Assembly: GCF_002150785.1 (NCBI RefSeq)
Contig: NZ_MTAZ01000010.1
Location: 1 to 50,256 of the forward strand
Reading direction: 5' to 3'
Source of the DNA: Arenibacter amylolyticus
GTDB lineage: Bacteria; Bacteroidota; Bacteroidia; Flavobacteriales; Flavobacteriaceae
Length of the DNA stretch: 50,256 nt
Shown: in pieces, positions 1-50,256 of the stretch
Position numbering within the stretch: the first letter of the stretch is position 1
How the letters are laid out: every line of letters begins with the position of its first letter
The notes under the pieces: model-generated
What the model was told of the DNA's origin: nothing
What the model saw: the letters and a program-made list of their open reading frames with translations, nothing else
Database searches by the model: none
Made by a program: the position numbers and the translations under genes

Positions 1-43
1 GACTTTCACCACCTAGCGAATTACCATGCACGGCACACAACTA

Positions 44-77
44 AGAGACCTGTTGGATGATCATCCAACAGGTCTCT
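44..77. terminator. Perfect 34-bp palindrome downstream of gapN
   Basis: Two 17-base arms (44-60 and 61-77) are exact reverse complements with no spacer, 27 bases beyond the gapN stop codon. As RNA this forms a long hairpin with only the innermost bases unpaired, so it probably ends gapN transcription. The run after it on the minus strand is only weakly T-rich, so terminator function is less certain than the structure. The arms share the octamer AGACCTGT with the ilvC terminator at 3342-3384. Confidence 0.6.
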
Positions 78-103
78 CTTAACTTACCTAAAGTGGTATT
101 AGG

Positions 104-1690
104 CTATAAAATGTAATCGGTGCTTATAAAATTCGATAATTTAGCCTCCAATAGTTGTTCAACGGTAGCAGTGTTAAGCTCATTGTCTTTAAATGCTACA
201 AAGGTCCTTACCGAGAACGATCGCAAAGCATCGTAAACACTCAAGGTAGCTTGTGCAGAATCCTTTCTTCCCGTAAAGGGGTATACATCGGGTCCACGCT
301 GGCAAGAGCTATTAAGATTCACACGGCACACTAAGTTCACCAAGGTATCAATTAAGGGCGCAATGGCATAAATATCCTTCCCAAATAAACTTACTTGTTG
401 TCCGTAGTTAGACTCGGCCATATCGTCTAGTGGCTCCTCTATATCTTTAAAAGTAAGAACAGGGATCACAGGACCAAACTGCTCTTCCTGGTATACCCTC
501 ATGCTCTTATCTACAGGGAATAACACTGCCGGCCAAATGTAATTGTCCATGTGTTGCCCGCCTTTTTCATTAAGGACGCTAGCCCCCTTCTCCACAGCAT
601 CATCAATCAATTCCTGAATATAGGCTGGCTTCCCCGGTTCTGGCAGGGGAGTGAGTTTTACACCCTCTTCCCATGGATTTCCAAATTTAAGGGCATCTAC
701 TCTTTCGGCAAATCGCTTGTTAAATTCGCTGGCGATATCCTCGTGCACATAGATTACTTTTAGCGCGGTACAACGCTGCCCATTAAAAGAAAGGGTTCCT
801 GCAATACACTCATCAATGGTAAGGTCTAAATCAGCATCTGGAAGGATTATAGCCGGATTTTTGGCTTCCAACCCAAGTACTAATCGCAGTCTATTGCTCT
901 TTGGATGCTGATTTTGAAGTGCATTTGCAGATTTACTGTTTCCAATTAGGGCAAGGACTTCAACTTTTCCTGTTTGCATAATAGGTCCGGCTACAGCCCT
1001 CCCCCGTCCAAAGACAATATTGACCACACCTTTTGGGAAACTACTCTGAAAAGCCTCTAGAAGAGGTGTAATAAGCAATACCCCATGCTTTGCTGGCTTA
1101 AAAATAGTGGTGTTCCCCATTATAATTGCCGGGATCAGCAAGGCAAAGGTTTCATTTAATGGATAGTTATAAGGTCCTAAGCAGAGAACTACTCCTAGCG
1201 GCCCTCTTCTAATATGGGCGTACACCCCATCGTGCTTCTCAAATTTGGCGGCAGCACGGTCCATATTCTTTAAATCTTCCATGGTATCCTCAATGTATTC
1301 CACGGTACGATCGAACTCTTTTTGGGAATCTGCCAAAGACTTACCAATTTCCCACATCAATAGTTTTACAACTTCATCGCGTTTGGTCTTCATTTTTTCC
1401 ACAAAGGCCTCCATACATTCTAACCTTTCACGAACATGCATAGTTGGCCAAATTCCTTGGCCTTTGTTATAGGCTTTATAGGCAGCATCCAATGCTTCCA
1501 TAGCCTCTTTCTCCCCCATATCCGGGATAGATCCCAATAAGGTGGGCGCATAGGTTTCCGTAGCGGAAATGGTAGAGTACACCTCGGTAGTCTGACCATT
1601 CCATTTCTTTAATTCCCCATTAATCAAATACTCCTTTTGGTGAATTTCAGAGGTAATCTGGAATTCCTCAGGTATGATTGTTTTACTCAT
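104..1690 (-). CDS. gapN: NADP-dependent (non-phosphorylating) glyceraldehyde-3-phosphate dehydrogenase
   Basis: A 528-residue aldehyde dehydrogenase superfamily protein of the GapN type. The family oxidises glyceraldehyde 3-phosphate directly to 3-phosphoglycerate, making NADPH and bypassing the ATP-forming step of glycolysis. Visible motifs are the oxyanion Asn176 in a YNYPLN segment, the general base Glu275 in GLEAKNP, and the catalytic Cys307 in SFNGQRCTA. Length fits the longer eukaryote-like GapN group. The ATG at 1690 is followed by MSKTII. It is on the same strand as the ilv operon but separated from ilvA by a terminator and 389 bases, so it probably has its own promoter. Cytosolic. 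Assignment to GapN rather than another aldehyde dehydrogenase rests on overall similarity and is fairly secure. Confidence 0.85.
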
Positions 1691-1805
1691 ACGTTTACTT
1701 TTAAATATTGTTATGGTAGCTTAAAAACTACTTTGATTGTACTAAATTAGTAAATGTGGTTTTCAAAAAATAATAAAAAATCCCGCTTGCTTGGCCAGAT
1801 AAGAC

Positions 1806-1819
1806 CGAAAACGGTTTCG
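1806..1819. promoter_or_regulatory. Possible operator dyad upstream of gapN
   Basis: CGAAA-ACGG-TTTCG has perfect 5-base arms around a 4-base centre, a size and shape seen in operators of LacI-type repressors. It lies about 115 bases upstream of gapN on the minus strand. No regulator gene is adjacent, and such a dyad can occur by chance, so this is a weak candidate. Confidence 0.25.
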
Positions 1820-2016
1820 CTTATTGAAAAATAATAAAAATGCGCCAAATTGTTACTATAATGAGACGCCGATTGGCCAAGAACCACCCTTGGTCCATAA
1901 AATTGAATTGTAGAATTTCACCAATGGCTGTTTTAAACCACCAAGGCAAATAAGACTTCTAATAAGAAAGGCAGTAAGGTGCTTAGCTTGCCGTCACTTT
2001 TTAGTAAGTCTACTAT

Positions 2017-2045
2017 AAAACCTGCCCCCTTATCCAGGAAGCAGG
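2017..2045 (-). terminator. Rho-independent terminator after ilvA
   Basis: Read on the minus strand this is a 10-bp stem (CCTGCTTCCT with AGGGGGCAGG, two G-U pairs) with a 5-base loop, followed by TTTTAT. It begins 35 bases after the ilvA stop codon and separates the ilv operon from gapN. Confidence 0.8.
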
Positions 2046-2079
2046 GGTATTGTATAAAAGAAATGCTTACTTATAAATC

Positions 2080-3333
2080 TTAGATCAGATATTCAAAAAG
2101 ATCTGGCTTATCGTTTATATATTCCCCGAAAAAGTTATTCTCTTTCATTCGCTTTATCAGGGGGGCCAAATCTTCTGGTCTGCTTAGTTCTATGCCCACT
2201 ACGGCCGGGGCGTTTTCACGACTCGATTTTTTTGAGTATTCAAAATGGGTAATGTCATCGGTTGGACCTAAAATTTCGGCAACAAACTGTTTTAACGCGC
2301 CTGGACGCTGAGGGAAACGTACTATAAAGTAGTGTTTCAACTTCCCATAAAGCAGGGCTCGTTCTTTAATTTCTGCGGTTCTGGTAATATCATTGTTACT
2401 ACCACTAACTATACAGACAACATTTTTACCTTTAATTTCTTCCTTATAGGTATCTAGAACCGCTAGGGTAAGTGCTCCCGCAGGTTCCACCACAATAGCA
2501 TCCCTATTGTAAAGGTCTAGAATGGTTTGGCATACCTTTCCTTCTGGAACGGTAACCATATCGTGCAGATACTCCTTACAGATAGCAAAGGTAAGGTCCC
2601 CTACCCGCTTTACTGCAGCCCCATCAATAAACTTATCTATTTTCCCCAATTCGGTATTTTCTCCACGCTCTATGGAGGTTTTCATGGAAGGCGCGCCTTC
2701 TGGCTCTACCCCAATAATCTTCGTCTGTGGAGAAAGGGCGTTAAAAACCGCACACAGCCCAGAGGCCAATCCACCACCACCTACGGCTACAAACAGATAA
2801 TCTATGGGTGCCTTAGATTGCTCCAAGATTTCCAATCCCACCGTTGCTTGTCCCTCTATGGTCTTAGGATCATCAAAAGGATGGATAAAGGTTTTGTTAT
2901 TTTGGGTGCAAAATTCCTTGGCTGCCTGGGAAGAATCGTCAAAAGTATCTCCTTCTAGGACTACGCTTACCCATTCGCCACCAAATAGCTTTGTTTGCTC
3001 CACTTTTTGCTTGGGCGTTACGGAGGGCATATAAATAGTTCCATTAATGCCCAAATGGTTACAGGCAAATGCTACCCCTTGTGCGTGGTTTCCCGCGCTA
3101 GCACACACCACCCCATTTACCAGTTGTTGGGGGTCCAAAGAAGAAATCTTATTGAATGCCCCTCTTATTTTATAACTTCGGACACGGTGTAGGTCTTCCC
3201 GTTTTAATAATATATTGGCACCAAGAGCACTAGAGTAACGAATACTCTGAATTAACGGAGTTATGTCCGCTACTTGACGAATCGTAATTGCCGCCTTTTG
3301 GACATCTTCAATTTTGGGTAAATACGAACTCAT
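2080..3333 (-). CDS. ilvA: Threonine ammonia-lyase (threonine dehydratase), biosynthetic
   Basis: A 417-residue PLP enzyme that deaminates threonine to 2-oxobutanoate, the committed step into isoleucine. The PLP lysine is Lys55 in RSYKIRGAFN, and the phosphate-binding glycine loop GGGG is at 185-188. The C-terminal 90 residues (from about 325) look like the single ACT-like regulatory domain of the short biosynthetic type (for example HYFIVRFPQRPGALKQFVAE), where isoleucine inhibits in relatives. It is the last gene of the ilv cluster, but a strong terminator ends only 8 bases before the ATG's A-rich leader, so it depends on read-through or a promoter inside that hairpin region. Cytosolic. Confidence 0.93.
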   Translation of the reverse strand: MSSYLPKIEDVQKAAITIRQVADITPLIQSIRYSSALGANILLKREDLHRVRSYKIRGAFNKISSLDPQQLVNGVVCASAGNHAQGVAFACNHLGINGTIYMPSVTPKQKVEQTKLFGGEWVSVVLEGDTFDDSSQAAKEFCTQNNKTFIHPFDDPKTIEGQATVGLEILEQSKAPIDYLFVAVGGGGLASGLCAVFNALSPQTKIIGVEPEGAPSMKTSIERGENTELGKIDKFIDGAAVKRVGDLTFAICKEYLHDMVTVPEGKVCQTILDLYNRDAIVVEPAGALTLAVLDTYKEEIKGKNVVCIVSGSNNDITRTAEIKERALLYGKLKHYFIVRFPQRPGALKQFVAEILGPTDDITHFEYSKKSSRENAPAVVGIELSRPEDLAPLIKRMKENNFFGEYINDKPDLFEYLI

Positions 3334-3341
3334 TTAATTTT

Positions 3342-3384
3342 AAAAAAAAGAAGACCTGTCCAGTTTAAAAACCCGACAGGTCTT
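3342..3384 (-). terminator. Terminator between ilvC and ilvA
   Basis: On the minus strand AAGACCTGTC and GACAGGTCTT pair perfectly over 10 bp with a 14-base loop, followed by C and eight Ts. It starts 19 bases after the ilvC stop codon. The T run ends 8 bases from the ilvA start codon, so the terminator occupies almost the whole ilvA untranslated leader. Confidence 0.85.
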
Positions 3385-3402
3385 ACCATTGTTTACTATA
3401 AG

Positions 3403-4878
3403 TTATACAATAGGTTTCATTGCGGTCATAGAAGCACGTAAACGCGCCCCTACAATCTCAACTGGGTGCTCACGTAGCGCCTTGTTCACAGCGATAAGCT
3501 TAGCATTGTCTACACCTAGATGTTTTTCATCTCCAAATTTCTTACCAATAACATCCGTGTCAATCTTCGTCATAAAGTCGGCCAACAACGGCTTACAAGC
3601 ATGATCGAATAAATAACAACCGTACTCTGCCGTATCGGATATTACTCTGTTCATTTCAAATAATTTCTTTCTGGCAATGGTGTTGGCGATCAAAGGAGTT
3701 TCATGCAAGGACTCGTAATAAGCAGATTCTGCAATTATTCCAGACTCTGTCATGGCTTCGAAGGCCAATTCTACACCGGCACGTACCATGGCTACCATTA
3801 ATACCCCATGGTCATAATACTCTTGCTCTGAAATTTCGTCGGATCCAGCTGGAGTTTTCTCAAAAGCTGTTTCTCCGGTAGCTGCTCTCCAAGTCAATAG
3901 ATCTTTATCATCATTGGCCCAGTCTTCCATCATTGTTTTGGAGAAATGTCCGCTCATAATATCGTCCATATGCTTGTGGAAAAGCGGACGCATAATGTCT
4001 TTTAGCTCTTCAGAAAGCTCAAAAGCCTTTATTTTGGCAGGATTGGACAAACGATCCATCATATGGGTAATTCCACCATACTTTAATCCTTCGGTAATGG
4101 TTTCCCATCCGTACTGTATCAATTTAGAAGCGTAGCCTGGCTCAACCCCTTTCTCCACCATCTTATCAAAACAAAGAATGGAACCGGTTTGCAACAATCC
4201 ACAAAGGATAGTCTGCTCTCCCATAAGGTCCGATTTTACTTCGGCAACGAAAGAAGACTCTAATACACCTGCCTTATGTCCGCCTGTAGCAACCGCATAG
4301 GCTTTAGCTTGTGCCAATCCCTTTCCTTCGGGATCATTATCTGGGTGTACAGCAATTAGAGTAGGTACTCCAAAGCCTCTTTTAAACTCTTCCCTAACCT
4401 CGGATCCAGGACATTTTGGGGCTACCATTATTACGGTAATATCCTTTCTAACTTCCATGCCCTCTTCCACAATATTAAATCCGTGAGAGTAGGATAAGGT
4501 AGCTCCTTTTTTCATTAGTGGCATAATCGCGGAAACTACTGCCGTATGCTGCTTGTCTGGTGTTAAATTAATGACTAGATCTGCCGTTGGGATCAATTCT
4601 TCGTAGGTCCCTACGTTAAAACCGTTCTCAGTAGCGTTAACATAAGACTGTCTTTTTTCTTTAATAGCCGCCTCCCTAAGCGTATAAGAAATATCCAATC
4701 CGGAATCGCGCATATTCAATCCTTGGTTTAACCCTTGGGCTCCACATCCTACGATTACAATTTTTTTACCTTTTAAGGCCGATACTCCATCAGAAAATTC
4801 TGTAGATTCCATAAACCTACATTGTCCCAATTGAATTAATTGCTCCCTTAATGATAGCGTATTAAAATAATTTGTCAT
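3403..4878 (-). CDS. ilvC: Ketol-acid reductoisomerase, class II (long form)
   Basis: Mg2+ and NAD(P)H dependent enzyme that isomerises and reduces acetolactate or acetohydroxybutyrate to the dihydroxy acids of the Val/Leu and Ile pathways. It has 491 residues, the length of the class II (E. coli-like) form with a duplicated helical knotted domain, rather than the roughly 330 residues of class I. The Rossmann glycine motif GCGAQG is at 44-49, preceded by the short N-terminal extension typical of class II. The ATG at 4878 lies 45 bases after ilvH. A strong terminator follows the gene. Cytosolic. Confidence 0.95.
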
Positions 4879-4923
4879 TTTCTTAACTCGATTTATTATC
4901 CTGACAGCTGCCAGGGTTCCTAT

Positions 4924-5448
4924 TTATTGATTAAACTCATTTATTAATGCCGAAATCTGCATCTCGGCTTTGGAAACTGCAATTCTTCCAGAGCGAACAA
5001 ATTGCATGATCCCATAAGGTTTTAATTGCTGGTACATTTCCTCTATTTCGTTCCTTCTACCGCTTTTTGCCAACACAAAAAAATCTCTAGATACGGTAAC
5101 GATCTGGGAATTGCTTTCCTTAATTATATTTTGGATCTGACGCTCATCGAATAATAAACTCGACTTCACCTTAAATAAAGCGGATTCCTGATAGATGATC
5201 TCTTCATCCGTATGATAAAAAGCTTTGATCACCTCGATCTGTTTCTCTACCTGTCCAACAATATTACGTACCCAATCTTCTGTGGTATATACCACTATAG
5301 TGAACTTGGATACATTTTCTATTTCTGATTTTGAAACATTTAAACTCTCTATGTTTATATGTCGCTTTAAGAATATACCAGATATTCTATTCAGTAATCC
5401 TACGCTATTTTCGGAGTATACTGAGATCGTTATCCACTTTTTTTCCAT
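4924..5448 (-). CDS. ilvH: Acetolactate synthase small (regulatory) subunit
   Basis: A 174-residue protein with an N-terminal ACT domain (WITISVYSENSVGLLNRISG, residues 5-24) and the C-terminal domain of the IlvH/IlvN family. It binds the catalytic IlvB subunit, activates it and confers feedback inhibition by valine in relatives. The gene lies between ilvB and ilvC, as expected, but is separated from ilvB by an unusually long 254-base gap containing inverted repeats. The ATG is at 5448; the AGGAG directly touching it is too close to act as a normal Shine-Dalgarno site. Also called ilvN in many genomes. Confidence 0.92.
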   Translation of the reverse strand: MEKKWITISVYSENSVGLLNRISGIFLKRHINIESLNVSKSEIENVSKFTIVVYTTEDWVRNIVGQVEKQIEVIKAFYHTDEEIIYQESALFKVKSSLLFDERQIQNIIKESNSQIVTVSRDFFVLAKSGRRNEIEEMYQQLKPYGIMQFVRSGRIAVSKAEMQISALINEFNQ

Positions 5449-5460
5449 CTCCTAAACTCT

Positions 5461-5494
5461 TGCCCCGTTGCTATCTATGGCAACATTCAGGGCA
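5461..5494 (-). promoter_or_regulatory. Stem-loop just upstream of the ilvH start
   Basis: Outer arms TGCCC/GGGCA and inner arms GTTGC/GCAAC form an interrupted stem that ends 12 bases before the ilvH ATG. No T tract follows on the minus strand, so it is not a terminator. It could affect ilvH translation or mRNA processing between ilvB and ilvH. Confidence 0.35.
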
Positions 5495-5598
5495 GTTTTA
5501 ATTATTATTTATTTTTTATCTCTTAACTACGGCACACCATCTTTTGGACAACCCTTAGGGCTTTACTAGTAAAATCTTATAAAACTTACCTCAGTAGC

Positions 5599-5664
5599 AT
5601 GGGGATACCCAGCTTTTATGATCCGATGTAGACGTCTATAGACTATAAGGTAAAAGTCCCCATG
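5599..5664 (-). repeat. Inverted repeat in the ilvB-ilvH gap
   Basis: The 8-base arms CATGGGGA (5599-5606) and TCCCCATG (5657-5664) are perfect complements separated by 50 bases. The interior contains another dyad (TAGACGTCTA at 5630-5639). Together they could fold into a branched RNA structure. I do not recognise an RNA family. Confidence 0.4.
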
Positions 5665-5702
5665 ATTGGTTAAAATGCCCAACTATTGGTGCGTACCTAT
5701 GC

Positions 5703-7442
5703 TTATTTTAATCTAATGTCCGAAACCGAAGCTCCTGACGGAATCATAGGGAAGACATTGTCTTCTTTCTCTACACGCACCTCCAGGAAATAAGCGTCTT
5801 TAGATGCCATCATTTCCGCTACCGTGGCCTTAAGGTCTTTTCGCTCACTTACTTGTTTTGCTTGAATCCCGTAGCCTTCGGCAATCTTAATGAAATCTGG
5901 ATTCACCATTACGGTAGAGGCATATCTGCTTTCGAAAAACAATTCTTGCCACTGACGTACCATACCAAGGTGTTCATTATTAAGCACCACAATTTTAACT
6001 GGGGTCTTGTTTTGAAAAATGGTCCCCAACTCCTGAATAGTCATTTGGTAACCACCATCACCGATAATAGCCACTACTTCGCGATCCATTGCGCCCATTT
6101 TGGCCCCTATGGCTGCTGGTAGTGCAAAGCCCATGGTTCCCAGACCTCCAGAAGTTACGTTACTTTTGGTCTGCTTAAATTTGGCATATCGGCAAGCGAT
6201 CATTTGATGCTGCCCTACATCCGAAACGATGATAGCCTTGTGATCTGAAGCAATATTAATCTCCTCCAAAACCTCGGCCATGGTCAGTTTTTCCTTAGTA
6301 GGATACACATCGTTTTTAATAACCTCTTCGAACTCTATTTTATACTTTTCTTTAAAGACGTTATGCCAAGCTTTATGTTCATTGTTATTTACAAGTGGCA
6401 GCAAGAGCTCCAAGGTTACCTTGGCGTCTCCCAATACGGCCACATCGGCCTTCACATTTTTGTTTATCTCTGCGGGATCAATGTCAAAATGGATAATTTT
6501 CGCTTGTTTGGCGTAGGTATCCAATCTACCCGTAACCCGGTCATCAAATCGCATCCCGATAGCGATTAACACATCGCACTCATTGGTTAGCAAGTTAGGT
6601 CCATAGTTACCATGCATCCCAACCATCCCCACGTTTAAGGGGTGTTCGGTATCCATTGCAGAAAGCCCCAAAACGGTCCAAGCTGCAGGGATTCCCGCTT
6701 TTTCTACCAAGGCTTTTAATTGCTCCTCTGCCTCTCCCAAAATTACTCCTTGTCCAAATACAATCAGGGGCTTTTTAGCCGCGTTGATCAATTCGGCAGC
6801 AATTTCGATCGATTTAAGATCTGGGGTTGGGTACGGGTTATAACTACGTACTCCCTTACATGGCTCATAACTAAAATCGAACTCCTCAAACTGAGCATTC
6901 TTAGTGATGTCTACCAATACCGGTCCTGGTCTCCCAGACCTAGCCAAATAGAAAGCCTTTGCCAATACTTTAGGAATATCGGCAGCCTCGGTAACCTGAC
7001 AGTTCCATTTAGTAACTGGGGTTGAAATACCAATAATATCCGTCTCTTGAAAAGCATCGGACCCCAATAATTCCCGGGGTACTTGTCCTGTTATACACAC
7101 CATAGGGGTAGAATCTATCTGAGCATCTGCCAACCCTGTTACCAAGTTGGTTGCTCCTGGTCCAGAAGTAGCTACGGCCACTCCTACCTTACCAGTGACT
7201 CTTGCGTACCCTTGCGCCGCATGGGTAGCACCTTGTTCATGACGTGTAAGAACATGGGTTAATTTATCCTGAAATTTATACAGTTCGTCATATAGCGGCA
7301 TAATTGCCCCACCAGGGTAACCATATATTAATTCTATCCCTTCAGCCAATAGGCAATGGATAATAGCTTCGGCACCACTAATCCTAAGGGTCTCCTTTTT
7401 TTCTGATTTTGCCTTCTCCTTTTTCAATGTTTCCATAATCAC
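5703..7442 (-). CDS. ilvB: Acetolactate synthase large (catalytic) subunit
   Basis: A 579-residue TPP-dependent enzyme condensing pyruvate with pyruvate or 2-oxobutanoate, the first common step of Val/Leu and Ile synthesis. The TPP-activating glutamate is Glu69 in RHEQGATH. The C-terminal TPP/Mg2+ motif begins at a GDGGYQM segment and continues through the LNNEHLGMVRQWQELFF region, which is characteristic of true acetolactate synthases rather than other TPP enzymes. The annotated start is MIMETL at 7442; the second Met, two codons on, is an equally possible start. It lies 70 bases after ilvD in the same operon. Confidence 0.94.
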   Translation of the reverse strand: MIMETLKKEKAKSEKKETLRISGAEAIIHCLLAEGIELIYGYPGGAIMPLYDELYKFQDKLTHVLTRHEQGATHAAQGYARVTGKVGVAVATSGPGATNLVTGLADAQIDSTPMVCITGQVPRELLGSDAFQETDIIGISTPVTKWNCQVTEAADIPKVLAKAFYLARSGRPGPVLVDITKNAQFEEFDFSYEPCKGVRSYNPYPTPDLKSIEIAAELINAAKKPLIVFGQGVILGEAEEQLKALVEKAGIPAAWTVLGLSAMDTEHPLNVGMVGMHGNYGPNLLTNECDVLIAIGMRFDDRVTGRLDTYAKQAKIIHFDIDPAEINKNVKADVAVLGDAKVTLELLLPLVNNNEHKAWHNVFKEKYKIEFEEVIKNDVYPTKEKLTMAEVLEEINIASDHKAIIVSDVGQHQMIACRYAKFKQTKSNVTSGGLGTMGFALPAAIGAKMGAMDREVVAIIGDGGYQMTIQELGTIFQNKTPVKIVVLNNEHLGMVRQWQELFFESRYASTVMVNPDFIKIAEGYGIQAKQVSERKDLKATVAEMMASKDAYFLEVRVEKEDNVFPMIPSGASVSDIRLK

Positions 7443-7512
7443 AAACCTAATCGGTTAACATATTGGTATTTCTACCTTTAAATTTCCTTGTACGGAAAAT
7501 AGTTGTTTACAG

Positions 7513-9195
7513 TTAAAATTCATCTGTAATACACCCTTTGGATGCAGACGATACTGTTTTTGCATATTTATAGAGGACACCACGTTTAAACTTTAGTTCT
7601 GGTGCTGTCCAGTTTGCTCTTCTTTTCTCTAATTCTTCTTCCGAAATCTCAATATTTATAGTGTTTTTCACGGCATCAATGGTAATGATATCCCCATCTT
7701 CCACTAAGGCAATATTACCTCCATCCTGAGCTTCCGGTGCTACGTGACCCACAACAAAACCGTGTGACCCACCAGAGAAACGACCATCTGTAATTAAAGC
7801 AACATCTTTCCCCAGGCCTGCTCCCATAATAGAGGAGGTTGGTTTAAGCATCTCCGGCATTCCGGGTCCACCTTTAGGTCCTTCATAACGAATGATAACC
7901 ACATCGCCTTTTTTAACCTCACCGTTTTTAATTCCCTCATTTACAGCATCTTCCCCGTCAAAAACATTGGCAGTCCCTTTAAAATAAAGTCCTTCTTTAC
8001 CAGTAATTTTAGCAACAGCCCCTTCGGTGGCCAAGTTTCCAAAGAGAATTCTAATATGTCCTGTCTCCTTAATGGGCTTGTCCAAGGTACTTATAACATC
8101 CTGACCTTCAATTAAGTTTGGTACGTCTTTTAAGTTTTCTGCCAAGGTTTTCCCAGTAACTGTTAAACAGTCGCCGTGAAGCATATCGTTTTCTAACAAG
8201 TATTTTAATACCCCAGGAATTCCACCCACCTTGTGTAATTCTTCCATAGAATATTTACCACTTGGCTTTAAATCTGCCAACAAAGGTGTATTATCACTAA
8301 TTCGTTTAAAGTCTTCTAAATCAAATTCGATATTGGCTGCTTTCGCAATGGCCAAGAAGTGAAGTACTGCATTGGTAGATCCCCCAAGGACAGTAACCAA
8401 TCTAAAGGCATTTTCCAAAGATTTTTTGGTTACGATATCGGAAGGTTTTATATCTCTTTCCAATAACAATCGCAATGCTTCCCCTGCCCTTACAGACTCT
8501 TGCTCTTTTAATTTATCCGAGCTTACAGCCGGATTGGAGGAGTTAAAAGGAAGCGACATCCCCAAGGCTTCAATCGCAGACGCCATGGTGTTAGCGGTGT
8601 ACATACCTCCGCAAGCACCTGCACCTGGACAAGCCTTATGGATAACCTCTTGGAATTCTGACTCATCTATGGTTCCTGCAACCTTTTGACCATACGCCTC
8701 GAATGCAGAAATAATATCTAATTTTTTCCCGTTATGGCATCCAGATGCAATGGTACCCCCATAGACCAAAATAGACGGCCTATTTAAACGTAGCATTGCC
8801 ATTAAGGCACCTGGCATATTTTTATCACAACCTACAACAGTAATTAATCCATCGTAACTCATCCCTTCTACCACGGTTTCCATGGAGTCTGCAATAATAT
8901 CCCTAGAGGGCAAGGAGAATCGCATCCCCGGAGTTCCGTTGGCAATACCATCACTAACTCCTATTGTATTAAAAATCAACCCGATCAATCCAGCATTTTC
9001 AGTCCCCTTCTTAATATGCGTAGCCAAATCATTTAAATGCATATTACAGGGATTGCCCTCATAACCAGTACTTCCTATACCAATTAATGGTTTTTTTAAA
9101 TCTTCGTCCGTTAAACCAATTGCGTGCAACATAGCTTGAGCTGCGGGCAAACTGGGATCCTGAGTTACTTTTTTACTAAATTTATTTAATTCCAT
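7513..9195 (-). CDS. ilvD: Dihydroxy-acid dehydratase
   Basis: A 560-residue Fe-S dehydratase of the IlvD/Edd family that converts dihydroxy acids to 2-keto acids in both the Val/Leu and Ile branches. The three cluster cysteines are visible: Cys50 in GNPCNMH, Cys123 in VGCDKNMPG, and Cys195 in [14 protein letters not shown]. The GRFSGG motif near the C-terminus is also present. It is the first structural gene of the ilv operon and stands behind an unusually long leader containing an attenuator (9196-9624). The start ATG at 9195 gives the expected N-terminus [10 protein letters not shown]. Confidence 0.95.
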
Positions 9196-9244
9196 TGAAC
9201 TATTTCTATCAATTTTTATACAGTACTTAATACAATACGACTTC

Positions 9245-9252
9245 CAAAGATA
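9245..9252 (-). promoter_or_regulatory. TAnnTTTG box between the attenuator and ilvD
   Basis: On the minus strand this reads TATCTTTG, a perfect match to the Bacteroidota -7 element, placing a start about 45 bases before the ilvD ATG. No TTG is found at the usual 19-21 base distance upstream, so it may be a weak secondary promoter or chance. If real it would let ilvD escape the upstream attenuator. Confidence 0.35.
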
Positions 9253-9271
9253 AATTAATAAAATCCCCTAA

Positions 9272-9290
9272 ATTCCCAACCAATGGGAAT
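9272..9290 (-). promoter_or_regulatory. Hairpin downstream of second leader ORF
   Basis: ATTCCCA and TGGGAAT pair perfectly over 7 bp with a 5-base loop. It lies 45 bases beyond the stop codon of the short ORF at 9335-9385. A moderately T-rich stretch follows after a 7-base gap, so it is at best a poor terminator. Confidence 0.35.
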
Positions 9291-9334
9291 GATTTAAATT
9301 CAGCAACACCAATAACCACTTAATAGACTAATAA

Positions 9335-9385
9335 TCAGCTACTTAACGTTACAATTCCTATCATATTCAGTAGGATTTTATTCAT
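9335..9385 (-). CDS. Possible second ilv leader peptide (Leu/Ile/Val-rich)
   Basis: A 16-codon ORF encoding MNKILLNMIGIVTLSS, with 7 branched-chain residues (3 Leu, 3 Ile, 1 Val), stop TGA. The ATG is preceded by GAAAAAAAG, an A-rich context typical of translated starts in this group. It lies between the attenuator hairpin and ilvD. AT-rich DNA favours Ile and Leu codons by chance, so its composition alone is modest evidence. It could be a second leader-peptide sensor covering leucine, or an unused ORF. Confidence 0.35.
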   Translation of the reverse strand: MNKILLNMIGIVTLSS

Positions 9386-9403
9386 CTTTTTTTCAATATT
9401 CCC

Positions 9404-9444
9404 AAGGTGCACTTAGGGGTTATTTTCACCTTCGATAAGGTGCA
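9404..9444 (-). promoter_or_regulatory. Mutually exclusive hairpin pair in the ilv leader
   Basis: On the minus strand TGCACCTT occurs twice (9444-9437 and 9411-9404) and the complementary AAGGTG (9432-9427) lies between. AAGGTG can pair with the first copy (6 bp, loop ATCG) or with the second, but not both. Such a switchable arrangement right after an attenuator terminator suggests a regulatory structure. No folding calculation was done. Confidence 0.4.
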
Positions 9445-9445
9445 A

Positions 9446-9482
9446 TTAAAAAGCCTGTATCTTTTTTATCTGATACAGGCTT
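9446..9482 (-). terminator. Attenuator terminator in the ilv leader
   Basis: On the minus strand AAAAAGCCTGTATC pairs perfectly with GATACAGGCTTTTT around a 10-base loop, and the 3' arm ends in five Ts. It lies 39 bases beyond the leader-peptide stop codon and about 250 bases before ilvD, so it would stop transcription before the structural genes. The hairpin also has a T tract on the plus strand, so it could work in both directions, but no plus-strand gene ends here. Confidence 0.8.
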
Positions 9483-9509
9483 TTTTTTAAAAAAAATAAA
9501 AACAAATCC

Positions 9510-9553
9510 GCATCATCCCCTCTAAGGGATAATAATAATCACATTAATGATGC
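9510..9553 (-). promoter_or_regulatory. Leader stem overlapping the peptide-coding codons
   Basis: GCATCAT within leader codons 6-8 (9553-9547) is exactly complementary to ATGATGC just past the stop codon (9516-9510). The Ile codon run lies in the loop. A ribosome moving through or stalled on the Ile codons would break this stem, the kind of coupling expected of translational sensing in an attenuator. Its link to the downstream terminator is inferred. Confidence 0.5.
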
Positions 9554-9569
9554 TGTTGTTTATTTTCAT
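9522..9569 (-). CDS. ilv operon leader peptide (attenuator)
   Basis: A 15-codon ORF encoding MKINNSIINVIIIIP, stop TAG. Eight of 15 residues are branched-chain (7 Ile, 1 Val), with Ile-Ile-Ile-Ile in a row before the final Pro. It starts 374 bases upstream of ilvD on the same strand and is followed by a self-complementary stem and then a strong terminator, before an operon that makes isoleucine and valine. This is the layout of the enterobacterial ilvL attenuators, where stalling on uncharged tRNA-Ile/Val blocks the terminator. No translation data are available; the evidence is composition, position and structure. I find no good TTG/TAnnTTTG promoter in the 55 bases between it and pxpC. Confidence 0.75.
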   Translation of the reverse strand: MKINNSIINVIIIIP

Positions 9570-9624
9570 AATGGTAAAATTAGGTATTAAATTTAAAACC
9601 ACAAAAGTTTCTTCTAAATTAATA

Positions 9625-10461
9625 CTAGAGTTTAAAGCGGATTGCGTCTCCCGATTTTTTTTGCGCCAATAGGCCGATGGCTTTATCTGATAGCTGTAAT
9701 ATTCTAGGGTATCCCCCTGTGGTCTGCCCGTCCATCATCAGGATAATTAATTTCCCTGATGGGGTTAACTGAACCGTACCCGGTAAGGTTGCAGAAGTAA
9801 GCATGGACAAGTCACTACCTGTTATGGTCTCATTTAACTGATACGCCATCCTGTTGTTTTGGTTAGCAACAGTAAATTCCCGAGCAAACAGTTCTTTCAG
9901 CTGCCCATCTGTCAATTCCCCAAACTCCGGCCCGTGAAAAACTTTTAGACTCTCTTTTGCAAGTCCAGAATCGACTTTCATTTCGGAAATCTTAGGTGAA
10001 AAATCGGTTATAGGGTCATAAGGCAATTCCACCATATCTTTTATGGAACTGAATTCCGTTATTGGGAAGTAAAAAGACCTACTCCCTAAAACAGCGGGGG
10101 TTTTAAAACCATTCTTGATCCCTAAATAGGCTCTAAATCCGCCTTCTAGCTTACCATAGGATAGCACATCCCCTTTTTCAATTTTTATAACCGTATAGTT
10201 GGAGACAGGCGAATCGTTTATTGAGGCCGACATAAGGGCTCCACCGAGGGCAATATAAGTTTCTTCGGAAAACTCCAGGGTAGGTCCGGTCATGGTTATT
10301 TCCAATACGGCCGCTGTCTCCTCGTTTTCTAGGAGGGCGTTTACTTTAGATACTGCATTGGCATCCATCACTCCAGAAACCGGTACTCCTTTATCCCTAA
10401 AGCCAAATCTTCCATTATCCTGAACTGTGGAGAAAAAACCAGGTTTTAAAATTTTAAGCAT
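9625..10461 (-). CDS. pxpC: 5-oxoprolinase subunit PxpC (KipA-like, carboxyltransferase family)
   Basis: A 278-residue protein of the KipA/biotin-dependent carboxyltransferase-like family. With PxpA and PxpB it forms the prokaryotic ATP-dependent 5-oxoprolinase that opens 5-oxo-L-proline (pyroglutamate) to glutamate. The N-terminus has the family's opening (residues 6-25, with QDNGRFG and the GVPVSGVMD segment), and the middle has the FHGPEF-type segment. It overlaps pxpB by 8 bases, implying translational coupling. Its stop codon lies only 55 bases from the ilv leader peptide, so read-through from this operon into the ilv leader is possible. Confidence 0.88.
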   Translation of the reverse strand: MLKILKPGFFSTVQDNGRFGFRDKGVPVSGVMDANAVSKVNALLENEETAAVLEITMTGPTLEFSEETYIALGGALMSASINDSPVSNYTVIKIEKGDVLSYGKLEGGFRAYLGIKNGFKTPAVLGSRSFYFPITEFSSIKDMVELPYDPITDFSPKISEMKVDSGLAKESLKVFHGPEFGELTDGQLKELFAREFTVANQNNRMAYQLNETITGSDLSMLTSATLPGTVQLTPSGKLIILMMDGQTTGGYPRILQLSDKAIGLLAQKKSGDAIRFKL

Positions 10462-11191
10462 CCAACTCTAATTTTTCAATTTTATAAATTCCCACTTCAT
10501 TTTCAATGAGCTGTAGTTGATACTCCCCCTTTGAGATGGGATAAAACTGTATTTTATCGCCCACCTTAACAAAGCAGGGATCGTCCTTACTGGAATTGAA
10601 CATGGGCACTCCACAACTACCAATTATATTCCACCCCCCGGGGGACTCTTGCGGATAGATTCCGGTCTGTTTTCCGGCAAGTGCAACTGCTCCCCTAGAA
10701 ACCTTGGGCCGTGGTGTTGCTTTTCTGGGCACCTCTAAAGCCGCCGGGAGTCCTCCTAAATACATAAATCCAGGCAAAAACCCTATACCATAGACGGTGT
10801 ATACAGAAGAGGTGTGCAGCTTAATTATTTCCTCTACAGAAAGCTGTAACTGACGAGCAATATCCTTTAGGTCTATTCCAAATTCCTCCTCGTAGCAAAC
10901 GGGAAGCCTCCATAAACTTCTACCTTTTAAGGGTACCACAGTTTTGCTTTGATACCATTTCAATATTTGCGCTTTCAACTCAGCGTAATCTAGATTCTGC
11001 TTCCTAGAAACCAAGGTAAGCGAATTATAGGCAGGTATAAACTCCCACTCCGGTTCCCGCAAATGATTCTCTTTTAGGTAACGGACAAACTTTAGAATAT
11101 CCAGCAATATATCCTCCTCCACTTTTTTAGGCCACTCTACCAAAAGGGCGTGGCGTCCAAACTGCCGGATTGATATCTTATAATTCTTCAA
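10454..11191 (-). CDS. pxpB: 5-oxoprolinase subunit PxpB (KipI-like)
   Basis: A 245-residue KipI-family protein, normally the partner of PxpC. The recognisable core is around residues 134-165, where YGIGFLPGFMYLGGLP is followed by PRKATPRPKVSRGAVALAG and the IYPQESPGGWNIIG segment. In Bacillus subtilis the homologue was first described as an inhibitor of the KinA sporulation kinase; in an organism like this the 5-oxoprolinase role is the sensible one, since pxpA and pxpC flank it. Its stop region overlaps pxpC, and its ATG overlaps the pxpA stop by 4 bases. Cytosolic. Confidence 0.88.
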   Translation of the reverse strand: MKNYKISIRQFGRHALLVEWPKKVEEDILLDILKFVRYLKENHLREPEWEFIPAYNSLTLVSRKQNLDYAELKAQILKWYQSKTVVPLKGRSLWRLPVCYEEEFGIDLKDIARQLQLSVEEIIKLHTSSVYTVYGIGFLPGFMYLGGLPAALEVPRKATPRPKVSRGAVALAGKQTGIYPQESPGGWNIIGSCGVPMFNSSKDDPCFVKVGDKIQFYPISKGEYQLQLIENEVGIYKIEKLELDA

Positions 11192-11931
11192 TGTTTAGTA
11201 AAGATTTTATGCTTTGGTAACTCTTGGGAAAGATACGCTAATATTTGCAATGTTGCTGCTTCATCCCCATGAATACAATAGGTATCTGCCATTAATTTTA
11301 TGGAGGACCCATCGATGGTTTTTACGGCTTTTTCCTTAACCATATAACTCAAATGCTGTAAAACGGCCTTAGGATCATCAATCATAGCATTGGGATGTTT
11401 TCTACCTACCAGGGACCCGTCCGGATTATAGTTTCTATCCATAAATCCTTCGTATTTCACCTTAAAGCCTTTAACTAGGGCCAATTCTCCCATTACTGAC
11501 CGGTACGGCGCGTACAGCACTACTTCCTCCTTATATTCTTCAATGGCTAACAAAAAAATATTGGCCACCCTTTCTTCTATGGCAGCGTCATTATACAAAG
11601 CGCCATGGGGCTTTATATGGTCCAACGGAATTTGAAGCTCCGCTAGCACCCTTGCTAAGGTAGAAATTTGAGACTTAATACTATTAATTAGTTCTTGCTC
11701 TGGAAGCTCTATGGAAACACGTCCAAAGTTTTCCTTATCTGGATAGGATGGATGCGCCCCCACCAATACCTTATGCTCTTTGGCCAAGTCAGCTACCATT
11801 TTCATAGTCTGAACGTCTCCGGCGTGCCCGCCACAGGCAATATTACAAGATGAAATATAAGGCATTATCTGCGCCTCATTATTGGCTCCCTCTCCCAAAT
11901 CGCAGTTAATATCAATGGTGTAAACAGTCAT
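11188..11931 (-). CDS. pxpA: 5-oxoprolinase subunit PxpA (LamB/YcsF family)
   Basis: A 247-residue LamB/YcsF family protein. The signature N-terminus IDINCDLGEG (residues 7-16) and the CNIACGGHAGD segment (29-39) carry the conserved Asp, His and Cys positions, and HIKPHGALYN (about 104-113) and the C-terminal CIHGDE (about 217-222) are also typical. It is the TIM-barrel-like subunit that works with PxpBC to hydrolyse 5-oxoproline with ATP. Overlaps pxpB by 4 bases and the upstream transporter gene by 1 base, so the four genes form one tightly coupled unit. Confidence 0.9.
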   Translation of the reverse strand: MTVYTIDINCDLGEGANNEAQIMPYISSCNIACGGHAGDVQTMKMVADLAKEHKVLVGAHPSYPDKENFGRVSIELPEQELINSIKSQISTLARVLAELQIPLDHIKPHGALYNDAAIEERVANIFLLAIEEYKEEVVLYAPYRSVMGELALVKGFKVKYEGFMDRNYNPDGSLVGRKHPNAMIDDPKAVLQHLSYMVKEKAVKTIDGSSIKLMADTYCIHGDEAATLQILAYLSQELPKHKIFTKH

Positions 11932-13124
11932 TAAAAATATCCTAATACGGTTAAAATACTCCTAGCCCCTAAAACGATGGCCATACCTATAATTACAATG
12001 CCAAGGATGTTTTGAAATTTGGAATTGTGATGTCCTTGCATCACGGCTTTCAAATTTACCATCCATAAGAGGAACAAGGCAATAATAGGCAACAATAAGC
12101 CATTGGCCAATTGTGCTAGTTTAATTATTTCTATGGGCCTAATTCCAAAGGACATAAAAATTACTCCCATGGCAATAATCACCATCCACACCATTTTAAA
12201 TCGCAGGTCTTTCATCCCTTCCTCCCATCCAAAACAGTTCTTAACCACGTAGGCGGCCGCTAGCGGAGCCGTTATGGCACTAGTGAGTCCGGCTGCAAAG
12301 AGCCCAACACCCATTATATACTTCGCTGCCTCTCCATAGAGTGGTTCTAGCCCTATGGCCATATCCATGGCAGTGACTATCTCTTTTAACGGAATCCCCG
12401 ATGCTGTGATAATAATGGCCATAGACACCAATCCGCCTAAAACAACGGAAATCACCGTATCCCTCCTTGCCGCAGCTAGATCAGTTTTAGATTTCCATTT
12501 TTCACTCACCAAAGAAGCGTGCAAAAACAAATTATAAGGTACCACAGTAGTCCCTACCAAAGCTAGAATTGTGAGCAAACTCCCCTTGGGAATGGTGGGG
12601 ACGAACATCCCCTTTAAAAGTTGCACCACATCTGGCTTGGTAATAATGGCAGTCAACAAAAAAGACAAGCTCATAATAACCACCAAGAGCACCAAAGTCC
12701 GTTCTAGGAATTTATAATTGCCCAAGTATAAAAGCACAAAGGCTACTATGCCCACTGCCAACGGATAAAAAGTAGAAAATCCTGAGCCAAAAACAGCCTC
12801 CAGGCCTAAGGAGGCCCCACCAATATTCCCCCCTTCATAAGCGGCATTACCAAGGACAATTGCCCCTAAAATTAAGCCTAAAACGGTATATCTAATCCAC
12901 GAAACCTGCAATTGTCCCTTAATAACGGTGGCTAGTCCACTTTGGGTAACCACTCCTAACCTAGCTGCCATTTCCTGTAAGACCACCGTAGCAACAATAG
13001 ATAAAATCATGGCCCACAAAAGCAGGAATCCAAATTGAGCCCCCGCCAAGGTACAGGCCGTAACAGTTCCTGGACCTATAAAGGCAGCTGCAACCAACAT
13101 TCCAGGACCTACTTTACGAAACAT
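11931..13124 (-). CDS. Nramp-family transporter with non-canonical substrate site, linked to pxpABC
   Basis: A 397-residue polytopic membrane protein with about 11 hydrophobic segments, clearly of the Nramp/MntH (SLC11) fold: it begins GPGMLVAAAFIGPG and has the VPYNLFLHAS helix-6 segment. In metal-transporting Nramps these positions read DPGN and MPHN, and the Asp, Asn and Met coordinate Mn2+/Fe2+. Here they are Gly17-Pro-Gly-Thr20 and Val195-Pro-Tyr197-Asn, so all three ligands are absent. It is the first gene of the pxp operon, overlapping pxpA by 1 base. I infer it carries something other than transition metals, possibly 5-oxoproline or a related compound. A Nramp-type gene (ycsG) also accompanies the B. 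subtilis pxp genes. Confidence 0.8.
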   Translation of the reverse strand: MFRKVGPGMLVAAAFIGPGTVTACTLAGAQFGFLLLWAMILSIVATVVLQEMAARLGVVTQSGLATVIKGQLQVSWIRYTVLGLILGAIVLGNAAYEGGNIGGASLGLEAVFGSGFSTFYPLAVGIVAFVLLYLGNYKFLERTLVLLVVIMSLSFLLTAIITKPDVVQLLKGMFVPTIPKGSLLTILALVGTTVVPYNLFLHASLVSEKWKSKTDLAAARRDTVISVVLGGLVSMAIIITASGIPLKEIVTAMDMAIGLEPLYGEAAKYIMGVGLFAAGLTSAITAPLAAAYVVKNCFGWEEGMKDLRFKMVWMVIIAMGVIFMSFGIRPIEIIKLAQLANGLLLPIIALFLLWMVNLKAVMQGHHNSKFQNILGIVIIGMAIVLGARSILTVLGYF

Positions 13125-13706
13125 ATCCAGAAGAGTTTTGTGAATACTGCATAAAGAGCTAGTGATCCCTAAGCCCTAGCGTATAAAAATTATTAAAAGG
13201 TTTAAGTTTTGGAACCATAGGTATAGGTGTATGAGCCCTTAAACAAAAATATTCTTCTACTTGGAGAGCACTTTTTAGTTCCCCATGTTTTCCAATTTTT
13301 TAAACATCCAAAAAAACACGCTAAGGCCCGGCACTACGGTAACAGAATTATATTACTTAGGATACTGAAATCCTTGCAACGGAGCAATTAATAATCACTT
13401 TCCAAGTCAAATCCCTCAGGACAATCCCGCCTTAACAGTACAGGCTGGCCCGCCTGAACAGTACGGGCAGTCCCGCCTGAACAGTACGGGCAGGCATTCA
13501 AATTTCACTTAGTGAGTAAATATAAATGTATATTATTTAAATAGGAAGATTGATAAAAATTAAAATAAAGTTTACACAAATCACATACTGATTAACAGAA
13601 AACCTGCAGTTCATCTAAAACTTGACATTTTAACTTCCTCCTTACATAATAATCACATAATATTGAGGTTATATTAATCCCAAACTAATTTTCTTAACCT
13701 ACTCAA
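13125..13706. other. Gene-poor region upstream of the pxp operon
   Basis: This 582-base stretch contains no convincing ORF. Its notable content is the three-copy 23-bp tandem repeat at 13426-13494. A minus-strand TATTTTTG at 13244-13251 matches the TAnnTTTG element and could promote the Nramp-pxp operon about 120 bases away, but no TTG stands at the expected distance. The 200 bases before the plus-strand gene at 13707 are strongly AT-rich without a recognisable box. Confidence 0.5.
13426..13494. repeat. Three tandem copies of a 23-bp GC-rich repeat
   Basis: Copies lie at 13426-13448, 13449-13471 and 13472-13494 with no spacer. Copies 2 and 3 differ only in the last base; copy 1 has five differences from copy 2. 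Each begins CCCGCCT, has AACAGTAC in the middle, and copies 2 and 3 end with CGGGCAG, so each copy is itself a weak dyad (CCCG with CGGG). It is far more GC-rich than its surroundings. It resembles an intergenic mosaic or REP-like repeat; there are no spacers, so it is not CRISPR. Confidence 0.85.
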
Positions 13707-14150
13707 ATGATCTGTTTAGAATGTAAAGAAAGACTTACTTATAGTGACTATAAAAATGCGATGGACCTTTTTGGATTAGCATTGTGTAAAAAACACAAAT
13801 CCAGAGTGGATAAAATAACCAAACTTAAAGGCACCCCCAAAGAGGCCATACGGTTATATTACGGTCTAAAGGATGCCGGCATGGATCCTACCCTAGAGTG
13901 GTGGGACGGTAAAAAATCCATTGATATAGCCATTTCCAGAGTACGGCTCAATATTGAAATAGACACGGAATACCATCGTATCTCCCACCAACAGGCTATT
14001 ACTGATTTGGAAGAGGCGATGCACTCCTTTAAAAATGGCTTTACCACGATTAGGATTCCCCATGTCATCATCCAATTTTATTTTAAGGAGACTATACAAA
14101 ATATCCTAGGCATAGCAGAAGGACTAAAAGCCAATATCAAGGCCATATAA
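13707..14150 (+). CDS. Small putative nuclease: zinc-finger plus PD-(D/E)XK-like core
   Basis: A 147-residue protein I cannot name. Residues 3-30 hold Cys3-x2-Cys6 and Cys27-x2-His30, a plausible zinc site. Residues 73-120 match the pattern of DUF559/Vsr-like endonuclease folds: Asp73 in IDIAI, a strand ending IEID (Glu84, Asp86), His90 nearby, Asp100, then a helix and the strand GFTTIRIPHVII. That family carries D...E-x-D/K metal-binding residues, but similarity here is by eye and activity is not proven. The gene stands alone, with no restriction-modification or mobile-element neighbour. The ATG at 13707 follows an AT-rich leader; confident gene because codon structure and motif agree. Confidence 0.7.
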   Translation: MICLECKERLTYSDYKNAMDLFGLALCKKHKSRVDKITKLKGTPKEAIRLYYGLKDAGMDPTLEWWDGKKSIDIAISRVRLNIEIDTEYHRISHQQAITDLEEAMHSFKNGFTTIRIPHVIIQFYFKETIQNILGIAEGLKANIKAI

Positions 14151-14294
14151 GTCCCACAGCCATAACAATCCAACTAGGCCGACTAACTTATTTTCTAATA
14201 AAAGTTAAACCTATGGATTATAAAAAATAATGAGTTTGCACAAGCGGAGGGGTGTCCTAGTAAGGTCGCCCATGATAGCGGCCAATCTAAAACG

Positions 14295-16856
14295 CTATCT
14301 AGCACCCCCCTCCTTCCTTAGCACATCTAAGGGCGGACTCAAAATTACGCTTCTGCTATTTAAAAGACCAATAAGCAGTACCAATAATACAATGGCAGGA
14401 AATAAAACTACAAAAGGCACCTTAGACGGCACAAAGGGGGCATCAAACATATACCATGCTAAGAGTTGACTCCCAAGTAACGAAAGCAATATCCCTGATA
14501 GACTGCCCAAAACTCCCAAATAAAGATACTCCAGTGCGTTTATCTTTAATATCTGACTGCTTTTAGCACCTAAGGTCCTAAGCAGTACACTTTCCCTAAT
14601 CCGCTGATACTTACTAGTCCTAATGGCACCTATAAGAACAAGTATACCTGTAAGTATACTAAACAGGGCCATAAAATTAATGATCCAGGAAATTTTATTT
14701 AACAAGCCCTCTACCACATTCAGTATTTGCCTTAGGTCCAATACTGAGATATTGGGAAAATTGCGCACCAGATCTCGTTGCAAGTTAGCAGATTGTGCCT
14801 GAGTGGGAGCATTGGTGGTGAGCACCCTAAATTGAGGCGCACTCTCTAAAACCCCTTTGGGAAAAACAATGGTGAAATTTGGCTGCATTCTACTCCAATC
14901 TACACTTCTGATACTTGCTACCTTGGTCTTCATCACCACCCCTTGTACATTAAATATTATTTTATCGTCCAAACCAACTACGGCATCCCTCGCAAAATTG
15001 TCACTGACAGATATTGGGATCTCTTCCTCCCCGGCTACTTCTTTAATCCACACCCCAGACTCCAAAGTTTCTGAAGCGGTTAAACTATCGCGATAGGTCA
15101 CCCTAAACTCATGGTTCAATATCCACCTTCTCACTTGGGTGGTGGTATCCTTCCGCAGTTGGTTCACGGGGGTTCCCTTTAGATTTTGAATCCTCATGGT
15201 AACAATGGGAATATCATCCAATACGGAAAGATCCTTGTTTCGAATAGCTCCCGATACAGCTTCGCGCTGATTGCTTTGAACGTCTAGTAGGATTATATTG
15301 GGACTATCTGCCTGCTTTTCCACACTGGTCTGTGCCAGCAAGAGATCCTTTGTAAAATATAACGTACTAATTAAAAAGGTGCCTACCCCGATAGATAATA
15401 TTAGAATTAAAGTCTGATTCTGGGGTCGGAATAAATTTAATAAGCTTTGCCGTGCCGTAAAGCTCCAAGTAGAAGGAAAATAGAACTTTATTCCTCGCAT
15501 TAAGAAATGGGCCACTGCAGCGAGTATCGCAAAGGTGGTTAATATCCCTGCAACAAATCCCATAGCATCACGCCAATCCCTTAATAGCCACAGGGAGAAG
15601 AGAAAAATAAAAACAAACACCCCTCCAGATACCAGGACACCAGACAAGGTAGAGGCAGACGCATTGTTATTTCCAATCCGCAAGGCTTGCAAAGGAGACA
15701 CATATAGGGTTCCCATTAAGGGATATAGGGCAAACAAAATGGACATAAATACCCCTAAAGTCAAGCCCATGAAAATTGCTTGGGGCGCCCAAGACAGCTG
15801 AACCTCAACAGGTAACAATCCCTCCAAAATAATTGGAAACCCTTGTTGCAATAGCAAGCCTAATGCAGTCCCTAAAATTCCGCCCAACAGTCCTATCGCT
15901 GCAATTTGGGTTAAATAGATCAAGAAGGTCTGTCTTTTTGTGGCTCCCAAACACTTTAACACCGCTACGTTAGGTAATTTTCCTTTAATATAGACATGGA
16001 TGGCGCTTGCTATTCCAATACAACCCAACAACAGCGCTATAAAAGCTACTAGATTAAGAAAATCGCCAAAATTCTGGTACCGACGCCCCAAATTTCTGCT
16101 GGTAGACAAATGGGTATCCAAGTCTGCCTCTTCGGTTCGCAGCATGGGGTTTAATGCTTTCTCCATGGCTTCCAGATTCTCCCCCGAATTGGCCAGAAAA
16201 TAGTACTCGTATTTTAAACGGCTTCCCTGTTGTATCAATCCCGATTCTTCTATAAATCGATGCGGAATTACTACTGGCGGGGCAATGGAACTAAATACCG
16301 AGGAACTCCCCGGAATGGATTGGATAGCCCCTGCAATTGGCAGTACCACCTCCCCTACTTTTATACTATCCCCGGGAAATACTCCCAGCTGAAGCATAAC
16401 AGTAGCATCTACCAAGGCCGCACCTTGTTCCTGATAGTGTAGGGCTGCCTCTTTAGGCTCTGTATCTATTTCTCCGTAAAATGGGAATCCACCTTCAATT
16501 CCTCTAATTTGCACCAGTTTAGAGCTACTATTATTCGTAAAAGCAACCATGGAGGGGAAGTTAACTTCCTTAGCATTGGCACCTCCCAAGGAGTCCATAA
16601 TTTGCACAACCCGCTCATTGGGCAGTCCCCTACTATCTATTTTAAAGTCGGCTCCCATGAGGGATTTGGACTGTTGGCCAATATTTTTCTTAAGGTTATC
16701 TCCAAAAGACTGGATAGACACAACTGCGGCTATCCCAATAACAATAGATGCCATAAAAAGCACCAGCTTCCTGGCACTGGCTTTCCCATCGCGCCAAGCC
16801 ATTTTTAATATCCACAGAAAGTTTGCTTTGGAGTAATTGTTTGGTTGCCTATTCAC
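14295..16856 (-). CDS. YbbP-type ABC exporter permease (duplicated FtsX domains)
   Basis: An 853-residue membrane protein with two FtsX-type permease modules. The first has a segment at about residues 265-345 containing LPNVAVLKCLGATKRQTF; the second, near the C-terminus, has the equivalent RESVLLRTLGAKSSQILK. A first membrane segment is at about 31-51 and large extracytoplasmic regions separate the helices, giving roughly ten membrane spans, as in E. coli YbbP. The gene overlaps the ATPase gene by 4 bases, so the two are coupled. Substrate is unknown; relatives have been proposed to move lipids or lipoproteins from the inner membrane. The divergent TesA-like esterase supports a lipid-related role. 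Confidence 0.85.
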   Translation of the reverse strand: MNRQPNNYSKANFLWILKMAWRDGKASARKLVLFMASIVIGIAAVVSIQSFGDNLKKNIGQQSKSLMGADFKIDSRGLPNERVVQIMDSLGGANAKEVNFPSMVAFTNNSSSKLVQIRGIEGGFPFYGEIDTEPKEAALHYQEQGAALVDATVMLQLGVFPGDSIKVGEVVLPIAGAIQSIPGSSSVFSSIAPPVVIPHRFIEESGLIQQGSRLKYEYYFLANSGENLEAMEKALNPMLRTEEADLDTHLSTSRNLGRRYQNFGDFLNLVAFIALLLGCIGIASAIHVYIKGKLPNVAVLKCLGATKRQTFLIYLTQIAAIGLLGGILGTALGLLLQQGFPIILEGLLPVEVQLSWAPQAIFMGLTLGVFMSILFALYPLMGTLYVSPLQALRIGNNNASASTLSGVLVSGGVFVFIFLFSLWLLRDWRDAMGFVAGILTTFAILAAVAHFLMRGIKFYFPSTWSFTARQSLLNLFRPQNQTLILILSIGVGTFLISTLYFTKDLLLAQTSVEKQADSPNIILLDVQSNQREAVSGAIRNKDLSVLDDIPIVTMRIQNLKGTPVNQLRKDTTTQVRRWILNHEFRVTYRDSLTASETLESGVWIKEVAGEEEIPISVSDNFARDAVVGLDDKIIFNVQGVVMKTKVASIRSVDWSRMQPNFTIVFPKGVLESAPQFRVLTTNAPTQAQSANLQRDLVRNFPNISVLDLRQILNVVEGLLNKISWIINFMALFSILTGILVLIGAIRTSKYQRIRESVLLRTLGAKSSQILKINALEYLYLGVLGSLSGILLSLLGSQLLAWYMFDAPFVPSKVPFVVLFPAIVLLVLLIGLLNSRSVILSPPLDVLRKEGGAR

Positions 16857-17542
16857 GATATGGATGGATTTTGGTCCTGAACTATCTTTCCGCCTTTTAA
16901 TCGCATTTGATGCTGCGTCATTTCTGCCAACTCCATGTCGTGCGTAACTATTACCAAGGTAGTCCCGGTATCCACATTTAGATCGAACAGCAATTTTATA
17001 ATTTTATCCCCGGTCTTAGCATCTAGGTTCCCCGTAGGTTCATCGGCAAATAAAATAGTAGGTTTATTGGAAAACGCACGTGCCACCGCTACCCGCTGTT
17101 GTTCCCCGCCAGAGAGCTGGGAGGGATAGTGGTGTAAGCGACTTCCTAGACCTACCTTTTCCATTAGCTCAACCCCTACTTTTGAGGCGTTTTTAGCACC
17201 CTGCAACTCCAAGGGAACCACCACATTTTCTAAAGCCGTCAGTGTTGGTAACAACTGGAAATCCTGAAAAACAAACCCCACTTCCCTACTCCTAAGTAAG
17301 GCCCGTTCATCTTCGCTCAATGCTCCCAAATCCGTTCCACAGAGTTCAATACTCCCTGTATCGGCCCTATCCAGACCGGCACAAAGCCCCAGTAAAGTGG
17401 TTTTACCACTGCCTGAAGGCCCTACGATGGAAAAGGTGCTGCCCTTTTCAATATCAAAAGTAATCTCTTGTAATACCGGAAGCTCTTTAGAACCACTGGT
17501 GTAGGATTTCCCTAGTTTGCGTACGTTTAATATCTTTGTCAT
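16853..17542 (-). CDS. YbbA-type ABC exporter ATPase
   Basis: A 229-residue ABC ATPase of the LolD/MacB/YbbA group, partner of the permease at 14295. Walker A is GPSGSGKTT, the signature is LSGGEQQRVAVARA, and Walker B is ILFADEPTGNLD. I place the start at the ATG at 17542 (MTKILNVRKLG); the open frame extends 26 codons further to 17620, but that part is hydrophobic and unlike the family, and would run to the base before the divergent esterase start, leaving no promoter space. Overlaps the permease by 4 bases. It drives the membrane transport step from the cytosolic face. Confidence 0.88.
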   Translation of the reverse strand: MTKILNVRKLGKSYTSGSKELPVLQEITFDIEKGSTFSIVGPSGSGKTTLLGLCAGLDRADTGSIELCGTDLGALSEDERALLRSREVGFVFQDFQLLPTLTALENVVVPLELQGAKNASKVGVELMEKVGLGSRLHHYPSQLSGGEQQRVAVARAFSNKPTILFADEPTGNLDAKTGDKIIKLLFDLNVDTGTTLVIVTHDMELAEMTQHQMRLKGGKIVQDQNPSIS

Positions 17543-17620
17543 TATTCTTCTAAAGTTGCTTTTCCCTTTTATTGCAATAAGGCAAAATAAGAAAATGATT
17601 TGAATTAAATCCAATGTCAC

Positions 17621-18313
17621 ATGCGTAGTCTGTTAAGCTTTTGTTATTTATTTACCTTATCCCTATTGATATCCTGTGGGGAAAAATCACCAAAAAAATC
17701 TGAGGATGTCGAGGTGACTACCAAGCAGGAGGATACAGCCACCTCCCCTACCACGGACCAAAAAACTATTTTATTCTATGGAAACAGTCTTACCGCAGGT
17801 ATGGGGTTAGATCCTACCGAAGCCTTTCCCGAATTAATACAGAAAAAACTGGATTCATTGGGATTTAAATACCAGGTAATTAATGCTGGTCTAAGCGGAG
17901 AAACATCGGCCAGCGGTAAGAACAGGGTTTCTTGGGTACTGAAGCAAAAAGTAGACGTATTTGTTTTGGAACTGGGTGCCAATGACGGATTAAGAGGGAT
18001 CCCCCTCCAGGAAACCCGTACCAATTTGCAAGCTATAATAGATACGGTAAAGGATATAAATCCAGAAACAGTCATTATTTTAGCTGGGATGCAGATTCCT
18101 CCCAATATGGGACCAGAATACACTAAGGAATTTAGAGAGCTTTTTCCCCAATTAGCTAAGGAAAACAATTTGCCTCTAATTCCATTTTTGTTGAAAGATG
18201 TGGCGGGTGTTCCCGAACTAAACCAAGCAGATGGAATTCACCCTACCGCAGAGGGACAGCGTATAATAGCCAAGAATATATGGCCCATTATCGAGAAATC
18301 GATATCTAAGTAG
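17621..18313 (+). CDS. TesA-like SGNH/GDSL esterase, lipoprotein
   Basis: A 230-residue SGNH hydrolase resembling E. coli TesA/arylesterase. The lipobox LLISC puts the lipidated Cys at 19, so it is a membrane-anchored extracytoplasmic protein. The SGNH blocks are complete: Ser56 in GNSLTAG, Gly92 in NAGLSGETS, Asn121 in GANDGLRG, and Asp204/His207 in DGIHPTAEG. It cleaves acyl esters or thioesters in relatives. It is transcribed divergently from the YbbA/YbbP exporter genes, the same arrangement as tesA/ybbAP in E. coli, which suggests the three proteins act in one pathway. Confidence 0.88.
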   Translation: MRSLLSFCYLFTLSLLISCGEKSPKKSEDVEVTTKQEDTATSPTTDQKTILFYGNSLTAGMGLDPTEAFPELIQKKLDSLGFKYQVINAGLSGETSASGKNRVSWVLKQKVDVFVLELGANDGLRGIPLQETRTNLQAIIDTVKDINPETVIILAGMQIPPNMGPEYTKEFRELFPQLAKENNLPLIPFLLKDVAGVPELNQADGIHPTAEGQRIIAKNIWPIIEKSISK

Positions 18314-18446
18314 TGCCCTAAAACCACTACCCTCCAAAAGATTATAAAATATTAAACATGGTCCTAACAGGGACTGTGTACAAATTTCATATATTAACAA
18401 CTCCGATCTATCTCTACCCTATGGAATTTATTAGAATTAAGTAGAA

Positions 18447-19184
18447 ATGTTTAGACATCAAGGTAAAAAAAGAACTGCCAAACACAATTTAAAAATTGCC
18501 ACCTTACTTTCTTTTATTGCAGGAGTTGTAAACGTTACGGGCTTTTTGTCTATCCACAAACTCACTACCAACGTAACGGGGCATTTTGCTTTTTTTATTG
18601 ATGAAATACATAGGTGGGAACCCTGGAAGGGAATGATTTATTTACTCTATATCCTTGCTTTTCTAGTGGGTTCTTTTGCAAGCAGTGCCTTAATTGAAAT
18701 GAGCAGTCTTGGCGGACGGATAAAAAATTATGTATTGCCCACTCTTTTAGAAGCGGTGACCTTGGTCTTAATTGCCGTCCTAGCACAAGTAATGCTAGAT
18801 CCCTCCCCAAGCTTAATTGCCTGTCTTTTACTATTTGCCATGGGGGTTCAGAACTCTTTTGTTACTAAAATATCCGATGCTGTGGTGCGTACCACCCATT
18901 TAACCGGACTCTTTACAGATTTAGGGATAGAATTATCCTATTTATTATTCCCTAAAAAGCATTTAAACAAAAAACAGTTATGGACCACCATTAAATTAAG
19001 ACTCTATATCATCAGTTTTTTCTTTTTAGGAGGTATTATTGGGGGCTTTCTATATACTTTGATACACTTTAATGTTCTCTTGGTGGCCGCTGCCCTACTT
19101 ATTTTTGGTCTCTTGTACAGTAGAATAAAATACCAAGCCCTCTTAGTCCGTAGACGGTATCAAAAAAAATCCATTGAAGCCTGA
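18447..19184 (+). CDS. DUF1275 (YoaK-type) membrane protein
   Basis: A 245-residue polytopic inner membrane protein with about six or seven hydrophobic segments. The start (residues 18-45, with TGFLSIHKLTTNVTGH) has the conserved Thr-Gly repeats of the YoaK/DUF1275 family, and MGVQNSFVTKISDAVVRTTHLTGL in the middle is the second hallmark motif. The family has no established biochemical function. The basic C-terminal tail (VRRRYQKKS) is predicted cytosolic. It stands alone between the esterase and the secreted peptidase, on the same strand as both. Confidence 0.85.
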   Translation: MFRHQGKKRTAKHNLKIATLLSFIAGVVNVTGFLSIHKLTTNVTGHFAFFIDEIHRWEPWKGMIYLLYILAFLVGSFASSALIEMSSLGGRIKNYVLPTLLEAVTLVLIAVLAQVMLDPSPSLIACLLLFAMGVQNSFVTKISDAVVRTTHLTGLFTDLGIELSYLLFPKKHLNKKQLWTTIKLRLYIISFFFLGGIIGGFLYTLIHFNVLLVAAALLIFGLLYSRIKYQALLVRRRYQKKSIEA

Positions 19185-19273
19185 TGGGGAATTCACATTT
19201 AATCCCTTCTATAAAAGGTTTTATGTAGCTTTATCAAAAAAATAATCCGTTCTGAATAAATAATAGAAACACT

Positions 19274-21127
19274 ATGATTAAAACTTTAAAACACTCACTT
19301 TTTCTCACATTGCTTTTGGGGGTTGTAGGCCTAGTAAATGCCCAAAGCATAGAGGGCTCTACCACTACCAAGACCCTCCCTATAATTGAAAATGGAGAGG
19401 CCCAAATTGTCCCGGAATTTAAAGATGCTAGCAAATGGATTAGGCATGACCTCTGGGTAGAAACCGATTTTGATACGGATGGTGATGGAAAGAAAGATAG
19501 GATGCACGTAGCTGTCACAAGACCTTACCAGACCGACACAGAAAATTTAAAACTACCGGTTATTTACATCACCAGCCCTTATTTTGCAGGGGTTGCTCCT
19601 TTTAAAGAAGGAAGCTTCTGGAATGTTAAGCACGAACTGGGACAGCCAGCCCCCCCAAGGATACACCCAGAAGTAGTCCGCAAGGGAGAAAGACCTATTA
19701 TCTCCAATTCCCATATAAACACCTGGGTACCCAGAGGGTTTATCGTAGTACACTCCTCCTCCCCGGGAACGGGTCTTTCCCAAGGTGCTCCTACCGTAGG
19801 TGGCGAGAACGAATCCTTGGCCCCTAAAGCGGTAATAGATTGGTTATGCGGGCGTGCCAAGGGGTTTACGGAACCCTATGGAAAGAAACGCGTAAAAGCC
19901 TATTGGTCTACTGGAAAAGTAGGGATGACCGGAACCAGTTACAACGGCACCCTTCCGCTAGCTGCGGCCACCACAGGAGTTAAAGGGTTAAAAGCCATTA
20001 TTCCAATTGCACCCAACACCTCCTACTACCACTATTATAGGTCTAACGGCCTGGTACGATCACCAGGAGGCTATTTAGGGGAAGACATCGACGTGCTGTA
20101 TGATTATATCCATAGTGGCGATGAAAGCAAGAGAGCGCATAACAATGCCACAGTACGAGACACCGAGATGAAAAACGGAATGGATCGTATTACCGGAGAT
20201 TACAACGACTTTTGGGCGGGTAGGGATTACTTAAATAAGATGGAACCTATGAAAGCAGCCCTGCTGATGGCACACGGATTTAACGATTGGAATGTGATGC
20301 CAGACCACAGTTATAGGATATTTAAGGCTGCCAAAGAAAAGGGATTGCCGGTACAAATCTATTACCATCAAGAAGGCCACGGTGGAGAACCTCCATTATC
20401 TATGATGAATAGATGGTTTACCAGGTATTTGCACGGAGTAGAGAACGGGGTAGAAAATGACCCCGAGGCGTGGATCGTTAGAGAGGATGCCCCTAGGGAT
20501 CAACCTACTCCCTACCCCCAATATCCACACCCCGAAGCGGAAGCTGTATCTCTATATTTGACAAAAGGCGCCCCGGAAGTCGGGGGACTAACCCTTAACA
20601 AGAAAACTGGGGAAGGAAAAGAAAAATTAATTGACAATTATTCTTTTTCTGGGGCAGTACTTGCACAAGCAGAATACACAGATCACAGACTCTTATATCT
20701 AAGCCCTAAACTAACCCAGGACCTACATATTTCTGGAATACCAAAAGTTACAGTTACCCTAGCAAGTAGCAAGCCTGCGGCCAATCTTTCCGTTTGGTTG
20801 GTTTCCCTTCCATGGAACACTTCCAAAAAGGCAAAGATAACCGACAATATTATTACCCGCGGCTGGGCAGATCCACAAAACCACAGTTCATTAACAAATG
20901 GGGAACCTTTAGAGCCCGGCATCTTTTATGAGGTTTCGTTTGATTTAATGCCAGATGATCAAATAATACCTAAAGGCCAACAACTAGGTCTCCTCATTTT
21001 CTCTAGCGACAGGGAATTTACGCTATGGCCAGAACCTGGCACCGAATTGACGATAGATTTAGACAAAACCCATTTAGAGGTTCCTATTGTGGGAGGTACG
21101 GAAAGCTTTAAGAAAGCGACTAAATAA
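19274..21127 (+). CDS. Secreted Xaa-Pro dipeptidyl-peptidase-like protein (S15/CocE family)
   Basis: A 617-residue protein with a clear signal peptide (about residues 1-24, ending VNAQS) and an alpha/beta hydrolase domain. The catalytic triad is recognisable: Ser222 in TGTSYNG, Asp338 in HGFNDWNV, and His369 in EGHGGEPP. The C-terminal half (from about 410) looks like the jelly-roll domain of X-Pro dipeptidyl-peptidases and cocaine esterase. Members cleave Xaa-Pro dipeptides or various esters, so peptidase against esterase cannot be decided here. Probably periplasmic or exported. A bidirectional terminator follows. Confidence 0.85.
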   Translation: MIKTLKHSLFLTLLLGVVGLVNAQSIEGSTTTKTLPIIENGEAQIVPEFKDASKWIRHDLWVETDFDTDGDGKKDRMHVAVTRPYQTDTENLKLPVIYITSPYFAGVAPFKEGSFWNVKHELGQPAPPRIHPEVVRKGERPIISNSHINTWVPRGFIVVHSSSPGTGLSQGAPTVGGENESLAPKAVIDWLCGRAKGFTEPYGKKRVKAYWSTGKVGMTGTSYNGTLPLAAATTGVKGLKAIIPIAPNTSYYHYYRSNGLVRSPGGYLGEDIDVLYDYIHSGDESKRAHNNATVRDTEMKNGMDRITGDYNDFWAGRDYLNKMEPMKAALLMAHGFNDWNVMPDHSYRIFKAAKEKGLPVQIYYHQEGHGGEPPLSMMNRWFTRYLHGVENGVENDPEAWIVREDAPRDQPTPYPQYPHPEAEAVSLYLTKGAPEVGGLTLNKKTGEGKEKLIDNYSFSGAVLAQAEYTDHRLLYLSPKLTQDLHISGIPKVTVTLASSKPAANLSVWLVSLPWNTSKKAKITDNIITRGWADPQNHSSLTNGEPLEPGIFYEVSFDLMPDDQIIPKGQQLGLLIFSSDREFTLWPEPGTELTIDLDKTHLEVPIVGGTESFKKATK

Positions 21128-21174
21128 GTTTATAGCTTTAAGGGCACTCTTGCGCTGTGATACCCCAAATAATA

Positions 21175-21209
21175 AAATCTCCTTTGCCAATCCAGGCAAA
21201 GGAGATTTT
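21175..21209. terminator. Bidirectional terminator between the S15 peptidase and carB
   Basis: AAATCTCCTTTGCC pairs perfectly with GGCAAAGGAGATTT over 14 bp with a 6-base loop. A T tract follows on the plus strand (GATTTTTTATTT) and a shorter one on the minus strand (TTTTATTATTT), fitting the convergent genes on either side. Confidence 0.9.
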
Positions 21210-21242
21210 TTATTTAGGAGCAACCCCATAATTTGTATAGAC

Positions 21243-24095
21243 TTATTTGCTTAGATACATCTTTCGCCTCGCATACAAGTTATAGAATTGATCGTCTTTT
21301 AAATTATCGATAAACAAAATACTCTCGCCGGTACTCTTCATTTCCGGACCTAAGTTTTTGTTTACATTCGGGAACTTTTCAAAGGAGAATACGGGTTGTT
21401 TAATAGCAAACCCTTCCAAAGATGGGTTGAAATTAAAGTCCTTCACCTTTTTTTCGCCCAACATTACCTTGGTAGCATAGTTAACATAGGGTTCCTTATA
21501 AGCTTTTGCTATAAAGGGAACTGTTCTAGATGCTCTAGGGTTGGCTTCAATGATATATACAATATCATCCTTAATTGCGAACTGAATATTGATTAATCCC
21601 ACTGTATTTAAGGCAAGGGCAATTTTCTTAGTGTGATCTTTAATTTGCTGCATCACAAATTCCCCAAGATTAAATGGTGGAAGAATTCCATGGGAGTCGC
21701 CCGAGTGGATTCCGCAAGGCTCTATATGTTCCATAATTCCGATGATATACACATCTTCCCCATCACAAATAGCATCTGCCTCTGCCTCAATAGCACCGTC
21801 TAAATAATGATCTAGCAACAACTTATTGTTTGGAATCTTTCTCAACAAATCAACCACATGCTCTTCCAGTTCATCTTTATTGATTACAATCTTCATTCCT
21901 TGTCCGCCTAACACATAAGAAGGACGTACCAAAAGTGGGAAATCTAGCTCATCGGCAAGTTGCAATGCTTCGTCTGCGGTTTCGGCTACTCCAAACTGTG
22001 GGTAAGGAATATTGTTTTGCTCCAAAAGTGTGGAGAAACTACCTCTATCCTCAGCCAAATCCAGGGATTTAAAACTAGTACCTATGATTTTTATCCCATA
22101 TTTATCTAGCTTCTCGGCAAGTTTAAGTGCGGTTTGCCCACCTAGCTGTACAATAACCCCTTCTGGCTTTTCGTGCCTGATAATATCATAGATATGCTCC
22201 CAGAAAACTGGCTCAAAGTAAAGCTTGTCTGAAATATCAAAGTCTGTAGAAACCGTTTCAGGATTACAGTTAATCATTACGGTCTCATAGCCACATTCTG
22301 ATGCGGCCAACACTCCATGTACACAGCAGTAATCAAATTCTATTCCTTGTCCTATCCTATTGGGTCCGGATCCAAGAACTACAATTTTCTTCTTATCACT
22401 AACCACACTATCATTCTGCACATAGGTAGTACCGTCCGGTCTTTCTATTTCCGCTTCAAAAGTGGAATAATAATATGGGGTCATCGCCTCAAATTCTGCA
22501 GCACAGGTATCTACCAACTTATAAACCCTATTTATATTGAGGTTTACCCTTTTGTTGTACACTTCACTTTCGTAGCACCTCACCATATGAGCTATCTGTC
22601 TATCGGCAAAACCTTTTTGCTTGGCCTCTAGCAGCAGATCCTTGGTTAGCGATTCTATAGTGTACTCGGAAATCTTCTTTTCCAATTGGTAAAGCTCCTC
22701 GTATTGGCGTAGGAACCACATATCTATTTTGGTAATCTCATGGATACTACTTAGAGGAATCCCCATTTGTATAGCATCATAGATTACAAACACCCTGTCC
22801 CAACTGGGTACGGTTAGTTTTTGAATAATTTCATCGTAATTGGTGTAACCTTTTCCGTCTGCTCCCAGCCCATTTCTTTTTATTTCTAGGGACTGTGTAG
22901 CTTTATGCAAGGCTTCTTGGAAAGAACGACCAATACCCATTACCTCTCCCACAGATTTCATCTGAAGCCCCAAGGTTCTGTCCGACCCCTCAAATTTGTC
23001 AAAGTTCCATCTTGGTATCTTTACGATAACATAATCCAAGGTAGGCTCAAACAAGGCGGAGGTAGATTTGGTAATCTGATTGCTAAGCTCGTTTAAGTTA
23101 TATCCGATAGCCAATTTTGCGGCTATTTTTGCAATAGGATACCCTGTTGCCTTAGAAGCCAAGGCCGAGGAACGCGACACACGAGGGTTAATCTCGATAG
23201 CGATAATATCTTCTTTTTCATCTGGACTAACGGCGAACTGAACATTACATCCACCCGCAAAATCCCCAATACTTCTCATCATCTTGATGGCCATATCGCG
23301 CATTCTTTGGAAGGTACTGTCAGACAAGGTCATTGCAGGAGCTACGGTTATGGAGTCTCCAGTATGGATTCCCATAGGATCCATATTTTCAATAGTACAG
23401 ATAATCACTACGTTGTCATTCTTATCACGTAGCAGTTCTAGCTCGTATTCTTTCCATCCCATTAAGGCCTTGTCTATCATGACCTCATGGATAGGGGAAA
23501 TTTCTAATCCTTGGGAAAGCATTTCATCAAAATCCTTTGGATCATAAACTATAGATGCTCCTGCACCTCCAAGGGTGTAAGACGCCCTAATCACCAATGG
23601 AAAGCCAAACTCTTGTGCTATTTCCTTTCCCTTTAAAAAAGAGGTAGCAGTAGCTTGAGGGGCCATACCTATCCCGATCTTCAACATCAGCTCACGGAAC
23701 TTTTCACGATCTTCGGTAATATTGATGGCATCTATATCCACGCCAATGATCTCTACTCCATAATCTTCCCAAATGCCCTTATTATCTGCCTCGATACATA
23801 GGTTTAAGGCAGTCTGGCCTCCCATTGTTGGTAAAACAGCATCAATATTGGGGTGTTTATCCAATATTTCTCGGATAGAATTGGTGGTCAATGGTTTTAA
23901 GTATACATGGTCTGCCATGGTTGGATCCGTCATGATCGTAGCGGGATTGCTATTGATCAATATCGTTTCTATACCATCTTCCCTTAGGGACCTAAGCGCC
24001 TGTGTACCTGAATAATCAAATTCGCACGCCTGTCCAATTACGATGGGACCAGAACCAATAATTAAAATAGAGTTTAAATCTTTTCTTTTGGGCAT
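21243..24095 (-). CDS. carB: Carbamoyl-phosphate synthase large subunit, without C-terminal regulatory domain
   Basis: A 950-residue enzyme making carbamoyl phosphate from glutamine-derived ammonia, bicarbonate and two ATP, for pyrimidines and arginine. Both ATP-grasp halves are present: the N-terminal half starts with LIIGSGPIVIGQACEFDYSG and the second half repeats VVLGSGPNRIGQGIEFDYCC near residue 555. E. coli CarB continues about 120 residues beyond the matching point to form the MGS-like domain that binds UMP and ornithine; here the protein stops just after the second GPEMKSTGE motif and a 27-residue tail. That length is normal for Flavobacteria as I recall. No carA is in the window. It follows rpmH after a terminator. 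Confidence 0.94.
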   Translation of the reverse strand: MPKRKDLNSILIIGSGPIVIGQACEFDYSGTQALRSLREDGIETILINSNPATIMTDPTMADHVYLKPLTTNSIREILDKHPNIDAVLPTMGGQTALNLCIEADNKGIWEDYGVEIIGVDIDAINITEDREKFRELMLKIGIGMAPQATATSFLKGKEIAQEFGFPLVIRASYTLGGAGASIVYDPKDFDEMLSQGLEISPIHEVMIDKALMGWKEYELELLRDKNDNVVIICTIENMDPMGIHTGDSITVAPAMTLSDSTFQRMRDMAIKMMRSIGDFAGGCNVQFAVSPDEKEDIIAIEINPRVSRSSALASKATGYPIAKIAAKLAIGYNLNELSNQITKSTSALFEPTLDYVIVKIPRWNFDKFEGSDRTLGLQMKSVGEVMGIGRSFQEALHKATQSLEIKRNGLGADGKGYTNYDEIIQKLTVPSWDRVFVIYDAIQMGIPLSSIHEITKIDMWFLRQYEELYQLEKKISEYTIESLTKDLLLEAKQKGFADRQIAHMVRCYESEVYNKRVNLNINRVYKLVDTCAAEFEAMTPYYYSTFEAEIERPDGTTYVQNDSVVSDKKKIVVLGSGPNRIGQGIEFDYCCVHGVLAASECGYETVMINCNPETVSTDFDISDKLYFEPVFWEHIYDIIRHEKPEGVIVQLGGQTALKLAEKLDKYGIKIIGTSFKSLDLAEDRGSFSTLLEQNNIPYPQFGVAETADEALQLADELDFPLLVRPSYVLGGQGMKIVINKDELEEHVVDLLRKIPNNKLLLDHYLDGAIEAEADAICDGEDVYIIGIMEHIEPCGIHSGDSHGILPPFNLGEFVMQQIKDHTKKIALALNTVGLINIQFAIKDDIVYIIEANPRASRTVPFIAKAYKEPYVNYATKVMLGEKKVKDFNFNPSLEGFAIKQPVFSFEKFPNVNKNLGPEMKSTGESILFIDNLKDDQFYNLYARRKMYLSK

Positions 24096-24130
24096 TGTAG
24101 TGAATGTTAAAAATATAAAAACAAATTGGG

Positions 24131-24168
24131 CAAAAAAAAGGTGCTACTCTGGAAAAAGTAACACCTTT
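24131..24168 (-). terminator. Terminator between rpmH and carB
   Basis: On the minus strand AAAGGTGTTAC pairs with GTAGCACCTTT (one G-U pair) and is followed by a nine-base T run. It lies 26 bases past the rpmH stop codon and about 36 bases before the carB start, so carB probably relies on partial read-through or its own promoter. Confidence 0.85.
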
Positions 24169-24193
24169 GTTAATTATAAGAACAGTATTATCA

Positions 24194-24355
24194 TTATTTT
24201 TTATGCTTCAATTCAGAAGATACGGATAATTTCTTTCTTCCTTTTGCTCGTCTTCTAGCAAGAACTTTTCTACCATTGGCAGTAGCCATGCGTTCTCTAA
24301 AACCATGTTTGTTCTTTCTCTTCCTTTTTGATGGTTGAAATGTTCTTTTGCTCAT
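24194..24355 (-). CDS. rpmH: 50S ribosomal protein L34
   Basis: A 53-residue, strongly basic protein: it starts [20 protein letters not shown] and continues with the family's R-M-x-T-x-x-G-R segment ([22 protein letters not shown]). This is the classic L34 sequence with a short C-terminal extension. It is too small to be listed as a usual long ORF but is unmistakable. A TTG-N19-TATATTTG promoter lies 85 bases upstream. Its usual neighbours dnaA and rnpA are not here, as often found in this group. It is part of the large ribosomal subunit. Confidence 0.97.
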
Positions 24356-24439
24356 CGTGGCGTATTTTTTATGATCTTCTTAAATTTCTTTTTTTGACTT
24401 CTCTTCGGATCTTGCGTAGTATCGGACAAAATCCGGCTG

Positions 24440-24469
24440 CAAATATACAAAGAGTTTTTGCTTTGGCAA
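24440..24469 (-). promoter_or_regulatory. Bacteroidota-type promoter of rpmH
   Basis: Minus strand TTG (24469-24467), 19-base spacer, then TATATTTG (24447-24440). This matches the TTG/TAnnTTTG consensus of the Bacteroidota primary sigma factor at ideal spacing. The expected start site is near 24436, giving an 80-base leader for rpmH. Confidence 0.8.
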
Positions 24470-24527
24470 ATCTAATTAAAAAATTATTTTTTTATAGTTG
24501 CCCACCTTAAAGGAGGTACTATTTTAT

Positions 24528-24535
24528 TACTTTTG
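24528..24535 (+). promoter_or_regulatory. TAnnTTTG box upstream of the DUF6263 gene
   Basis: TACTTTTG on the plus strand ends 30 bases before the ATG at 24566. It fits the -7 consensus, but the upstream TTG is not at good spacing (TTA at 18 bases), so the call is moderate. Confidence 0.5.
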
Positions 24536-24565
24536 CAACGGCTAAAATAAGATTCACCAGATAAC

Positions 24566-25471
24566 ATGAAACGCTATATATTATTAACATTTCTCTTCCT
24601 CTGCCACCTAGTGGTATTGGGGCAAGTATCATTAGCGTATCATTTGCAGAAAGGGGATATATACAGGGTGAAACAGGAAGCCCAACAAATCATCACCCAG
24701 GAACTAGACGGAGCCTCTCACCAAATTACGAATCTTATAGATGGAGTTCTGGAGTTTAAAGTACTGTCCGAAGTCCCTGAAGGGTATAAACTATCACTTA
24801 CTTTTAAGGATTTAAATCTTAAGATGACCTCTAGCATAGAAGGAACATTGATGAATGTACAGGCAAAGAAAGTGGTGCCAGGGGATATACAATCCAAAAT
24901 TTTCAATACCATTTTGGAGAATCCGGTTACCCTGCTACTTTCCAAGACAGGAGACATTCTGAATGTAAAGGGTGGAGACAGCCTTGTATCTAAAATGGCA
25001 AAAGTTTCTGGACTTACGGACGAATTTGCCATTAACCTGATGAAAAAGTCGCTGAGCAAGGAGTTTGGATCAGAAGCATTGGCCAACAGCTATAAGCAGA
25101 TGACCTTTATATATCCCAACAAAACGGTACAGTTAAAAGACAGCTGGGAAAACACCTATACCGGAAAACTAAAGACCCATAATAAGTGGACCTTAAACGA
25201 AATTAATGGTCAAAAAGCCTTGATTAGCGGAATGGCCACCATAGAAATGAATATAAAAGACCCCAATACCACCATGCGTTTAAAAGGAACTCAGAAAACA
25301 TCGATCCAATCCAATATCGATACCGGGTTTATCTTTACTATGACCGTGGAAGGGAGGTCTTCCGGGGTATCTACCCTAGCACAGTTGGGGGCTCAAGAAC
25401 TACCCACCACCATACAATCTAAAATCACTTACAAATTAATTAACAAGGAACATGTTCAACAAAAACTTTAA
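24566..25471 (+). CDS. Secreted DUF6263-like protein of unknown function
   Basis: A 301-residue protein with a signal peptide (residues 1-20, MKRYILLTFLFLCHLVVLGQ). The mature part is mostly beta-strand-like, with repeated phrases such as GDIYRVKQEAQQ, LEFKVLSEVPEGYKLSLTFKD and TMTVEGRSSG. This fits the DUF6263 group common in Bacteroidota, whose role is unknown; the name is given from recall of that pattern. It is probably periplasmic or surface-exposed. The 3' end overlaps the next gene by 20 bases, indicating coupled expression. A TAnnTTTG box lies 30 bases upstream. Confidence 0.75.
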   Translation: MKRYILLTFLFLCHLVVLGQVSLAYHLQKGDIYRVKQEAQQIITQELDGASHQITNLIDGVLEFKVLSEVPEGYKLSLTFKDLNLKMTSSIEGTLMNVQAKKVVPGDIQSKIFNTILENPVTLLLSKTGDILNVKGGDSLVSKMAKVSGLTDEFAINLMKKSLSKEFGSEALANSYKQMTFIYPNKTVQLKDSWENTYTGKLKTHNKWTLNEINGQKALISGMATIEMNIKDPNTTMRLKGTQKTSIQSNIDTGFIFTMTVEGRSSGVSTLAQLGAQELPTTIQSKITYKLINKEHVQQKL

Positions 25472-25967
25472 GTTAATCATTGCCGCACTTATTATTGCTT
25501 ATGCGGTGTACCAATTTATAGAAGGCAATATAGGAAATGGGATCTTCCTGATTCTCTTGGCTTCTATTTTTGTATTTCTTTATTTTAGAAATGAGATTAT
25601 CCTCTTGGCATTTTTAAAAATGCGTAAACAGGATCTTGAAGGGACCAAAAAGTGGTTAGATAAAATTAAAAATCCCGAAGCAGCCCTTACCCAAAAGCAA
25701 CACGGTTACTACAACTACCTAAACGGAATCATTTTTTCCCAAACCAACCTTACCCAGGCAGAAAAATACTTTAAAAAGGCTTTAAAATTGGGTCTTAACA
25801 TGGATTACGATGTAGCTATGGCAAAATTGAGCTTGGCTGGTATTGCCATGCAAAAACGCAGAAAGAGGGAAGCCACTACCCTACTAAGGGAAGCCAAAAA
25901 ACTAGACAAACAGAATATGCTTGCAGATCAGATAAAGATGATGCAACAACAAATGAAAAAGATTTAG
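25452..25967 (+). CDS. Membrane protein with TPR-like region
   Basis: A 171-residue protein. Two adjacent hydrophobic segments near the N-terminus (about residues 7-24 and 28-46) are followed by a soluble region containing two TPR-like helical pairs (YLNGIIFSQTNLTQAEKYFKKAL at about 88-110, and LSLAGIAMQKRRKREATTLLREAKK). The repeats suggest a protein-binding role at the membrane. It begins 20 bases inside the preceding DUF6263 gene, so the two are likely translated together and may work together. I do not recognise a named family. It is followed by a strong plus-strand terminator at 26064. Confidence 0.8.
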   Translation: MFNKNFKLIIAALIIAYAVYQFIEGNIGNGIFLILLASIFVFLYFRNEIILLAFLKMRKQDLEGTKKWLDKIKNPEAALTQKQHGYYNYLNGIIFSQTNLTQAEKYFKKALKLGLNMDYDVAMAKLSLAGIAMQKRRKREATTLLREAKKLDKQNMLADQIKMMQQQMKKI

Positions 25968-26063
25968 GGATTAAGGACTTAACCAGGCTAGGAACCGACC
26001 TACATGTTCCCTGCTTTTTGTTTTTAGCGCTAAAAATTTCGCAGTTATTATTTATATTTTATC

Positions 26064-26107
26064 AATGCCAATACGAGTCAATTATGAATCGTGTTGGCAT
26101 TTTTTTA
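26064..26107 (+). terminator. Terminator after the DUF6263/TPR-like operon
   Basis: AATGCCAATACGA and TCGTGTTGGCATT form a 13-bp stem (one G-U pair) with a 12-base loop, followed by seven more Ts. It lies just before the end of the convergent cardiolipin synthase gene. Confidence 0.9.
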
Positions 26108-26126
26108 TTCCAACAAACACTTCAGA

Positions 26127-27590
26127 TTATAACAAGGGCGCCCAAAGTCTACTGAAAGACTCTTTTAATTTGCGTTTAAGCCCCCTATTTTCCCATCGCT
26201 CTAAATCTACCTCTTCACAATCTTCCAGATCTAACTGAAATTGGTTTCCCATCTGCTGATTTACCTCCCTATTATAGAGTAAGGCATTAATCTCGAAGTT
26301 CATGGAAAAGCTTCTATAGTCCATATTAGCCGTACCAATACTGGTAAACATATCATCTATGACCAAGGTTTTAGCATGCACAAAGCCTTTGTGATACCGG
26401 AATATTTTAATCCCGGAACGCAAACACTCCTCTATATAGGAATCGGTAGCATATTGTGCCGCCCAAGAATCCGATTCGTATGGAATGATGATCTTCACCG
26501 CTACCCCACTCCTAGCAGCCGTAGTAAGCGCAGTAAGAATGGAATCGTTAGGCATAAAATAAGGGGTGGTGATTAATACGCGATCTTTAGCGGTATTAAT
26601 CATACAGAATATGGCCTCCATAATATTGGCCCAATCACTGTCTGGACCACTTGCTGCCATTTGGATTGCAACAGGTTCTTTGGTGTTGGGCTTCTCTTTA
26701 GGCAATAGGGCCGCTTCTATTTCCTGTTCTTCCTTAGAAACGAAATTCCAACTTAGGATAAAGGAAGACTGCAAGGCTCCAACTGCACCCCCGGTAATGC
26801 GCAGATGGGTATCCCTCCAATATTTTTCGTTGTCAAAGCTATTGTCATACTTTTGATCTACGTTGATACCGCCAACATACCCTATCTCCCCATCAATCAC
26901 CACAATTTTTCTATGGTCCCTATAGTTGAGCTTACTGGTAGAATTGGAAAATAAGACCGGTAGAAATGCAAAATGCTGCACCCCGCTTTTTGTAAGTCTC
27001 TTTTTGTTCTTGGACGAGATATCGCTCCCTACATCGTCGTAAATCAACCTAACCACAACCCCTTCCTCGGCCTTTTTACAAAGGAGATCAATGATACTTT
27101 CTCCCAATTCATCATCGAAAACCACAAAATATTCCAAATGAATATGTTCTTTGGCTGCCTCCAAATCTTTTCTGAGGTGCTTAAACTTCTCTTCCCCGTT
27201 TATAAGGATATTCACCTCATTATCGAAAGTAAGAACTGCCCGCTCATTATTCTTCAACAGGCGATAAACCTTAAATATCCCTTCCCCGAACAGCGATTCA
27301 AGGTCGTCTCGCTCTTCTTTATTGAGACTAATTTTATCTTTCCACTTCCTCAGTCTATCATCATCTAGCAGGTACTTTTTTTCAAATATCTTGTCCTTTC
27401 TGTAATCCTGCCCAAAAAAGTAATACACCAACAGCCCCACAAAGGGAAGTACGGCCAAGACAAAGATATAAGAGAGTGTTTTTACCGGATTCTTATTTTT
27501 AAGTACGATAAAAACGGAGAAGAATATTACCAATACATAATTCACCCCTAAAAGGATCTTCCATACATTTCCTTCTAGGAACCCAAGCAT
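26127..27590 (-). CDS. cls: Cardiolipin synthase, ClsA-like
   Basis: A 487-residue phospholipase D superfamily membrane enzyme that joins two phosphatidylglycerols to make cardiolipin. Two N-terminal membrane segments (about residues 10-30 and 38-58) anchor it. Both HKD motifs are intact: His226/Lys228/Asp233 in DHRKIVVID, and His405/Lys407/Asp412 in VHAKTLVID. Length matches bacterial ClsA. Its start codon directly abuts the stop codon of the lytic transglycosylase gene, so the two genes form an envelope-related operon served by the promoter at 28630-28661. Confidence 0.92.
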   Translation of the reverse strand: MLGFLEGNVWKILLGVNYVLVIFFSVFIVLKNKNPVKTLSYIFVLAVLPFVGLLVYYFFGQDYRKDKIFEKKYLLDDDRLRKWKDKISLNKEERDDLESLFGEGIFKVYRLLKNNERAVLTFDNEVNILINGEEKFKHLRKDLEAAKEHIHLEYFVVFDDELGESIIDLLCKKAEEGVVVRLIYDDVGSDISSKNKKRLTKSGVQHFAFLPVLFSNSTSKLNYRDHRKIVVIDGEIGYVGGINVDQKYDNSFDNEKYWRDTHLRITGGAVGALQSSFILSWNFVSKEEQEIEAALLPKEKPNTKEPVAIQMAASGPDSDWANIMEAIFCMINTAKDRVLITTPYFMPNDSILTALTTAARSGVAVKIIIPYESDSWAAQYATDSYIEECLRSGIKIFRYHKGFVHAKTLVIDDMFTSIGTANMDYRSFSMNFEINALLYNREVNQQMGNQFQLDLEDCEEVDLERWENRGLKRKLKESFSRLWAPLL

Positions 27591-28556
27591 TTATTTGGAG
27601 AGTTTATAGTATCCTTTGTTAGGTATTTCTATGGTATACTTCTTTTTGGAAGCATTGTTAAGATGCGCCTCCCTTAACCATGGATTATGACGCTTTAATA
27701 TCTTATAATTGATTTCATATGAATGGGCGAAGTCTGCAAAATCTGCAATAGGTTCATCAATTTCAACGGAGAAAGTGGGAACCATTTTATATAAATCCTC
27801 CTTCTCTAGATGAAAGCCATATTTCTCGGGATTGGAGAGAATCTCTTTTATTGCCAATATGCGAAACACATAACGTCCTGTCTCCTGCCCTAATAGAAGA
27901 TCGTAATAATCTTCTACTTTCTGGGTCCTCATATATCTTTGCATTCCTGCAGCTCCGGCATTGTATGCAGCAGCGGCCATCGTCCAACTCCCAAATCTCT
28001 CTTTAGAACGTTTCAGGTACTTACAGGCCACTTCGGTAGATTTTTCCAAGTGATATCGTTCGTCCACATTTTTATTGATCTCCAAACCGTATTCCCTTCC
28101 GGTAGCACTCATTATTTGCCAAAACCCGGTAGCACCTGCAGGAGAAACCACATTTTGCAGTCCGCTTTCCGCTAAGGCCAAATATTTAAAATCGTCCGGA
28201 ATCCCATTTTTTTTCAATATAGGCTCTATAATTGGGAAATATTTGTGGGCTCTTTTTATAAACAACAACGCATTGGACTGCCAATAGGTATTCACCAAAA
28301 ACTCTCGGTCTACCCGCTCCATGATATCCGGATCATCCAAAGGCACCGTTTCACCAGCAAAATTTAATCCTTCAGGTATATCAACGGCCGTAATTCGGTA
28401 TCCCGTATTCACCTCCGACTCACTGGCAATACTTTTTTCATTGGCCAACTCCGCTGCCGAAGCCTCATCCACAGTACTGTTTTTAACGGCAAATACCAAC
28501 GTACTCCCCACAAAAACAACTCCTAAAATCATCAAAATATTCTTCAAAATCTTCAT
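27591..28556 (-). CDS. Lytic transglycosylase (SLT domain, MltD-like)
   Basis: A 321-residue murein-cleaving enzyme. The N-terminal hydrophobic stretch (residues 5-24) is a signal or anchor sequence. The SLT domain begins near residue 100; the catalytic glutamate is Glu130 in ALAESGLQNVVSPAGATGFWQ, followed by ATGREYGL and the AAAYNAGAAG motif. The C-terminal 60 residues (YEINYKILKRHNPWL, then KYTIEIPNKG) look like a single LysM-type module in its MltD form, for binding peptidoglycan. It precedes the cardiolipin synthase gene with no gap. A good TTG-N21-TATCTTTG promoter stands about 70 bases upstream. Confidence 0.88.
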   Translation of the reverse strand: MKILKNILMILGVVFVGSTLVFAVKNSTVDEASAAELANEKSIASESEVNTGYRITAVDIPEGLNFAGETVPLDDPDIMERVDREFLVNTYWQSNALLFIKRAHKYFPIIEPILKKNGIPDDFKYLALAESGLQNVVSPAGATGFWQIMSATGREYGLEINKNVDERYHLEKSTEVACKYLKRSKERFGSWTMAAAAYNAGAAGMQRYMRTQKVEDYYDLLLGQETGRYVFRILAIKEILSNPEKYGFHLEKEDLYKMVPTFSVEIDEPIADFADFAHSYEINYKILKRHNPWLREAHLNNASKKKYTIEIPNKGYYKLSK

Positions 28557-28629
28557 ATCGAACGTTCTTTAATTCTTTCCTACCCAGTTAACGGTTGAGG
28601 CATATACAACTTTAACACTCAACTCTTTC

Positions 28630-28661
28630 CAAAGATATTAAATCCGACGGGCTTATCGCAA
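28630..28661 (-). promoter_or_regulatory. Promoter of the transglycosylase-cls operon
   Basis: Minus strand TTG (28661-28659), 21-base spacer, TATCTTTG (28637-28630). It overlaps the last codons of the upstream hydrolase gene and would start transcription near 28626, about 70 bases before the start codon. Confidence 0.75.
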
Positions 28662-29318
28662 AATAATTGACGGCAAGTTTTCATTAAACCAGCGATATCT
28701 GTGAATTATCATGGTATGGGTGCCATTTTTAACCTGTATACAATCTTTAATATGATTTATGGGAAAAACAGGATCCTTTTCCCCATGGATATGCACCACA
28801 TTTTTGGCCGGTTCCGTCTGGGACCAATTTACAATTTTGTCTATAGACCAATCCAGGTAAAATTTATTCCTAACCGAAAGGTATCGCTCATAGAGTTCCA
28901 GGCGTTTTAGGACCGGTTCCCCAAAGGCATATTTTGCCACTAACTCCATATTATTTACCAAACCCGTTGGCAAGAGCTTATGCAGCTTGGTGTATTTAGC
29001 AAAAACCATTCGCTTTGGCAGTTCGGAATTCTTTTTTACACTAGAGATAATAATCACTTTTTTTACTGCAATATGCTTAGCCATTTCCTGCACCAATATT
29101 CCCCCAAAGGAAACCCCCACCAAGACCGGTTCTGGATGTTTAATGAGCTTACACATTTGCAGGGCATACTCTTCTAAACCTATATCGGCAGTAGGGATTT
29201 CCCAATCTAGGTAATGTTGAACAAAGGCATCCTCCGATAGCTGTATATTTTCAAAAATTAAACTATTCGCAGCCATTCCTGGCATAAAATAAACATGTGT
29301 TTTACTACTGTCCATCAC
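28653..29318 (-). CDS. Small alpha/beta hydrolase
   Basis: A 221-residue single-domain alpha/beta hydrolase without a signal peptide. The nucleophile elbow is Ser70 in VGVSFGG, the acid is probably the Asp in HIHGEKDPVFP, and the base the His in NGTHTMIIHR near the C-terminus. Substrate cannot be told. The N-terminus (YFMPGMAANSLIFENI) resembles the oxyanion-loop start of carboxylesterase-type proteins. It is on the same strand as the transglycosylase, with the promoter for that gene overlapping its 3' end, so it is probably a separate unit. The start is MMDSSK; the second Met is an alternative. Confidence 0.8.
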   Translation of the reverse strand: MMDSSKTHVYFMPGMAANSLIFENIQLSEDAFVQHYLDWEIPTADIGLEEYALQMCKLIKHPEPVLVGVSFGGILVQEMAKHIAVKKVIIISSVKKNSELPKRMVFAKYTKLHKLLPTGLVNNMELVAKYAFGEPVLKRLELYERYLSVRNKFYLDWSIDKIVNWSQTEPAKNVVHIHGEKDPVFPINHIKDCIQVKNGTHTMIIHRYRWFNENLPSIILR

Positions 29319-29453
29319 GTTAAGGATATGCTATTTAAATAGGAAAATATCTTTTTTATCATTAAATTTACAATTGGTAATTCTTTATGCACTACCTGGT
29401 TTGATAATTCAGCATTATACTCCAAAACTAATGATTAATAAAATTCAACCCCT

Positions 29454-29747
29454 ATGAATGAAGTGGAAATTACAGACAACAGTTTCTTGCGTCAATTTGA
29501 AGCTAGGATCAATGGGCATTTGGCCAAGATAGAGTACGCGTCGCAGGAACGTAAGGTCTTTTTAACCAAACTGCATATTCCGGAAGAATTACAAGAAATA
29601 GAAATACAGGAAGAGTTTATTAGAAGTGTTTTAAATCACTTACAGGAACAAAATCTACGAGTAGTCCCTACCAGTCCTGAAATAGCTAGCTTTTTGAAAA
29701 AGAATAGGCAGTATCACGAAATGCTCCCGGTCGGAATTAGAATATAA
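29454..29747 (+). CDS. Small GNAT-like protein (YjdJ type), weak acetyl-CoA loop
   Basis: A 97-residue protein that resembles the short GNAT-fold family (YjdJ-like). The C-terminal VVPTSPEIASFLKKNRQYHEML (about residues 68-89) matches its hallmark, proline-containing, end segment, and the N-terminal FEARINGHLAKIEY fits the first strands. The Q/R-x-x-G-x-G acetyl-CoA-binding loop that GNATs use is not visible in the corresponding region (EIEIQEEFIRSVL). So acetyltransferase activity is doubtful. No operon partner; a terminator follows directly. Confidence 0.7.
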   Translation: MNEVEITDNSFLRQFEARINGHLAKIEYASQERKVFLTKLHIPEELQEIEIQEEFIRSVLNHLQEQNLRVVPTSPEIASFLKKNRQYHEMLPVGIRI

Positions 29748-29750
29748 TAT

Positions 29751-29779
29751 AAAAACCGCTTTTTAAAGCGGTTTTTTTT
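29751..29779. terminator. Bidirectional terminator between the GNAT-like gene and mtaB
   Basis: AAAAACCGCT and AGCGGTTTTT pair around an AT-rich loop, with eight Ts after it on the plus strand and five on the minus strand. It starts 3 bases after the GNAT-like stop codon and is about 90 bases beyond the mtaB stop codon. Confidence 0.8.
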
Positions 29780-29866
29780 GTGTTTTACAGTCAGTTTCCT
29801 TAGCCTTTTTCTCTTAATATAGCAGCAACAATCAATCCTTCTCGCAGTCGCATATACTAAGGATTA

Positions 29867-31204
29867 CTACACACTAGCACGCACCGATTCTAAAATAGTA
29901 CATCTAACGAGGCCATCTTCTGCTATTTCGGTCAGCTTCACCTCTTGCAAGGTATTGCTTAAACTAGGGTCCCACGGAAATTTAACTTTTACGTAATTCT
30001 CGGTAAATCCGTGTATATAACCTTCTTTGTTTTCACTTTCAAACAAGACCGTACGCGTGGTACCCAGTTGCCCTTCATAAAATGCCCTTCTTTTTTTAAC
30101 AGAGAGGCCACGGAGCATTTTAGATCTTTTACTTCTTACTTTTTTGGGCACCACCCCTTCCATTTCCGCTGCTAATGTGTTATCCCTTTCCGAATATGTA
30201 AATACGTGCAAGTAGGAGATATCCAATTCGTTTAAGAAATTATAAGTGGTTAAAAAGTGCTCTTCGGTTTCACCTGGAAATCCTACGATGACGTCTACCC
30301 CGATACAAGCATGGGGCATTACCTCCTTAATTTTGTTAACGCGATTTACATATAAATCGGTTAAATAACGCCTGCGCATCAATTTTAAAATTTCATCGCT
30401 ACCACTCTGAAGGGGAATATGAAAATGCGGTACAAATGAATTACTATCCGCAACAAACTCTATGGTTTCATTTTTTAGCAGGTTGGGCTCAATGGAAGAA
30501 ATCCTTAATCGATGTATACCCTCTACTGTATCTAATGCCTTTACCAAGTCTAAGAAAGTATGGTCGTGCTTTTTGTTGCCAAATTCACCCTTGCCATAAT
30601 CCCCAATATTCACTCCCGTTAGGACAATCTCTTTAATATCTTGTTCTGAGATTTCCTTAGCATTCTTCAATACATTCTGTAAACTATCACTACGAGATAT
30701 TCCTCTAGCCAAGGGAATGGTACAGTAGGTACATTTATAATCACAACCGTCTTGCACTTTTAAGAACGCCCTGGTTCTATCTCCAATAGCATAACTACCA
30801 ACATAAAAATCGGCCTCCTCAATCTCACAGGAATGCACCTCTCCGTAATCGTTTTTGGACAGGTCGTTCACATAGTCGGCAATATTAAATTTCTCGGTAG
30901 CCCCCAAAACAAGATCTACCCCATCCACTGCCGCCAAATCCTCGGGTTTCAATTGAGCATAGCAACCTATAGCCGCAACAAAGGCATCCGGATTTACTTT
31001 TTGGGCCTGCTTTACTATTGTCTTAAAGCGCTTATCGGCATTATCCGTGACCGAACAGGTATTTATTACATACATATCTGCATATTCCGAAAAATCTACC
31101 CTAACAAACCCCTCATCCGTTAGGTTGCGCGCTATTGTTGAAGTTTCTGAAAAATTGAGCTTACAGCCCAATGTATAGAAAGCGACCTTTTTTTTCATAT
31201 CCAT
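29867..31204 (-). CDS. mtaB: tRNA t6A37 methylthiotransferase MtaB
   Basis: A 445-residue radical-SAM methylthiotransferase that turns t6A37 of ANN-decoding tRNAs into ms2t6A. The three N-terminal cluster cysteines are Cys14, Cys50 and Cys81, and the radical-SAM CxxxCxxC is Cys154-Cys158-Cys161 in GCDYKCTYC. A TRAM-like domain is at the C-terminus. The start FYTLGCKLNFSET is diagnostic of MtaB as against MiaB or RimO. The ATG at 31204 gives MDMKKK; the next in-frame ATG two codons on is an alternative. A TTG-N21-TATATTTG promoter sits about 60 bases upstream. Cytosolic. Confidence 0.92.
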   Translation of the reverse strand: MDMKKKVAFYTLGCKLNFSETSTIARNLTDEGFVRVDFSEYADMYVINTCSVTDNADKRFKTIVKQAQKVNPDAFVAAIGCYAQLKPEDLAAVDGVDLVLGATEKFNIADYVNDLSKNDYGEVHSCEIEEADFYVGSYAIGDRTRAFLKVQDGCDYKCTYCTIPLARGISRSDSLQNVLKNAKEISEQDIKEIVLTGVNIGDYGKGEFGNKKHDHTFLDLVKALDTVEGIHRLRISSIEPNLLKNETIEFVADSNSFVPHFHIPLQSGSDEILKLMRRRYLTDLYVNRVNKIKEVMPHACIGVDVIVGFPGETEEHFLTTYNFLNELDISYLHVFTYSERDNTLAAEMEGVVPKKVRSKRSKMLRGLSVKKRRAFYEGQLGTTRTVLFESENKEGYIHGFTENYVKVKFPWDPSLSNTLQEVKLTEIAEDGLVRCTILESVRASV

Positions 31205-31264
31205 CTCTCTTTCACCAAATTGCGATCCAATATGGTTCCCTTTTAAATTCTGCTAATTGCGATG

Positions 31265-31296
31265 CAAATATACCAATAATCCAAAACCTAGTCCAA
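31265..31296 (-). promoter_or_regulatory. Promoter of mtaB
   Basis: Minus strand TTG (31296-31294), 21-base spacer, TATATTTG (31272-31265). It matches the Bacteroidota TTG/TAnnTTTG consensus and predicts a start about 57 bases before the mtaB ATG. Confidence 0.75.
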
Positions 31297-31345
31297 AGAA
31301 TAGTGATAGAGTATTTAGAGGTAGCTATTTAAAACAGCCTTAAGT

Positions 31346-32521
31346 TTATTCATTACGCCATTTCTTGGTATCCTCATAAACTTGCGTCAGGATTTTGGCA
31401 TCCATCTCATTAAACTCCACATTTCGTCTGGCCATCATCACTTTAGCCGCTTCAAAAGCCTTTTCGGGTTGGTAGGTAGTAAAGCCTGTTGCACCACCCC
31501 AACTAAAACTAGGAATGAAATTTCTGGGAAATCCTGGTACATAGATATTGCAGTTCACCCCAATTACGGTCCCCGTATTAAACATGGTATTAATAGCCGT
31601 TTTACTGTGGTCTCCCATCATTAGCCCACAGAATTGCAATCCTGTTTGCTCAAAGGTCTCGGATTCGTAATTCCACAATTTAACCAAGGCATAGTTATTC
31701 TTGAGATTGGAGTTATTAGAGCTAGCTCCAATATTACACCACTCCCCCAATACTGCATTTCCCAGGTATCCTTCGTGCCCCTTACTGGAATAACCAAATA
31801 TTACCGAATTACTGAGCTCTCCAGACACTTTACTATAAGGGCCTACGGTGGTAGCCCCATAAATCATGGTTCCCATTTTTACTACTGCCTTTTCACAAAG
31901 CGCAAAACCACCTCGGATAAGATTCCCTTCCCATACTTCCGAGTTTTTGCCTAAATAAATAGGCCCATCAGTAGCATTTAAAACACTGAACTCTACCTTT
32001 GCCCCTTCTTCCAAGAAGATGTTTTCCGGACAAATTAGGCTATTGGTTTTAGAAATAGGAGCACTCTTCCTGCCTTCGGTGATCAATTTAAAATCTGCCT
32101 CCAAGGCTTCGGCATTTTTTGAGAAAATATCCCATGTATGCTCTATCCTTAAAACCTCACCATTATAATCTATAGCATTATAGGTGGAAAAATCTATCTC
32201 CTCCTGTGTTTCTTTAGCATAAAAAGCAAGAATCTCCTCATCATAAAGGATAAGTTCATTCTCTTTAAGTTGGGTAACCAGCTCTACCAGGGAAGGATTA
32301 GGCAAAAAGGAAGCATTGATCAGGACATTATCTTCCATTTCCACCAAGGGAAATTTCTCGGACAAATAATCTTCTGTAATTGTGGTAGTAGTACTACCTA
32401 GATATTTCTCCCACTTTTCCCTAATGGTAAGAATACCAATTCTTATATCTGCTACTGGCCTGGTATAGGTAAAGGGCAATAATGCCGTTCTAACCGATCC
32501 GTCGAAAAGAATGTAATTCAT
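31346..32521 (-). CDS. GlmU-like putative sugar nucleotidyltransferase with left-handed beta-helix
   Basis: A 391-residue protein of a Bacteroidota GlmU-related family. The N-terminal part (about 1-165) resembles a nucleotidyltransferase fold but lacks the canonical LAAGxGTRM loop, starting instead MNYILFDGSVRTALLPFTYTRP. From about residue 165 the sequence turns into hexapeptide-like turns (for example VKMGTMIYGATTVGPYSKVSGE), the left-handed beta-helix of acyltransferases. Substrate unknown; a UDP-sugar role is plausible. The gene starts just 16 bases after the T tract of the rpmE2 terminator, so expression would be by read-through or a promoter within it. Confidence 0.75.
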   Translation of the reverse strand: MNYILFDGSVRTALLPFTYTRPVADIRIGILTIREKWEKYLGSTTTTITEDYLSEKFPLVEMEDNVLINASFLPNPSLVELVTQLKENELILYDEEILAFYAKETQEEIDFSTYNAIDYNGEVLRIEHTWDIFSKNAEALEADFKLITEGRKSAPISKTNSLICPENIFLEEGAKVEFSVLNATDGPIYLGKNSEVWEGNLIRGGFALCEKAVVKMGTMIYGATTVGPYSKVSGELSNSVIFGYSSKGHEGYLGNAVLGEWCNIGASSNNSNLKNNYALVKLWNYESETFEQTGLQFCGLMMGDHSKTAINTMFNTGTVIGVNCNIYVPGFPRNFIPSFSWGGATGFTTYQPEKAFEAAKVMMARRNVEFNEMDAKILTQVYEDTKKWRNE

Positions 32522-32537
32522 ACAACTAATTTAAAAC

Positions 32538-32565
32538 AAAAAAAGTCACGCATAAGCGTGACTTT
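32538..32565 (-). terminator. Terminator after rpmE2
   Basis: On the minus strand AAAGTCACGC pairs perfectly with GCGTGACTTT around a 4-base loop, and the 3' arm merges into seven Ts. It lies 25 bases after the rpmE2 stop codon and only 16 bases before the ATG of the next gene. Confidence 0.9.
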
Positions 32566-32589
32566 CCAACTTTTTAATAAAAAAAAGTC

Positions 32590-32841
32590 TTATTTCTTAA
32601 ACTTACTGTATTTGTTCTTGAACTTATCAATACGTCCAGCGGTATCCAACACCTTGGCTTTTCCAGTGTAAAAAGGGTGTGACGTTCTAGAAATCTCTAG
32701 TTTTATCAACGGGTATTCCACTCCATCAACATCTAAAGTCTCCTTGGTGTCTGCCGCAGACTTAGTAATAAAAACCTCTTCATTGGACATATCCTTAAAG
32801 GCTACCAATCTATAATTTGCTGGATGTATATCTTTTTTCAT
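32590..32841 (-). CDS. rpmE2: 50S ribosomal protein L31, type B
   Basis: An 83-residue ribosomal protein starting MKKDIHPANYRLVAFKD and containing the SRTSHPFYTGK segment. It is the zinc-free paralogue: the CxxC pairs of type A L31 are absent and there is no cysteine at all. Where both forms exist, type B replaces type A when zinc is scarce; whether a type A copy exists elsewhere cannot be seen here. A textbook TTG-N19-TAAATTTG promoter lies 36 bases upstream and a strong terminator follows, so it is a single-gene unit with some read-through. Confidence 0.96.
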   Translation of the reverse strand: MKKDIHPANYRLVAFKDMSNEEVFITKSAADTKETLDVDGVEYPLIKLEISRTSHPFYTGKAKVLDTAGRIDKFKNKYSKFKK

Positions 32842-32876
32842 TGTAATAACGTTAATTCCTTCTTGATTTCGAGCTG

Positions 32877-32906
32877 CAAATTTAATTGTTTTTCTGAAAT
32901 TAGCAA
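32877..32906 (-). promoter_or_regulatory. Promoter of rpmE2
   Basis: Minus strand TTG (32906-32904), 19-base spacer, TAAATTTG (32884-32877). It is the best match to the Bacteroidota promoter consensus in the window and predicts a leader of about 30 bases. A second TATCTTTG lies further upstream near 32959. Confidence 0.85.
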
Positions 32907-33009
32907 TTTATAATCTCAAAAAAAGAAAAATAAAAATTACTTACCTTTCTTTGTAACAAAGATAGTGAAAGAAACACTAACATTAAAAACATCTAAATCT
33001 TAAATAAAT

Positions 33010-33534
33010 ATGGAAATGGTTAAGCCCAATACTGGGAAATTTGCCTTGACGTACGGAGGTATCCTAGGCGCATTGAGTATTGTATTTGCATTAATGCTAT
33101 ATTCCTTGGACATGCATTACCAAGGAGGAATGATGGTACTGGCGGTAAGCCTTATTTTAACAATTGCCCTCATAGTCCTAGGAATGATCCAATTTAAAAA
33201 AGCCAATAACGGTTATATGTCTTTTGCACAAGCCCTAAAGATTGGCGTGGGCATTGGATTGGTAGGTGGTATCATTGGGATCCTCTTTAACCAACTCATG
33301 GCTGGGGTTATAGATCCCGATATGATGGACAAGGCCATGACCTATCAGCGAGCGCAACTTTTAGAAACCACCAAAATGACTCCAGAGCAAGTGGACGCTC
33401 AAATGGAAATGGGTAAGAAATTCACAACTCCCTCCATGCAAATAGTATTTGGTCTTATTTATAGTGTGGTAATTAGCTTTATATTTTCTTTAATCCCTGC
33501 TTTAATTCTAAAAAGATCGGAAACTATTCAGTAA
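33010..33534 (+). CDS. DUF4199 membrane protein
   Basis: A 174-residue inner membrane protein with four hydrophobic segments (about residues 15-30, 37-58, 78-100 and 144-167). The pattern, including the FKKANNGYMSFAQALKIGVGIGLVGGI segment between segments 2 and 3, fits the DUF4199 family that is widespread in Bacteroidota. No function is known. It begins the plus-strand run that continues with a GT2 glycosyltransferase 35 bases later; that neighbourhood is common in the group and suggests a cell-envelope glycan role. The start MEMVKP has a second Met at codon 3 as an alternative. Confidence 0.8.
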   Translation: MEMVKPNTGKFALTYGGILGALSIVFALMLYSLDMHYQGGMMVLAVSLILTIALIVLGMIQFKKANNGYMSFAQALKIGVGIGLVGGIIGILFNQLMAGVIDPDMMDKAMTYQRAQLLETTKMTPEQVDAQMEMGKKFTTPSMQIVFGLIYSVVISFIFSLIPALILKRSETIQ

Positions 33535-33569
33535 TTTGTACTTTTGAACAGATTTTGCATTAGTACTGA

Positions 33570-34532
33570 ATGAATATATCTATAATAATTCCCTTACTCA
33601 ACGAAGAAGAATCGTTACAAGAACTGCATGATTGGATTGTAGAGGTTATGCAATCCAATCATTTTTTATATGAGATCCTTTTTATAGATGATGGGAGCAG
33701 CGACCGTTCTTGGGAAATCATCTCCCAATTGGGCAAGCTAAACCCCAATGTTAAAGGCATACGGTTTTTAAAGAATTTTGGGAAGTCGCAAGCCTTGCAT
33801 GCCGGATTTAAAGAGGCCAAGGGCGATGTTATCATCACAATGGACGCAGACCTTCAGGATAATCCGGAGGAGATTCCAGAACTCTACAAATTGATCCATG
33901 AGGACGGGTTTGATTTAATATCGGGCTGGAAGAAAAAAAGGTATGATTCTATTCTCGCTAAAAACCTTCCCTCCAAATTATTCAATTGGGCAGCACGAAA
34001 AACCTCTGGGGTAAAGCTCCACGATTTTAATTGCGGACTAAAGGCCTACAAAAAAGAGGTAGTCAAGACCATTGAAGTATCCGGGGAAATGCATCGTTAT
34101 ATCCCCGTATTGGTAAAATCGGCAGGTTTCTCTAAAATAGACGAAAAAGTAGTACGGCATCAAGCCAGGAAATATGGTAAGACCAAATTTGGTATGGAAC
34201 GCTTCATCAATGGCTTTCTAGACCTGATCACCATTTGGTTTGTGTCCAAATTTGCACGACGCCCCATGCACCTCTTTGGTGCTCTTGGGGTAATGATGTT
34301 TACCATTGGCTTTGGATTTGCCATTTATCTAGGAATAGATAAACTCTTTATAAATCCTTTTGGAAGCCTACTTACGGATAGGCCACAGTTCTTTTTTGCA
34401 CTTATTGCCATGGTGATAGGGTCCCAATTATTTTTAGCGGGATTTCTAGGTGAAATTATGGTAAGGTCCAGAAAAAATGAAACACGCTACACAATATCGG
34501 AAGGAATTAACCTTCCACAAAACAAATTATAA
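33570..34532 (+). CDS. GT2 family glycosyltransferase (DPM/GtrB/ArnC-like)
   Basis: A 320-residue enzyme with a GT-A domain (to about residue 230) and two C-terminal membrane segments (about 233-255 and 267-296). It starts ISIIIPLLNEEESL, has the nucleotide-sugar motif DDGSSD and the metal-binding DADLQDNPEE (about 92-101), and the lipid-glycosyl-transferase motif RHQARKYGKTKFG. Close relatives use NDP-sugars to make polyprenyl-phosphate-linked sugars. Membrane-associated on the cytosolic side. It precedes a phosphohexomutase and an MsbA-like exporter, which fits a surface-polysaccharide or glycolipid pathway. Confidence 0.88.
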   Translation: MNISIIIPLLNEEESLQELHDWIVEVMQSNHFLYEILFIDDGSSDRSWEIISQLGKLNPNVKGIRFLKNFGKSQALHAGFKEAKGDVIITMDADLQDNPEEIPELYKLIHEDGFDLISGWKKKRYDSILAKNLPSKLFNWAARKTSGVKLHDFNCGLKAYKKEVVKTIEVSGEMHRYIPVLVKSAGFSKIDEKVVRHQARKYGKTKFGMERFINGFLDLITIWFVSKFARRPMHLFGALGVMMFTIGFGFAIYLGIDKLFINPFGSLLTDRPQFFFALIAMVIGSQLFLAGFLGEIMVRSRKNETRYTISEGINLPQNKL

Positions 34533-34572
34533 TTCTTTGTATTTTTAAATACATAATCAAACCATTGAGACC

Positions 34573-36282
34573 ATGGATACAATCGTGAATAAGGCAAAAA
34601 GTTGGTTAACGGATTTCTTTGACCCCAAGACCAAGGAGGAAATACAACAATTAATAAACAACAATACCGAGGAATTGAAAGATCGTTTTTACAAGGATCT
34701 TGAATTTGGAACCGGGGGCATGCGGGGTATTATGGGTGCCGGGACCAATCGCATCAACAAATACACCCTTGGGAAAAGCACGCAAGGATTAAGCAACTAC
34801 TTAAAAATTGCCTATCCAGATACCGAATTAAAGGTGGTAATTGCGTACGACTGTAGGCACAACAGTGATACCCTTGCACGAACGGTAGCTGAAGTTTTTT
34901 CTGCGAACGGTATTAAGGTCTTTCTTTTTTCCGAATTAAGGACCACTCCAGAACTATCTTTTGCGGTGCGTCATCTAGATTGCCATGCAGGCATTGTACT
35001 AACCGCTTCCCATAATCCACCAGAATACAATGGATACAAGGTTTATTGGACCGATGGGGGACAAATTGTTCCTCCACAGGACGGGCAGATAATTTCGGAA
35101 ATAGACCAAGTTTCCTACGAGGATATCAAGTTTGAGGCAAACGAAGATTTGATACAGCTAATAGGTAAGGAAGTAGACGAGGCCTTTATCAATGCCTGTG
35201 TAGAGAACGGAAACTTCAACGCACAAGGAAAGGACAATTACAAAATAGTATTTACCTCCCTCCACGGTACCTCCATTACTGCCATCCCAGAAGTGCTTAA
35301 ACGGGCAGGCTACAAAAATGTAACCGTTATTGAAGAGCAGGCAAAGCCCGACGGAAATTTCCCTACGGTAAAGTCGCCCAACCCAGAAGAACCGGAAGCC
35401 TTATCCATGGCCATAGAAAAGGCCGAAGAAATAGGAGCGGATATTGTAATTGGTACGGATCCGGACTGTGACCGTTTAGGGGTTGCAGTACGTAACTTGG
35501 AGGGGAAGATGGAAATTTTGAACGGAAATCAATCCATGATTATGATGACCAAGTTTTTATTGGATCAGCGCAAGGCAAAAGGAATTAACGGGAACGAGTT
35601 TGTAGCTTCTACCATAGTTTCTACCCCCATGATGGATTCCCTAGCCAAAGCCTATGGGGTTGAGTGTAAAACTGCCCTTACCGGTTTTAAATGGATCGCT
35701 AAAATGATTAAAGACTACCCCGAGCAACCCTTTATAGGAGGTGGGGAAGAGAGTTTTGGTTTTATGGTAGGTGATTTTGTACGGGATAAAGATGCAGTAA
35801 CCTCTACCCTATTGGCTTGTGAAATTGGTGCCCAGGCAAAAGCCAACGGCAGTTCTTTTTACAAAGACCTGATAGATTGCTACGTGGCCTATGGATTTTA
35901 TAAGGAAAAATTGATTTCCCTTACTAAAAAGGGCATGCAAGGCGCCGAGGAAATTAAACAAATGATGAACGATTTTAAGGAGAATCCCGTAGCTTCCATA
36001 GACGGTTCTAAAGTAATCACCATTGAAGATTATAATACCGCTACTTCCAAGAATGTAGTAACCGGGGAAGTAACTGAACTGGATATCCCAAAATCCAATG
36101 TGTTGATATACATCGCAGAGGACGGCACAAAAATGGCCGCAAGACCCAGTGGAACAGAACCCAAAATTAAATTCTATTTCAGTATCAATGCTCCTTTGGA
36201 AAAGGCGGCCGACTTTAAAAAGGTGGATGCCCAATTGGATGCAAAAATCGATAGAATCCTAAATGAACTGAAAATTGATTAA
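34573..36282 (+). CDS. Phosphohexomutase (phosphoglucomutase/phosphomannomutase)
   Basis: A 569-residue alpha-D-phosphohexomutase superfamily enzyme. The active-site serine is Ser146 in TASHNPPEYNGYK. The metal loop is GTDPDCDRLG, the sugar-binding loop GGGEESFGFM, and the phosphate loop RPSGTEPKIKFYF close to the C-terminus. Length and the TASHNP/PEYNG combination fit the bacterial PgcA-like group, which interconverts glucose 1-phosphate and 6-phosphate, with mannose activity possible. It supplies sugar 1-phosphates for glycan synthesis. Its TAA stop overlaps the next gene's ATG (TAATG), so translation with the exporter is coupled. Cytosolic. Confidence 0.9.
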   Translation: MDTIVNKAKSWLTDFFDPKTKEEIQQLINNNTEELKDRFYKDLEFGTGGMRGIMGAGTNRINKYTLGKSTQGLSNYLKIAYPDTELKVVIAYDCRHNSDTLARTVAEVFSANGIKVFLFSELRTTPELSFAVRHLDCHAGIVLTASHNPPEYNGYKVYWTDGGQIVPPQDGQIISEIDQVSYEDIKFEANEDLIQLIGKEVDEAFINACVENGNFNAQGKDNYKIVFTSLHGTSITAIPEVLKRAGYKNVTVIEEQAKPDGNFPTVKSPNPEEPEALSMAIEKAEEIGADIVIGTDPDCDRLGVAVRNLEGKMEILNGNQSMIMMTKFLLDQRKAKGINGNEFVASTIVSTPMMDSLAKAYGVECKTALTGFKWIAKMIKDYPEQPFIGGGEESFGFMVGDFVRDKDAVTSTLLACEIGAQAKANGSSFYKDLIDCYVAYGFYKEKLISLTKKGMQGAEEIKQMMNDFKENPVASIDGSKVITIEDYNTATSKNVVTGEVTELDIPKSNVLIYIAEDGTKMAARPSGTEPKIKFYFSINAPLEKAADFKKVDAQLDAKIDRILNELKID

Positions 36283-38102
36283 TGGAGTACTTTAAAAAGA
36301 TCCTTCGTTTTGCGAAACCATACCGTAAATACGGTTTTTTAAACATTTTCTTTAACATTCTTTACGCCCTTTTTAGTGCGCTTAGCTTTGCCGCTTTGAT
36401 CCCTATGTTGGACGTGTTGTTTAAGCCCGAAAAAAAGGTATTGCAAGAACCGGTCTATACCAGTTTTGGACAGTTGAAGGATTACTTGCAGGATTATATA
36501 AATTACCAGGTAACGGCCTATTCCGGAGACGACGAGATGAAAGGTCTGGTCTTGGTCATAGGCCTGGTACTAGTACTTTTTCTTTTAAAGAACTTCTTTA
36601 ATTACTTGGCCATGTACTTCATCACCTTTTTAAGGAACGGAGTACTCAAGGACATCAGGAACAGTATGTACCAAAAGATAGTAGACCTACCCATCTCCTT
36701 CTATTCGGAAAAACGAAAGGGAGATGTTATTGCTAGGATTACTTCCGATGTACTAGAAATTCAACACTCCTTCCTTTCCGTGCTAGAATTGATTGTTCGG
36801 GAGCCTCTGACGATCGTTTTCACCATTTTGATTATGTTCGGAATCAGCACCGAGCTTACCCTCTTTGTCTTTATATTTATTCCTATTGCTGGCATGATAA
36901 TCTCCAGGATCGGAAAATCGCTTAAAAGGCAATCTGATAGAGTACAAAAGGAACAGGGTGAATTCCTTTCCATTGTAGAGGAAACCCTGGGCGGACTACG
37001 AGTAATTAAGGCCTTTAATTCGGAATCCAGGTTTTTTAAAACCTTTAGCAACTCTACCAGTAGATTTTTCCATTACTCCAATCAACTGCTAAACCGGCAG
37101 AACCTAGCTTCTCCCACGGGAGAATTCTTAGGGATTTTAGTAATTGGGGTGCTATTATGGTTCGGAGGGAAAATGGTATTAATAGACCAAACCCTGGATG
37201 CTTCCTCTTTTATTGCTTATATGGGGTTGGCGTATAATATCCTTACCCCAGCAAAGGCAATTAGTAAAGCTTCCTATGGAATTAAAAAAGGAAATGCTGC
37301 TGCCCAACGGGTACTTGATATTTTGGAAACAGAGAATCCCATTGTGGAAAAAACCAATGCCCTCTCTAAGACCGATTTCAATACAGGAATCACCCTTCAG
37401 GATATCTCCTTTAAATATGAGGACGAATACGTGTTGAGAAACTTTAACCTAAAGCTCCCAAAAGGCCATACGGTAGCCCTAGTAGGGCAGTCTGGAAGTG
37501 GAAAAAGTACCATCGCAAATTTGGTTACTAGATTCTACGACGTAAATGAAGGGGTTATTGAAATAGATGGAACCAATATTAAGGATTTCACTAAAAAATC
37601 GCTCCGTAATTTATTGGGATTAGTCACCCAAGACTCCATCCTTTTTAATGATACAGTAAAAAACAACATTGGATTGGGTAAGGAAGGTGCCAGCGAAGAG
37701 GAAATTATTGAGGCTGCCAAAATTGCCAATGCCCACGATTTTATAATGGAACTTCCCAATGGGTATGACACCAATATTGGCGATAGTGGAAATAAACTAA
37801 GTGGGGGACAGAAACAGCGTCTCTCCATCGCCAGGGCCGTACTAAAAAATCCGCCAATCATGATATTGGACGAGGCAACCTCAGCCCTGGATACGGAAAG
37901 TGAGCGTTTGGTACAGGATGCCTTGGAGAAAATGATGAAAAACCGAACCTCCATAGTCATTGCCCACCGACTCTCTACCATACAGAATGCAGATAATATA
38001 GTGGTGCTTCAAAAAGGAGTCATTGTAGAACAAGGATCCCATTCACAATTATTGGAAGCAAACGGGGTGTACAAAAACCTGGTAGCAATGCAGCAACTCT
38101 AA
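36282..38102 (+). CDS. MsbA-like ABC exporter (fused permease and ATPase)
   Basis: A 606-residue half-transporter that works as a homodimer. The N-terminal 330 residues carry six membrane helices of the type I exporter fold, and the ATPase follows: Walker A GQSGSGKST (about 407), signature LSGGQKQRLSIARA, Walker B MILDEATSALD and the H-loop AHRLSTI. Substrate unknown; MsbA relatives flip lipid A or other lipids. It shares one base with the phosphohexomutase stop codon, so it belongs to the glycosyltransferase/mutase operon. A hairpin terminator (38126-38159) follows. Confidence 0.9.
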   Translation: MEYFKKILRFAKPYRKYGFLNIFFNILYALFSALSFAALIPMLDVLFKPEKKVLQEPVYTSFGQLKDYLQDYINYQVTAYSGDDEMKGLVLVIGLVLVLFLLKNFFNYLAMYFITFLRNGVLKDIRNSMYQKIVDLPISFYSEKRKGDVIARITSDVLEIQHSFLSVLELIVREPLTIVFTILIMFGISTELTLFVFIFIPIAGMIISRIGKSLKRQSDRVQKEQGEFLSIVEETLGGLRVIKAFNSESRFFKTFSNSTSRFFHYSNQLLNRQNLASPTGEFLGILVIGVLLWFGGKMVLIDQTLDASSFIAYMGLAYNILTPAKAISKASYGIKKGNAAAQRVLDILETENPIVEKTNALSKTDFNTGITLQDISFKYEDEYVLRNFNLKLPKGHTVALVGQSGSGKSTIANLVTRFYDVNEGVIEIDGTNIKDFTKKSLRNLLGLVTQDSILFNDTVKNNIGLGKEGASEEEIIEAAKIANAHDFIMELPNGYDTNIGDSGNKLSGGQKQRLSIARAVLKNPPIMILDEATSALDTESERLVQDALEKMMKNRTSIVIAHRLSTIQNADNIVVLQKGVIVEQGSHSQLLEANGVYKNLVAMQQL

Positions 38103-38125
38103 AACCAGTATTCATATAAAGGTAG

Positions 38126-38159
38126 GCCCTCCAGAAGTCATTTCGATTTTCTGGAGGGC
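38126..38159 (+). terminator. Hairpin after the ABC exporter gene
   Basis: GCCCTCCAGAA and TTCTGGAGGGC form a perfect 11-bp stem with a 12-base loop. The following sequence (TCTCTATTT) is only moderately T-rich. It lies 24 bases after the exporter's stop codon and is the likely end of the operon. Confidence 0.7.
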
Positions 38160-38324
38160 TCTCTATTTATGGGAAACTAGCTTAGAGTGTTAGATTCCTA
38201 ATCATACAAAGCAGAAAACATTCCGGTTTTTCTTGGGTTTGCGAAATAAATAATTAAGGCCGCACCACTAAAAATTCAGCGATACCGCGGTAATATTTAG
38301 GCTTTCCATATCGCTCCTATTCCT

Positions 38325-38332
38325 TACCTTTG
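38325..38332 (+). promoter_or_regulatory. TAnnTTTG box upstream of mutS2
   Basis: TACCTTTG on the plus strand ends 18 bases before the mutS2 ATG at 38351. It implies a very short leader. A TTT is found near the -33 position but no clear TTG, so the match is partial. Confidence 0.5.
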
Positions 38333-38350
38333 AACCGATTAACAGTTACT

Positions 38351-40525
38351 ATGGCAAAAATAAGTTCCAAAACACTTCAAGATTTAGAGTTTCACACCGT
38401 TCTTCAACAGCTCTCCGTTAGATGTACTACGGAATTGGGGAAGGAACAGGTCCTAGATATAGCCCCAATAAGAGCCAAAGAAGAGCTCTTGGCCACCTTG
38501 GGACAAACATCGGAATACCTATCTAGTTTTACCAATGACAATAGGATACCCGGTCATGATTTTGATGCGATATCCCAAGAACTAAAACTTTTAAGGATAG
38601 AGAACACTACCATAGAGATCAGCGGTTTTAAAAGGATAGCAGGTATCTGTAATTCGGTAGCAACACACACCAAGTTCCTTAAGAAGTTTAAGGACTACTA
38701 CCCATTGCTCCTTCAAGTTTCTGAAGGGATCACCTACCACCCAGAGATTGTTAAATCTATAAATGACGTCATCGATAAATTTGGGGAGATTAAGAATACC
38801 GCATCCCCTAAATTACAAGAAATCCGCTCTCAAATAGGGACGGTAAAAGCCAAGATCAATCAAAGTTTTGCTTCTGCCCTTACCACCTATCAGGCATCCG
38901 ACTTATTAGATGAAATTAGGGAGTCTGTAGTAGACAATAGGCGGGTATTAGCCGTAAAGAGTATGCACCGTAAAAAGGTAAAGGGCTCTCTAATGGGTAC
39001 TTCCAAAACGGGCAGTATTGTTTATATAGAACCAGAAGCTACCTTAAGATACAGTAGGGAACTCAATAACCTGGAGTTTGAGGAAAGGGAAGAAATCCAG
39101 AAAATATTAAAGGACCTTACCCAGCAGACTCAGCCTTATTCCCAGGATTTGTACGACTATCAGCAGTTTTTGACGCAGATGGATATTACGGCGGCAAAGG
39201 CCAAATACGCCTTGGAAATGGATGCCTTATTGCCAGAAATCACCGAGGAAAGAGAACTCTATTTAAGAGACGCCTACCACCCCTTACTTTTCCTAAACAA
39301 CAAGTATAAAAAGGAAAAAACCTACCCACAGACTATTACCCTCCATCCAGAGAACAGAATCATTGTTATTTCTGGTCCAAACGCAGGGGGGAAAAGTATT
39401 ACTTTAAAAACCATAGGACTGCTTCAATTAATGCTGCAGAGCGGCTTATTGATTCCGGTACACGAACGATCTAAAGTATGTTTATTCACCAATATACTAA
39501 CGGATATTGGCGACAACCAATCCATTGAAAACCACTTAAGTACCTATAGCTACCGACTTAAGAACATGAACTACTTTCTGCGAAAAGTCAACGACAAGAC
39601 CTTGTTCTTAATTGACGAATTTGGAACTGGTAGTGATCCCGAACTGGGCGGTGCTTTAGCCGAAACATTTTTGGAGGTATTTTATGAACGAGGTGCCTAT
39701 GGCGTAATTACTACCCACTACTCCAATTTAAAACTTTTGGCAAACGAACTCCCCCATGTCACCAATGCCAATATGCTTTTTGATGGGAAGTCTTTAGAAC
39801 CCACCTTTCAATTAGTCTTGGGCCAGGCAGGTAGTTCCTTCACCTTTGAGGTAGCGCAAAAAAATGGGATTCCCTATAGCTTAATCAATAAGGCGAAAAA
39901 GAAAATAGAACGCGGGAAGGTGCGTTTTGATGCCACCATTGCCAAACTACAGAAAGAACGTAGTAAAATGGAGAAAACTGGATCTAGATTACAGGAAGAG
40001 GAATCTAAAGCTAGGACGGAGGCCCAGAAGTTGGAAGACCTCAACTCCAAAATTAAATCCAAATTGGAAAATTACCAGGAGTTATATGACCACAACCAAC
40101 GGATGATCTATTTGGGAAATAAGGTAAACACCGCTGCCGAGAAATATTTTCAGGATAAAAAAAGGCGCCCCTTAATCTCAGAACTACTCAAGATCGTTGA
40201 GACAGAAAACAGTAAACGGAAAAAGAAATCCCCAAAGGAGGTAAAGGCACAAAAGGAGAAAAAAGCCAAAGTAGAACAAGAGGTAATAAAAAAGGTAGAG
40301 GTAATCCGCGAAAGAAAAAAGGTGGCAAAAAAGAAGGCCGCGGTAGTAGAAAAAAACAAGCCTCGCCCTATTTTCAAAATTGGCGATCGGGTACGGATGA
40401 TGGATGGAAAAGCGGTAGGAAGTATAGACAACCTAGAGAAGGACAAGGCCATCGTAAATTATGGCATTTTCACTACCAATGTGAACGTAGATCAACTGGA
40501 ATTGGTGCAGGCGGCTAAAAAATAA
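38351..40525 (+). CDS. mutS2: MutS2-family ATPase without an Smr domain
   Basis: A 724-residue MutS2-type protein. The MutS core and clamp are followed by Walker A (SGPNAGGKS, about 341-349) and Walker B (LFLIDEFGTGSDPELG). Bacterial MutS2 usually ends in an Smr nuclease domain of about 80 residues; here the C-terminus is a lysine-rich linker (about 615-665) and a small KOW-like domain (KIGDRVRMMDGKAVGSI to the end), with no Smr motif. Flavobacterial MutS2 proteins are often this short, as I recall. MutS2 binds branched DNA or collided ribosomes in other bacteria. I start at ATG 38351; the frame opens at a TTG 21 bases earlier that falls inside the promoter box. Confidence 0.85.
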   Translation: MAKISSKTLQDLEFHTVLQQLSVRCTTELGKEQVLDIAPIRAKEELLATLGQTSEYLSSFTNDNRIPGHDFDAISQELKLLRIENTTIEISGFKRIAGICNSVATHTKFLKKFKDYYPLLLQVSEGITYHPEIVKSINDVIDKFGEIKNTASPKLQEIRSQIGTVKAKINQSFASALTTYQASDLLDEIRESVVDNRRVLAVKSMHRKKVKGSLMGTSKTGSIVYIEPEATLRYSRELNNLEFEEREEIQKILKDLTQQTQPYSQDLYDYQQFLTQMDITAAKAKYALEMDALLPEITEERELYLRDAYHPLLFLNNKYKKEKTYPQTITLHPENRIIVISGPNAGGKSITLKTIGLLQLMLQSGLLIPVHERSKVCLFTNILTDIGDNQSIENHLSTYSYRLKNMNYFLRKVNDKTLFLIDEFGTGSDPELGGALAETFLEVFYERGAYGVITTHYSNLKLLANELPHVTNANMLFDGKSLEPTFQLVLGQAGSSFTFEVAQKNGIPYSLINKAKKKIERGKVRFDATIAKLQKERSKMEKTGSRLQEEESKARTEAQKLEDLNSKIKSKLENYQELYDHNQRMIYLGNKVNTAAEKYFQDKKRRPLISELLKIVETENSKRKKKSPKEVKAQKEKKAKVEQEVIKKVEVIRERKKVAKKKAAVVEKNKPRPIFKIGDRVRMMDGKAVGSIDNLEKDKAIVNYGIFTTNVNVDQLELVQAAKK

Positions 40526-40638
40526 CTCCGAACCCCTAACTTCTTGCAACTAAGCATTGCGGGGATGACCCCTAAAAACACGATTATTAACCCTATAAGA
40601 AGTATTTATAACTATTGGAATTTAGCTTCCAGCCACTA

Positions 40639-40646
40639 TATCTTTG
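40639..40646 (+). promoter_or_regulatory. Promoter of the DCC gene, touching its start codon
   Basis: TATCTTTG ends 4 bases before the ATG at 40651. TTG at 40615-40617 precedes it at 21 bases, giving a good consensus. The predicted transcription start falls at or next to the ATG, so the mRNA may be leaderless. Confidence 0.6.
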
Positions 40647-40650
40647 CAAA

Positions 40651-41061
40651 ATGGAAACAAATCAAAAGAAAATTCTATTGTTTGACGGTGTGTGTAATTT
40701 ATGCAACAACGCTGTTCAATATGTAATAAAAAGAGATAAGAACGATTTGTATAGGTATGCCGCTTTACAGAGTGATATTGGGCGTAAATTAACTGCCGAC
40801 CGTCATATAGATACCTCCCAGGTAGACTCCATCATTTTGATAGAACCTGGAGTGGCTTATTATACGAAGTCTGCCGCCGCTCTAAAAATTGCTAAGTCTT
40901 TTGGCGGACTATGGGGTTTGGCAGCTATTCTGGAATGGATTCCGGAAGGCCTAAGCAACGTGGTGTACGATTTTGTTGCTAAGAACCGCTATCGTTGGTA
41001 CGGGAAAAAAGAGGCCTGCATGGTTCCCACCCCAGAACTGAAGGCCAAATTCCTGGACTAG
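40651..41061 (+). CDS. DCC-family (DUF393) thiol-disulfide oxidoreductase
   Basis: A 136-residue protein of the DCC family. The DxxCxxC signature is at residues 12-18 (FDGVCNLCN, Cys15 and Cys18). The remaining pattern, including AALQSDIGRKL and the C-terminal RYRWYGKKEACMVPTP, matches the family. A thioredoxin-like fold is predicted; the reaction in vivo is not established. I begin at ATG 40651; the longer frame that opens at a TTG (40615) would put that TTG inside the promoter's -33 element. The gene lies between mutS2 and fumC and appears to be a single-gene unit. Confidence 0.82.
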   Translation: METNQKKILLFDGVCNLCNNAVQYVIKRDKNDLYRYAALQSDIGRKLTADRHIDTSQVDSIILIEPGVAYYTKSAAALKIAKSFGGLWGLAAILEWIPEGLSNVVYDFVAKNRYRWYGKKEACMVPTPELKAKFLD

Positions 41062-41191
41062 TCCCCATACCTTAAAAAAATAGCAGTCCCTAAGATTCGT
41101 AACCTACTAATGAGATAATTAAAAGACATAAGTAATAGGAACTAACACGGCAAAGCTGAGGAATAAACTTTCTTTCTTGGGCATATAAGCT

Positions 41192-41199
41192 TAAATTTG
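41192..41199 (+). promoter_or_regulatory. TAnnTTTG box upstream of fumC
   Basis: TAAATTTG on the plus strand ends 27 bases before the fumC ATG. No TTG is at perfect distance upstream (one is at 12 bases), so it is a partial match. Confidence 0.5.
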
Positions 41200-41226
41200 T
41201 AACAATCATTAAACGGAATATCAATT

Positions 41227-42627
41227 ATGGAATATCGCATTGAAAAAGATACCATGGGCGAGGTAAAGGTGCCGTCCAACAAATATTGGGGAGCACAAAC
41301 CGAACGCTCCAGAAACAATTTTAAAATTGGTCCTCCGGCTTCCATGCCTTTGGACATCGTTTATGGTTTTGCCTATTTAAAGAAAGCGGCCGCTTACACC
41401 AACCATGAGCTAGGTGTTTTAGAAGTTGAAAAAAGAGATCTTATAGCCCAGGTCTGCGATGAGATCTTGGAGGGTAAGCACGATGATCAATTTCCGTTGG
41501 TAATTTGGCAAACAGGTTCTGGGACCCAAAGCAATATGAATGTGAACGAGGTGGTTGCCAACAGGGCCCATGAAATTGCTGGCAAGAAAATTGGCGAAGG
41601 GGAAAAGACCATTCAACCTAACGATGACGTTAACAAGTCGCAGTCCTCTAACGATACTTTCCCAACTGGGATGCATATTGCCGCGTACAAGAAGATTGTA
41701 GAGACCACCATCCCTGGAGTTACACAACTAAGAAACACCTTAGATAAAAAAGCAAAGGAATTTGCAAAGGTGGTAAAAATAGGACGTACCCATTTAATGG
41801 ATGCCACTCCCCTAACCTTGGGACAGGAAATTTCTGGTTACGTTTCTCAATTAGATCACGGTTTACGAGCCCTTAACTACACACTAGACCACCTAAGTGA
41901 ATTGGCTTTGGGAGGTACGGCCGTAGGTACTGGTTTAAACACCCCAGAGGGCTATGATGTATTGGTAGCAGAGTACATTGCCAAATTTACAGGTTTACCC
42001 TTTAAAACCGCTGAAAACAAGTTTGAAGCCTTGGCTGCCCATGATGCCATGGTGTCTACCCACGGAGCACTAAAACAATTGGCTGTAGCCTTAAACAAAA
42101 TTGCCAACGATATAAGAATGATGGCTTCTGGCCCTAGGTCTGGAATTGGCGAAATTATAATTCCGGCCAATGAGCCTGGGAGTTCCATTATGCCTGGAAA
42201 GGTTAACCCCACTCAGTGTGAAGCCCTAACCATGGTATGTGCCCAAGTAATGGGGAACGATGTTGCGATTTCTGTTGGGGGAACACAAGGCCATTATGAG
42301 TTAAACGTTTTTAAACCAATGATGGCAGCCAACCTATTGCAATCTGCTCAACTACTGGGTGACGCTTGTGTAAGTTTTGATGAGCATTGCGCATCGGGAA
42401 TAGAGCCCAATTACGAGGTAATAGAGGAGTTGTTAAATAATTCCTTGATGCTGGTAACTGCGCTTAATACAAAAATAGGGTATTATAAAGCTGCAGAGAT
42501 TGCCAATACGGCCCATAAAAATGGCACCACCTTAAAAGAGGAGGCTATTAACTTGGGGTATGTAACCGCTGAGCAGTACGACGAATGGGTTAGACCGGAA
42601 GATATGGTAGGAACCCTCAATAAATAA
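41227..42627 (+). CDS. fumC: Fumarate hydratase, class II
   Basis: A 466-residue class II (iron-independent) fumarase of the aspartase/fumarase superfamily; it interconverts fumarate and malate in the TCA cycle. Three conserved regions are visible: [30 protein letters not shown], and the signature loop [15 protein letters not shown] (about residue 318-332), which contains the catalytic serine. Length matches FumC. It stands alone, with a TAnnTTTG box 27 bases upstream and a strong terminator just after the stop. Cytosolic tetramer in relatives. Confidence 0.95.
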
Positions 42628-42646
42628 ACTTCACAATCTTCAATAA

Positions 42647-42677
42647 AAAAGGCCGATCTGTTGCAGATCGGCCTTTT
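42647..42677. terminator. Bidirectional terminator between fumC and the coiled-coil protein
   Basis: AAAAGGCCGATCTG pairs perfectly with CAGATCGGCCTTTT over 14 bp around a TTG loop, followed by TTTTGATTTG on the plus strand and six Ts on the minus strand, so it serves both convergent genes. Confidence 0.9.
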
Positions 42678-42697
42678 GATTTGATGGGTGGATTTCC

Positions 42698-43585
42698 TTA
42701 TTTCAATTCGAACTTGGAAGTGCCCAATAGTTTCAATCCATTATCATAGACATTCACCATATAATTTCCTTTCTGAAAATCACCGGCAGGCTTATCTATA
42801 AAGTCGCACACATCTAAGGCACGGTTCTCATAATAGAATTCGGTCCCCTTACTATAGGTTATAGATGCTCCCGACTCTGAGGTTTGGGAGAAGCTTTCAC
42901 CCAAAACATTTCCTTGTGGATCCAAAACCTCGATAAAAAATTGTCGGTCTCCCGCCTGAGCAATAACATTGTCTGCAACAGTGAAACAAACTTTTAGTTT
43001 ATCTGTAGCTCTTGCTCTAGAAGTAGAAACCAATTTACCATTTCTTCTTTCCCTTACCGCATCTACGCTAAACTTAGAAAGATTTAAGGTAGATCCTTTT
43101 TCAAGTACGTCGGCCAATTGGGTGTTCTGTACCACTAAAGAATCATTAAAAATAGTTTGTTTCTCCAATTCTACATAGGTACTATCCCTTTGCATAGCCA
43201 AGAAGGTGTTAGATCTGGTTAAGGAATCTACTTTTCTCAATAGCTGCTCGCGCTCTTTGGTTAAAATTCCAACTTGCTTTCTATATCTGTACAGACTTGC
43301 GATGTCGGATTTCATGGTTTTAACGGAATCTATGTATTTTGCAATATTATCCCTAGCCGTTACCAATTCTTCGTTGGTAGCATTGCTTTCCAAAATTGCT
43401 TTGTCATATTCCGATTTTAAACTAGTGAGATCCTCAACCACCAATTCTTTCTCTTTAGTGAGCAAGGCCTCATTTTTTTGCTTATCCTGATAAAGACTTA
43501 CGGTATATATAATTACACCCAGTAAAATTACAGCGAGCAGCCCCGCTATAACCTTCAACCCATTATTGCTTTTTGTTTCAGTCAT
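42698..43585 (-). CDS. Membrane-anchored coiled-coil protein of unknown function
   Basis: A 295-residue protein. A single hydrophobic segment (about residues 11-30) anchors the N-terminus, leaving a short cytosolic tail. Residues 35-165 are strongly helical and heptad-like (for example LTSLKSEYDKAILESNATNEELVTARDNIAKY region), predicting a long coiled coil. The C-terminal 120 residues look beta-rich. Such proteins are common in Flavobacteria and are often annotated only by analogy, sometimes as chromosome partitioning proteins, which the sequence does not support. It lies alone, convergent with fumC and divergent from the GNAT gene. I do not assign a function. Confidence 0.75.
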   Translation of the reverse strand: MTETKSNNGLKVIAGLLAVILLGVIIYTVSLYQDKQKNEALLTKEKELVVEDLTSLKSEYDKAILESNATNEELVTARDNIAKYIDSVKTMKSDIASLYRYRKQVGILTKEREQLLRKVDSLTRSNTFLAMQRDSTYVELEKQTIFNDSLVVQNTQLADVLEKGSTLNLSKFSVDAVRERRNGKLVSTSRARATDKLKVCFTVADNVIAQAGDRQFFIEVLDPQGNVLGESFSQTSESGASITYSKGTEFYYENRALDVCDFIDKPAGDFQKGNYMVNVYDNGLKLLGTSKFELK

Positions 43586-43747
43586 GATTTTAGTAATTAA
43601 TTAATTTTCTTTGGTTAACTTTAATTTGTTTGTATCATACATATATACGAAAAGGTTTCGTTTTTAGATTTTTTTGGCAAAAAAAATAATTTATCCCTAA
43701 AAACTAAGATCCTTATATTAACTTTATAAAAACCGAATTTCAATACC

Positions 43748-44221
43748 ATGTCCTTAGAAATTCTTCCTTTTGAGTCAGGCAATTCCGATCATGCTCACAG
43801 TTTTAAAATCTTAAACGAAGCATGGTTAACCAAACATTTTTATCTAGAGCCTAAGGATCAACAACTTTTAGCCAACAGTGAAGCTAATATAATCAATAAA
43901 GGCGGTTATATTTATTTTGCTCGGTTGAATGGAGAAATTATTGGTTGCTTTGCACTATTGCCCCATGCCTTTGGGGAGTATGAATTAAGTAAAATGGCGG
44001 TAGATCCCACTTACCAAGGAATGAAAATTGGGCAAGCCCTATTACAGCATGCCGTAGAAGTAGGAAAGAAAAATAAATGGAAGAAGCTGATGCTATACTC
44101 CAATACCCGCTTAAAAAATGCCATTCACATCTATAAAAAAATTGGTTTTAAAGAGGTTGTACTGGAAAATGACCTGCCCTACGACCGGTGTGATATAAAA
44201 ATGGAATTGGCTTTAACCTAA
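43748..44221 (+). CDS. GNAT-family N-acetyltransferase
   Basis: A 157-residue GNAT. The acetyl-CoA-binding segment is visible at about residues 79-101: MAVDPTYQGMKIGQALLQHAV, with the Q-x-x-x-I-G pattern of motif A. The later IYKKIGFKEVVLEND is the typical motif B region. Substrate cannot be determined. It is 11 bases upstream of the MBL-fold lipoprotein gene and on the same strand, so the two are probably in one operon. No perfect TAnnTTTG box is upstream (TAACTTTA is a one-off match). Confidence 0.85.
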   Translation: MSLEILPFESGNSDHAHSFKILNEAWLTKHFYLEPKDQQLLANSEANIINKGGYIYFARLNGEIIGCFALLPHAFGEYELSKMAVDPTYQGMKIGQALLQHAVEVGKKNKWKKLMLYSNTRLKNAIHIYKKIGFKEVVLENDLPYDRCDIKMELALT

Positions 44222-44232
44222 AATCAACTATC

Positions 44233-45033
44233 ATGAAAAACAACTATCTGTGTATCACGTTTTTATTTTTATGTATAGTTCTTAACGCGGGCTGCAAGGA
44301 AAAAACAAAGTCGGCCCCCGTCCCAACCAATACCCCACCATCCATCCAAGAGAAGGAGGATAGTTCCCTAAAAATTATACCAATAGAGCATGCATCAGCA
44401 GTTCTCATCATGGAGGATACTACCATATATATAGACCCTGTTGGGGGAGCGGAAAATTATAAGGAGGTGCCAGATCCGGATATTATCCTCATTACCGATA
44501 TTCATGGCGATCATTTTAGCTTGGAAACCTTGGAGGAATTGAACACCCAAAATTCCAAAATTATTCTTCCTCAGGCTGTTGCCGATCTAATGCCTGCAAA
44601 GTTTACGCCTCAAATAGACATCTTAGACAATGGTGATCAAAAACTACGATCGGGTATTTTAATAGAGGCTATTCCCATGTACAATTTAAGGGAAGAGGCA
44701 TTGCATTTGCATCCTAAAGGCAGGGGAAATGGCTATGTAATTAGTAAGGACGGTCAGCGTATTTATTTTTCTGGGGATACCGAGGATATTCCGGAAATGC
44801 GAAATCTTGCGCATATAGACATTGCCTTTATTTGTATGAACCTACCTTATACCATGACTGTAGAAAAAGCAGCCGATGCCGTCTTGGACTTTAGACCAAA
44901 ACAGGTGTATCCCTATCACTATCGCGGTAAGTTTGAGGTGAGCGATGTAGCCTTATTTAAAGAATTGATAAATGAGAATAAGCCAGATATAGAAGTGGTT
45001 CTATTAGATTGGTATCCCAAGGCCGATTATTAA
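44233..45033 (+). CDS. MBL-fold (UlaG-like) metallohydrolase, lipoprotein
   Basis: A 266-residue protein with a lipoprotein signal sequence (LNAGC, lipidated Cys21), followed by a low-complexity linker and a metallo-beta-lactamase-type domain. The metal-binding motif is His91-x-Asp93-His94 in TDIHGDHFS; further ligands are the Asp in FSGDTED and the His in YPYHYRG. It resembles UlaG, which opens L-ascorbate-6-phosphate lactone, but a periplasmic lipoprotein is unlikely to share that substrate. It follows the GNAT gene by 11 bases. A convergent terminator is at 45054-45091. Confidence 0.85.
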   Translation: MKNNYLCITFLFLCIVLNAGCKEKTKSAPVPTNTPPSIQEKEDSSLKIIPIEHASAVLIMEDTTIYIDPVGGAENYKEVPDPDIILITDIHGDHFSLETLEELNTQNSKIILPQAVADLMPAKFTPQIDILDNGDQKLRSGILIEAIPMYNLREEALHLHPKGRGNGYVISKDGQRIYFSGDTEDIPEMRNLAHIDIAFICMNLPYTMTVEKAADAVLDFRPKQVYPYHYRGKFEVSDVALFKELINENKPDIEVVLLDWYPKADY

Positions 45034-45053
45034 TTCCTAAGCAGGAAACCCAC

Positions 45054-45091
45054 TAAAAAAAAATCCGCCATAACCTTTGGGCTAGGGCGGA
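45054..45091 (-). terminator. Terminator after ettA
   Basis: On the minus strand TCCGCC and GGCGGA form the outer stem, with an inner TAGCC/GGTTA stem (one G-U pair), then a run of nine Ts. It lies 21 bases beyond the ettA stop codon. Confidence 0.85.
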
Positions 45092-45112
45092 CTCTTAGAA
45101 CAGAAGTTAATT

Positions 45113-46804
45113 CTAGCGGATTAACTTTTTGTATTTTAATCGCTTTGGAATGGTATCCCCACCCAAGCGCTTCTTTTTATTCTCTTCGTATTCGGAGAAA
45201 GACCCCTCAAAGAAATAGACCTGAGAGTCTCCTTCAAAAGCTAGGATATGGGTACAAATCCTATCCAAAAACCATCGGTCGTGGGAAATAACCACCGCAC
45301 ATCCGGCGAAATTTTCCAATCCCTCTTCCAAGGCACGTAGGGTATTCACATCCAAATCGTTGGTAGGCTCATCCAAGAGCAATACATTCCCTTCTTCCTT
45401 TAAGGTCATGGCTAGGTGCAAACGGTTACGCTCACCACCAGAAAGCATACTTACCTTCTTGTTCTGTTCACTTCCAGAGAAATTAAATCGACTTAAATAA
45501 GCCCTGGAATTCACCTGTCTGCCTCCCATTAAAATAAGCTCTTGCTCATCACTAAAATTCTGCCAGATGGTTTTCTCTGGGTCAATATTAGAATGACTTT
45601 GATCTACGTAAGCGATCTTTGCCGTTTCCCCTACCTTAAACTCTCCTTTATCTGGAGTTTCCTCTCCCATAATCATACGGAAAATAGTAGTCTTACCCGC
45701 TCCGTTAGGACCAATAACCCCAACAATACCCGCCTGTGGAAGATTAAAATTAAGGTCTTCATAAAGCAACTTATCGTCATAGCCTTTACTTACCCCATTA
45801 GCCTCAATAACATTGGTACCCAAGCGCGGACCATTTGGAATATAAATCTCCAGCTTTTCGTCTAACTGCTTTTGATCCTGACTCATCAGTTTATCATAAT
45901 TCTGTAAACGGGCTTTTTGTTTTGTTTGACGCCCTTTAGCACCTTGTCTCACCCATTCCAACTCTCGCTCCAGTACCTTCTGACGCTTGGAAGCTGTTTT
46001 GTTTTCCTGTGCCATACGTTTGGACTTCTGATCTAACCAGCTAGAGTAGTTTCCTTTCCATGGAATTCCTTCGCCACGGTCTAATTCCAGTATCCATCCC
46101 GCAACATTATCTAAGAAATACCTATCGTGGGTTACGGCAATAACCGTTCCCTTGTAAGCAGCTAAATGATGCTCTAACCAGTGTACGGATTCTGCATCCA
46201 AGTGGTTGGTAGGCTCATCTAACAATAATATTTCGGGTTCTTGCAATAACAATCTACACAAGGCAACACGTCTCCTTTCTCCACCGGAAAGGACACCAAT
46301 CTTTTTATCGGAATCCGGGGTACGCAAAGCATCCATGGCAATTTCCAATTTGGTATCCAATTCCCAAGCATTGCTAGCATCGATCTGATCCTGTAACACA
46401 GCCTGACGATCCATGAGCTTTTGCATCTTATCGGCATCCTCGTATACCTCTGGAAGCCCAAACATATCATTAATCTTATTGTACTCGTCTAGGATGGCAA
46501 CCGTTTCCGCAACACCTTCCTTCACCACTTCTAAAACCGTCTTGTCCTCATCTAACTGTGGTTCTTGCTCTAGGTAGCCCACCCTATAACCGGGCGAAAA
46601 GACTACATCTCCCTGAAAATTCTTGTCTACTCCGGCTATTATCCGCAACAAGGTGGACTTACCAGAACCGTTGAGACCTAAAATTCCAATTTTAGCTCCG
46701 TAGAAAAAGCTTAAATAAATGTTCTTAAGTACTGGGGTATTCGCAGTTTTATAAGTTTTGGTAACCCCAGACATGGAGAAAATCACTTTCTTATCGTCTG
46801 ACAT
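45113..46804 (-). CDS. ettA: Energy-dependent translational throttle protein EttA (ABC-F)
   Basis: A 563-residue ABC-F protein with two cytosolic ABC domains and no membrane segments. Walker A motifs are GLNGSGKST (about 41-49) and GPNGAGKTT (second domain). Signatures are LSGGERRRVALCRLLL and LSGGERNRLHLAMTL, and both Walker B motifs end LLLDEPTN. In E. coli EttA binds the ribosomal E site and couples the energy state to the first peptide bond. The linker sequences between the domains (SKRMAQENKTASKRQKVL region) fit the P-site-interacting motif of EttA. Single gene with its own terminator. Confidence 0.92.
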   Translation of the reverse strand: MSDDKKVIFSMSGVTKTYKTANTPVLKNIYLSFFYGAKIGILGLNGSGKSTLLRIIAGVDKNFQGDVVFSPGYRVGYLEQEPQLDEDKTVLEVVKEGVAETVAILDEYNKINDMFGLPEVYEDADKMQKLMDRQAVLQDQIDASNAWELDTKLEIAMDALRTPDSDKKIGVLSGGERRRVALCRLLLQEPEILLLDEPTNHLDAESVHWLEHHLAAYKGTVIAVTHDRYFLDNVAGWILELDRGEGIPWKGNYSSWLDQKSKRMAQENKTASKRQKVLERELEWVRQGAKGRQTKQKARLQNYDKLMSQDQKQLDEKLEIYIPNGPRLGTNVIEANGVSKGYDDKLLYEDLNFNLPQAGIVGVIGPNGAGKTTIFRMIMGEETPDKGEFKVGETAKIAYVDQSHSNIDPEKTIWQNFSDEQELILMGGRQVNSRAYLSRFNFSGSEQNKKVSMLSGGERNRLHLAMTLKEEGNVLLLDEPTNDLDVNTLRALEEGLENFAGCAVVISHDRWFLDRICTHILAFEGDSQVYFFEGSFSEYEENKKKRLGGDTIPKRLKYKKLIR

Positions 46805-47122
46805 ATCTTAATTAATGTGTTTAATGTTCATATCCTCTCATTTGGACCGTAGTCCGTAGTATTCCTTTACTATTGTAGTGTACTGGACTTTTTTAAGGAT
46901 AACTCCTCATTTCCTCCAGAAAACAGCTATTGGTATTGGCGATAGCTTATCAAGGTTGGTGCAGAAATGCTAAAAGACCTCTACCTAACCCATTATCGTC
47001 TCCCATTTGCCATAAATTCTTTACCGACATCAGAAAATAAAAAATAGCCTAACTACCTTTTACAATGGGACCTAAATCTATTTCAATACAGCTCCAAATC
47101 TATTTTTCGCCAATTAGGAACG
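46805..47122. other. Intergenic region upstream of ettA
   Basis: A 318-base gap. It contains a plus-strand hairpin-like element (46851-46894) in which AGTCC and GGACT form an interrupted stem followed by TTTTTT, though no plus-strand gene ends here. I see no other gene, tRNA or clear promoter box. Confidence 0.5.
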
Positions 47123-47305
47123 CTATACCCTACCCTTAAGGGCATTAAAAACCCAAGCTATAGCAAAGAAGCCTATACCTACAGAAGCAAATCCCCAACC
47201 GGCAACCTCATCATATCTAAAAGCGCCCAAAGCAATAAGTGCCAGCCCAACAACAATCATTATAAAGGTTGCCCAGGCCAGTACCGTATTCTTATTCATT
47301 CCCAT
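47123..47305 (-). CDS. Small two-span membrane protein
   Basis: A 60-residue protein with two hydrophobic segments (about residues 8-27 and 34-54), joined by FRYDEVAGWGFAS. I think it belongs to the CAL67264 family of small membrane proteins in Flavobacteriia; this is from recall. No function is known. Second Met (MGMNKN) at codon 3 is an alternative start. It stands alone, on the same strand as ettA and the oxidoreductase gene but separated by more than 70 bases on each side. Confidence 0.65.
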   Translation of the reverse strand: MGMNKNTVLAWATFIMIVVGLALIALGAFRYDEVAGWGFASVGIGFFAIAWVFNALKGRV

Positions 47306-47377
47306 GTTTAATTTAGTTTGATTTGTAGAAGGTCAAATATCGTAATTATTATAAGAATATTTCGGTCTATTTACACT

Positions 47378-48361
47378 TTATTCGGAGGACGGAAAATGTA
47401 TCCCATTTTGATCCCTTATCGTATCCATTAATCCAATCAGATCCAAGCTGTTTTGATGACTCCAAAGGTCGCTCTCTAATTTCCCCTCTGCAAGACAGGC
47501 GTGCACTTCCTTTATCTCATAAAAGTATCCCTTGCCTTGAGTAGGGAGTCTAAACGCTTCTTGCTGTTGTTCTTTTTGAACACTATATCCTTGGGCCTGG
47601 TGCCATCGTTCAGGAATCGTAATAATTCCCTTTTCTCCTGAAATCTGTGCTCGCATTGTTGAATTACTGGTAAATCCTGAATATAAAACAGCCTGGGCAT
47701 GCTGGTATTTAAAAATAATAGAGGTTTGTATTTCTGCCCCATTGGAGTAAAAACTGGAAGTAGACAACACTTCATCTGGCTTACCCAAGAGGAGGTAAGC
47801 TAGAAATATTGGATATATTCCTACATCCAAGAGAGAGCCACCCCCTAATTCGGGGTTTAAAACCCGACCTTTTAAGTCCCTATCCAATGCATAAAAAGCA
47901 AAATCTGCGTGCACATAAGCGATATTCCCTATTTCTCCATTATCTACCAATGACTTAACTTTTCGTATTGCGGGATTAAACCTACTCCAAAGCGCCTCCA
48001 TCAAAAACACCTTGTTCTTCTTGGAAGATGCAATCATTGCCTCCACTTCCTTCTTATTGATACCCAACGGCTTTTCACAGAGCACATGTTTCCCCAAATC
48101 CATCGCCATAATGGATAGGTTTGCATGAAAACGATGTGGTGTAGCTATATATACTACATCTACTTCCTCGCATTCCATCAACTCCTTATAACTTCCAAAG
48201 GCCAAAGAGACCTCATATTCCGACGCAAACTCTTTGGCTTTCTCTAGACTTCTAGAGGCAACGGCAGTGATAACTGCCTCGTTCACCAGGGCTAAATCTT
48301 GCACAAAGGAATGGGCTATCTTCCCCAATCCAATTATTCCCCATCTTATTTTTTGATCCAT
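47378..48361 (-). CDS. Gfo/Idh/MocA-family oxidoreductase
   Basis: A 327-residue NAD(P)-dependent dehydrogenase. The Rossmann motif GIIGLGKIAHSFVQ is at residues 8-21 and the EKP signature at about 95-97 (VLCEKPLGINKKE), with the typical ALWSRFNPAIRKV and GGSLLDVGIYPIF segments of the C-terminal substrate domain. Related enzymes oxidise sugars, inositol, or dihydrodiols; substrate here is unclear. Single gene with no obvious operon partner and on the opposite strand to the acyl-CoA carboxylase gene. Confidence 0.88.
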   Translation of the reverse strand: MDQKIRWGIIGLGKIAHSFVQDLALVNEAVITAVASRSLEKAKEFASEYEVSLAFGSYKELMECEEVDVVYIATPHRFHANLSIMAMDLGKHVLCEKPLGINKKEVEAMIASSKKNKVFLMEALWSRFNPAIRKVKSLVDNGEIGNIAYVHADFAFYALDRDLKGRVLNPELGGGSLLDVGIYPIFLAYLLLGKPDEVLSTSSFYSNGAEIQTSIIFKYQHAQAVLYSGFTSNSTMRAQISGEKGIITIPERWHQAQGYSVQKEQQQEAFRLPTQGKGYFYEIKEVHACLAEGKLESDLWSHQNSLDLIGLMDTIRDQNGIHFPSSE

Positions 48362-48568
48362 ACTATTCTGAAATACTTCCTTTAAAATTTTTTATAATTT
48401 AGAACTATGGGCACTCTCCCATCATTTTGATTAACCCCCTAATAGTCAGCCAGTCTCCCTAAGATCAATAATAATGATAAAACCAATTGTGCCGTTCCCC
48501 GCTAATTTATTTTTAAGTTACTAAAGATAACTCCTTATCTTTAGGGCACAAAGAAAACCCGTTACTAC

Positions 48569-50197
48569 ATGGACATCAACTTCAACATTAACGAAGACCA
48601 CAATAAGCTTTTACTTTCAGATTTAAAACGCAGGCTTGCCAAGGTAGCACTTGGTGGCGGAAAACAGCGTTTAGAGAAACAACATTCCCTTGGTAAAATG
48701 AGTGCTAGGGAACGAATAGATTACCTCTTGGATTCGGACCGTGAGCAGGTTGAAGTTGGCGCATTTGCCGGAGATGGCCTATATGAGGAACACGGTGGAT
48801 GTCCTTCTGGAGGAGTCATTGTGAAAATTGGATATATAAAAGGAAAACAATGTATAGTAGTTGCCAATGATGCTACGGTAAAAGCAGGAGCTTGGTTTCC
48901 CATCACTGCAAAAAAGAATTTACGCGCACAGGAAATCGCCATGGAAAATAGGCTTCCCATAATTTATTTGGTAGACAGTGCGGGGGTCTACCTTCCCATG
49001 CAGGACGAAATTTTCCCAGACAAGGAACATTTTGGGAGAATTTTTAGGAACAATGCCATTATGAGCAGTATGGGAATCACCCAAATTGCTGCCGTTATGG
49101 GTAGTTGCGTAGCGGGAGGCGCCTACTTGCCTATTATGAGTGACGAGGCGCTGATAGTAGACAAAACCGGTAGTATCTTTTTAGCGGGTAGTTATTTGGT
49201 AAAAGCCGCTATTGGAGAGATTGTAGACAACGAAACCCTAGGGGGCGCTACTACCCATTGCGAAATTAGTGGGGTAACAGACTATAAAGCGAAGGACGAC
49301 CAAGAGGCCTTGGAGACCATAAAAAATATTGTGGATAAAATTGGCGACTATGATAAAGCTGGTTACAGCCGGACTACTCCTCATAAACCAAAAGAGAAAG
49401 AAGAGGATATATATGGAATTCTCCCAAAATCGAGGGCAGAACAGTATGATATGCTCGAAATAATAAAACGTCTGGTAGATAACTCGGAGTTTGAACAGTA
49501 CAAGGAAGGCTATGGAAAATCCTTACTTACCGGCTATGCCCGTATCGATGGATGGGCCGTAGGGATTGTGGCCAACCAACGCAAAGTAGTAAAAACAAAG
49601 AACGGGGAAATGCAGTTTGGCGGAGTAATCTATTCCGATTCTGCAGATAAGGCAACGCGATTTATTGCCAATTGCAACCAAAAGAAAATTCCCCTTGTAT
49701 TCTTGCAGGATGTCACCGGATTTATGGTGGGTAGCAAGAGCGAACACGGCGGCATCATAAAAGATGGAGCCAAAATGGTAAATGCGGTGAGTAATTCCGT
49801 AGTGCCCAAATTCACCATTGTAATTGGCAATAGTTATGGAGCTGGAAATTACGCTATGTGTGGAAAGGCTTATGACCCAAGGTTGATTGTAGCCTGGCCA
49901 AGTGCAGAGTTAGCGGTAATGAGCGGCAACTCTGCCGCCAAGGTACTGCTGCAAATAGAAACGGCTTCCCTAAAGAAAAAAGGAGAAGAAATAACCCCGG
50001 AGAAGGAAGAGGAATTATTCAATAAGATTAAGCAACGATACGACGATCAAATATCGCCCTACTATGCTGCCGCGAGATTATGGACCGATGCAGTCATAGA
50101 CCCCTTAGATACTAGGAAATGGATTTCCATGGGCATAGACGCCGCCAATCATGCTCCTATAGAAAAGCCTTTTAATTTGGGGGTAATTCAGGTTTAA
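48569..50197 (+). CDS. Acyl-CoA carboxylase carboxyltransferase (beta) subunit
   Basis: A 542-residue biotin-dependent carboxyltransferase beta subunit (crotonase-like fold, two halves). It carries the HSLGKMSARERIDYLLD segment, GGCPSGGVIVKIG, the oxyanion loop MGSCVAGGAYLP and, in the second half, FLQDVTGFMVGS and GNSYGAGNYAMCGKAYDPRL. These fit methylcrotonoyl-, propionyl- or other acyl-CoA carboxylases; the motifs cannot decide among them. The biotin carboxylase (alpha) subunit gene is not in the window and may lie just to the right. Start ATG 48569 gives MDINFNINED. Confidence 0.88.
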   Translation: MDINFNINEDHNKLLLSDLKRRLAKVALGGGKQRLEKQHSLGKMSARERIDYLLDSDREQVEVGAFAGDGLYEEHGGCPSGGVIVKIGYIKGKQCIVVANDATVKAGAWFPITAKKNLRAQEIAMENRLPIIYLVDSAGVYLPMQDEIFPDKEHFGRIFRNNAIMSSMGITQIAAVMGSCVAGGAYLPIMSDEALIVDKTGSIFLAGSYLVKAAIGEIVDNETLGGATTHCEISGVTDYKAKDDQEALETIKNIVDKIGDYDKAGYSRTTPHKPKEKEEDIYGILPKSRAEQYDMLEIIKRLVDNSEFEQYKEGYGKSLLTGYARIDGWAVGIVANQRKVVKTKNGEMQFGGVIYSDSADKATRFIANCNQKKIPLVFLQDVTGFMVGSKSEHGGIIKDGAKMVNAVSNSVVPKFTIVIGNSYGAGNYAMCGKAYDPRLIVAWPSAELAVMSGNSAAKVLLQIETASLKKKGEEITPEKEEELFNKIKQRYDDQISPYYAAARLWTDAVIDPLDTRKWISMGIDAANHAPIEKPFNLGVIQV

Positions 50198-50233
50198 TTT
50201 GGAAATGTGTCGATTTGAAGATTTGGAAATGTG
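50197..50233. repeat. Short direct repeats at the right edge
   Basis: ATTTGGAAATGTG occurs at 50197-50209 and again at 50221-50233, with a related ATTTGAAG between. The first copy touches the acyl-CoA carboxylase stop codon. It is a short imperfect tandem array that continues towards the window end; its full length cannot be seen. Confidence 0.6.
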
Positions 50234-50256
50234 GGGGTATCTAAGGTAGCAATTGA

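Follow-up and report, generated by a model that had tools for sequence, protein, structure and literature searches.

A conserved Ile/Val leader-peptide attenuator candidate and a probable second promoter upstream of ilvD in Arenibacter amylolyticus

Leader-peptide attenuation of amino-acid operons is textbook knowledge. In Corynebacterium glutamicum, the accessible text of one report describes a 15-residue leader with Ile, Val and Leu codons in front of ilvBNC, transcription that begins one nucleotide away from the start codon of this leader, and further operon promoters (PMC11857589). For Flavobacterium psychrophilum, the available text of another study reports "strong clues" that leader-peptide attenuation operates ahead of amino-acid operons and names pheA and hisG among conserved 5' elements, with ilv absent from the main text (PMC9723704). 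Short ORFs reminiscent of leader peptides have also been described, in the part of the paper that was accessible, in long 5' UTRs of B. thetaiotaomicron (PMC7366714), and the accessible part of a further paper mentions neither Bacteroidetes nor ilv (PMC2965389). The open-licence literature yielded no paper linking a leader peptide with ilv or ilvD in Bacteroidetes or Flavobacterium. Such elements may already be listed in the comparative work on attenuation that Lopatovskaya et al. published in 2010.

Here we analyzed a 50,256-nucleotide stretch of A. amylolyticus DNA (the window). On its minus strand, with gene names given by NCBIfam, the order is pxpA-pxpB-pxpC, a 15-codon ORF, a hairpin and ilvD-ilvB-ilvN-ilvC-ilvA (Table 1). 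We consider it highly likely that the ORF and the hairpin belong to a ribosome-mediated attenuator acting on transcripts from a candidate promoter, P1, and that a second promoter, P2, probably adds a factor-controlled supply. The locus offers a solid, testable sequence case of ribosome-mediated Ile/Val attenuation in Flavobacteriaceae.

Table 1. Features of the ilvD upstream region, in window coordinates
Feature	Position	Strand	Basis
Candidate -33 TTTG of P1 (inferred promoter)	9602..9605	-	Sequence; by eye about here in genus alignment
Candidate -7 box of P1, TAATTTTA, 5/6 to TAnnTTTG, 5 nt before leader ATG	9575..9582	-	Sequence
Leader ORF MKINNSIINVIIIIP with stop, ATG 9569 to TAG 9522	9522..9569	-	Sequence, genus alignment, automated search
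Protector hairpin around stop codon, segments 1:2 (control codons and bases past the stop)	9511..9534	-	18/18 genus genomes
Antiterminator 5' strand UGAUGCGG, segment 2	9508..9515	-	8 bp with CUGUAUCA
Intrinsic terminator (segments 3:4), a 14-bp hairpin with five U at its end	9448..9485	-	Folding, automated search
Antiterminator 3' strand CUGUAUCA, segment 3, in terminator 5' arm and loop	9471..9478	-	Pairing with UGAUGCGG
Conserved motif 1 of downstream block, TGAATATGATA	9359..9369	-	Alignments and profile
Dyad, probably a regulator site, degenerate in the window; relatives have a similar one before leuA	9319..9346	-	Alignment, profile
Conserved motif 3, TGAATTTAAA	9293..9302	-	Alignments
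Candidate -7 box of P2, TATCTTTG, 81 nt from dyad centre	9245..9252	-	Box-spacing count
ilvD, first gene of ilvD-ilvB-ilvN-ilvC-ilvA	7513..9195 (operon down to 2080)	-	NCBIfam

Leader peptide, terminator and alternative pairings

The original prediction had placed a 15-codon ORF with seven Ile and one Val codons 374 nt before ilvD, and this was confirmed, with the ilvD ATG at 9195; the downstream genes were also correctly taken to make isoleucine and valine. The leader is too short for ordinary gene callers and has no Rfam match either. We searched both strands of the window for ATG-started ORFs of 10 to 40 codons that hold 6 or more Ile/Val in a stretch of 10 residues and are followed by a terminator no more than 75 nt away. 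The only match in the 50 kb was this leader, whereas the same search found none in six shuffled 50-kb strands. The attenuator element folded at -37.7 kcal/mol compared with a shuffle mean of -19.2 kcal/mol (z of -5.3). The single match, the empty shuffles and the fold score together show that the element is not due to chance.

To follow the element in relatives, we used 18 genomes of the genus, including the window's own, together with 108 further loci of the family and 80 named loci, the nearest of which was from Arenibacter latericius (IlvD 94% identical). The short leader is enriched in Ile/Val codons and was located in 18/18 genus genomes, and the whole element was found in all 18 by alignment. 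Its control codons, 11 to 14, are four consecutive Ile/Val codons in every genus genome and read Ile-Ile-Ile-Ile in the window. Codon 11 is Val in 17 of the genomes and Ile only in that of the window, so that, across the genus, both amino acids are read.

The automated search for a leader and terminator with at least 6 Ile/Val in 10 codons recovered 17/18 genus, 49/108 family and 29/80 named loci, while the reverse strands gave 0, 0 and 0 and three shuffles of each set gave none. With the criterion lowered to 5 Ile/Val, the counts were 18/18, 54/108 and 30/80, with 0, 1 and 1 on the reverse strands and 0 in the shuffles. Since the rows share ancestry and certain loci appear in more than one set (for example L001/L082, L004/L121 and L014/L149), these counts are not independent data. 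The expectation that an alignment would keep the Ile/Val leader and terminator held throughout the genus (18/18), but the terminator is not always kept across the family: by the criterion of 6 Ile/Val the element is absent from 59/108 family and 51/80 named loci, which counts against the attenuator. Matches beyond the family came from records titled Saprospiraceae, Segetibacter and one Ignavibacteriae MAG, although MAG titles may be wrong. We take these three groups to lie outside Flavobacteriaceae.

An intrinsic terminator stands between the leader and the first gene in all 18 genus rows. The 14-bp hairpin that had been predicted is real and has a loop of 10 nt; the five Ts in which it was said to end proved to be the 3' end of the stem itself, after which the sequence continues AATT. 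This U tract of five is short, with a longer run in most other rows of the genus alignment, which again counts against the attenuator. The predicted spacing of 39 nt was not borne out, as 36 nt separate the stop codon from the hairpin and 24 nt separate the hairpin from a stem formed by codons 6 to 8. That stem is present in the window (8 pairs, one of them G.U, when extended by one), but it is not conserved, reaching at least 7 bp in 1/18 genus genomes, the window's only. We therefore rejected it as the protector in favor of a helix at codons 13 to 15. In this protector (1:2) pairing, which overlaps the leader, codons 13 to 15 and the last base of codon 12 pair with segment 2 over 9 to 10 bp in 18/18 genus genomes.

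We then scored the antiterminator helix that the bases at and past the leader stop codon form with the 5' arm and loop of the terminator. Across 105 units, which as related and partly repeated rows are not independent data, the mean score with the own partner was 15.87, compared with 12.83 (standard deviation 0.26, maximum 13.62) in 200 partner swaps between loci. The terminators of these units fell into a CCTTCC type (50 units), a CCTGTATC type (40 units, the window included) and others (15 units), and in every class the own antiterminator partner outscored partners from other classes. The antiterminator is thus exclusive with the terminator and varies along with it; the rows being related, no probability is attached to this. 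The pairing follows the classic attenuation scheme, with the control codons doubling as segment 1.

With a modelled ribosome at codons 12 to 14, the antiterminator had -11.4 kcal/mol before the terminator 3' arm is made, while a ribosome at the stop codon left it only -5.6 kcal/mol. Once the RNA was complete, the best fold contained the terminator in each of the eight ribosome states modelled; this counts against the attenuator, whose outcome would then depend on timing.

The kept leader, the kept terminator and an antiterminator that follows the terminator support the proposal of a transcription attenuator, and the leader and terminator very probably work as a classic Ile/Val attenuator. Such an element would sense charged tRNA-Ile (and tRNA-Val) and act on transcripts from P1, just before the leader. 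When the amino acids are ample, the ribosome would reach the stop codon and cover segment 2, and the terminator would form. In a shortage, the ribosome would be expected to stall on Ile/Val codons 11 to 14, overlapping segment 1, and so block the protector hairpin. Segment 2 could then pair with the terminator 5' arm, and RNA polymerase would continue into ilvDBNCA.

Candidate promoters above the leader and below the terminator

A sigma-70 type promoter scan upstream of the leader gave no match, but scans of this type are ill-suited to this phylum. A TAnnTTTG-like box (at least 5/6) ends 4 to 5 nt before the ATG in 17/17 of the genus leaders listed and in 25/32 first leaders of the CCTGTATC class. 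In first leaders of the other terminator classes the box is more often 8 to 12 nt away (40 box matches among 63 leaders), and in Flavobacterium first leaders it is 18 to 22 nt from the ATG. The accessible text of the F. psychrophilum study puts the -7 box at -12 to -5 (PMC9723704). From this position and the distance of 4 to 5 nt, the leader mRNA should start a few nucleotides from the AUG. The mRNA is therefore probably leaderless or nearly so, with a predicted start at or within a few nucleotides of the AUG. For C. glutamicum ilvBNC and S. meliloti trpL, the accessible texts describe leader-peptide mRNAs that are leaderless or have a single nucleotide ahead of the start codon.

While the window holds a single unit, two complete Ile/Val leader-terminator units stand in series upstream of ilvD in 10/95 attenuator loci (L017, L021, L028, L030, L099, L117, L120, L147, L154 and L181). 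In 8 of the 10, the CCTTCC type comes first and the CCTGTATC type second. In 9/10 tandem loci, all but L028, the 12 nt before the second leader are free of a -7 box, as expected if the second leaders were transcribed from the first promoter. In L103, L141 and L164, an extra hairpin and T run can be seen by eye just before the leader.

Between the terminator and ilvD lies a conserved block made up of a TGAAyATsATA motif, a dyad (approximately TTTAAATAACTGATAATCAGTTATTTAAA), a TGAATTTAA motif and a TAnnTTnG box. A profile of this block, built from 67 attenuator loci, matched 133/206 ilvD upstream regions at E ≤ 1e-3 and 0/206 shuffled regions. The matches comprised 78/95 regions with an attenuator, training rows included, and 55/111 without a detected attenuator, one of these 55 on the opposite strand. 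Among block loci without a detected attenuator, 16/54 have some terminator-like hairpin upstream, several of them with a weaker leader. Of 132 ilvD loci, 126 have a box that begins 80 to 84 nt from the centre of the dyad, and other 5-nt brackets hold 0 to 3, a count that is partly built in because the profile used to pick the loci includes the box columns. The 126 spaced TAnnTTnG boxes, set against the TAnnTTTG-like -7 box of a Bacteroidota sigma-A type promoter, end in TTTG (67), TTCG (41) or TTAG (18).

The same arrangement was found before leuA. In 16/18 leuA loci of the genus and 21/29 of the family, the best dyad scored above the 99% level of the shuffles, and a TAnnTTnG box lay 81 to 84 nt from the best dyad in 45/47 loci, whatever the dyad score. 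The leuA box spacing is less open to built-in bias. It was the dyad that led to the leuA loci of the genus; those of the family were chosen independently of it. No attenuator was found within 350 nt upstream of leuA in the 47 loci. In the window, the dyad and the -7 box lie within 9245-9370, with the geometry of about 82 nt seen before leuA.

We also considered the block as a structured RNA, and rejected this: RNAalifold on 103 rows gave no structure, and pairing of the dyad columns was not clearly above shuffles. The block was accordingly read as DNA. Its conservation and geometry suggest that it probably acts as P2, a regulated promoter whose site is common to ilvD and leuA, and that some ilvD transcripts begin downstream of the attenuator. 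RNA polymerase starting from a promoter at this place would bypass the attenuator and add factor-controlled ilv mRNA; such a promoter would also dilute the effect of the attenuator and to that extent counts against it.

A genome search for the exact dyad pattern gave matches in 13/18 genus genomes, compared with 2/18 for a reversed control pattern. Other matches in the genus are at an OsmC-type gene (67 nt before it at L226:2457-2485), at an apparent ribonucleotide reductase and at apparent mobile-element genes. The gene after the OsmC-type gene resembles that of a pyruvate:ferredoxin oxidoreductase. In L010, L021, L028, L032 and L037 (Aquimarina, Lutibacter), motifs 1 and 3 shift together towards ATTGTAA, as if the preference of the regulator had changed. 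The window's genome has six Lrp/AsnC-type genes, and nothing in the analysis ties any of them to the dyad. The LeuA of the genus is only 390 residues long (L221:2574-3743) and matches approximately the first 380 of the 494 to 516 positions of bacterial LeuA models; with the C-terminal part missing, leucine feedback might be absent. Searches of open-licence papers for a regulator of branched-chain synthesis in this group gave a single match, on polysaccharide use.

Alternative explanations

The hairpin might only terminate the upstream pxp genes, the small ORF being incidental. The end of pxpC, at 9625, precedes the hairpin by 140 nt on this strand, so that the hairpin would also stop read-through from there, and pxpC is upstream in 16/18 genus loci. 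However, 75/95 attenuator loci, two of the genus loci included, are without pxpC (E ≤ 1e-3) within 650 nt, and for this reason we rejected a terminator belonging to the pxp genes alone as the whole story. The Ile/Val codons, the protector helix and a fitting antiterminator, all of them kept, likewise make it very improbable. A T-box or metabolite riboswitch in place of the leader peptide would suit an amino-acid operon with a terminator in its 5' region, but the chance of this is close to nil: an Rfam scan of the whole 50-kb window gave 0 matches at gathering score, and what has been conserved is a reading frame carrying Ile/Val codons.

More weight is due to the idea that ilvD is transcribed mainly from P2 under a DNA-binding regulator and that the attenuator is minor or conditional. 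The block at 55 loci without a detected attenuator, its absence from the shuffled regions, the spacing of the -7 box and the leuA dyads all speak for it. On the other hand, the attenuator is kept in all 18 genus genomes, and an idle element would hardly be expected to persist in this way. The window dyad is moreover degenerate: in the window's own genome (G000) the exact dyad pattern has 0 matches against 2 for the reversed control, and the dyad of its own leuA falls below the 99% shuffle threshold. We regard a dominant P2 as possible but doubtful, and prefer an attenuator on P1 transcripts supplemented by P2.

For the family, we lean towards a layered control of ilv, in which an attenuator with a leaderless leader, two in series in some genera, would act on P1, and P2 would be under an undescribed regulator that also takes in leuA with the 82-nt geometry. 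If true, this layered control would define a regulon and an in-series two-attenuator gate for Ile/Val.

Comparison with known systems

The ilvD-leuA dyad-promoter module points to a regulator of branched-chain synthesis, and the serial double attenuators of relatives offer a natural way to examine the combined action of two ribosome sensors. In Salmonella mgtCBR, according to the accessible text, a single leader region carries two short ORFs that control transcription of the coding region (PMC3641672). That is not an amino-acid biosynthesis operon, and the likeness is to the tandem Ile/Val units of relatives, not to the window. The probable leaderless leader start in this phylum, the serial double units and the ilvD-leuA module are the newer parts, and in the accessible open-licence literature we found none of them described.

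Like the ilv attenuators of enterobacteria (ilvGMEDA, ivbL-ilvBN), the window has a short Ile/Val leader, a terminator before ilv genes and alternative 1:2, 2:3 and 3:4 pairings. Unlike them, it has a leader of 15 codons only, a protector strand overlapping the control codons by the stop, a probable leaderless start and a different type of promoter. C. glutamicum ilvBNC likewise has a 15-residue leader, with Ile, Val and Leu codons, in a different phylum and with a different sequence, and the accessible text of its report mentions nothing that would correspond to the dyad-promoter module downstream (PMC11857589). F. psychrophilum belongs to the same family as the window, and leader-peptide attenuation is suggested in both, for F. 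psychrophilum in the accessible text of the study cited above. Attenuation of this kind has therefore already been suggested in Flavobacterium, and the new part of the window element is this well-supported instance.
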